Assembly: GCA_027046965.1 (NCBI GenBank)
Contig: JALTWR010000010.1
Coordinates: 1 to 51,590 of the forward strand
DNA length: 51,590 bases
Source of the DNA: Candidatus Altimarinota bacterium
GTDB taxonomy: Bacteria; Patescibacteriota; Gracilibacteria; Absconditabacterales; Absconditicoccaceae
Direction of reading: 5' to 3'
Shown here: positions 1-51,590 of the stretch, piece by piece
How the letters are laid out: every line of letters starts with the position of its first letter
Numbering within the stretch: the stretch's first letter is position 1
Program-made: the position numbers and the translations under genes
The notes under the pieces: generated by a model
What the model saw: only the letters and a program-made list of their open reading frames with translations
What the model was told of the DNA's origin: nothing
The model's database searches: none

Positions 1-25
1 CCCCCTGGGGGCTTTTCAATTATTC

Positions 26-54
26 TTGACAAATAACTTTTAAAATATTATTAT
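26..54 (+). promoter_or_regulatory. Putative promoter of candidate small RNA
   Basis: TTGACA at 26-31 and TATTAT at 49-54, 17 bases apart. It would start transcription about 8 bases downstream, at the base of the GGAGGGG stem of the candidate RNA. The first 17 bases of the window look like the end of an upstream terminator (GGGGGC followed by TTTT). Confidence 0.5.
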
Positions 55-60
55 TTTATA

Positions 61-170
61 TTGGAGGGGCCTTTAAAGTCCTACACCTCCTAAGTTTTTT
101 CACCAACTCTTCCAATTTGCTATACTGTCCCCCTCCAGTCCCCACTCGGGAAACCCGAGTGGGGTTTTAT
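61..170 (+). ncRNA. Candidate small structured RNA
   Basis: The segment lies between a good promoter and a strong terminator and has no credible reading frame. TGGAGGGG (62-69) pairs with CCCCTCCA (130-137) and would close a roughly 75-base RNA. GGAGG (63-67) can instead pair with CCTCC (86-90), which is followed by TAAGTTTTTT, so two exclusive folds are possible. It carries CACCTCCT (84-91), which resembles the 16S anti-Shine-Dalgarno sequence. I do not recognise a known family: no SRP, 6S or tmRNA hallmark is visible. It could also be a leader rather than a separate RNA. Confidence 0.4.
140..170 (+). terminator. Rho-independent terminator
   Basis: CCCCACTCGGG (140-150) pairs perfectly with CCCGAGTGGGG (154-164) around an AAA loop and is followed by TTTTATTATT. 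It separates the candidate small RNA from the clpB promoter region. Confidence 0.9.
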
Positions 171-223
171 TATTGTCTTAGCTTAAAATCTCTTGCATTT
201 CCAAAAATTTTGATTAATATGAT

Positions 224-250
224 TTAGCACTTTATTTGACAAGGTGCTAT
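224..250 (+). promoter_or_regulatory. CIRCE-like HrcA operator upstream of clpB
   Basis: TTAGCACTT-N9-AGGTGCTAT matches the CIRCE consensus TTAGCACTC-N9-GAGTGCTAA at 15 of 18 arm positions, with exactly nine spacer bases. A TATGAT at 218-223 just upstream could be the -10 box, so the operator would cover the transcription start, as is usual for HrcA targets. This suggests heat-shock repression of clpB. No hrcA gene is present in the window. Confidence 0.7.
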
Positions 251-290
251 AAAAATAAAGGAAAATTTAATTCTTTAAACTTAAAATAAA

Positions 291-2933
291 ATGCCAAATT
301 TCGAAATTTATACTACCAAAGCAGCTGAGGCTGTCCAACATGCTCATGATTTAGCATTAAATTCTCGTCACACGGTTATTGATGCCGGGCATTTGCTAAA
401 AGCGATGATGGAGCAAAAAGATGGCTACATTCCATTAATCTTTAAGCAGTTAGGGGTAGATCAAGCTCAGATAGAGCAAGCCTTATCTCAATATCTTGCT
501 CAAATACCAACAGCCACTGGTAATTACCAGATAGGTATTTCTCATGAGTTAAATAGAATTCTTACCGAAGCTGAACAGATTGCAAAATCTATGGGCGATC
601 AATATGTAACTACCGAGCATTTGCTTTTGGCTATGCTTAGGGGGCCATCTGATATTGCTAGATATGTATTGGCTCCTGCTGGAATTACTGAACAAAAGGT
701 AAAAGATGCCGTTAAGCAGATTAGAGGTGATAAAAAAGTTACTAGTCAAGATCCTGAAGTTAGTCTTGATGTTCTCAATAAATATGGAAGAGATCTTACC
801 AAAGAAGCTCAAGAAGGCAAGCTTGATCCGGTAATTGGGAGAGAAGATGAAATTAGGAGAACAATTCAAATATTATCTAGAAGGACCAAAAATAATCCTG
901 TATTGGTTGGTGATGCAGGTGTTGGTAAAACGGCTATTGTTGAATGATTAGCACAAAAGATTGTAAAGTGAGAGGTGCCTGATATCCTCAAGGATAAGAA
1001 AATTATTGCACTGGATATGTGATCTTTGATGGCAGGAACTAAGTATAGGGGCGAGTTTGAAGAAAGGCTCAAAGCTTTGATGGATGAACTTGAAAAATCT
1101 GAGGGTAAATTAATTCTTTTTATTGATGAGTTGCATACCATAGTAGGTGCAGGTAAGGCGGAAGGTAGTATGGATATGGGTAATATGATAAAGCCTGCAT
1201 TGGCTAGATGAACAATTAGAGTAATTGGAGCGACTACTCTTAATGAGTACCGTAAGTATATTGAAAAAGATCCCGCTCTTGAAAGGAGGTTTCAGCCTGT
1301 AATGGTAGATGAGCCTAGTAGAGAAGATGCTATAGCAATACTTAGAGGTATTAAAGACAGATACGAGGCACATCATGGTGTCAGGATTTCAGATGGGGCT
1401 GTGGTGGCTGCAGTAGATCTTTCTATTAAATATATTCCAGACAGACGTTTACCAGATAAGGCCATAGATTTGATTGATGAGGCAGCAGCTAGTGTAAAAA
1501 TGGGGCTTACTTCTATGCCGGAAGAACTTGTACAACTCGAAAAGAGAATTAGGCAGCTTGAAATCGAAAAAGAAGCTTTAAAGCTTGAACAAGGTAAAAA
1601 AGCTGAAGACAGAATTAAAATTATTGAAAAAGAACTTGCTAACTTAAAAGAGGAGTATAATAAATTAAAGCATGAATGGGAACAAGATAGACAGCTTTTG
1701 TTGGAAGCAAAAGAGTTAAAGGAACAGATCCAAAAGCTTGAGCATGAAGCTGAACTTGCCGAAAAGCAAACTGATTATAATAAAGTAGCAGAATTGAGAT
1801 ATGGTAAAATTCCTGAGCTTCAAAAAAAATTGGATGAAGTCGAAAAAAAGATAGAACAGGCAAAAAAGGAGGGTAGGTTGGTAATTAAAGATGTAGTGGA
1901 AGCGGAAGATGTGGCTAGTATTATAAGTAAATGGACTGGTATCCCTGTTAGCAAGCTAGTGGAATCTGAAAAAGAAAAATTAGTTCATCTTGAAGATTTT
2001 CTCAAGCAGAGAGTTGTTGGACAAGATCATGCCATCAAAATAGTAGCCAATGCTATTAGACGTGCTAGGGCTGGTCTCAAAGACCCCAATAGACCTATTG
2101 GTTCATTCCTTTTCCTTGGACCTACAGGTGTTGGTAAAACGGAACTTGCTAAAGCGTTGGCTGATTTCTTGTTTAATGATGAAAAAGCTATGATAAGGCT
2201 GGATATGTCTGAATATATGGAAAAGCATAGCGTGTCTAAGCTTATAGGTAGTCCTCCAGGGTATGTTGGGCATGAGGAAGGAGGTCAGCTAACTGAAGCG
2301 GTAAGGCGTAGACCTTATAGTGTGATTTTGCTCGATGAGGTAGAAAAAGCCCATCATGATGTATTTAATATTTTGCTTCAAATTTTGGATGATGGTAGGC
2401 TTACAGATAGCAAGGGAAGAACTGTTGATTTTAAAAATACGGTAATAATTATGACCTCCAATCTTGGTTCAGATATTATTATGGATAAATTAAAGCCTTT
2501 GATGGATGATCCGAAGGTTGATGAAGATGCACTTCATAAGATGAGAGAGGAAGTTGAAAAAGAGTTAAATGAGAAGGTAATACCTAGATTTTTTAGACCA
2601 GAATTTATCAATAGGCTTGATGATGTGGTGGTATTCAATCCACTTTCAAACAAGGTATTGAGGGATATTGTCGATATTCAACTTCGCAGATATCAGCAAA
2701 TGTTGGAAAAAGATAGAGATATTAAGTTAGAGGTTACAGATAAAGCCAAAGATTTCTTGGCGAGGGTTTGATGGGATCCAGTATTTGGTGCTAGACCTTT
2801 GAAAAGAGCTATCCAAAGGTATTTGCTTGATGAGCTCGCCTTAGAAATTTTGGAGGGAAAAGTCAAGGAGGGAGATATAGTTATTGTAGACTATGATGAT
2901 AAAAAGGATAGATTGATATTCAAAAAAAAATAA
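291..2933 (+). CDS. clpB: ATP-dependent chaperone ClpB
   Basis: This is the Hsp100 disaggregase that works with DnaK to pull polypeptides out of aggregates. It has 880 residues, close to the usual 860. Domains in order: Clp N domain (1-145), first AAA+ module with Walker A GDAGVGKT at 207-214 and Walker B DE at 279-280, a long charged coiled-coil M domain (about 410-530) which distinguishes ClpB from ClpA/C, and a second AAA+ module with Walker A GPTGVGKT at 610-617. Five in-frame TGA codons (945, 969, 1020, 1209, 2769) sit where ClpB has conserved glycines, for example after KTAIVE and in ALDMG. A CIRCE-like operator lies upstream and a terminator follows directly. The ATG has no Shine-Dalgarno sequence. 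Confidence 0.97.
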
Positions 2934-2961
2934 GAGGGGAGGCCTAGTGTCTCCCTTTTTT
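2934..2961 (+). terminator. Terminator after clpB
   Basis: GGGAG (2937-2941) pairs with CTCCC (2951-2955), extended by A/G-T pairs, and runs into a stretch of seven or more T. It starts right after the clpB stop codon. Confidence 0.75.
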
Positions 2962-2982
2962 ATATTTTAAAAATTTAAGTAT

Positions 2983-3306
2983 ATGAAGGTCTTAGATGAA
3001 AAAAATTTAAAATGGAAAATCGTGGAGACCAAGACTTGAGCAAAGCTTATTGTAATTGAGAATACTCCGGAACATTTTTGGATTGAGCAAAATCCTTTGA
3101 AGGATAGCAAATACGGAGTGGCCTACAGACAGCTAAAAGAGCTTTATCCTGATCTTTATCTTTTTTGGGAGGTAAAAGATTGAAGATTTACAGGGAGACT
3201 TAAGATAGAGATGATAACCAATAAAAAGGTTATGGATAAATTTATTGAGAGTCTATTGGGAAATAAAAATTTTATGAAATACAAAGATATTGAATCCAAT
3301 GAGTAA
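2983..3306 (+). CDS. Hypothetical protein, 107 aa
   Basis: A small soluble protein of 107 residues with two TGA-encoded glycines. It is rich in charged and aromatic residues (a WKIVETKTG start and an LFWEVKDG segment), with no membrane segment or signal peptide. I do not recognise the family. The gene sits alone after the clpB terminator, and its TAA lies one base before the stop of the convergent L,D-transpeptidase gene. The start ATG follows an A/T-rich stretch with no Shine-Dalgarno sequence. That it is real rests on the open frame once TGA is read through and on the tidy fit between its neighbours. Confidence 0.65.
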
Positions 3307-3307
3307 T

Positions 3308-4006
3308 TTAATCCCGGTAGATTCTAACAGGTATTTTGGCATTGGCAGGTATCATTTCAAATAATTTTTTTGCATATATTCCAGGAAGCCTTATACATCC
3401 ATGGGAATTGGGTGTTCAATCTGTGTATCCCATATGAATAAAATATCATCATTCTCCAAGGTAGATTGACCATGGCATAGGACCGGGGAAGGATTGAGAG
3501 ATGTATGCTTTTTCTTTGAAGTCTGTTTTGAATGCTCGGAAAGGAGTTTGATGATTTGAATCTCACGGAGAAGCCAATGAGGCTAGCTTTATCTCTTCTC
3601 CTTCAAAATAAAACAAATAAAAAAGACCTTGATAAGACAATACTACTATTTCATTTTTAAAACTTTTTAATCTTTGGGCCTTGGTAATTGCTCATTTGGG
3701 AATATTTGGATGAATATTTGGAAAGTTGTTGATATATATGTCTTCTCCTTGTTTGATAGCTTGGTAACAGGTTTGGAGAGCTGCATTTTTCTCTCAACAT
3801 ATTTCTAAACTTAAAACCAATATCAATCTTTCTTTACTCCATCAGTGTTTGCGAGCATAATCAAGCCGAGTGACTATTATGTCTTCTCAAAGGAAATCAT
3901 AAATGTTTTGTTTTTGGGCAAAGATTTCTCTAGCTAGAGCAGATAATTCTCCTTTAAGTTTTGATATTTGTTCTTCTCTTTTTTCGGGTGTTAGCCTATT
4001 GGCCAT
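3308..4006 (-). CDS. L,D-transpeptidase (YkuD family)
   Basis: The carboxy-terminal part carries the YkuD signature: a histidine at 191 (YFIHMG) followed by NSHGCIRLPG with the catalytic cysteine at 204 and Arg206. Such enzymes form 3-3 peptidoglycan cross-links or attach proteins to the wall. The protein has 232 residues. The first about 110 residues are helical and charged, with no signal peptide or membrane anchor, which is odd for a wall enzyme. Its start overlaps the end of the upstream unknown gene by 11 bases, so the two are translated together. Eight in-frame TGA codons are read as glycine, including two in a row at the LGEGGYF segment. Confidence 0.88.
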
Positions 4007-4685
4007 TGGAATTTAAAATTTGATTAATAAAGTTTTCATATTTTGAAGCCAAGCAGGGGTCTATTTGCTGAAGCCTGTTTAGTAATTGTTGTAATCTTTG
4101 TTGGGCTGCATCATGTTTTGATCAAGGAGACAAGATATTTAACAATAGTTGCTTTAATCAATTTATAACTTTAGCAGTGGAGACCGGGTGTTTTGGCGCT
4201 GGTTTGGGTTTCTCAATTTTGACGTTGTAGGAAGTTCTAACTTTGTTGGAAGGAGTGATGGTTATTTTTAATCCTTCTTTTCTCCCTTCATATACTATTT
4301 TTATAATAATTTTTATAATATTTTGTCATATTTCATTAGCTAATCTAGAGGTATACATTTGAAATTCTTTACCCATTAATTCATTAAGTATCTCAGATAG
4401 ATTTGGTGGTTCTAATAGTTGTATCAAAAAAGGAGCATAAGATTGTATCTCATATGGAGCTATATTTAATATTAAACTTTCTCACTCTTTTTGATATCCA
4501 ATAACTGCCCTTGCTATTTTCCCCTCTCAAGGAGTTTCTTGTACTAGAGATATATCGCCCTTTCATGAGTTTATGGGATCTATCTCTATTTGATAGCTAG
4601 GTGAGGAAGGCTCTCTTTCTAACATATTTGTGATGGCAGATATCGCTAAATCTTTTAAATTATACTTGTAAACAACTAAAAACAC
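3996..4685 (-). CDS. Hypothetical protein, partner of the L,D-transpeptidase
   Basis: About 229 residues from a GTG start at 4685, or 209 from the ATG at 4625; neither start has a Shine-Dalgarno sequence, and I chose the longer because the extra residues form a plausible helix. There is an acidic amino-terminal domain, a central basic stretch (about 125-155, rich in Ile and Lys), a proline-rich linker (KPKPAPKHP) and a glutamine-rich helical tail. No signal peptide or family is recognised. The stop codon lies inside the start of the L,D-transpeptidase gene, so the pair form one operon divergent from gyrA. Confidence 0.7.
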
Positions 4686-4688
4686 AAA

Positions 4689-4716
4689 TTGAAACTAGCT
4701 TTTAAATTCTTAAACT
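4689..4716 (+). promoter_or_regulatory. Putative gyrA operon promoter
   Basis: TTGAAA (4689-4694) and TAAACT (4711-4716) with a 16-base spacer, about 40 bases upstream of the gyrA ATG. The spacing matches the other promoters in the window. Confidence 0.45.
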
Positions 4717-4754
4717 AGAGTTGGTAGTTTTTTATTTTGGTTTAACAAAAGTAG

Positions 4755-7196
4755 ATGAGTGAGCAAGTTCAGACAAGAGAGATAGTTTTTCCAAAGCCTA
4801 TTGAGGATGAAATTAAGCAATCATACATAGATTATGCGATGTCTGTAATTGTTTCTCGTGCATTGCCAGATGTACGTGATGGGCTTAAGCCTGTGCAAAG
4901 AAGAATACTTTATGCTATGTATAGAGAGGGACTTTTGAGCAACAAAAAGCATGCTAAATCCGCTGCTGTGGTAGGGGAGGTGTTAAAAAAATATCACCCT
5001 CATTGAGATAGTAGTGTGTATGATGCTATGGTCAGGATGGCTCAGCCTTGGAATCTTAGATATCCTTTGATAGATTGACAGGGGAATTTCGGCTCTATTG
5101 ATGGGGATTGACCAGCTGCTCAGAGATATACTGAAGCTCGTCTTACTCCTATTGCTGAAGAGATGCTTCAGGATATAGATTTGGACACTGTAGATTGGCA
5201 AGATAATTATGATTGAAGCACCAAGGAGCCTAAATTTTTGCCTACTAAGTTTCCCAATCATTTGGCCAATGGTACTATGGGTATTGCAGTGGGGATGGCT
5301 ACTAACATGGCTCCCCATAATCTGGGGGAGGTTATAGATGCTCTTAAACTTTTGCTTAGAAATCAGAATGCTGATATTGAAGATATAATGCAAATTATCA
5401 AAGGCCCAGATTTCCCAACTGGAGGTATCATTTTTGATCCTGAGCAAATCAAACAGGTATACGCCAAATGAAAAGGTGGGATAATAGTACGTGGTAAAGT
5501 TCATATTGAAAAAGTAAAAGGTCATGATGTAATAGTGATAGATGAGCTTCCATATCAAGTAAACAAAGCATCTTTGGTTAGTAAGATATGACTTTTGATA
5601 CAACAAAAAAGGCTTGAATGAGTAGCGGACATCACTGACGAATCAAATAGAGATCAAATTAGGATAAGTATTACTTTAAAAAGAGGAGTTGATCCTCAAA
5701 ATATTTTGACTTTGCTTTACAAATACACTGATCTGCAAACTACTTTTAATATTAATAATGTCATTTTAATTGAATGAGGCTTGCAGCCAGCTCTTTTGAA
5801 TATCAAAGATTTGCTTTGGGAGTTCTTGCAATTTAGAAGAGAGGTGGTTTTACGTAGGTCTAAATATTTGCTTCAAAAAGCTCAAGATAGATTACATATT
5901 TTAGAAGGGCTCAAAAAAGCCATAGATATATTGGACGATGTAATAGCAACTATCAGGGCATCTCAGACTAGGTCCGAGGCCAAAGAGCAGTTGATGAAAA
6001 AGTTTGAATTCACTGATCCTCAAGCAGAGTATATTTTGATGCTTAGATTGCAGACTTTGGTTGGTATGGAGCTTCAAAAAATTTTGGACGAGATTGAGCA
6101 AAGGCAAGCAGAGATTGCTAAGCTGGAGGATATTATCAACAATCCTGCTTCGTTGGATAAAGTGGTTGAACAAGAATTTGATTATATCAAAGATAAATAT
6201 GCTGATGCTAGGAGGACAGAGGTTGTAGATGATGAGACTGTTTATGATCTTGAGTCTAGAATTAAAAAACTTAAGTCAGCAAAAGACGCTTTTAAGGAAA
6301 AGGTTATTTTGCATGTTGACTCACAATTTGGAATAAGGGTTTTGTATCAATCTAGGATAAATATTATACCTGAACATACTTTAGAGATTATTCATACCCA
6401 TAATCAGGATAAGCTTATAGTAATTACATCCAAAGGAGAGATAATTAGCAAGCGTCTTAAGGATTTAGGAAGTTTTACGATCAAATCTAATCCTTTGGAT
6501 CTCAAAGAAAAGTTTGAATTAGAAGGGGATATTGTTTATGTGGGTACATTGGAAAAAAAGTTTGATTATATTGTGATGTTGACCAATCAAAATAATATCA
6601 AAAAAGTCACCAAACAACTAGTTGCCAGTCTTAAAAAAACACCAACTAAAATCATGAAGCTGGCAGAATGAGAAAAAATAATCAAGGCAATAGATGTAAA
6701 TGAATGAGATACAATAGTAATAATTACTAAAAAGGGTATGATTTTGCTCTTTAAAGAAAAGCATATCAGAGCTTCAGGTAAAGTTGCTTGATGAGTAAAA
6801 GCAATAGATTTGGAAGCAGGAGATGAAGTGGCAGATATGACCAAAAATCAGGGAGAGATGTTCGTGTTTGTTCATAGTCAAAAAGGTGGTAAACTTATAG
6901 CTCTGGAAGATCTCAAAGAGCAAAAGAGAGCACAACGTGGATTGGTAGCGACAACTCTCAAAGAAAATGAAGAACTTAGAGGAGTGTTGAGTATTGATGA
7001 TGGAGCGATAACTTTGAGATACAAAGATTGAGCACTTTGAAAGATTCATTCTAATGATGTGAAACTTAAAAATAGATATACGCCATTGGATCAAATTTCT
7101 GAAAAAGAGGTGGAGAGTGTTTTTAGACCTTGGGAGGAAAAAGATAATCGTTTATTTGAGGACAACAAAAAGGAGTGAGAGGAGGCACTAAATTAA
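4755..7196 (+). CDS. gyrA: DNA gyrase subunit A
   Basis: Type IIA topoisomerase breakage-reunion subunit, 813 residues. The quinolone-resistance region [19 protein letters not shown] is intact, and the catalytic tyrosine is Tyr125 in [11 protein letters not shown] GyrA/ParC beta-pinwheel follows the coiled-coil gate. The GyrA box appears as QKRAQRG (723-729), degenerate relative to QRRGGKG, so ParC cannot be fully excluded; I favour GyrA because a box-like motif is present. Several TGA codons encode conserved glycines, such as HPHG (5004) and the DGQGNFG and DGDG segments. It leads a tight cluster with murD 16 bases downstream. Confidence 0.93.
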
Positions 7197-7212
7197 ATCT
7201 TATATAACAAAG

Positions 7213-8460
7213 ATGATACTAATATGGGGTAAAGGTAGGGTATGAGAAGGTATAAGAGATTTTTTGAACTATTTTTGAATTGAGTATGAGATAGTTGATG
7301 ACAAGGATTGCTTGGACAGATGAAGATTGACAACAGAGTGTATATGAAGTTTAGAAGAGACAGAGTGGATTATTCCATCTCCTTGAGTGCCTTCCCACCA
7401 TGCTCTTTATAGCAATTTTAGAGAAAAATTGGTTTGAGAGCTCGATTTGGTGTGGGATATATTGCAAAAACATAATTTGGATAATAGATTTCGTTTTGTT
7501 TGAGTTACTGGGACAGATTGAAAATCTACAGTTTCTCATTTGATACATCAAGGACTTGAAAGATTATGAAAAAAAGCGTTTTTGGCTGGCAATTTTGATG
7601 TACCTTTTGCAAGAGCCATTTTAAATAATTTGGACAGCTGAGGGATTGGTGTTGTGGAAGTATCATCTTTTATGGCATATTTGATTAAACAAATACCTTT
7701 TGAAATAGTGGCCTGGACAAATTTTGCAGTAGATCATTTAGATTGGCATAGAGATTTAAAGGATTATTTTGAGGCTAAGGTTAACTTGGCAAATAGGGCA
7801 CAAAGGGTCCTAACCTGATTTGACTTGGAACAAGTAGCTAAAGAACTGGGTGTTGATATTAGCTATTTGCAGTGGCAAAGAGTGGATGAGGAGAGCTTAA
7901 ATATAGCAAATCCTTTCCTTGTGGGGCAGCATAATCAAAAAAATCTAGCTTTGGCTGGTGCAGTTTTACAAGGTTTGGGATTTGAATTAGATCATATCAA
8001 AAAAGCCCTTTCCCCTATCAAAGGCTTACCTCATAGAATTGAGTTTGTGGGACAAACTGATTGGGGGGCAAAAGTTTGGGATGATGGCAAGTCTACCACT
8101 CCTCAGGCTTTATGAGCAGCTCTTGGTGCGATGGAGGATAGAGTTGTTCTTATAGCTTGATGATATGACAAAGGCGCAGATTTTGAGATATTAAAAGATC
8201 TATTCAAAAGTAAGGTATCCTTTGGAGTTTTCTTGTGACAAACATCTTCTAGATTTGCTAAGATTTTTGATCAATTAGGCATCAAGTATGTAATTGTCAA
8301 TAGCATGGAGGAAGCTGTGAATAGAGCATTAGATTATTCTCATCAAAATTGAGTAAATAACATTTTGTTCTCTCCTGCTTGTGCAAGTTTTGATATGTTC
8401 AAAAACCGGAAAGATAGAGTTGAAAAATTCCTTAAAGCGGTTAAAAACTCATTAAATTAG
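7213..8460 (+). CDS. murD: UDP-N-acetylmuramoyl-L-alanine--D-glutamate ligase
   Basis: A cytoplasmic Mur ligase that adds D-glutamate to UDP-MurNAc-L-Ala during peptidoglycan precursor synthesis. It has 415 residues. The ATP loop reads GVTGTDGKST, the central domain has EVSSFM and WTNFAVDHLDWH, and the carboxy-terminal domain contains the MurD-typical SPACASFDMFKN. The residue after FKN is a CGG codon (residue 399), where MurD proteins have Phe or Tyr, consistent with CGG as Trp. Translation starts 16 bases after gyrA and the gene is followed at 22 bases by the pseudopilin gene, so the three probably form one transcript. Confidence 0.93.
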
Positions 8461-8482
8461 GTTTATTAATAACTTAAATAAA

Positions 8483-10525
8483 ATGAAAAAGATTTTTAGG
8501 GGGTTTACATTGGTGGAGCTAATAGTGGTGATAGCAATATTGGCGATATTGGCTATAACAAGTTTTGTGGTGTTGAGCCAGTGGTTTGTAAAGAGTAGGA
8601 ATATAAGGAGAGTAGCTGATTTGCAGTGACTAAAGACAGCATTGAATAGTTATTATTATAGTAATTTTAAGTATCCTATGCCAGGAGAGGCGATAGAAAT
8701 AAGGGATGAGAATGATGAGGTGATATGATATCAGTGACTATTTGATGAGAGTGTATGAGGTCAGATGAGAGAGGTAACGAAGGTGCCACAGGATCCATTG
8801 GACAAAGAATATTATGGATATAGCATTTTGGTAAAAAATGGAGAGTGATACGAGTTAGTGGCATTTTTGGAGGTAGTGGATACTAATTTGTTGTGAGGAG
8901 TGGATAAAGCATATGCGATAAGTTTGAGTAGTAGGGTACCGTATGTGATAGGAGAATATCAAGAGAAATGAGATTTTCATTTGAAGCCATTGACGTTTAT
9001 TCATCCAGATTATGGAGTGATAACAAGCCTGATACTCTGAAGTGGATGATATGTGAAGATAGACACAAATACATTGACGTGATATGAGAGTAGTGGATGA
9101 GTGGTATGAGGTGTAAATGTGGAGTGATGAGAGTTTTGGGTGGCAGATGTGATAGAAATATATCCGTCGGGAGTAATAGATCCTAATCAGGTTTCTCAAG
9201 CATTGCCAGTAGTTGGCGGAGTAAGCTCTTCTACAGTTTCTACACAAGCCAGTGGTTATATGTGGTTAATTACTTGAGGTGGGTATGATCGGGTTACCTC
9301 TAATATAGCTTATGACAATGGTTTTGTGTATGTGGTTTGAAACGTTCGAGGAGATGATAATATAAATAGCGGGTTTGTTGCCAAGTTGGATATGTCTACG
9401 GCTGTTCCTACTCCTGTACGAGTGACATATATTAGTGGGGTAGAACTAAAGAAGGTAGTTCCGTATCCATGAGGATGAGATTTGTTTGTTTTTTGAAATA
9501 CTCAATGAGGATATTTTGCTAGTGAATTATCGGATATATTTGTCTCTAGATTGGATTCTAATTGAAATATATTATGGCAAAAGGCGTTAGGAGATGCGGG
9601 TACAGATATTTACGAAAATCTATTTAGTGATGCAGCGCGGTTTGGAGAAGGAGACTTGTTTATATTGGGCTATACAACAAGTTCTACAGCCAATAAAGAT
9701 GGTAGGAGGATGTTAGTTCATCTTGACTTGTTAGGAAATCATCTTTTGAAGAGGTATTTGGGTAGTTGATGAAACTTCCAACCTGAATATCTTAAGGCAG
9801 ATAACTTGAATTTTCGTCTATATTTGGCATGAAATACTACTATAGCTCCTTTTGGTTATAAAGATATGTTTTGGTGAGAAATTAGTACAACTTGATTGAT
9901 GCTTTGGGCAAGACATTTTTGAAGCTGAGGAGAGAGTTATTCTTTAGGGTCAGTGGAAGTATATAATAATGAGGGTCTATTAACCTATAGATCTCCTCAA
10001 TATATAAACATAATCTCAGACAATAAAACTTCTTTTGATCAGAAGCTTATTTCAGGATGAACCGCTTATTATTCATTCCAAATGACTACCCTTGTTAGTA
10101 ACAGCTCTTATTATTGGTGAGGTAGATTAGAACTGGCTTCGAAATGAACCTGTTATTGAGTTGTATTTGAAAAAGATTTAGCTAATTGAATTATCCGAGC
10201 AAAGAGATTAGGGGGAGAGGTGTTATTGGTTGATAATATGGTTAAATTATCTAATGGTAGCATAGTTGGAATTGGAAATTGAGGTGTGCTTTTTATAACT
10301 CAACAAAACTGAGGAGCTTGATTTGATGAAAGTGGCCTATATACAGTGCAAGTAGATAATTTAACATGATGAGATATGGATGTTAATCAAATAGAGCAAT
10401 CTACTCGGTCGGACGATATCCCTCCTACCTTAAATACGAATTTGCCATATTCAATAGGATCTTTTTCTCTGGAGACTTTGAATGAGGTGGATTCTTCTAC
10501 GTGTCCAGTGATATTGCCATTTTAA
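8483..10525 (+). CDS. Large type IV pseudopilin with beta-propeller domain
   Basis: 680 residues. The amino terminus is a type III prepilin signal: GFTLVELIVV with the glycine-phenylalanine cleavage site and glutamate at +5, followed by a hydrophobic helix. A globular pilin domain of about 230 residues follows, nearly identical in DNA to that of the gene at 19402. The rest (about 250-650) contains repeats of the type G-N-I-L-W-Q-K-A-L-G and G-L-M-L-W-A-R-H-F-G, as in SBBP beta-propellers. The third copy has CGA where the other two have Trp (codon 10196). It is probably displayed on a pilus or secretion pseudopilus and binds something with the propeller. Translation starts 22 bases after murD. 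Confidence 0.85.
8684..8733 (+). repeat. 50-base identity with 19621-19670
   Basis: This stretch is identical to 19621-19670 within the pilin domains of the two large pseudopilin genes. The surrounding pilin-encoding DNA (about 8500-9150 and 19420-20090) is also highly similar. It points to recent duplication or gene conversion of the stalk-coding region. Confidence 0.85.
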
Positions 10526-10603
10526 AGCGAATTCTTCTAGGTGGCCAAGGGGAGCTTTTTAGATTTTGGGAGTGGTAGGATTGCCGACTATTAAATTGAA
10601 AAA

Positions 10604-10638
10604 AAACATTAAACCATTATTGTAATGTATGTTTTATT
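10604..10638 (+). terminator. Weak terminator-like hairpin
   Basis: AAACATTA (10604-10611) pairs with TAATGT-TGTTT (10623-10634, one bulged base) followed by TATT. It lies between the pseudopilin gene and proS. The A/T-only stem makes it weak. Confidence 0.3.
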
Positions 10639-10655
10639 AGTGACAGTAAACATTT

Positions 10656-11909
10656 ATGAGGCTATCTAAAACTTTTGTTAAAACCACAAAACAGGCTCCT
10701 GCAGATGAGGTATCAAAAAATGCTCAGTTGCTCATTAGAGCTGGGTTTATTTACAAAGAAATGGCTTGAGTGTATGCTTTTTTGCCTTTTGGATGGAGGG
10801 TGTTTAATAAAATTGCTAAGATTATTAGAGAAGAGATGGATAAAATTGGAGGTGAAGAAATCCATCTTACAGCCTTGCAAGATCCTGAAGTTTGGAAAAC
10901 TACTGATAGATGGTCAGATCAGGTTGTAGATGTATGGTTCAAGACTAAACTTCAGTCAGGCAAGGACTTGGGCTTAAGTTTCACTCATGAGGAGCCTCTT
11001 ACCAGGATGATGAAAAAATTTATCCAATCTTACAAAGATTTACCAGCTTATCCTTATCAGATACAGCTTAAGTTCAGAAACGAGATTAGGGCTAAATCAG
11101 GTATAATGAGGGCAAGGGAATTTTATATGAAAGACTTATATTCTTTTTCAAAGGATAAAACTCAACATGATAAATTTTATGAAAAAATAAAGCAAGCTTA
11201 CTTTAATATATTTGATAGAGTTGGTATAGGACATCTTACTTATTTAACTTTTGCTAGCGGAGGAAGTTTTTCCAAGTATTCTCATGAGTTTCAAACTTTG
11301 ACTGAGGCGGGAGAGGATATTATTCGGATTGATGAAGAAAAATGAATAGCCATTAATGAAGAAGTACTGGTGGATGAAGTTTTGCAAGATCTATGAATTC
11401 AAAAGGAATCATTAGTTCCTCGCAAAGCAGTTGAAGTTGGAAATATTTTTACCTTGTGAGATAAATTTAGTAGGGCGTTGGGATTAACTTACAAAGATAA
11501 AGATGGCGTTGATAAGTATGTCTTTATGGGATCATATGGTATAGGTTTAGGAAGATTGATGTGAACTGTGGCCGAAGTTCTTTCTGATGATAAGTGATTA
11601 GTGTGGCCAAGAGCTATTGCTCCTTATGAGTTTGTTATAATTCCTATTGGTGAAAATGCATCACAAAGAGCACTTGAAGTTTATACTGCTTTGAAAAAAG
11701 TATTTGGCAATGAAATCGTCTTGGATGATAGGGCAGTTTCACCAGGTTTTAAATTTAAAGATGCAGATTTAATAGGGTATCCTTATCAAATTGTAATCTC
11801 TGATAAAACACTTCAACAAGGGCCAGAAGTGATAGAATTTATTACAAGAGCTACAGGGCAAAAGCAGTTTTTAGATATTGAGCATATCCAACAGATAGTT
11901 TCTAATTAG
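10656..11909 (+). CDS. proS: Prolyl-tRNA synthetase, short form
   Basis: Class II aminoacyl-tRNA synthetase that charges tRNA-Pro. It has 417 residues against about 570 for the E. coli type. Motif 2 (FRNEIRAKSGIMRAREFYMKD) and motif 3 (GSYGIGLGRLMG) are clear, and the anticodon-binding domain follows. The roughly 180-residue editing insertion between motifs 2 and 3 is absent, as in mitochondrial and some alphaproteobacterial enzymes, so cis-editing of mischarged Ala-tRNA is probably lost. Several TGA codons encode glycine, for example in EMAGVYAFLPFG. Next comes the uvrB-like fragment, 19 bases downstream. Confidence 0.95.
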
Positions 11910-11928
11910 GTATTTATCAAAATAATCT

Positions 11929-12729
11929 ATGGATAATATAAGTTTTGAGTCCAAATATCCTAATTTACAGGACTTTTTGCAAGTTAAGGACCTGCAGGAA
12001 GGGCAAAAAGTAGCATCTTTTATGGATCATTTTTTTTCAAAGGTTTATGAGCATATTGATAAAGGAGGGAGGGTTTTGGTCCTGACTTTGACAAAAAAAT
12101 CTGCCGAAGATGTTGCTCAGTTTCTTTTGAGCAAAGGGATAAAAGCTTATTATTTGCATTCTGAAATAGATACATTGGAGCGCTGGGAAATAATCAAAAA
12201 ACTCAAAAGTGGACAGATAGATGTGCTTGTTGGGGTTAATCTCTTGAGAGAAGGGATTGACTTGCCTGAGGTTACTTTTATAGCTATATTGGATGCAGAT
12301 AAAGAGGGCTTTCTCCGCTCCACAACTGCATTGATTCAAAATATAGGGCGTGCTGCTAGAAATCCAAATAGTGAAGTTGTGTTATATGCTGATGGTTTTA
12401 CTGGATCTATGCTCAAGGCATTGTGGGAAACCTATCGTAGGAGGAAAATACAGCAACAATTCAATCAAAAGCATGGAATCAAGCCTAAAATTGCAGTTTC
12501 TAATATTAAAGATTTGGATGTTGTTAAAACAGATCAACCGGTAAACTTTGATGCGTTCAAAAAAAGCAAGGCTAAAAAGCTTAAAAAAGCTACGAAAAAA
12601 GAAAAAGAGATTTTAAAAAAGGAGCTTAAAAAACAACTTGATGAAGCTATCTCCAAATGGGAATTTGAAAAAGCAGCTATGTTAAGGGATCAACTTTTAG
12701 AATTACAATGATGAGAGTCTGATGAATAA
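11929..12729 (+). CDS. UvrB carboxy-terminal half (helicase domain 3 plus UVR motif)
   Basis: 266 residues that match only the second half of UvrB, the excision-repair damage-verification helicase (normally about 670). Present are motif V (NLLREGIDLPEV), motif VI (QNIGRAARN) and a terminal UVR motif (KKQLDEAISKWEFEKAAMLRDQL), the UvrC-contacting helix pair. The Walker A motif, the damage-probing beta-hairpin and domain 1a are missing. The ATG start is followed by a short non-conserved lead of about 45 residues, and proS lies 19 bases upstream, so no amino-terminal part is hidden here. It may be a split or derived protein rather than a pseudogene, since the frame is intact. The last eight bases overlap the next gene. 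Confidence 0.85.
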
Positions 12730-13984
12730 AAGTTTATGGGGTCTGATAGGTAGTGTTTTGATCGTTTTGTTTTTGGCACAAGGCATTTGAGATGCATGGC
12801 AAATTTTAGTAGTTGAAAAAAAGACTACTCCTTTCAAAAGTCCAATCTTAAAAAGCTATTTAAACACTTATCAGGGTGCTTTGTGGGTGGAGAATTGAGA
12901 TTATGACAAAGCTGAAGAGTTTTTCAGAGGGAATAGTGATTATAATTCTATCCTTTTGCCTTTTGTTGCTAGCCTTAATTCTACCGAAATTCAAAAAATT
13001 CTCAAAGATCTAGGGTCTTCTAACTACCAAAAGTGATGAGACAATGTAAGTACATCGATATCCAATAAAATAAATGTTTTGGAACAACATTTGGAGACTG
13101 TGGACGGGGCTTTGGCTGGGTTATCAGGACATATAAAAGATGTCTTAAAAGACCAGGATTATGTACAAGCATACAATAAGTTGCTAAGATGGAATATATA
13201 CTTATCAGCTTTAACTTGTAGTTTGTATTTTGAGGATTATTCTTATAAAATTAAGTTGTTGTTGGATGTTACTAAAAAGGATAAGGAAGTGTTAGATAAG
13301 ATGATTTTTAAGTTGGGTAATATCAAAGCCAGCAATCCTTTGGACCAAAAGTGTATAGATGATTTTAAAAATTATTTGATCAACACTAGAGAAAGTTTCT
13401 TTTTGTTGGAGCAAATATTAGATTGATTTTTAAATAAAATATCGAAACAAGCAAATTTGATATTTGAGGATCCTTTGGCTTGTTTGGCACATCAAAAAAA
13501 TATCAAATCAGATATGAAAAATACTTTACAAGAATTAGCAACTCAAATTTTAAGCATATCTCAAAATATTCTGGAGGTTTCCAAAAAGTTGGAGCAATTA
13601 TCTAGGGCTGGTCAGTTAAGCTGTAAATCTCTAGCAAATGTCCAAGATTGAGATCAATGACGTTGAAAAGATTTATCGGACTCTTTGAACAAATTGAATC
13701 AGATGCTGAATTCTTCCCCTAAAAAAGACAAAAAAGGACAAAACAAAAAACAGTATGAAAATGACCAGAGGGGCCCTTCTAAAAGTCTTTACGAAGAAAT
13801 AAAAGAAGATGAAGATATCAAAAGAGTTGAAGAGGAATCACTAGAGCAGATAAAAGAAACTTCAAAACAAAAAAAATATTTTCCATTTTATGAATCTGTT
13901 AAAAACTACTTTGAAGAATTTTATGGCAAGCGATGGGCCAAAGACAAAAAAACTGAAGGAGAGATTTTGAATGAATGATGGTAA
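12722..13984 (+). CDS. Exported hypothetical protein, 420 aa
   Basis: The protein starts with an uncleaved-looking or signal-type hydrophobic segment (residues 4-22, LWGLIGSVLIVLFLAQG). A helical region of about 250 residues with few glycines and several cysteines follows. The end is a highly charged, lysine/glutamate-rich tail (about 325-400) interrupted by KKYFPFYESVKNYFEEFYGK. No family is recognised. The ATG overlaps the stop codon of the uvrB-like gene by eight bases, so translation is coupled. The frame crosses seven or more TGA codons, including a tandem pair near residue 103 and three within eight codons near 310. Confidence 0.75.
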
Positions 13985-13990
13985 AACCTC

Positions 13991-14018
13991 TTGATTGCAA
14001 ATGGGAAATAATTAATAT
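13991..14018 (+). promoter_or_regulatory. Promoter of the secE-nusG-rplKA operon
   Basis: TTGATT (13991-13996) and TAATAT (14013-14018) separated by 16 bases, with secE starting 35 bases further on. It begins just after the preceding stop codon. Confidence 0.55.
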
Positions 14019-14052
14019 CCAAGAAGGCAAAAATTTTAATATTGATTAAAAA

Positions 14053-14250
14053 ATGATGTTAAACTTTTTTTATGAAAGTTTGGACACTTTGAGAACTGTT
14101 AAACTACCTACCAAAAAAGAGGTAATAAACATGATGCTTTTGATACTTGCTATCATTATGATTATGGGTGTATTTTTTGCGATTGTTGATCAGCTCGGGC
14201 TGAGTACTTTTAAGGTTCTCTTTAATACGTTGTCCAATCTTATAGGCTAG
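14053..14250 (+). CDS. secE: Preprotein translocase subunit SecE
   Basis: 65 residues. A short amphipathic helix with TVKLPTKKEV precedes a single membrane segment (about 27-48, MMLLILAIIMIMGVFF), the minimal one-helix SecE found in most bacteria. It clamps SecY in the translocon. Identity is supported by its position directly before nusG and the L11/L1 genes, the standard bacterial order. Two ATG codons lie in tandem at the start; either would do. Confidence 0.9.
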   Translation: MMLNFFYESLDTLRTVKLPTKKEVINMMLLILAIIMIMGVFFAIVDQLGLSTFKVLFNTLSNLIG

Positions 14251-14274
14251 ATTATTTAGTTAACACTCAAACCA

Positions 14275-14847
14275 ATGTCTATAGATATTAAAAAACAAAT
14301 AAAATCAGATGAACATAAACGATATGCTCTTAGTGTGGTTTCAGGACAGGAGCAGATAGTGGTGGAAAACCTTAAAGAAAGAATCAAAAGGGCAGGGCTT
14401 GAAAATGATATAGTAGATTTTATGATCCCTATTGTGCCAGAGATATATAAAAGATGAGATAAAAAGATTGTTAGACAAAAAAAGTTATACCCAGGATATG
14501 TTTTTGTAAAATCCAAAATGAATGATAAGATATGGAACGTACTTAGAAATACTCCAGGGGTAAGGCTTATCGTAGGAGCGGATATTCATCCTATACCTTT
14601 GAGCGAACAAGAATACAATGCTATCTTACAAAAGATTCAAGAAAAGGTAGAAAAAAGTGAACATGCCATAGCTTTTAAACCAGGAGACGTTGTAGAACTG
14701 TTGGAAGGTGACTTTAAAGGTACCAAAGGTAGAGTGTCTGAAGTAGACTTTGAAAGGGGAATTATTCAGGTCATAATAGAGCTTTTGGGTAGAAGCATTC
14801 CAGTTGTGGTTGATTTTGACAAAGTGAAGCTGTTGGAGGATATATAA
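14275..14847 (+). CDS. nusG: Transcription termination/antitermination factor NusG
   Basis: 190 residues. The NGN domain opens with RYALSVVSGQEQIVVENLKE and includes YPGYVFVK. The carboxy-terminal KOW domain (about 132-155) reads KPGDVVELLEGDFKGTKGRV. NusG binds RNA polymerase and couples it to Rho or to ribosomes. One TGA (14455) encodes the glycine after IYKR. The gene lies 24 bases after secE and before an unusual membrane-protein gene. Confidence 0.95.
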
Positions 14848-14866
14848 ATTAATCTAAACAATAAAA

Positions 14867-15532
14867 ATGTGAGATAAAAATGTATATTGGGCTTTGGTAG
14901 CTTTTGTGTTGTTATTTGGGGGGATATATGCAGTTTTTTGATTTAAATATATTTCCTGAGCTCAAAAGCTAGCAGCTATAAATACTGATATTTACAACAA
15001 GTTGGAAGGTGCCCTCCAAAATCCTACAAGTGTTAAAAGAGAAGTAAAAACAATAACTTCCCCAGAGGCAGTAGAGTTTGTTACTCCTCCTACAACTTGA
15101 AAAATAAAGGAGGTAGTAACAATTAATTCATGACCTAATTTGATAATAGTAGACAATCCTATTCCTGAAGTTAAGCTTCCAGCTCCTAAGGAAGTCTTAA
15201 AGAGGCTTAATTTTGATGTCAAACGTGTTGAGAGCTTAACTTGAGGAGTAGATGGGTTAGAATTATCTGATTCTGTAAAAAATGCATATAGTAAAATGTT
15301 GGAGATTGTCTCTAGGGCTTATACAGGTAATGTCAGAGTTTTGAGTGATGAGGAAATGATAGAATATAATATGCCAGGATACAAAGTAGTGTTTTTAAAT
15401 CTTGAGGCTTACAAGGGCAAGTACATTTTTATGCTTGTCGATTCGCGTAGGGGGTTGTGGTTTCTAATAATAAAACCAGAAGTGTATGGAGAGCCGCTAA
15501 AGCAGTGGCTTAGGAATTATTTTAACAGTTAA
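14867..15532 (+). CDS. Membrane-anchored hypothetical protein in the nusG-rplK operon
   Basis: 221 residues. One membrane helix lies near the amino terminus (about 7-27, YWALVAFVLLFGGIYAVFG), followed by a proline/threonine-rich linker and a carboxy-terminal domain of about 95 residues ending VYGEPLKQWLRNYF. The second codon is TGA (glycine), which hides this gene from standard-code callers. No family is recognised. It lies 19 bases after nusG and 10 bases before rplK, so it is transcribed with the ribosomal protein genes, where other bacteria have nothing. Confidence 0.8.
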
Positions 15533-15542
15533 AATTCAAAGG

Positions 15543-15986
15543 ATGGCAAAGCAAATTCAAGAGCAGTTTACTATTCATATGCCAGCAGGAAAGGCAACAC
15601 CAGCCCCACCAGTAGGTCCACTGTTGGGTTCCAAAGGTGTAAATATTGGTCAATTTATTAAAGACTTCAATGATAAGACCAGGGAATTGATGCAAAAATT
15701 TGGAGGTATGGATATTAAAGTTCCAGTTAAGGTAATAGTGTACAAGGATAGAAGTTATGAAATGGAAGTATTACCTCCAATCACCTCACATCTTATTTTG
15801 TGGAAGGTTAAGCAAAAAAAGGGTTCTGGAGAACCAAATAAAAAGAAGATAGGTAAACTTACAAGGGCAGATTTAGAAGAGATAGCAGAGATCAAAAAAC
15901 CTGTTATGAATACTGAAGATGTTGAATCTATTATTCGCAGTATCGCAGGTACAGCTAGAAATATGGGTGTAGATGTAGAATTATAA
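15543..15986 (+). CDS. rplK: 50S ribosomal protein L11
   Basis: 147 residues. The PAGKATPAPPVGPLLGSKGVNI amino terminus and the TEDVESIIRSIAGTARNMGV carboxy-terminal rRNA-binding domain are typical of L11, which forms the GTPase-associated centre with 23S rRNA. An internal lysine-rich extension around residue 100 makes it slightly longer than the usual 141. It uses CGC for arginine in SIIRS, in contrast to CGA/CGG elsewhere. The start is preceded by CAAAGG, at best a weak ribosome-binding site. Confidence 0.97.
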   Translation: MAKQIQEQFTIHMPAGKATPAPPVGPLLGSKGVNIGQFIKDFNDKTRELMQKFGGMDIKVPVKVIVYKDRSYEMEVLPPITSHLILWKVKQKKGSGEPNKKKIGKLTRADLEEIAEIKKPVMNTEDVESIIRSIAGTARNMGVDVEL

Positions 15987-15990
15987 AAAT

Positions 15991-16040
15991 CTAGTGCGGG
16001 AGGGCCACAACCCCGTGAGCCTGCTAGTACCGCTTTTAAC
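15991..16040 (+). promoter_or_regulatory. Structured rplK-rplA spacer, possible L1-binding site
   Basis: A GC-rich island in the 71-base spacer. GCGG (15996-15999) pairs with CCGC (16030-16033), enclosing a GGG/CCC hairpin and a GTGAGCC segment (16015-16021). L1 represses its own operon in many bacteria by binding an mRNA mimic of its 23S site, which has GGGAGG and GAGCC-like strands. The T-run after CCGC also allows a weak attenuator. The L1 assignment is inference from context and partial motif resemblance. Confidence 0.4.
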
Positions 16041-16057
16041 TTGATAAACATTTAAAG

Positions 16058-16750
16058 ATGCCAAAACATGGGAAAAAGTACAAAGAAGTAGCTCAATTGG
16101 TAGATAGGACTAAAAAGTATTCTGTTGAAGAAGCTATGGAGCTGGTAAAGAAATTATCCTATTCAAAATTTCCAGGAAGTGTTGAAGTTCATATCAAAAC
16201 TGGAGCTGATCCCAGATACCAGGATCAACAGATCAGAGGAACTGTTGTTTTGCCTCATGGTACAGGTAAGGTGGTAAGAGTAGCTGCTTTTGTTAGTGAT
16301 GATAAAATAGAAGAAGCAAAAAAAGCTAGAGCAGATATTGCTGGGAATCAGGATCTATTAGCTAAGATTGAAAAGGGTGAAATTGACTTTGATGTATTGG
16401 TCACAACTCCTGATATGATTAGAGAGTTGGCAAAAGTAGCTAAGATCCTTTGACCCAAATGACTGATGCCTTCTCCAAAGGCAGGTACAGTTACTCCTAA
16501 TATAGCTGCAACTATTCAAGAAATCAAAAAAGGTAGGGTTGAATTTAAATTGGACAAAACAGGTAATATTCATGTAAGTATTGGTAAGGTTGATTTTGAT
16601 ACCAATAAGCTTGTTGAAAACTTTAATGCTCTTTTGCAGGCTATTGAGGATGCTAGACCATCAGGAGTAAAAGGTAAGTTAATAAGGAAAGTAGTGGTTG
16701 CTCCTACTATGTGACCTGGAGTACCTGTGGAGGTTCAGACATTAAAATAA
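16058..16750 (+). CDS. rplA: 50S ribosomal protein L1
   Basis: 230 residues, the normal length. Signatures include FPGSVEVHIKTGADPR, VVLPHGTGK and GPKGLMPSPKAGTVT. Both glycines of GPKG are TGA codons (16451 and 16460), a clear case of recoding; a third TGA gives MGPGVPVE near the end. L1 forms the mobile stalk at the E site and can repress its own mRNA. Its last nine bases overlap the end of a convergent gene. Confidence 0.97.
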
Positions 16751-17365
16751 TTTGAATCTAGGTCTGTAGTCTTGTTTATTTGATTGCTCTCCTTGCCCTT
16801 CCGGCTGAGGGGAGCTTTTTTGTTTCATTCAAAATGAAGGTAGGATGCTTTTGAAATCTGTTAATATCAGTATTAAAAAAACACTGTAGATGATCAAAAA
16901 AATATTTATCCATGGCTTGAGCATATTTAAGGTGTTGCCTTTTAGAGTACTGCAAAATAGCTCTCATCAAAAAAAGACCACAATGGTATTTAATACGAAA
17001 CTTGCTATAAACAAAGGAACTCCCAAGATCAGCCCTATTGTTTTTTTGATGAGTCAGGTGGGTATCTGGACTTCTATGGAGTTTAGGAATATCAAAGTGT
17101 TGCCAAATAAGAGTACCAATCCTAAAACGGGCCTTAAGGTGATTAAAAGTTTCTCTATCTTATCAGGATCGGTGAAAACTCCTATGTTTGCCAATAGATT
17201 GAGCTGGTCTATTTGTTGAATACCTTGATAGAGAGCGACTATTAATACTAAGAAAACCAAGTTACCTATTAATCATCATATTATCTTTTTGAATCATAGT
17301 AAGTAACTTAATATGGCTGTGGTTATTAATATTATTATAATTAAAAATATCAATTGGCTTTGCAT
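16742..17365 (-). CDS. Multi-pass membrane protein, unknown
   Basis: 207 residues with about five predicted membrane helices (roughly 4-22, 29-47, 80-96, 106-132, 150-170) and a short polar tail rich in Ser, Gln, Pro and Lys. The fold resembles small uncharacterised membrane proteins encoded near secretion genes; I cannot name the family. TGA codons give glycine at YLLGFKKIIGGLIGN. The tail-coding segment lies antisense to the rplA terminator, so part of this gene also encodes that hairpin. Convergent with rplA, with a nine-base overlap. Confidence 0.75.
16786..16822 (+). terminator. Terminator of the rplA operon
   Basis: GCTCTCCT (16786-16793) pairs with AGGGGAGC (16808-16815), with one G-T wobble, followed by six T. 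It lies 36 bases past the rplA stop, inside the antisense coding region of the convergent membrane protein. Confidence 0.85.
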
Positions 17366-17433
17366 TTGGAAGTTGAATTTAAAAAATCAATATATATAAC
17401 TGTAGTAATTTGTATGCTTTTTGCAAAATAAAA

Positions 17434-18102
17434 ATGAAAAAAAAGGTGGGCTTCACTTTGATAGAAGTAATAATCGTACTTATAATTTTATCTACAGGTA
17501 TAATTACTGCTGTTGAAGTTATCAGATATGGATTAAATTTTATGGATAAAACAAGGAAAAAGGTAATAGCCATTAACTTAGCAAGAGAGGGTATGGAATG
17601 AATGTATAATATTAGAGATACCAATTTTAAGAGGTGGGCAGGTCTCAAAGATAAGTGCTGGTTAAAAGCTGATCCTCTAAAAGATGATGATGGAAATTGT
17701 AGCAATGATCCTTGGATTCAACCATGATCTCGGGTTATCACTCAATCTAATACTGTTGATAAATACTGGCTTTTAACTGGTAAGACCAATATAGCTCTAA
17801 ATCTAAAAGATTGAATTAACTCTGCTGATAATCACTTTGCTCTGTGTCTGACCAGTAATTGATGGGAAGCTTGCCCTGATACAGTCGATAATTTTACCAA
17901 GGAATGAAGATTTTTCCGCGAAGTATCTGTTAAATGATTATTGGACAAAAGAAACAATGCTTATTTGATATCTTGTAGTGATGGAGATATACCTGGTTGT
18001 GGTGATGCACTTCCTAAAGAATTAATTTTTTGTGTAAATGTTGGTTACAAAGGACGTTTGTGAGGAAAAGAGCAAATCTGTGGTAGTATGACCAACTTCT
18101 AA
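17434..18102 (+). CDS. Type IV pilin-like protein
   Basis: 222 residues with a prepilin start: KKKVGFTLIEVIIVLIIL, with the G-F cleavage site and Glu at +5, then a globular domain containing ten cysteines that may form disulfides. I chose the ATG at 17434, not an in-frame ATG at 17410, because prepilin leaders are short and basic. TGA encodes glycine in REGMEGMYN and elsewhere. It is unlike the two large pseudopilins apart from the amino-terminal helix. Likely a minor pilin or pseudopilin of a type IV pilus or competence system. Confidence 0.82.
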
Positions 18103-18138
18103 ATTTTATCACCTATAGAAACTTGGTGCTATTTCCTC

Positions 18139-18166
18139 TTGATTTTTGTGTTTTGTAGATTATAAC
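18139..18166 (+). promoter_or_regulatory. Putative promoter
   Basis: TTGATT (18139-18144), 16-base spacer, TATAAC (18161-18166). It lies 37 bases before the ATG of the duplicated-domain gene. Confidence 0.55.
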
Positions 18167-18203
18167 ATTAGTGGGTAATATTTATATCCTAACTTTAACA
18201 ACC

Positions 18204-19277
18204 ATGAGTAGGATATATGGTAAAGTTTCTGGACCTAGGGATATTGAAAGAATTAATTGTATTATTCGTGATGAAATGTTGGCAGTTGGTTCTGAAGCTG
18301 AACTTACAGATCTTAAGAAGCGTTCTGATTACTTGTGCACCTTGACCTTTTCTCCTATGTGGAAAAAGAAATTTGGAGCAATGGTTGAACAACTAAGAGA
18401 GATTGCTTTGTTGGAAAATAGAGTCACAGTAAGACTAGCTAATTATGTTGCCAAATATCATGGATGGGACAAGGCCTATGATCCATGGGGTAGTGAGGAT
18501 GCAACTATCGAGCAAAAGTTGTCTGAAATTCCTGAAGAAATTTTAAGTGAGTTAGAGGAGGACTTTGAAGAACTTAGGGTTTCTCCAGAAATTTTGGAAG
18601 AGTTAAGGCAAAATTTTTGTGAGATAAGAAAAGGTATGATCTTGGCAAAGGATCAAGATATGCTTGAGGAATTCAAAAGAAAATCTGATTTGTTGGTGGC
18701 TATCACCCATTTGCCAGATTTTAAAGAGAGATTTGAAGATGTAGATGATAAGGTAGAGGAGTTAGTCCATAAAGAAGAAGAAAGAACTGTAAAATTAGCA
18801 AATATTATTGCTACAGTTAGTGGTTGGAAAACGGAATTTTATAAATGGTCAGAGGAGGAAATTGATGAAAAGGAAACTATTGAGCAATACGTTCAAAGGC
18901 TATTGGAAGAAGAACAAAAAGCAGATCAATACATCCCTACAGAAGTGAAATATAGACAAGGTGTAGTGAAATGGCTTGTATATAAGCATACAGGTAAAAA
19001 TAGAGAATATGCAAAAAGAATTTATTTTTCTGGTTATGCTCATGACTTTAAAATTGAATGACCAGGAGAGTTTGAAAATAGATTTGGACGCAAAGTTTGG
19101 TGAATTAAGATTACTTACAAAACTCTGGTAAGACCTACTGTTATTCATAAAAAGGGTATCACTATTCATTTGCCTCAAAGGGTAGTAAGTAGATCAAAGA
19201 TTGTCGAATTGCCTAAAGAAGCTGTAGATATTAGGCTATTGGATCAGAAACCTGAAAGCGCATACAATATAGCATAA
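18204..19277 (+). CDS. Hypothetical protein with internal domain duplication
   Basis: 357 residues. Residues about 20-105 and 140-225 are homologous copies offset by 120: KRSDYL against KRKSDLL, FSPMWKKKF against LPDFKERF, VRLANYVAKYHGW against VKLANIIATVSGW. A linker rich in Glu and Leu joins them. The carboxy-terminal part (about 255-357) is a basic domain with several beta strands and no duplication. It is soluble, and no family is recognised. I take ATG 18204, although an in-frame GTG at 18171 exists, because the promoter at 18139-18166 would start transcription too close to the GTG. A terminator follows. Confidence 0.78.
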
Positions 19278-19306
19278 ATTGTAAAGGTAAAGTTTTATAT
19301 CAGGAT

Positions 19307-19328
19307 AAGGGGCTGTGGCCCCCTTTTT
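19307..19328 (+). terminator. Terminator
   Basis: GGGGC (19309-19313) and GCCCC (19318-19322) around a TGTG loop, followed by CTTTTT. It ends the duplicated-domain gene. Confidence 0.8.
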
Positions 19329-19401
19329 AAGTTGAAAAATAAAGATAAATTTACACTATTAGGATACTTAAGATTTTAAATCTATAAATTGTCAAAGAAA
19401 G

Positions 19402-21399
19402 ATGAAAATAAAAACAAATAAATGATTTACTTTGATAGAGTTGATAGTAGTAATAGCCATACTTGCTATACTATCGGTTACAAGCTTTGTGGTATTGAGT
19501 CAATGGTTTGTAAAGAGTAGGAATGTTAAGAGAGTAACTGATTTAAGCGATCTACAGACGGCATTAAGAAGTTATTATTTTTCCCAGGCGTCGATATGAA
19601 GACCAGGGTATCCTATGCCGGGAGAGGCGATAGAAATAAGGGATGAGAATGATGAGGTGATATGATATCAATGACTGTTTGATGATAGTGTATGAGGTAA
19701 GATGAGCGAATTAACAAAAGTCCCAAGGGACCCATTGGATAAGGAGTATTACTGATATAGTGTATTAACTAACAAATGAGAATGATATGAGCTGGTAGCA
19801 TTTTTGGAAGTAATAGATTTTAATTTACTGTGAGAATCCTTTAACAGAGCATATGCAATAAGTTTGAGTAGTAGGGTGCCATATGTGTTATGAGAATATA
19901 GGGAGAGAGAATGATATTTTTTGAAACCTATGACGTTTATACATCCAGATTTTTGAATGATAACAAGCCAGGTATTGGGTAGCGGATGATATATAAAAGT
20001 TGACTTAACTACATTGACAGGGGAATATATAAGTTGAACTAGTGTGTGAGGCGTTGAAGTATGAGGCTGAGAGTACTGGGTAGCGGATGTGATAGAAGTA
20101 GGTGGGTCTAATGCAGGGAGTATAAATATTGGAGATATAGCCCAAGCATTACCAAGTGTCTGATGAGTAACGCCTACTAATACTACTCCCTCTTCTGTGG
20201 TTGCCGGGGGATATTATACGTTTAGTGGTTTCAGTGTAGCTACTGGTGTAAATCCACTTTCTTCTAAAATGGTTAGGGTTAAGGATTTTAATTGAGATGG
20301 GAAGTTGGATATTTTTTCAACTCAAGATAATCCTTCCTGAGGATGAGGGCTTATACTTTTTAAAGCTAAAAGAAAATGATTGCTTTCCACAGTGCATGCT
20401 CAAATTTGAGTTTCTTCTATAAACACTTTATTTGTAAATGTAAGTAGATGAAGTTTTAGCTGAGTATTTCTTACATGAGATACATTGAGATTGATTGGTA
20501 ATAATCTAAGAGGGAATGATGGATGGAGTATGGAATATTATGATGTGATTTATGCTTGTTCAGATTGGGTTTATTGTATGGATAATTTAAATTTTTGGAA
20601 CATTGCTTCTAAGACTCAATTCCCTTTGAGCCTAGCTAGTTGATATTATATCAAGGCTATAGGAGATTTGGATTGAGATAACAAAGATGATTTGTTTTTT
20701 GAGATCCCTTACTTTAGCGGAAGCGAAATTACTGGGAAAATTGCTGGAATAGCTATAAATCAAGGAAACGGAAGTTTTTTAACCTGATATGTCTGGTCGG
20801 GATGAGTTGTATGGAACAACCCTGAAAAGGTAGTTTGATCGGCTCAAAATATACTTTTTGTGGATATAGATCTAGATAATTATAAGGAAATAATTGTTCC
20901 ATATGAAACAAGAGTAGCGGTGCTTAAGAATGATGGAGGGACTTGGAGAGTTATAAAGTCTTATGAAGTTCCTGAGGGGATAAATGAATTTTATTCTTTT
21001 GAGGATGTAGACTGAAATTGAGCAAGGGATGTTTTTTATGCAGAATCTTGAAGTTATGTAGGGTTTATTTTATTTGATGATAACACCAAGATAAGTTGGG
21101 ATATGCCTTGAATATTCATAGATTTGGATAAAGATGGGGATAAGGATTTCGTATATTTTGATTTTGGTGCTAATCAGTGGTGCTTTGAAAATAACAGTAA
21201 TTGAAAGTTCCAAGGAGCTGACCTTGGTACATGTGACCCAATAAATATAGACCTACCACTAAATTATCCTTACTTCGAATGGTGAGTATATGATTTTGAT
21301 GGAGATGGAAATGATGATTTTTACTTGGTTGAAGTAGATACAACTTATTTTCCTTACTGATTCCTTAAAGTTTTTTACTGAACTTATCATAATCCTTAA
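19402..21399 (+). CDS. Large type IV pseudopilin with FG-GAP/VCBS-like repeats
   Basis: 665 residues. The prepilin motif [10 protein letters not shown] and the next about 220 residues closely match the pseudopilin at 8483. The carboxy-terminal part differs: it carries at least six calcium-loop-like repeats, [59 protein letters not shown] and [12 protein letters not shown], as in FG-GAP/VCBS (integrin-type) beta-propellers. So the same stalk bears another propeller, probably a calcium-dependent adhesin tip. Glycine is often TGA. The stop codon overlaps the glyA start (TAATG), an unusual pairing of a surface gene with a housekeeping gene. Confidence 0.87.
19621..19670 (+). repeat. 50-base identity with 8684-8733
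   Basis: Second copy of the identical stretch shared by the two pseudopilin genes, within the pilin stalk region. Confidence 0.85.
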
Positions 21400-22763
21400 T
21401 GAAAAACATTATATCAACTTTGATTCAACAAGAACTCAGACGTCAACAATTAGAACTTGAGCTTATCGCTTCTGAGAATTATGTTAGCTTGGATGTTTTA
21501 AATGCATATGCAAATGTTTTCACCAATAAATATTCAGAGGGGTATCCTTGAAAAAGATATTATTGATGACAAGATTGGGTTGATAGGATGGAGCTTTTAA
21601 CTCAATATAGAGCCTTAGCTATTTTTGATTTAGTTGATGAGTACAGTTCTGAAAAGGAAGAGAGATTCGTAGACTCTAGTTTTTCAATCAAGGAATTGAT
21701 AGACTTCGTTGGACAAGCTTCTCCTGTGTGGTGAGTAAATGTACAACCTCTTAGCTGATCTCCTGCAAATTTGGCTGTTTATTTATGATTGTTGGAACCA
21801 GGAGATACTATTTTATGAATGGATCTGAACGCTGGAGGACATCTTAGCCACGGCTTTAAGTTAAATGCGTCTGGGATATTTTATAAGGCAGTTTTTTATT
21901 GAGTCAACAGACAAACGCATTTGATCGATCGGGAGCAAGTGGAACAGATGGCTTTGGAACACAAGCCTAAAATAATAGTTGCTTGATATAGCGCTTATCC
22001 TAGGAGATTGGATTGGTCAAGATTTGCTCAAATAGCTGACAAAATTAAGCAAAAGTATTGATATAAGCCTTATCTGATGGCTGATATTGCTCATATCGCT
22101 TGATTAATTGCTTGAGGGGAGTTGGATTCTCCTTTCCCTTGGTTTGATATAGTTACTACTACCACTCATAAGACATTAAGGGGACCTAGAGGAGCTTTGA
22201 TTTATTTTAGGCGTGAACTAGAAAAAGATATCAATAGATGAGTATTCCCTGGGATACAGTGAGGTCCACATGAACATATTGTTTTAGCAAAGGCTGTAGC
22301 TTTTGGAGAAATTTTAAAGGACAATAAAGTATGATGGAAGAAGTATGTAAAACAAGTATTAAAAAATGCTCAAACACTGGCCAATACTTTGATTGATAGA
22401 TGATGGAAAATTATTACTAATGGAACAGATAATCATCTTGTATTAATGGATGTGGCATGAAGTTTCCCTGAATTGGGCTTGGACTGAAAAGTTGCTGAAA
22501 ATACCTTGGAGAAGATTTGAATTTCAATTAATAAAAATTCTATACCTTTTGACACCAATCCGCCTTTGAGACCTTCTTGAATCAGACTTGGTAGCCCAGC
22601 TTTGACTACCAGATGATTTGCCTCTGAAGAGTTTATGCAAATATGAGATATAATAGATACAGCATTAAAAAATTACAATAATTCCAAAGTTTTGAATGAT
22701 CTAAAGCAGCAGGTATTGTTACTGGCTCAAAAATTCCCATTGCCTTATGAGTTTAATAAATAA
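21399..22763 (+). CDS. glyA: Serine hydroxymethyltransferase
   Basis: A PLP enzyme that interconverts serine and glycine while charging tetrahydrofolate; 454 residues. The amino terminus has LIASENYVS and YSEGYPGKRYYGG, the PLP lysine is Lys258 in [13 protein letters not shown], and the carboxy terminus has [14 protein letters not shown]. Residues about 79-108 form an insertion where most enzymes have a short ELFGA-type link before NVQPLSGSPAN. Residue 178, within LID-x-EQV, is a CGG codon where the family has Tyr, consistent with Trp. The start overlaps the pseudopilin stop by one base; miaA follows after two bases. Confidence 0.95.
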
Positions 22764-22765
22764 AT

Positions 22766-23719
22766 ATGGAGGTAAAAGATATACTTTCTTGAGTAAAACA
22801 GGAAGTTGATAATTTTTTATTGAAATTTCCCAAATGAGTAATAATTATTTGGTGAGCAACAGCGACTGGTAAGACAGCATTGTCTTTACTTTTATCTGAG
22901 ATATATCCAGTAGAAATTATCAGTGCAGATTCTAGGCAGGTTTATCGTTTTATGGATATTGGCACAGATAAGGTCCCTTTATCCTATAGAAAGATTATTC
23001 CCCATCATCAGATAGATATTGTTGACCCAGACTATTTTTTTACTGCATGAGAGCGAAAACAACAGATAGAGAAAATAATCCCTCAAATTTTATCTAGATG
23101 AAAAATTCCTATCGTGGTAGGTGGAACAGGACTTTATATTGATATGATTTACAAAAACTTCCCAATGCCCGACGCTCCACCTGATTTTGAATTTCGCAAA
23201 AAGCTTTATATGCAGGAAAAAGAACAACCCTGAAGTTTGTATCAAGAATTACAAAAAATTGATCCCAAAGAGGCTCAAAAATTACATCCAAACTCTTTGA
23301 GATATATTGTAAGAGCTTTGGAAATTTATTATAAGACAGGTAAGCCAAAATCTGAATTTGCTTATGAACAACCGGTAAAACGACCTTTGTTAATGATGGG
23401 CTTACGAAGACAAAAGGATGATACTAATCGTAGAATCAATAAGAGAATTTTGGAACAAATAGAGGAGGGATTGGTGGATGAGGTTAGATGGCTATTAAAA
23501 AGATATGATCCAAGCTTGCAATCGATGCAGTGATTAGGATATAAAGAGATTGTGTGATATCTACAAGGTAAATATGATTTGGATAAAGCTATAGAAATAC
23601 TTAAACGCAACACTCATCATTATGCCAAAAAGCAAAGAACATGGTTTAGAAGATATATATCAGATAGCAAAGTTTCTCCAAAGCCCAATGTGATTTATAA
23701 ATTGTTTAATTTATCTTAA
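22766..23719 (+). CDS. miaA: tRNA dimethylallyltransferase
   Basis: 317 residues. The enzyme adds an isoprenyl group to A37 of tRNAs that read UNN codons. The P-loop is GATATGKT (30-37, with the first glycine from TGA), followed by [17 protein letters not shown] and GGTGLYID, all diagnostic for MiaA. The carboxy terminus has [13 protein letters not shown]. Residue 97, in TAGE-x-KQQ, is CGA where the family commonly has Trp or Phe. It lies two bases after glyA and its last nine bases overlap the convergent surface protein gene. Confidence 0.95.
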
Positions 23720-25255
23720 TAGGAGAGAAGGGATTATTTTTTTGATTATTATTATAGGATTAGTAGCCCATTGATCAGTAGGATTTGAACAATCAGCTCC
23801 ATCTGTTCCTAAACCTGTATCTTGGCAGCGCCAACTAAATGCATCTTCAAATTTGATAATATCACTATCTCATCAAAGTTCGTTGATGATATAGTTTTTT
23901 CTAACTGGATTAGGATCATCTAAGGTATTATAGGTGGCTAGCATTCAATGAATATATAGTTTATGCTTAAATCCTGTAGCTTGAGTTCCATTCCATCATC
24001 CTACAAGTCATCTGATTATAAAATTTCACCTCAACAGTGCACCAAAGGTCACAGGAGAGGTTGAAGCTAGTTCTCCTTGTGAATCCATAAGCTGAGTGTC
24101 TATATTGTTATCTATTAGCATATTTCACTTATCTATAAATACGTGTATAGCTCAAGGACCTTTTTGACTCTTTTTGACAATAAGATTTCCATCTCTTAGG
24201 ATTATGTAAGTGTCTTTACCATCTGTAGTTAAATCTTGAGATATTGTTGCATTTTGTCATGGGGTGATACAATTTATTGCTCACTTACTGATAGTTGTCA
24301 CAGTAGCCTTTCATCTACATAGAATCTCTGCATTTTTGTTAACTTGGTTAATTATTTGAGATATATTGGATATACTTCATCATATTTGGAAGGCAGTCCT
24401 CCTATAATAATCTCAAGTTGTACCGCTTATTTGTCCAAGGTTTATGGTATCTCATTTGGAACCTTGAGAAACACTATAACCTCCTACTATTCCTAGCAAT
24501 GATTTAACAATTCCTCCAAATCAGTAAGTATTTCAAGTTAATCCTGCACAAGCTCATGTAAAATATATTGTTGAAGCATCTACTCATCATACTAAATCTT
24601 CTATATTTGTACCTCCATTAGTAGCATTGATCAAGCAGGTAGGATTATCTAGTTCTCCTCACACAAATGAAACCCCGTATTCACTATCCCATAAAAATCA
24701 AATTAAAAAGTTGCTATTCCAAAACCCAAAATTTGGAGCAAACTTAGTTCGTTTAGGCTTATTTGCTGTTGGATCTAGATCAATTCCTGCCTGTAGCGAG
24801 AATAAATCAGTTCATCTGTAAATATATTTTATTTGTCATACTATGTTGTTGGTATCAATGCTGGGTCATTTACAATCAGTATAAAATCATCCCTCAAGTG
24901 TAAGATCATTGTATCCAGGCCAATAACTTTTGGAATCATTATCCAATGGGTATAGGGCTGTAGCCCTCAGTGGAGTCCAATAATATCCTTTTACTTGCTT
25001 ACCACATTGTACATTAGAAGAGTTTAAGGTGATGTTTACACTGTTACCATCTCATAGATCTTTGAGCGATGTGAGTATAAACAACCCACCAAAATAATTG
25101 CCTCCTACATTAAAATGGGTTAGAGTTATTCAGCTTCTCAGACTTTGAGCTAGCCCGTTTAGTGTGATTGTATAAGCGTTGGAAGCTCCAATTGTAAAAG
25201 CCAGAGCCAAAAATATAGCTCATCCTTTGAGAGAAAATAAATATTTTTTTAACAT
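23711..25255 (-). CDS. Secreted or surface hypothetical protein, 514 aa
   Basis: A basic start and hydrophobic stretch (about 11-27, [18 protein letters not shown]) look like a signal peptide ending near Ala-Tyr. The mature part is rich in Gly, Asn, Thr and aromatic residues with six or more cysteines and no further membrane helix, as in beta-rich surface proteins. More than 30 glycines are TGA, so the gene is almost invisible under the standard code. No family is recognised. A strong promoter lies 41 bases upstream of the ATG. It is convergent with miaA. Confidence 0.82.
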
Positions 25256-25295
25256 TTTTGTTTTAAATATTTTTTAAAATAGTTTAGTTAATAAA

Positions 25296-25324
25296 AGTAT
25301 ATTAATTTTAGAGAAGTTTGTCAA
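25296..25324 (-). promoter_or_regulatory. Promoter of the surface protein gene
   Basis: On the minus strand TTGACA (25324-25319), 17 bases, TATACT (25301-25296), a near-consensus promoter 41 bases before the ATG at 25255. Confidence 0.75.
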
Positions 25325-25505
25325 AGGAAATCTTAGTTAAATTATTGAAATTTTGTTTATTACGTTGCTGATTGTCAATATAGGGTGTGTTATTTTTTTG
25401 AAAAAACACAATTAAAAGTGTCAAAGGGTCTTGAAAATTGTGGCTAAAGCTTTAAGCTTGTAACAACCGATTAGGTTAATTTATATCTTTAATTTAATTA
25501 AAGTA

Positions 25506-27041
25506 ATGAATCAAGAAGTTAAAAAAAGTGGTTCTTCATTATGGTTAATTTTAATTTTGATAGTATGAGGAGCATTGGGAGCTTTCTTTTTTTGGAACAA
25601 GTCCAATACTCCTACAACTAGTGTGAAGCTATTACCAAAAGCTGCTAGCGTTCAGGATATAAAATGGGATGTGGTATACACTAACATGATAGACAAGGTT
25701 ACTTCTAGCTTGCAAAAAAATATGGATTTGATTGCTTCTAGTAAGGGAGTAGAAAGCGTTGTGAATTTTGTAATAGGTCTTGAGGTTCCACAGCAATTCA
25801 AAGGTGAGATGACTATAGATTCTACTCTAAAAAATTCTTTCAAAACTTTTGATACTGAATCTAGAGGGAAAATTAGTGTTAAGGGATCTACATTACAAGA
25901 ACCTGTAATTAATTTTGATGGAAGCTTGGAATGAGCTTTGATCTCAACTTCTAAAGAATTGTTTGTCAGGCTTGATGATGTTAAAATCAATATGGAAGGT
26001 CAGGAAATTCAGCCTATGCAAACTGCTATGATACAAGGGATGTTGAGTGGCTTTTTGAGTCAATATGGTAAAAAGCGAATAAGAATAGATTTAAGTGGTG
26101 TAAATTATACATCTACAAATATTGATCCAACAAATGTTATTAAGCTTGTATATGGGTTCTTTGATGAGTTAAAAAAGAAACCAATTTTGGTGGTTGAAAG
26201 CGAAAATTTAGTAGATAACAAAAAAGAGTTTATTTTGGCTTTTTCTGCTGAGAATATAAACTCTTTGATTGATTATGTTGTAAATGATCCAGTTTGAAAA
26301 CAATTAATTTCATCTAGTGGTCAACCTATTACCGAAGAGGATATAAAGCAGCTTAAGGAAGAAATAAGTCAAACTTTGGATGAGGCTAATTGGAGAGGTA
26401 AAGCTATAGTTGATGTAAACTACAGTTATGAAATTATTTTGCCTTTGTATAGTTGGAGTTGAACGGGTGATATTACTGGTAGTGCTGTAAAAATTTATCC
26501 AGATAAACTAGAGTTGGTTATAAATGAGGCTGATGCTCAAGGAACTATTGTTTGGGAAGCAAAAGATGGGAAAAATATTATAAAATGAGCTATCAGAGGT
26601 AAGGATATGGAAGGTAAAGAAACAGATTTGGTTGATGTAGATATGAATATTGATTATAAAGTCAAAGGCAAGGATGTTATAACAAAATGATATGCAAAAA
26701 TTAAGTTTGTATCTCCTCAGGGAGAGGCTATCTTGTTGGAATTCAACCTAGATGAAAAAGATTCATACGTTGATAAAGATGTTAACATTCAAATGCCTAC
26801 AGATTTTGTGAACATTGAGGAAATATTAGGAGATTTGGGAGGATTCGGTATTGCACCTGGTGTGTGACCAGCAAATTATGATATGGCACCAAATCCTGCT
26901 ATTCCACAAGGTGGAGAATTCAATGATGTTCCTATGATTGAAATTCAGGATATGGGTGGAGAATGAGGACCAGTTGAGGTGAATGTTGAGGAGCTTACAC
27001 CAGAGCAATTACAACAACTTCAACAGCAATTTGCTCAATAG
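25506..27041 (+). CDS. Membrane-anchored hypothetical protein, 511 aa
   Basis: One membrane helix (about 12-30, LWLILILIVGGALGAFFFW) is followed by a large soluble domain with alternating strands and polar residues, and a glycine/proline-rich, glutamine-rich tail ending in QLQQLQQQFAQ. The pattern of short charged strands recalls lipid- or ligand-carrier folds, but I cannot assign a family. TGA encodes glycine in LIVGGALG and around the EGEGGP tail. It is divergent from the surface protein gene across a 250-base A/T-rich spacer and followed by a strong terminator. Confidence 0.8.
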
Positions 27042-27071
27042 TAGTTGTAATCAATATGCATGATTTTTGTA

Positions 27072-27098
27072 AGAGGGGGACCAGCGGTCCCTCTTTTT
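27072..27098 (+). terminator. Terminator
   Basis: AGAGGG-GGACC (27072-27082) pairs with GGTCC-CTCT (27086-27094) around an AGC loop, followed by five T. It ends the 25506 gene and touches the stop of the convergent PrsW-like gene. Confidence 0.85.
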
Positions 27099-28002
27099 AA
27101 ATTCTTAAATTTTTAGGAATATATAACCTATCTATATGATAAAACAAAAATGCTAAGAAAAAATATCAACCTATTACGGCTAGCAATATTGCTATAGCTT
27201 GTTGATAGTAAAGAAGAGCATTGTATCAAAAATGTAAGGATACGCCTAACAAAATTCCAATCAACAATAGCAATAACTTTTTCTTGGTATGAGAGAGGGC
27301 AAGAAAAATAAAAAAAGCGGTAATACCACTAAATAACATATGTGTAATAAATCAAACTAAGCCTCTTGATAAGGTTATTTTAAATCATTCTTCCAGGGTC
27401 TTTTCTATCCCCATAATACCTTGTAGTGTTTTAATGATATAGATAATATTCTCTACAAAGGAAAATCCAAGTGCAACTAGCAACGCACTAAGGATTATAT
27501 CTGATGGAAGTAGGCGAATTTTTTGAAAGACTCCTTCTCATCATACTATTTTTAGAAGTTCCTCTATGGTGGCAAGAATTAATATTTGAATTATTATGAT
27601 ATTAGTTGATATTTTTCAAACTAAAAATTCAGTGATTAACAAAATTATATATCATATTAAAATAAATAAGGATATGCGATGCCAACTTAACTTAAATACT
27701 ATACGCAATGCCAATATACTTGCTAAGATATATGCTAAAAAGAAAAAAAAGCTAGTGTTATGTAGCTCTTGGGTTATCAAAGGTAAGTCTGGATTTACCA
27801 ACGTAGATATGAAAGGATAACTTGCCAATATTATTGCGAGCCCTCATCACATACTGATTATTCCTATAAAAATTGAGTTTAGTTGTAAATATCTTTTTTC
27901 ATCTGGGGATACAAAAAATATGTTTTGAACAATTCCTAACCATATTGTCAAAATTAAAACATTTATACCTGTCAGCAAAATTACAAATATCCAATCACTC
28001 AT
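27097..28002 (-). CDS. PrsW-like intramembrane protease
   Basis: 301 residues with about eight predicted membrane helices. The conserved PrsW features are present: EELLK (Glu147, Glu148, Lys151), GFSFVEN (Glu184, Asn185), a histidine in FITHMLFSG (His221) and a late SLHFGYNAL (His257). PrsW proteases cleave membrane proteins such as anti-sigma factors. TGA encodes glycine at several sites, including ISMGGGLA. The gene stands alone, divergent from radA. Family confidence is good; the substrate is unknown. Confidence 0.82.
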
Positions 28003-28093
28003 AGTAATTTAAGTTTTATATATCATATTTAAATTATATGTTAGTTGGTTGAATTTTACAAATTTTTGAATATCTTTGAGGTATTATCTTTTA

Positions 28094-29404
28094 ATGTTTT
28101 TTTCAATGTACAAGTGTGCTAAATGTGGTTATACTTCGGCAATTAAGCTTGGTAAATGTCCTAACTGTTGAGAGTTTGGTTCTTTTGTAGAAGATAAGCA
28201 ATCATCGAAACCTATTAAATCCAAAAAAAAGAGGATCGCTAGGTGAGAAGTATTAGACTTTGATCAAAACACTATCAAAGATCTATATTTCCCAATTTCG
28301 GAAAGGGAGCTAATGAGAATTTTACCTCAAGGGATCAAAAAGTGAGGTATTTATTTGCTTTGATGAGAACCTGGTATTGGTAAGTCTACTATAATTTTAC
28401 AACTTTTAGATGATATATTATCAAACAACAAGGATCTTAGAATTGGGTATTTTTCTTGAGAGGAGCATCAGGCTCAGATTTCTGAAAGGTTGCAAAGACT
28501 TAATTTGGAAAATACAAAATTAGGTGAAAATCTAGATATATATTATTCTAGTGTATTGGAAAATGTTTTTACTACAGCCCAAGCAAAAACATTTGATATT
28601 GTAATATTTGACTCTATTCAAACTATATATTCAGAGCTGATTGATTCTCCAGCTGGTAGTGTATCTCAAGTTAAATTTGTATCTGAAAAAATAAGTGAAT
28701 TTTCAAAAAAAAATGGAGTTACAAGTTTTGTGATAGGTCACATTACCAAATGAGGAGAGATAGCTTGACCCAAGTATCTTGAACATATTGTAGATGTTGT
28801 GCTTTATCTAGAATGAGATAGATTTGGACAATATAGATTTTTAAGAGCAAAGAAAAATAGATTTTGACCAGCTGATGAGGTTGGAATTTTTGAAATGACT
28901 TTGTTTGGTTTGCAACCAGTCTATGATATGAAACAGAGAATTTTGGAGGGGATTAAAACCTCTGTTCCAGGGTCTGTTTTGACAGTCGGAATTGATAGCG
29001 GTAGGCCAGTTTTAGTAAGCTTAGAAGTCTTGCTCAATAAAACCAATTACAAGTATCCCAAGAGAACAGCAATAGGTATTGACAGCTCAAGACTAGATTT
29101 AGTCGTGGCAATCTTGGAAAGATATCTCAATATTAAGCTGGGATATTTTGATATTTTTGTTAATATTCCAGGTGAATTTAAATTTTATGATAGTGGCCTA
29201 GATTTGGCTCTGGCTGCAGCAATTTATGGCCAGTATAAAAACAAAATTTTATCATCTGATACTGTCTGGCTTGGTGAAATTGGATTAGGTTGACAGGTGT
29301 TATCTACTAAACTTCATCAAAAAAGAAAAAAGGAAGTAACAGACTTTAATGTGGTAGATTTTTCTTCCATTAAAAACATTGTGGAATTGCCAGGTATAGT
29401 TTAA
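28094..29404 (+). CDS. radA: DNA repair protein RadA
   Basis: 436 residues. A four-cysteine zinc finger (Cys8, 11, 22, 25), a RecA-like ATPase with Walker A GEPGIGKST (91-99), the RadA-specific KNRFG motif (254-258) and a Lon-like carboxy-terminal domain appear in the expected order. RadA (Sms) is a DnaB-type helicase that promotes branch migration in recombination. The Walker region has two TGA-coded glycines just before EPG. A second in-frame ATG at 28106 is an alternative start. Its TAA shares four bases with the hflX stop on the other strand. Confidence 0.95.
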
Positions 29405-30534
29405 GATTGGCTTTTATCATTTGTAAGTTTCAAAAGCTTCGTTTTTAGCTGGTTTACATCATCTTTGCTTTCGGCTGAGCCAAAATGTCGCTCTATCTTA
29501 TTGAAAGGGGTTTTTTGCTTAATTTGAGATAAATATTTGGAAATTTTCGTTTCGATTTGTTGAGGGTTGGCTACTAAATCTTTTTTGTTAAAAATTATAA
29601 GCAGATTTTGTCCTTGATTTATTAATCAATTGATTCTATCAAAAACCCCAAGAATTGTATCAAATTGTATATCAAAGTATGCTGGATCTTTGACTAGCAA
29701 AGATGCGTCTAAAACTAAACCTATAGTACTGGCTCGTTTTGCTTCTTCCAAAATCGGCAAAAATGAATTTATTACAAGGGGAGGTATCCCATGTATAAAT
29801 CAAATGGTGTCAATCACTAATAAATCTATCGGATATGTGGTTTTTAGTCTTCCAATCCTATTGTCTAGAGTTGCAAAGAGGATATCTTTTACTAAGACGT
29901 CTTTTCAGGTTAGTGCATTAAAAAGAGAGGATTTACCCACATTGGAGTATCCCATTAATAAAAAAGTATTCATTCCCTCTCTTCATCTTCTTTGGCTATC
30001 CAGCACTTTTTGCCACTGTTTTAACTGTTTTTTGATATGATTGAGTCTTTTTTCAAGATGTCTTCTTTTGATTTCCATAATTCTTTCGCCAGGGCCTCTT
30101 GTTCCAATTCAAGCTCCCAAATTTGAAAGTTCTTTTCCGAGGCCTTTGTACCTAGGTAATTCATATCTAATGCGAGCATATTCGATTTGCAATCTTGCTT
30201 CCTTAGTCTTGGCATGTTTTTCAAAAATATTTAAAATAAGGTCGATTTTGTCTCGAATTTGAGTCTCTCGTGGAAAATATTTTCTTAAAGTATTGTAGAC
30301 GGAAGGTCTTATCATATTATTGATTACAAAAACATCAATTTTGTTGTCCAAACACCGCTGAGCTATTTCTCTTGCTTTTCAAGTACCTATATAGCTAGCA
30401 CTAGAAGCATAATTTCTAGGTTGCAAAAAAACTTTATCTATAACGCCTCATAGATTTTGTATTAAAATTTTTGTCTCTTCTAAAGAATATTGATTAAATT
30501 GAGGATTGACTATATCTGCTACTACAAATTTCAT
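29401..30534 (-). CDS. hflX: GTPase HflX
   Basis: 377 residues. The amino-terminal domain has YASSASYIGTGKAREIA, and the linker carries the HflX hallmark GIGTRGPGE. The G domain has G1 GYSNVGKSS (195-203), G3 DTIGF and G4 NKKD. HflX splits stalled 70S ribosomes during stress. CGA at residue 94 in QI-x-DKIDLILNIF is a position where relatives have an aromatic residue before Asp-Arg. The gene ends the operon of the amidotransferase and ATP-grasp ligase, three bases after the amidotransferase stop. Confidence 0.94.
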
Positions 30535-30537
30535 AAC

Positions 30538-31404
30538 TTAAGTTAATCTAGGTACTTCTCCCTCTCAAGGTCTAAGATCGGGATTCTCGTATACATTTAT
30601 ATAAATTTCTTTGATCCAATCAATGGGCCTTGAGATGGTGTCTCATGGTTTCATTAATTCATAATTTTGAGGCAGGTATTGGGCAATATTAGAGGATCAG
30701 GCGAATAATAGATCTTGGTCTTTTTTTACAATTAGCTTATAATATTCATAAACCGTGGGGTCTTCTAGCACTAGTTGTGAAACTTGGTGATGTATGTAAG
30801 CCGTGTATTCTTGAGGTTTTGCCAAAAATAGCATTAGATTGTATCAGCTTTTCAAGGCCTTTTTAGGTCTTTCTAAAGCCTTTTGGATATTGTGCGTAGC
30901 ATCTAATTCTTTTGCGATGGTTAGTGCCATAATTAAAGTTCCATTTTTCTTTTCAAAATGTCTAAAGTCTATTCACTCTAGTTGGGCAAGTTTTTTGTAA
31001 TCCAGTAATCAGTTGTAAAATAGCCATCAGTAATATCAACTATAGCTTACCAGTGGGAAAGGATGAGAGTTTAAAGCACTGACTCGTCATTCATCTGTTG
31101 CTCTAAATTCGGCCATAAGCAGGAAAGGGGTGTCTTGATCCATAGCAACTATTTTTTGTTTTAATCTTTTGAAAGCTTCTTTGTCTTCAAAAAATGCCTT
31201 TCCACTAAGATAGTGATTAACTCTGTAAGGAGTAACTAGTAGGTATCCCCAACCATGAGGATGTTGATGCCAGTTTCAGTTTACTCCAAATTTTTTTGTA
31301 ACGTTTGCTATTGTGGTGTCGTGATATCAAGCTTGCCAAAAAGCATCAAGATAATCCAAGGCCTTGGTTTTGTTGGTTCATTCAAGATACAGTATTCTGC
31401 ACAT
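30538..31404 (-). CDS. Class II glutamine amidotransferase-like protein
   Basis: 288 residues. It starts with Met-Cys-Arg, so Cys2 becomes the amino-terminal nucleophile after Met removal, as in the Ntn-type GATase II/YafJ/EgtC group. Further family features are HPHGWGYLL, AEFRATDEG-x-VSALNSHPF and SYSGYYGWLFYNG. The carboxy-terminal 120 residues do not match a synthase domain, so it acts as a stand-alone glutaminase or amidase. It lies between an ATP-grasp ligase and hflX in one operon, which suggests it supplies ammonia to, or hydrolyses an amide made by, the ligase. Confidence 0.82.
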
Positions 31405-31454
31405 TTTGATTTTATTTTAAGATTTAAATCGTATGGCATTAAGGTTCTAGCTAC

Positions 31455-32867
31455 TTAAGAGCTTGTATGATCAGTTAAGTCTGGTAAGGGATTTCAAGGG
31501 TTTCTCCCAAGAACTACTACTCATTGCTCATCTTTATCTGGGCTGGAGAATGGAATTTCACTCGTGGGTCAAGTTATCTCTTTTAACTTTTTATTACAGT
31601 TTGTGCAGTGTTGATTGATTGCAAAGCTTGGGTATCTGCTAAATTTGGACCTGAATTTATGGGCCAGCATTGCTCCAGACCATGGAGCTGTAAAACGAGT
31701 GTTTGCTTCAAATATTACTATTTCTATATTTTGATTATTCTTCCATTTCCAAGCAAAATCGAATCCTAAAGGACCTCGGTATCAATATTGTTTGAACTTT
31801 TTTGCCAGTCTAGTAAGCTCTTTTATTACTTGGTGCGGCAAAACCATTTCAATATTGCCTTGATGTACTCATCATTTTGTGATGTTAGCTGTTGTAGCTA
31901 TCAAATTGATATTTCATGACTCAGGATCAATAAAAAAGTTAATGGAGCTTTCTTTTCGTAAAATATCATTTGGTCGTTGGTCTGTAGTAAGAGGTATGAG
32001 TTCCTGAATCAAGAAATTTTGAGGTAGTTTTTTATTTTGTTCTCGATTATGTTGATTAATTTCTCATTTGATATAGCGACTATCTTGTGGAATAGATTTT
32101 TCAATAATTCAGATTAGGGTATCTTCATCGTGGATAGAGGTTCAATTAGCTGTTACATTGCTGTTATTACATTTTACAATTACAATATTTTCTCAGGAAG
32201 CTCACTCTCCAGCTTTGATTATAAATCCTAAACTATTTCATTTTTTACATTGGTTATATCTAAGCTTTACCAAGTATATTAATTTTTTTCGTCTTGTGTC
32301 TAAATCTCACTCATTTATTATTTCAGTGTTAGGAGGTATAAATTCTGAGGCTTCCTGTTCCATCAAAAATTTAACTAATCCTACTTTGTCTCATAGATTT
32401 CTAACTAAATTTATAAGTTGTATAAAGCCGGGTTGTTTTACGACCTGCTTTCGGAAGTATTCACTTTGTCAGTAGATCAGAGGTGTTTTCATGTATGGTT
32501 GGAGTTCTTGTCGGTCTTGTGGAGAAAATTTTTGTAATAACTCTTGGACAGTTCAATATTTTACTTTGCTAGTTTCTATATCGATAACTTCAGCCAATTG
32601 AGCGGCGAACTTTTTTTGAGTCTCATTCATAGATTGTGGTAACAAAAATGTATCTCAGAAGGTTCACCGTAAAAAGGCTCTAAGTGCTAGATCACTTAGA
32701 AACTGATCTGGTAAGTTTTCTACTCCATAGACCGATTTAATAGTCGCTATAATAGTAGCTTTTGTCTTTGAAAAATGTTCGGCAACAGCTTCTCTTCAAT
32801 CCTGTACTGTTATAGAATAATAATTGTAGTCGTCAACATTTAACTGAGTTGGTTGGGAGTTTTGCAT
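31455..32867 (-). CDS. ATP-grasp ligase-like protein
   Basis: 470 residues. The ATP-grasp fold shows as FIIKAGEGASGEN (Lys218 and glycine loop 220-226), FLIQELIP (Glu289), GPLGFDFAW (Asp370) and EIVIFEANTRF (Glu387, Asn389). These bind Mg-ATP and make an acyl-phosphate for amide bond formation. The amino-terminal about 160 residues are helical and unknown. A CxxC pair lies near the end (421-424). The substrate cannot be inferred. It is first in the operon with the class II amidotransferase and hflX, behind an attenuator-like leader. Confidence 0.8.
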
Positions 32868-32879
32868 TATATATCTTTA

Positions 32880-33000
32880 GAATATAAAAAGCTCCCACCA
32901 GGCGGTGGGAGCTATAATTTAGTTTTAGGATTAATTCCTAAATGCTCCTACCGCCTGGTGGGATTGATAGGATAATGTTGAGAATTAATCCTCTAAATTT
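32880..33000 (-). promoter_or_regulatory. Attenuator-like leader with interleaved inverted repeats
   Basis: Four elements in order: the hairpin 32891-32912, a palindrome TTTAGGA-TTAAT-TCCTAAA (32923-32942 region), an imperfect inverted copy of the hairpin (32944-32962, 18 of 19 bases complementary to the first), and an imperfect inverted copy of the palindrome (about 32981-32997). The upstream copy could sequester the terminator, giving exclusive folds. This suggests regulated read-through into the ATP-grasp/amidotransferase operon. A paired REP-like repeat is an alternative reading. Confidence 0.55.
32884..32912 (-). terminator. Terminator-like hairpin in the ATP-grasp leader
   Basis: On the minus strand GCTCCCACC and GGTGGGAGC (32912-32904 and 32899-32891) form a perfect nine-base-pair stem with a four-base loop, followed by TTTTT (32890-32886). 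It lies only 24 bases upstream of the ligase ATG (32867), so it would terminate transcription in the leader before the coding region. Confidence 0.65.
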
Positions 33001-33093
33001 CATGCAGAATCCTTTGGGGATAAATATATTTTTGTTTAATCAAAAAAAAATAAAAATCAAGGCAAAATTGTTTTAAAATCCATCCAAAACTTT

Positions 33094-33121
33094 TTGATTT
33101 AAAAGTAGTATTCACTATAAT
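33094..33121 (+). promoter_or_regulatory. Promoter of the HD/ligase-peptidase pair
   Basis: TTGATT (33094-33099), 16 bases, perfect TATAAT (33116-33121), 42 bases upstream of the HD-protein ATG. Confidence 0.7.
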
Positions 33122-33163
33122 TTTTAAGTAGACCAATTTATTATTTGACTTGTTTTTATCGTT

Positions 33164-33766
33164 ATGGATTGTAAGGAGGTAATTGAGAGAAGCTATACTT
33201 TGGTAAAGACCTTGTTAATGCCGTTAAAGGATAAAGGATACTATTTTCACAATTGGGAACATACTAAGGAAGTTTTTGAAAATGCACAATTTTATGCCAC
33301 AAAATTGCGTCTTTCTTACAGTGATACTTGTAAATTGTTATTAGCAGCTTTATTTCATGATGTGGGGTTTTTAGTAGTTTACAACGGTCATGAGGAAGTT
33401 AGTGCTCAGATCGCAAAAGAGTTTTTAAAGGGGCAGGTTCCTTCGGACTGGATAAAACAAATTATGAATATGATTAGAGCTACTAAAATAGGAGTAGAGC
33501 CCCAAAACTTATTGGAAGCTGCTTTGAAAGACTCTGACGTGGATAATATCAGACGTGAAGATTTTTTGCAAAAGGCTGATTTACTAAAAAAGGAACTAGA
33601 GACATTGTTTAATATGAAATTTACCCCCCAGGAATGGTTAAAAAGATTAGAGGATGTTTTGGAAATAGGAAAATGTTATACTTGAGTATGCGAGGATTTA
33701 AAAAAGGAGGGGCTAAAAAATAATGCCTCTCTTATTAAGCTTTTGAAAAAGGCTAATAAAAATTAA
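33164..33766 (+). CDS. HD-domain phosphohydrolase
   Basis: 200 residues. The HD signature is complete: His33 in FHNWEHTKEV, the central His65-Asp66 in AALFHDVGF, and HEEVS with His76. Such proteins are metal-dependent phosphohydrolases acting on nucleotides or phosphoesters; the substrate cannot be told. It lies 19 bases upstream of the ATP-grasp/metallopeptidase gene and shares its promoter. The last part (about 175-200) is Lys-rich. Confidence 0.83.
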
Positions 33767-33785
33767 TTTGTAATAATCTTGTATA

Positions 33786-36224
33786 ATGAATCTGGATTTT
33801 GGACTTTTGTCAAAAAATGCTAGGAACTTATTATATATCAAAAGATACAATCCCAAAAAAACAATCCGTTTGGCAGATAATAAGTTTAAGACTAAACAAT
33901 TTTTAGAAGAAAGAGGGATTCCTGTCCCCAGAACCTATGCATTAATTAGATCGCGTTGAGAATTGCAAAAATTTGATTTTGATATATTGCCTGAAAATTT
34001 CGTGGTTAAACCAAATAGATGAAGCAAATGAAGGGGAATTTTAATAGTTAAAAAGCTTAGAGATGAGGAGGTTAATTTAGTGGAGAGACCATTTTGATGG
34101 TTTAGCTTATCTGGCTTTTTTAAGTGACAATCTTCATTAGAAGAAAACAAGTTTTATTTTAAGGTTTGAGATAGGATTTTGGACCAAAAATCTTTCAAGA
34201 GACAACTGGTGGATATACTAGATGGTAAGTATTCTATCTCTCCTAGAGACGAAATTTTGATTGAAGAAAAGCTTAAACCATCTGAGACTTTCCAGGATTT
34301 TTGTAAATATTGATTAGCTGATATTAGAGTTATTACCTTTAATCTTGTGCCTGTGGCAGCTATGGTGAGGATGCCTACTCCTGATTCTGGAGGTAAAGCC
34401 AATTTGGCACAATGAGCTTTGGGGTTAGGAGTAGATCTTTCAAGTTGAGAGATAAAAACCTTGTTTTTTAAGTGAGAACTATTTGTAGATAAATTTCCTT
34501 CTGATTATGCTCATCTCAAAGGTAAAAAAATTCCTTATTGGGATGATGTTTTGCTTTTTTCTTCCAAAATTCAATATTTTGTCAATTTAGGTTATTTGGC
34601 CTTGGATTGGGTGATAACTCCAAATGGCCCTAAACTTTTGGAAATGAACGCTAGGGCAGGGTTGGAAATCCAGAATGTGGCTTTGGTTCCTCTTAAAGCA
34701 CGCTTACAAAAATTAAAGGATCTGGACATTGAGGAACCCTTAAAGTGAATAGAGATAGCGAAGAGTCTTTTTAGCCCTCAAAAAACCTTCCCAGTTACAG
34801 GGATTTTGTATCTTTCTCAAAATTGAGAACTTCAGGTTCAAAAAGGAGATGAGTTCCTTTCCAAAAATGTAATAGTGAATGTAAATCTAAATAAGCAAAA
34901 AAATTATATTTCTCCTGCGTTAAAAGAAATTGTCGAGGATGCTAACAATATCACGTTGTATCTTCCAGATTCCGGAATAACTATTAAAGGTCCTTCTTTG
35001 GAAGTTGATCCCGCCTTGTCAAATAGCGAGATTGTCATAGGTAGGTCATTGGCACAAGAGTATTTGATTAAACCTCTTAAAAAAGCATATGATTTGTTTT
35101 CTATAGTATCCAAGTCCAAGGTTCAAGAAGGAGAAATTGACTCTTTACAGACTTTAGACCAAAAGCTTTATATTCTTTCAAGAAAGCTTAATCCTTTGAA
35201 ATACATAAGACCTATAAACTTTTGGGATGAATTTGATAATTTTGTTACTTGGCGTGGTAACTATAATCCTAGTTTTAAGTATAAGTGGCCTTCAGAGGAT
35301 AGTCTTAAATCTCGAGAAAAGGAGTTGCTATACTTACAAGAAAAATACTTTACCCCTGGAAGTTGATTGGGAAGTGAATTTGCAAAGATTTTTGAAGATA
35401 AGATACAAGAACTTTTGGATTTGACTTATCTTTTGAGAGCTTACAAGCGTCAAAAATTTGATGATATTCTTAATTACAATATCAGGCTTTTTGGAGAACT
35501 AGATAAGGATTTAGTAATATATGGCAAAAAAAAGACACTAGAATTGCAGGATTCGGCCATAGAGCAAGCTCTAGGTAAACTTTTATCTATTTCACAAGTT
35601 AAGGCAAAGGTAGCTTCTTATCTTAAAAAGTTGGGCATTGAAAATTGGAAGATAGAAATACATCCTTCTTTGGCCTCTAGGATTATGGTTTCAAGGAGAG
35701 GGGATTCGTTGGTGGTTAAATTATCTTTGGAGGCTAAGATTTATGAGTATGAACTAGAATCTGTATTGGCTCATGAATTAGATGTACACGCCAAGCGTTA
35801 TTTAGAATGATTGAAATCTGGATGGAAAATATTACAGAGTGGCACTGCTCACTATATTAGAGAGGAAGAAGGGTTGGCTCTTTATTTTGCTAATCAAAAA
35901 TTGCCTTCTGGATTTGAAAAACCCAATATCTATCTAAAATATCGGGCTTTTGATATAGCTCAGACTACGCCATTTGTGAGGCTAGTAGACTTTTACAAGA
36001 GTCTTTATCCAGATGCAGATATGCTTAAGATTTTTAAACGAGCGATTAGATTCAAAAGAGGAGTAGAAAACACGGGAGTAGTCCACCCATGAGCTATATT
36101 TTTAAAAGATAAGGTTTACTTGGAAGGCTATGAAACTATAAAAAAGTATGTTGAAGAGTGATTTGATCTAAATCAATTGTTTGTAGGTAAGATTAAAAGA
36201 GATGACTTACAATATATAAGATAA
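33786..36224 (+). CDS. ATP-grasp ligase fused to HExxxH (DUF1704/MATCAP-like) metallopeptidase
   Basis: 812 residues, two catalytic modules. Residues about 30-310 are an ATP-grasp ligase of the alpha-L-glutamate ligase-like/sugar-transfer-associated type: NFVVKPNRGSKGRGIL (Lys75), an IEEKLKP strand, ALDW (Asp274) and LLEMNAR (Glu286, Asn288). Residues about 420-812 match DUF1704: HELDVH (663-668) is the HExxxH zinc motif and EEGLA (694-698) is the QEGLA-type motif with the third ligand glutamate. DUF1704 is related to the eukaryotic tubulin carboxypeptidase MATCAP. A ligase and peptidase on one chain could add and remove a terminal residue. Ten or more TGA codons are read through. It is co-transcribed with an HD protein. 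Confidence 0.82.
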
Positions 36225-36242
36225 ACTATAGTGTTTGGGTTT

Positions 36243-37130
36243 TTATAAAATATAAGCTTTAATTAAAAGCACAAATTTTTCTGGGTATGAGATGATAAGG
36301 ATTAACCCAAATATGGTTAAAATGGCTAATGCTTTTTGCCAAAAATTTTGTTCATTAAAAACAACTTTGCCAAACAATATTGCCCGAATGAGTCCAAATC
36401 ACCTTTTAAAAGTAGTAATTACAGAAGCTGGCCCAAAATTATAGGCTAGGGAAATTGGGACTTCGCCTAATCCTCTCAATAATCCTATAGTCAAATAAGA
36501 TTTTCTTTGATACAGGATATGCCAGAGATTTTGGATGCTATGATAGTAAAAGATTAAATATATTAGTGTCAGAATTATCAAAATCATAGCCTCTATCATT
36601 AAAAATGCATAAACATCGCTCCAGTGATTAATATGGTATTTAAATCAAGTTATAGATATGACAGCTATTAATGCTGCTATAAGGCTTTCTCTAGCTCATA
36701 GAGAATTTAAGATTGCAGTTTTGAACAAATAAAAGACTTCACCTATCAATAGCAATATTCCTATTATTTGAATAATATGAAGATTGTGATAAAGGATAGA
36801 ATCTGTGATCATCAACCCAGGTAGAGTTAAGCTTCCAATAACCATAGCAGTTGACCTATCTGCTTTTTTAGTTGCTAGCCAGCCAAAATGATTAAAAAAT
36901 AAAGTAGCTACAGATACAAGTATTATCACGAATATGCTACCTCAAGAGAGTTCAAAATGAGTTTTTCCTGTGAAGATAGCAAATAAAGCAGATATTACTC
37001 ACAATCCTACAAAAAAGAACAAAGGTGCCAGTAGATGAGGATCACCTTCTTGATGTTTTAATTTGTATCCTGAGGAGCTGATTTCCAATAGCAGAGTCCC
37101 CAATCCGACTAATATTATTCAACTTAACAT
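36243..37130 (-). CDS. EamA/DMT-like transporter
   Basis: 295 residues with about ten hydrophobic segments, the pattern of drug/metabolite transporter (EamA) proteins. It starts MLSGIILVGLGTLLLEISS, with a second half repeating the topology (RESLIAALIAVISITGFKYHI). Like other EamA members it probably exports or exchanges small molecules; the substrate is unknown. Lone gene, convergent with the ligase-peptidase gene across 18 bases. TGA glycines occur within several helices. Confidence 0.72.
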
Positions 37131-37146
37131 TATCAATCCTAACAAG

Positions 37147-37173
37147 TAAAAAACCGGTAGCTTTTACTACCGG
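37147..37173 (-). terminator. Terminator of the coiled-coil protein gene
   Basis: CCGGTAG and CTACCGG (37154-37160 and 37167-37173) form a seven-base-pair stem; read on the minus strand it is followed by TTTTTT. It lies 34 bases after the stop at 37207. Confidence 0.8.
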
Positions 37174-37206
37174 CTAATATTACCAAAATGTTAAAATGTT
37201 GCTAGT

Positions 37207-37743
37207 TTATTTTCTTTTGTTGCGTAATCATTTTAGATCTTGTTCCGCTTTTTGAATCTCTTTTTTAACCTTTTCTATATCTTTCAATACTTGTTTTGCC
37301 AGGGAATCTTTTCATTCAGCCTTAAACTTTTTTTCGAATTCTTGTAATTTTGTTAAGGATTCTTTTAGAGACTTAAGTTTTTCCTCTTTGGCTTTTTTCT
37401 GTTGTTCTATTTTTTGAGCTTCCTCCTCATATCTTTGTAAGTTTGATTGAATATCAGCAGGGAGTCCTTGGGCATGGGTATAATCGGGTTCAGCTTCAAT
37501 CTGTGGGAATCCAAAAAAATCTTCCAATCCTTCACTAATCCACCTACGCATTAGATTTTCAAAAGAGCTCCATCCATATGGAGACAGTCTCAATTCACTT
37601 ATTTCTTTTTCGAAACCTAAAGGAGTTGTTTCTCACATTTGAGATAAAAATTGTTGATATTCTTCAGGAGAATTAAACTCTTTTTCAATTACTTCTTCTT
37701 TTCCATTAATATTTCTGCGGATAATAATTTTACCTTTGAACAT
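37207..37743 (-). CDS. Coiled-coil hypothetical protein, 178 aa
   Basis: The first about 55 residues form a small beta-rich unit (KGKIIIRRNINGKEEVIEKEF), followed by a Trp/Phe-rich segment (YGWSSFENLMRRWISEGLEDFFGF) and a long Lys/Glu coiled coil (about 98-178). It is soluble, with no signal peptide. No family is recognised. It is divergent from serS and has its own terminator. Two TGA codons are read as glycine in the coiled-coil part and one near residue 37. Confidence 0.72.
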
Positions 37744-37839
37744 TTTGTATTTAGATTAAGATATAAAATGTCACCTATGTGCTAGCAGTGCTATTTTAAT
37801 TAAAAGTTTAAAAAAATCAAGTGTAATATAAACCCAGCG

Positions 37840-37867
37840 TTGAAAAAGCCTGTGAAAAGGCTATATT
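37840..37867 (+). promoter_or_regulatory. serS promoter with inverted repeat in spacer
   Basis: TTGAAA (37840-37845), 16 bases, TATATT (37862-37867). The spacer holds AGCCT/AGGCT (37847-37851 and 37858-37862), which could be an operator. The start of serS is 35 bases downstream. Confidence 0.6.
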
Positions 37868-37901
37868 TGTAAAAGTTTATATTTGTAAAATAACACTATC
37901 A

Positions 37902-39951
<2,050 letters not shown>

Positions 39952-39957
39952 CTTGTG

Positions 39958-40575
39958 CTAATCCACCTCTAAAAAAAAGCTATATTTTTTGATTATTTCT
40001 CTAAACTGTGTTGCCAAGTTTGGAGATATAGCTTGAGATACTTTGTATAATCTGTTTATGCTGGCATGATGCTTGCCTAGTTTTATAACCTGTTCAAATA
40101 TAGGGATTTGTAACTTTTTTCAACTCTTTTTCAAAATCCTTTTTACAAGCTGCTTGATATACTCGTATTCTGCTGGATCAGGAGAATGCATCGCCTCCAA
40201 AAGTGCTAGCTCTAACCTGGCTGTTTTAAATGAAATTCACTCAATCAAAGCAGAGAAAGTGAATTTTCTAAGGTGATTGTATATATTTTGTGACTTACTT
40301 TCAAATGTTTTAAAGATGGCTTTTTTGCCAAGTATTACAGTCTCATGACTTTTTTTAAATGGATTTATTATCACTATTTTGTCAGGGATGTTATAGTTGT
40401 TAATGTTGATTTCCAGTGCTTTTAGGTCTCATATATATCGTTGGGAAGAAAGTTGATCCTTTGCAGATTGCTTTAAGATTTTTCGGTAAAATTTTTGTAG
40501 TAGTTCATCATCATCTATTTCTAATTGAGGGGACTTTACAAAAAATAAATCTTTCCTTAGAGATATAGATATCAT
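39958..40575 (-). CDS. Hypothetical protein, 205 aa
   Basis: A helical, basic soluble protein with two TGA glycines. There is an acidic start (QLEIDDDELLQKF), a strand-rich middle (KIVIINPFKKSHETVILGKKAIFKT, broken by loops) and a helical end. I see no catalytic motif; the arrangement of three helical parts recalls clamp-loader subunits but is not convincing. It is co-transcribed with the pseudouridine synthase; the small upstream gene overlaps it by 19 bases. Confidence 0.65.
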
Positions 40576-40763
40576 CTATTTTTAAGATAATAGATATTTT
40601 TGTAAGCTTTTGTGTCTTTGTATTGTTCGTCTAGTATGTTTTTTAAGATCTTTTTTAGATCCTCAATGTGTACAAGCTTATTTTTGTATTTTGATATTTT
40701 TTTAACAAGGATGTTGAAATATTGATTTTTCATTTGGTAGATATGTACAGTGTTTTTAAACAA
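40557..40763 (-). CDS. Small hypothetical protein, 68 aa
   Basis: 68 residues, Lys/Tyr-rich and helical, ending GYLYL after a TGA-read glycine. It overlaps the following gene by 19 bases in another frame. An alternative start is an internal ATG ten codons on. No family is recognised. Plausible as the head of the operon but short, so uncertain. Confidence 0.45.
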
Positions 40764-40880
40764 ATAAAATATAACAAAGTTTCCATAAAAATCAAATAAA
40801 TTTTGCTATAAAAATTTTTGCTAAGTTTCATTGAAAGAGATGTTGAAAAAAATAAAAAGAGGCTAGTTTAAAAATAAAAA

Positions 40881-41177
40881 ATGCAGATGAGCTATTCTTC
40901 CATCCCATTAGAGCTTCATTCTCCAAAAATTGAACAATTTCAGATAGGGAGTTTGAATGTTAAATTTATTTTTAGAGGAGAAGGGCGTTGGGATGTTATT
41001 TTCAATATTAATTCAAATAAATTTTTAATCGCGCTTAAGACAGCGGGAGAACGTATAGAAGAATTTGAAATTTTGACATGAGAGGGTTTTTTTGACTTTT
41101 CTTATAACTTGGTAAAGTTAATTAAAAATATAGTAACTAAGCTTTATCTGTTGAAATTAGCTCCAAATTTAGTATAA
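40881..41177 (+). CDS. Small hypothetical protein, 98 aa
   Basis: 98 residues with strand-rich beginning (IGSLNVKFIFRGEGRWDVIFNI) and a hydrophobic helix at the end (NLVKLIKNIVTKLYLLKLAP). One TGA is read as glycine at residue 67. No family is recognised. It stands alone 40 bases before the tandem thioredoxin gene, preceded by an A-rich stretch typical of starts here. Confidence 0.6.
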
Positions 41178-41217
41178 CAAGGTGCTTTAAAATTTTTAAT
41201 TTGTAAAAAACAACTTA

Positions 41218-41952
41218 ATGTCAGACAAAATTGTGGATGTTACTGATATGAATTTTGAGGAAGAAGTTGTAAAATCTGATAAACCTGTTTTGGTAGACTT
41301 TTGGGCACCTTGGTGTGCTCCATGTAAAATGCTTGAACCTATTTTTGAAAAATTGGCTGAAGAATATGATGGTCAAGTAAAGTTTGTTAAGATAAATACT
41401 GATGAAAATCCAGCAACTGCTATAAGATTCAATATACAAGGGATCCCTACTACTATTTTGTTCAAGGATGGGGATGAATTCCAAAGGTTAGTAGGTGTGA
41501 ATCCAGAAAATAATTACAAGATGATTTTGGATGCAGCTTTGGGTAAAGGTTGAGCAGAGCAGCAAGGTGAGGTTAAAAAAGTAAAAGATAACGTATTTGA
41601 AGTTAAAGGCGTTGGTGCTTTTAATAAGATGATTAAAGATGAAAAGGTAACTATGGTAGATTTTTGGGCACCTTGGTGTGGACCTTGTAGGATGATTTCT
41701 CCTGTTATGGAGCAGTTAGCAGATGAATACAAGGATAAAGTTCAATTAGTGAAGGTTAATGTAGATGAGCCGGAAAACCAAATGCTTGCTATGCAATATG
41801 GGGTTCATAGTATACCTCAAATAAGCTTTTTTAAGTCTTGAGTAATGGTTGATCAATTTGTTGGAGCTTATCCATATGAACAAGTTAAACATATTTTACA
41901 ACACGTACTTTGAGAAGCACATGATCATCACGACCATGATCACCACCATTAA
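41218..41952 (+). CDS. Tandem thioredoxin with His-rich tail
   Basis: 244 residues made of two thioredoxin domains. The first has WCAPC (Cys33, Cys36) and GIPTTILF with the cis-proline; the second has WCGPC (Cys154, Cys157) and SIPQISFF. Both active sites are intact, so each can exchange disulfides. A short linker (about 112-136) joins them. The end is HDHHDHDHHH, a metal-binding-like tail, natural in context. No signal peptide is seen, so it is cytoplasmic. Typical thioredoxin is about 105 residues, so this is a fusion. Confidence 0.92.
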
Positions 41953-41960
41953 ATATAAAC

Positions 41961-41988
41961 TTGACAAAATGATTTAAATAATTATAAG
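41961..41988 (+). promoter_or_regulatory. Promoter overlapping the thioredoxin terminator
   Basis: TTGACA (41961-41966), 16 bases, TATAAG (41983-41988). The terminator hairpin starts at 41988, so the new transcript would begin within the hairpin's stem and escape it. It would serve the gene at 42044. Confidence 0.5.
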
Positions 41989-42023
41989 CTCACTAGGATA
42001 AGTTTTCTTAGTGAGCTTTTTTA
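41988..42023 (+). terminator. Terminator after tandem thioredoxin
   Basis: GCTCACTA (41988-41995) pairs perfectly with TAGTGAGC (42009-42016), followed by TTTTTT. Confidence 0.85.
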
Positions 42024-42043
42024 TAATTTTAAAATTTGAAATT

Positions 42044-42637
42044 ATGGTAGATCAAGTTCCATTGTTTCCAGTATGGGTACTTCCAGAATGAGAGGATAAT
42101 AAAAAAAAGAAAACTTCTGATTTACCATTTTTTCCACAAAGGCTGAGTAACTGAAAAGAAGGGATTTTACAACCACTTTTTGAAGGCATTGCGGGAAAAA
42201 CTTCTAATGATTTAGTATCAACTTTGGAAAAAACAGATGAACAAGTTAAGATGTTGCTTCAAAAATTAAGTAATCTAGTTCAAAGAATTGAAAAAACATC
42301 TCCTGCTCAAAGACGTAATGTTGATTTTGCTAATGAGATAATTACTTTGTGGCAGCAATATAAAAAAGTTATTTCTTATATTTGTGAAGAATGAAATAAG
42401 AAATTAAACTTAAATCAAATAGTAACTAAAATAAGTGAGTTAAAAGAAGCGTTTTCCCTGGATATCAATGATTTTAAAGTGTCTACGCTAATATTTCATA
42501 TGTGGAAGTTCTTTCAGACAAGAAAAAATAATAACCCATTACCTATTAATGTGATAAATTTAATAATATGTCCAGCATTTTGATGTTCGCACGAAGAAGA
42601 AAAAAAGATAGCTTTATGAGGGGCTTATCAAGATTAG
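42044..42637 (+). CDS. Hypothetical protein, 197 aa
   Basis: Soluble protein with a proline-rich start (PLFPVWVLPEGED), a helical middle (KTDEQVKMLLQKLSNLVQRIEK) and a Cys-containing end (ICPAFGCSHEEEKK). TGA codes for five glycines. No family is recognised. It lies 41 bases before metG. Confidence 0.65.
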
Positions 42638-42668
42638 TTATTATAGACAATTTTTATCTTATAATTAG

Positions 42669-44378
<1,710 letters not shown>

Positions 44379-44396
44379 ATTGTTAAAAATCATAAT

Positions 44397-45116
<720 letters not shown>

Positions 45117-45195
45117 GATTAGCCTTTTCTTTGTCCCCTAGAAATATAAGATTTTATAATTAAATAGTAAAAAGAAATAAATATTGAATTAGGTA

Positions 45196-45223
45196 TTGAC
45201 ACTAAAAATAAAAAGAGTACATT
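45196..45223 (+). promoter_or_regulatory. Promoter of the small gene at 45270
   Basis: TTGACA (45196-45201), 16 bases, TACATT (45218-45223). The leader then holds GAGT/ACTC (45215-45228) and TTCCCT/AGGGAA (45233-45250) inverted repeats, followed by a strong ribosome-binding site. Confidence 0.6.
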
Positions 45224-45256
45224 TACTCTAGTTTCCCTGAATCTAGGGAAGCAGAA

Positions 45257-45261
45257 AGGAG
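45257..45261 (+). promoter_or_regulatory. Strong Shine-Dalgarno site (atypical here)
   Basis: AGGAG, eight bases before the ATG at 45270. Nearly all other genes in the window lack such a site, which marks this gene as different. Confidence 0.7.
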
Positions 45262-45269
45262 AGAAGAGT

Positions 45270-45530
45270 ATGATTGTTGAAAAAGTTTTTAAGGCTTTAG
45301 GAGATGAAGAAAAGGAGATAGAAATTCATGCCCTTGCAAAAAAACTGAACTATCCACTTTGGATTGTATTATTGGTAATAAAATTTTTGAAATGGTGGGA
45401 TTTAATAGAAGTATGGGCAACAGGTTGTAATAAACCATTGTTGTACAGGTTAATGAGAGGAGGATGTGTGATGTTTGTAAGTAGGAAAACTAGGGGCTGA
45501 ATCCGCCCCTTTTTCATTTCCGTTTATTAA
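45270..45530 (+). CDS. Small protein, possible winged-helix DNA binder, ambiguous stop
   Basis: The open frame under this genome's code is 86 residues, ending TAA at 45530. If TGA (45498-45500) were a stop, the protein would have 76 residues, and that TGA falls in the loop of the terminator. No other TGA is used among its five glycines, and it has a strong ribosome-binding site, so it may come from a standard-code donor. The sequence EIEIHALAKKLNYPLWIVLLVIKFL resembles a helix-turn-helix with a wing, but this is weak. Its leader has two hairpins. Function unknown. Confidence 0.55.
45492..45514 (+). terminator. Terminator of the small gene
   Basis: AGGGGC (45492-45497) pairs with GCCCCT (45505-45510), followed by TTTTT. 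The TGA codon at 45498-45500 sits in its loop. Confidence 0.75.
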
Positions 45531-45631
45531 AAAAGTCGATAATTTTTTGAAATAGAATGAAAGAAAATAGCCTAAAAATATTTTTGAGAGAAAGGTTGTC
45601 CTGTAATAATTATACTTAAAGTAAGATATTT

Positions 45632-45898
45632 ATGGTTTGTGAAAAGGTTTGCTTTTGGGGACTTATCGGAGTGTTGACTTGATTGGCCACTTTAGGAGAT
45701 TTTAAAACAAATGGAACTGATGATAAGGATATTTTTCAGAGGTGAATGGGGTATTGAATAGATAGTTGGAGAAATAGGGGTTTTTTAGGTGATAAATTGA
45801 GCCTTAATTTGAGAAGGGCTAACAAGAAGCTTTATTTATTTAATTTCTTTAGTTTTATAGCTAATACTCAGAATTCTTTTTCTTGGGTAGGAGTATAA
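45632..45898 (+). CDS. Small hypothetical protein, 88 aa
   Basis: 88 residues. A Cys-rich start (MVCEKVCFWGLIGVLTGLATLG) might be a short hydrophobic or signal segment, followed by a polar region. Its last 67 bases overlap the end of the convergent ASCH gene, so the terminal part may be only a consequence of missing stops. Four TGA codons are read as glycine. Low confidence. Confidence 0.38.
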
Positions 45899-46161
45899 AA
45901 TTGGTAATAAATTTTCACTCATTCCTCAATATCATTTATATTTGGGAGAACATTGTTTAATCATTCATTTTGAAGCATTTGTTTGAATGTTGGATAATGT
46001 TTTTTGTTTATTACTATGAATTTTTCTCAGCTTTCTAGTTTCAAAATATCTCCAGGCTGTAGTATTTTAAATTTACCTTTGTTCAACCTTCCTTCTATAG
46101 TTTTCTGTCAGTTGAGTAAAAAGTCTTTGTAGGGTTGTTTGACTCAAAAAGTATAGAGCAT
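45832..46161 (-). CDS. ASCH-domain protein
   Basis: 109 residues, a single ASCH domain: VKQPYKDFLLNGQKTIEGRLNKGKF, then LQPGDILKLESGEKF and a late GVLAIKLKK strand. ASCH proteins bind RNA or modified nucleosides; E. coli YqfB hydrolyses N4-acetylcytidine. The YqfB catalytic Thr position appears as Glu here (KTIEGR), as in eukaryotic-type ASCH, so catalysis is uncertain. It is homologous to the carboxy-terminal half of the upstream GNAT-ASCH protein, 13 bases away in the same operon. Confidence 0.8.
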
Positions 46162-46174
46162 AAGTTAATAATAT

Positions 46175-47065
46175 TTATATTTTAAAAGCAACTATACCAT
46201 ACTTAGAAACTTTTTTAGCATATCATGGTAAATTCATATATATGGATTTTCATTCTTCAATACTTGAAACATCTGGTAAACAATTTTGTATACCTTCATT
46301 ATTTAAAAAATCTTCAATGGAAGTATATCTTATTACATCTTTCACAGTTACCTCTTTTGTTTCTCTTCAACTTCTAAAAGTAATAATATCTCATTTTTTA
46401 ATTTTTAAAAATATTTTACCACTTCTTCATTCCACGGTTTTAAATCCTTTTTTTATTGCTTCTAAATATCTTTTTCTTATTGTAAATTCTCGTCTTTTGG
46501 GCGGCAATTCTATATTGAGTGGTAAAAACATATGAGATTCTTCGTTTCATAGTGAATATTCATTGTGTACTCTATATAGCTCTCTAAATCCTAATTTTCT
46601 AAACATTTGATAACTTTCAGGTGCTTTAGTAGTAGAAACGGTCAGATAGATTCAATCAGCGTTTTTATATTGCTCTCTTAAGATATTTACCAACTCTTCC
46701 CATAGGAATCGAATATATCAATTTCAAAAATTACTTCGTAAAAATAGACTTTTTATTTCTAGATATCAATTTTGTAATGGTAAACATTCTTCTTCTTTTA
46801 TCAATTCATTTTTAAATGCTAAAATGCCAATGGGGACACCATTAATTTCTAATATTTTAGCCGTTCTAGAGGTAGAGTCTAAAAGTTTTTTGAATGGCAC
46901 TTTTTGAGGTCAATAAATAGGACTTAATCTTAAAGTAAATTTTTTAAAAATTTGTAGAAGTTCTTCTCTAGAAAAATCACAAATTGCTTTTATTCTTATT
47001 GGCTCTGAGCCTTCTTGTAAGTGGGAAATTCTTCTTCTTATTTGATATTCTAAATTATTTATCAT
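46175..47065 (-). CDS. GNAT acetyltransferase fused to ASCH domain
   Basis: 296 residues. Residues about 25-195 look like a GNAT fold: ILEINGVPIGILAFK, an acetyl-CoA loop region near LFL-x-SNFGNGYI-x-FLWEEL and APESYQMFRKLGFRELY. Residues about 200-296 are ASCH: IRKRYLEAIKKGFKTVEGR, KKGDIITFRSG, GIVAFKI. Several CGA codons (x) lie in the GNAT region. An acetyltransferase joined to a nucleic-acid- or nucleoside-binding domain suggests acetylation of a nucleoside, tRNA or bound protein. A second ASCH gene follows. Confidence 0.75.
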
Positions 47066-47244
47066 GCATAAACATAATTAATCAGGATAAAAAATATTAT
47101 ATTTAATTTATAAAAAGCATTTCGTTATGCAAGTTTTTTGCGAAATAGGTAACTATCGGTCAAAATATCGCTCCTTTTTCACTATTCTCCGTAATTTTCC
47201 GTAGTTTATCAGCTTTCTTTAGTAGCTAGATAGGAAAAATAAAA

Positions 47245-47272
47245 TTGACTAGAGTGGAAGTATGGTTATAAT
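47245..47272 (+). promoter_or_regulatory. Promoter of the 47314 operon
   Basis: TTGACT (47245-47250), 16 bases, perfect TATAAT (47267-47272), 42 bases before the ATG at 47314. It lies in a 248-base spacer shared with the divergent GNAT-ASCH gene, in which I see nothing else. Confidence 0.75.
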
Positions 47273-47313
47273 TAATACAGAAACCATATTTTATATTTCA
47301 ATATATTTTCAAA

Positions 47314-49458
47314 ATGGCGATAGCAAGTCCTGATATGTGAGGAAATGTTGAAGGAGGGTTGAGTGTGAATAATTCCAATGTACCTGAGAATATGGTCCAG
47401 CCAATAGTAGATGAAACTAGACAAAAACTTTCACAACTTGGTGAACAAGTATTGATAGTTTCTCCAGACGGAAATACTGTCCCAGCACTTGCTATTCGCG
47501 CTCCTGAATACGATGGGACCTTTGGAGCAGAAGTTTACAAACTTCCAAATGAACACAACAAATTGTATATAAAATGAGAGGATGGTAGGCTTTATCCTAT
47601 TACTCTGGCAATGAGTGAAAGGCTCATTCAAAAACTTTTTGGTCCAGTAACTAAGGAGCAGTTTGATACAATGGTAGAGGGATATGTGGAACTAGGACTT
47701 TATGGTTATCTTTATGATTTACTGAATAAAGAAGCTCAAGATGTATTAGTCGAAATCTGACTTGATGAGGATACATTGGCAAAATTTATAGCTGGTATAC
47801 CTCCCGAAAATATAAAGAAGCTCATAGAACTTATAGTAGCACTAGAAGTATGGGAAGAAGAGTGATGGCAGCGTATGGCTGTAGGAGCGGTGCTCTGGGA
47901 AGCTTGAAAGTATCAAAACCCCTCAGACTCATTAACAAAGCCTTCAGAGCTTGCTATAGCTCTCTTTGATCCCAACTATAATGGTAAGTTGAGTTCTTAT
48001 TCACTAGTTTGACAGTTTAAAGAGCTATTTAAAGCTCCTGAAAAAGATTTATTGAATCAATATGCTAAACAATGGGATGAGTTGTTTCCTGACAGTGATA
48101 TAAAGGGGAAAGATATATTTAACACCTCTTTAATAAGCAAACTTGGAGTTACCATAGGTAAAAATGTTTATTATGTTAAGTATTGGTTTCAAGAAGCTCA
48201 AAATCGTTGAGTTTCAAAGGAAGTTGAAAATCTTCTGTTTAAGTATGCAAGTTTATTTTATAGTTCAAAACTTCAGCAATATATTAATGATGTATGAGAA
48301 GGCAAGGTAATTACAGAACTAAACCAGCTTGCTCAAAGTTGATTTGGAGATTTGGCATACAACGTGATGTTATCTACTCCTTCATTATCTGATAAAGTTT
48401 TATCAGAGATTGAAAAACAAATATATCAGGCCTTGCAAAAATGAATAGATCCCCAACATTTTGAAAGTTTTGAATTAGCACCTCAAGAGTTTGCTAAACT
48501 TGGTGAAAATATAAAACAACTAGCTGAGGAAGGTTTACTTTCTGCATATTTGAATTATGTATTTAATAACTATGACAAATTGAGTCAAGAGGGGAAGCAA
48601 ATAATAAAGTACATTTTAGGCCCCCAAGGGGATTCTTCATTTGTAGAAGATTTATTAGGTAAAAAGATAGCTTCTTGGAATTCTAAAAATAAAGTTATAG
48701 CAACGGAAGCCAATAAGAGGATATCAGATATCGTATCAGATAGAAAAAATGCAGAATTAGATAGAAAAAATGCAGAATTAGATAGAAAAAATGCAGAATT
48801 AGATAGAAAAAATGCAGAATTAGATGAACAATTTGCTAAGTTAGCGAAACAGGAAATGATAAATAGTTTTTATAAATATCCTTTATTTTTGATTCGATTA
48901 AGAAATGAACTTCCTAATTATCCAAATCTATTTTCGCCTCAAAAATTAAATCAATTTTACAGTTATATTGATAACAATAAATTTTATGAAGCTATGACAT
49001 TAGTATATGAAGAAATAGCAAAAAATTTATGATATCAAAGTTGAGAAGAATTTATCAAGGATATAGAATGACATATAGATTTTAATAAATGATTCGCTAT
49101 GACTTTAGAAGAATCAAAAGAATTCTTTAGGTCTTCCTACAAAAGGGTTTTTTCTACTTATTTGAAGGGACTTTCTTCTAAAGAAATAGAATTCTTAACT
49201 AATTTATTTTCTCAAAATATCTTGGCATCTAAGGTCTTATATACTTTGAAATTCTTACAAACTAATTATCCCCAACTGGCTCAAATATGGTGAGCGGTTA
49301 TTAATTCTTACGACATTGTTCCATCCAATCCTTGAGAAATAATAGGTGCTTTAAACGCAGGAATAAATAATATTCTTAAAAATCCTCAAATCTATCCTCC
49401 AGAAATTGTAGAAATGGCACAAAAACTAGCTTATCCTCAGCTTACATCATCTAACTAA
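47314..49458 (+). CDS. Large hypothetical protein with coiled-coil heptad repeats
   Basis: 714 residues, soluble and mostly helical, with no signal peptide. There is a mixed first domain of about 90 residues (VLIVSPDGNTVPALAIRAP), then long helical parts. Residues about 476-503 are four exact copies of DRKNAEL, forming a heptad coiled coil. A helical carboxy-terminal region follows. About 20 TGA codons are read as glycine. No family is recognised. It is co-transcribed with the next gene (five bases apart), which has the same build. Confidence 0.75.
48739..48822 (+). repeat. Four tandem 21-base repeats (coding)
   Basis: Four identical copies of a 21-base unit (gatagaaaaa...gaatta) encoding DRKNAEL. 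Perfect identity suggests recent slippage expansion; copy number may vary between strains. Confidence 0.95.
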
Positions 49459-49463
49459 CCTCA

Positions 49464-51590
49464 ATGAATAACCCAGAATTCAAAACAAAAGAACAGCTCA
49501 ACAGTTCAAAATGACAAAAAGAAACAAAACAAACTCCAACAAATCCAGAGCATACAGATGTTTTTACTTTTCAAATTACCAAGGAATTTCCTCAATTTAA
49601 AGAACAAATAAGTCAATTAAACCCTAATCAAAAACTTTTTTTGCAAAAAAGCCTAAAGGTCTGGAAAGAGGATTTAATAGAAGATTTCCCTTTAGAGCCT
49701 CATATTTTGAAGTTGTGGATTGATTTTATTGAAGAAAATCCATGACTAGAACAAATAACTAAACTACCAGAAGAGGAGTTACTACTATATATGTATACAA
49801 AATTAGATGAGATAATAAAGAGAAAAGAAGTAGAAGAAAAAGAAAAAGAAACAAAGGAAAAAGAAAAAGAAACAAAGGAAAAAGAAAAAGAAACAAAGGA
49901 AAAGGAAGTAGAGCTAGAACTACGATTTAAAAAAATCAAGCAGGCTTCCAAAGAGATCCAAGCTCGCCTAGATGCAAATCCTCAACTAGACAGAGATTTC
50001 CAAGAATATTTATCTCAAAAATGAATATCAAACTTTGATGTGGTAGGACAAAATATTTTAGAATCCCTTGCCAAGCTAAATAAAGACTTAGAAGATAATC
50101 AAAAATTAAATCAACAAGAAGTTATTACCGTTAGTAAAGTACTGTTTCTCCAACTCCAAGCCCAAAGATGAGATCAGCAAGCTAGTGAATTACTAAGCTA
50201 TTTTAACTCGCCTGAGATTATATCATGAGTAGATAGTTTGAAGGAGCTTTTCCCAACTCTTGAACAAAATTTATATGATCTTGCATTTCCGACATGACTT
50301 TCAGAGAGTTTTGATCAAAAGACCCAAGAGTTTGCAATATATGGAGAAGGTATAGAATGATATGAGGCTAGTAAGTTAACGCTTAATGAATCAGCACGTA
50401 AGAGGGTTTTTGAATTGTTCAAAGAAGATATTAAGCAAAATTTTGAACGTAATTTTCCAAATGATAGTTTTCAAGACTTTGAAAAGTGGCTAAAAAATCC
50501 CAATTCTATAGATGATGTTACTAAAAAAGCTCGTTATCAACATTTTTTGGAGCGCGAAGTTGAGATGCGTATTCAGGACTTGCAATTGGGAATGAATCAA
50601 CAGATGCGTGTTGAAGCTTTAAAATCTCAAAGGGATCTGATTACAGAGATTTTTGATTTTCCTATTCAAACATTGCATGGTCCTATAAATTTAGCGGCTC
50701 AACTTAATTTTGAAAAGTGAGGTATTAGAGTTGAGGATTGATTAAATGTGAAATCTAAACTTCGTATAGATGATATGCCTTTGGAAATGGAAGTGAGATC
50801 AGATGGATCAATATGGGTTACTGATCTGGTACATACCCCACCTGGATATCCCAAGTATAGTGCATATCAAGTAGGGTTGGAAAAATTAAATGATGCTTTT
50901 GAGTTGCCGTCCTTGGCAAAATTGCTTGAATCTCAAAATATGGACATTTCTGAACTAATGATGCAAGCCAAGTCCCAACAACATCTAAATGAGCTTTTGA
51001 GGGAGCAGGTTAGAAAAACCATTGAGGAAAGGATAAAGCAATATAACCTGGAATGACAAAAACCTATCGTAGAAGCTGAAGTAAACTATGAAGTCAAAAA
51101 ACAACAAACGTTATGGAACTTAATTAAATATTATCAACCTCCTTATGAAAAAAATTTATTTGAATCCTGACAATTAATCACTCCGGAAAATCCTAGAACA
51201 GCTAGGATCTTTGAACTTCAAAAGGCTTTTGATATCACTCTTAGGGAAAAACCTCTTGAGCTTCAAAGACTCTGGCTCCAGACTCAAAGACCTCAAATAC
51301 AATATTTGCTCAAGGAATCTCAGCTAGCAGGTGAAACTTGAACTTGAGGAGATAAGTTTGGGACAGTAGATTTGTTAAAGACTTTATGAATTTTACCATC
51401 TGATGAAGGTGATTGGTGAGAAAATCCAAGCTTGGAAGAAGTTCAAGAGTGATTAAGTGCTGATAAATTACGCAAGGTTGCTGATATGCTTGCAAAAGCT
51501 AAAAGCGATCCTAGCTTATTACCACAATTACCAGCAGGCTTCAAATGGGACTTAAGTTGAAAATTTCCGAGGGTGGTGAGGAAGGAGTAA
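49464..51590 (+). CDS. Large hypothetical protein with coiled-coil repeat
   Basis: 708 residues ending with the last base of the window. It has a Gln/Lys-rich polar start, a helical domain, then a coiled coil of three KEKETKE-type heptads (residues about 126-146), and a long helical end with few distinct motifs (DDMPLEMEVRSDGSIWVTDL near 435). Cytoplasmic, no membrane helix, no family recognised. About 20 TGA codons are read as glycine. It starts five bases after the preceding gene and shares its charged-heptad design. Confidence 0.75.
49839..49901 (+). repeat. Three tandem 21-base repeats (coding)
   Basis: Three exact copies of a 21-base unit (aaagaaaaag...aaggaa) encoding KEKETKE. Same period as the repeat in the neighbouring gene but a different sequence. 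Confidence 0.95.

Follow-up and report, generated by a model that had tools for sequence, protein, structure and literature searches.

A class-wide patescibacterial fusion of an RloC-type ATP-grasp ligase, a degenerate retropepsin-like domain and a MATCAP peptidase, and its candidate role as a writer-eraser

The protein described here is encoded in a 51,590-nucleotide stretch of DNA (the window; contig JALTWR010000010.1 of the Candidatus Altimarinota bacterium assembly GCA_027046965.1) and joins on one chain an RloC-type ATP-grasp ligase, a degenerate retropepsin-like domain and a MATCAP zinc peptidase; the architecture is conserved across the class, and in most relatives an RloB-type membrane protein gene adjoins it. 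We consider it probable, at roughly 60%, that the fusion is a cytosolic writer-eraser of the form taken by the Rlo system in Patescibacteria, with a glutamate-adding ligase, a MATCAP remover, a retropepsin-like scaffold and an RloB-linked product. Both the parts and the idea of pairing a writer with an eraser are already known. The three-part architecture, its spread and the presence of MATCAP in an Rlo system did not turn up in the literature searched, which covered few subscription papers, and neither did any joint mention of ATP-grasp and DUF1704. Retention of ligase and peptidase on one chain in minimal genomes of ~1 Mb argues that both activities share one product, and the fusion offers a single protein in which that idea can be tested. 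If the narrower version of this reading set out below is correct, the MATCAP family, familiar from the tubulin code, would have bacterial members in glutamate-tail writer-eraser systems, with bacterial substrates reachable through the Rlo system.

The gene was read as a single 812-aa frame with TGA as glycine (NCBI code 25), containing 16 TGA codons, and no transmembrane segments were found in its product (Table 1). Under table 11 the same interval is fragmented into short ORFs, and a frame so full of stops could suggest two genes joined in assembly, a risk raised by an earlier note made from the sequence alone, or a pseudogene; every internal stop is TGA, however, which encodes glycine in this lineage, fusion orthologs in code-11 relatives contain no internal stops, and the fusion is present in independent assemblies that include the complete chromosome CP006913. 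Ortholog conservation and the stop-free code-11 copies thus exclude an assembly join, and the probability left to either kind of artefact is negligible. The HD-domain gene directly upstream is at most a candidate member of the fusion locus; among related loci with called genes it did not recur as a conserved neighbour.

Table 1. Features of the fusion gene and its upstream neighbour, in window coordinates.
Feature	Coordinates	Strand	Basis or remark
Fusion CDS, RloC-type ATP-grasp :: degenerate retropepsin-like :: MATCAP	33786..36224	+	812 aa, code 25
HD-domain protein	33164..33766	+	19 bp upstream of fusion, same strand as fusion
ATP-grasp ligase region, aa 1-318	33786..34739	+	Pfam, TIGR02291, Foldseek ArgX/RimK
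Nucleotide loop KPNRGSKGRG, aa 75-84	34008..34037	+	K75, G79, G82, G84 invariant 86/86; K75 = RimK K141
Mg2+ site D274 ... E286-M-N288-A-R290	34605..34655	+	RimK D248/E260/N262 alignment; D274, E286, N288 invariant 86/86
Degenerate RimB/RloA retropepsin-like middle domain, aa 338-436	34797..35093	+	hhalign, profile, predicted fold
Position of retropepsin catalytic D-T-G, reads N-L-N, aa 367-369	34884..34892	+	D[TS]G kept in 6/86 fusions
MATCAP/DUF1704 zinc peptidase region, aa 456-812	35151..36221	+	Pfam, profile vs 7z5g, Foldseek
HELDVH (HExxxH) zinc motif, aa 663-668	35772..35789	+	H663, E664, H668 invariant 86/86 fusions
EEG third-zinc-ligand motif, aa 694-696	35865..35873	+	E695, G696 invariant 86/86; E695 = invariant Glu

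The N-terminal ligase is closest to RloC by sequence and to RimK by fold. Pfam ATPgrasp_ST was matched at aa 123-310 (2.5e-47) and ATP-grasp_3 at aa 30-96, and the best NCBIfam model was TIGR02291 (alpha-L-glutamate ligase-like, the RloC family; 4.1e-54), which at 183.7 bits falls below its equivalog cut-off of 314.2 bits and is still the best-scoring family. Legionella RloC is 36% identical to the domain over 92%. Residues K33, K75, D179, R181, N206, D274, E286 and N288 correspond by alignment to K100, K141, D187, R189, N213, D248, E260 and N262 of E. coli RimK, are also aligned with Legionella RloC, and are unvarying in 86 of 86 distinct fusion sequences. The ligase has the ATP-grasp superfamily in common with the TTL/TTLL family (PF03133), but its score of 11.9 bits, under the Pfam cut-off of 20.1, rules out TTL membership; its closeness to RloC and RimK instead points to glutamate rather than tyrosine. 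The glutamate-ligase-type ATP-grasp core proposed in the earlier note is thus borne out, while the tubulin analogy drawn there through TTL does not hold for this ligase.

The C-terminal region matched Pfam MATCAP (PF08014, formerly DUF1704) at aa 486-811 with an E-value of 1.3e-20 and 74.2 bits against a gathering cut-off of 27, so that both of the families named in the earlier note lie on one polypeptide. A profile of 26 orthologs matched human MATCAP (7z5g) at 3.1e-30, and in this alignment the HExxxH and EEG motifs of the two coincide. The best NCBIfam model for the peptidase was TIGR02421 (QEGLA), at 96.6 bits below its cut-off of 338.65, and the QEGLA motif was not found in the fusion, which carries EEGLA at aa 694-698. 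Tyrosine, too, is removed by human MATCAP and TMCP, which leaves the glutamate specificity of the fusion uncertain. TMCP1/2 are HExxxH...EEG carboxypeptidases, reported in a paper that names deglutamylation in its title (PMC10499314).

Structure prediction with AlphaFold2 on the alignment gave a pLDDT of 84.7 and a pTM of 0.65. When the model was searched against the PDB with Foldseek, human MATCAP ranked first (7z5g, E 9e-12; TM 0.65 on target length), followed by ArgX (1.8e-7) and RimK (3.7e-7), the RimK-RpsF complex included. The fusion resembles MATCAP/TMCP (KIAA0895L, KIAA0895; PF08014) in its above-cut-off Pfam match, its HExxxH and EEG motifs and its 7z5g fold, and differs from them in being joined to a ligase, in the absence of a tubulin and in an identity to human MATCAP of only ~21% in the structural match. 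A zinc site and the ATP-grasp ligands, whose loss the earlier note had named as grounds for doubt, are both present.

The earlier note had overlooked the middle domain, as well as the RloB partner described below. Split ATP-grasp genes of Patescibacteria end with the same domain, in most of them with an intact DTG, and with an IIGRxDLxxFLVDP motif, and the fused domain was aligned with these DTG-bearing relatives by hhalign at 99.7% probability. A profile of the split-relative domains matched the RloA structures 9g58 and 9g59 (4e-6), Pfam called PF05618 in two of them, and NCBIfam assigned the split parts to RloA3/RloA1 and RloB with scores below cut-off. For the predicted fold of the fused domain, the top PDB matches other than LolCDE were retropepsins (DDI1, 1mvp and RloA 9g58), weakly, with E ~6e-3 or worse. 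Given N-L-N in place of D-T-G, no protease activity is expected of the domain in the window protein. A D[TS]G motif is kept in 6 of 86 fusions, the other 80 having lost the catalytic DTG, versus 7 of 9 split forms (Fisher p=5e-6, a count that ignores phylogeny); fusion as the cause of the loss is not established, only one phylogenetically independent pair being available.

Within the class, 118 of 145 genomes contain a match to the fusion protein, and a second scan returned 80 loci, nearly all of them end-to-end matches to the query. Full-length fusions were found in Absconditabacteria/SR1, where the earlier note had suggested looking for them, and also in Gracilibacteria, Peregrinibacteria, Peribacteria and others; viral contigs yielded no relative. 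Both Pfam families were matched in 26 of 26 aligned members, and both active sites are kept in all 86 distinct fusion orthologs aligned, at full-length identities down to ~30%. The invariant residues in both domains argue that both sites are under selection. They also bear on the suggestion that one half is a pseudoenzyme, the ligase alone or the peptidase alone being active and the other half a binding module: degeneration does occur in this protein, as the loss of the retropepsin motif demonstrates, but the ATP-grasp and zinc-site residues show no such decay over that range of identity, and we regard this alternative as very improbable.

PF08014 proteins elsewhere in the phylum, outside the class, are mostly stand-alone. 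With RloC as the root of the ATP-grasp tree, a single supported clade of 32 fusions arose from within the split forms, and two out-of-class fusions were placed elsewhere, although a single clade for all fusions was not rejected (AU p 0.26). The MATCAP tree gave no resolution at depth.

In four of the split loci (L121, L122, L127 and L128) the gene immediately after RloC::retropepsin is MATCAP, and in two others (L126 and L129) one gene comes between them. Upstream of RloC::retropepsin in the first four lies a 7TM_transglut (PF14402) gene whose match to the RloB family (NF052267) is below cut-off. PF14402 was detected in 107 of 140 genomes of the window's class, and an RloB-type PF14402 protein in 104 of the 113 listed fusion genomes. 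Fusion and PF14402 genes share a contig in 85 genomes; in 77 of these they lie within 2.5 kb of each other (<=2.5 kb) on the same strand, the PF14402 gene being upstream in 71 of the 77. The genome that the window comes from has its RloB-type gene on a separate contig (C23; L154:3674-5170), so that here the two genes are not adjacent. This protein and the RloB-type proteins of two split loci (L121:1013-2575 and L122:2060-3655) keep the 7TM part, their periplasmic domains being PKD or unrecognised and without the inactive transglutaminase.

Other genes were observed beside these loci. SR1 RAAC1 has a split cyanophycin-synthetase-like pair, made up of a RimK-like ATP-grasp and a Mur ligase (L160:6707-8854), in the interval that separates its fusion gene from its RloB-type gene; the pair was rejected as a conserved partner, not being general in relatives. 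The gene after MATCAP encodes a protein with an N-formylglutamate amidohydrolase domain in one split locus (L121:5104-6939), as beside alphaproteobacterial QEGLA genes, and a 491-aa chain with two ATP-grasp-like regions in another (L122:6443-7915).

Plasmids of Shinella and Aminobacter carry the order N-formylglutamate amidohydrolase, QEGLA, glutathione synthetase (ATP-grasp), and in a Vibrio plasmid 'QEGLA' protein (L140:5110-7101) an N-formylglutamate amidohydrolase is joined to MATCAP, which makes a second fusion of MATCAP with a glutamate enzyme; bacterial MATCAPs are thus repeatedly found with ATP-grasp or glutamate enzymes. The fusion shares with the bacterial QEGLA (TIGR02421) loci a MATCAP peptidase encoded together with an ATP-grasp enzyme, but those loci consist of separate genes with another ATP-grasp family, and the fusion itself is set apart by its EEGLA motif and its sub-cut-off TIGR02421 score.

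The closest comparison is with rloABC of Pseudomonas and Legionella (PMC12239564; L163), which encodes the retropepsin RloA, the inactive-transglutaminase 7TM protein RloB and the ATP-grasp RloC, in the canonical order rloA-rloB-rloC on a Legionella plasmid. The RloC-type ligase, the retropepsin-like domain and the adjoining RloB-type gene mark the fusion locus as a Patescibacteria version of the Pseudomonas system with MATCAP fused on. Unlike in rloABC, the RloC and RloA parts are joined, the RloA part appears dead in most fusions, MATCAP is on the same chain, and the periplasmic part of the RloB-type partner is PKD-like or other, with no recognised inactive transglutaminase; the Pseudomonas eraser RloA is secreted, whereas the fusion peptidase, without signal peptide or TM segment, is predicted to be cytosolic. 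RimK/RimB, which poly-glutamylate S6 and reverse it, resemble the fusion in ligase fold, catalytic residues and the opposition of a ligase to a retropepsin, and differ from it in that S6 of this genome has no acidic tail and in that the fusion has a zinc enzyme instead of RimB as its intact peptidase.

In Pseudomonas, the poly-Glu that RimK adds is cut by RimB, and RloA can cut poly-Glu in vitro. An RloA-less mutant there regains full hypoosmotic growth, and is partly relieved of its other defects, once rloB or rloC is lost, genetics that indicate antagonism between ligase-side and peptidase-side genes (PMC12239564); no activity of any RloC is reported in the literature covered. This antagonism and the separate-gene versions strengthen the writer-eraser reading, for which the invariant sites, the fold matches to MATCAP, RimK and ArgX, the RloB-type neighbours and the glutamate-related company of other bacterial MATCAPs also speak. 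Points against it are the scores below the TIGR02291 and TIGR02421 cut-offs, the secretion of RloA in Pseudomonas, the non-adjacent RloB-type gene of this genome and the poor fit of S6 and FtsZ as targets. The earlier proposal that one enzyme reversibly adds and removes a residue is supported to this extent, and by the intact catalytic residues, while its family-level comparison with tubulin and TTL is not. From poly-Glu cleavage by RimB and RloA, the rlo antagonism and the carboxypeptidase activity of the TMCPs, we infer addition of glutamate by the N-terminal part of the protein and its removal by the C-terminal part.

On the writer-eraser reading, the ATP-grasp domain would activate a carboxylate with ATP and attach at least one amino acid, glutamate being the likeliest, to a peptide or protein terminus, and the MATCAP domain would take residues off that product. 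The apparently dead retropepsin domain may be retained as a scaffold or substrate-binding module. Fusing both activities would fix their ratio and keep over-modified product from building up, and the product may contribute to cell-envelope or osmotic homeostasis, either at the RloB-type membrane protein or by way of it. Only tentatively do we suggest a narrower version: that the ligase glutamylates a tail, that the MATCAP peptidase on the same chain de-modifies that tail, and that the zinc peptidase has replaced the now-dead retropepsin as eraser.

As to the substrate, FtsZ of the same genome ends in FLRKKLK and S6 in GEMNMS, neither with an acidic or tyrosine tail; these C-termini leave a tubulin-like or S6 target unsupported and rule out both proteins as the obvious one. 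A reversible tyrosination, or another cycle of a single terminal residue on a tail protein, as the earlier note proposed by analogy with TTL and MATCAP, would suit the intact MATCAP site and the weak TTL matches seen in a few orthologs, but by score the ligase fits RloC/RimK far better than TTL, the C-terminal peptide of FtsZ is ordinary and the gene context is glutamate-related, so that we hold it improbable. Unlikely, too, is a free poly-amino-acid or peptide metabolite (e.g. a poly-alpha-glutamate osmolyte or an envelope polymer) that the fusion would make and trim and the 7TM protein export or sense. To our knowledge, the known MATCAP family members have protein tails as substrates, which speaks against such a metabolite, as does the lack of general conservation of the RimK and Mur-ligase pair with the fusion; the position of that pair in SR1 RAAC1, the free poly-alpha-Glu made by RimK and the hypoosmotic phenotype of rlo mutants (PMC12239564) are in its favour.

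Several other proteins of the window were recorded. A 470-aa protein (31455-32867, minus strand) looks ATP-grasp-like by eye (FIIKAGEGASGEN ... FEANTRF), with no Pfam, NCBIfam or PDB match, and the adjoining 288-aa protein (30538-31404, minus strand), which starts MCRILYLEG and is likewise unmatched, has the look of a class II glutamine amidotransferase. A 514-aa frame (23711-25255, minus strand) contains 29 TGA-glycines and has no NCBIfam match. Two very large pilin-like proteins of 680 and 665 aa (8483-10525 and 19402-21399, both plus strand) have type IV prepilin N-termini and contain 38 and 40 TGA-glycines, respectively.
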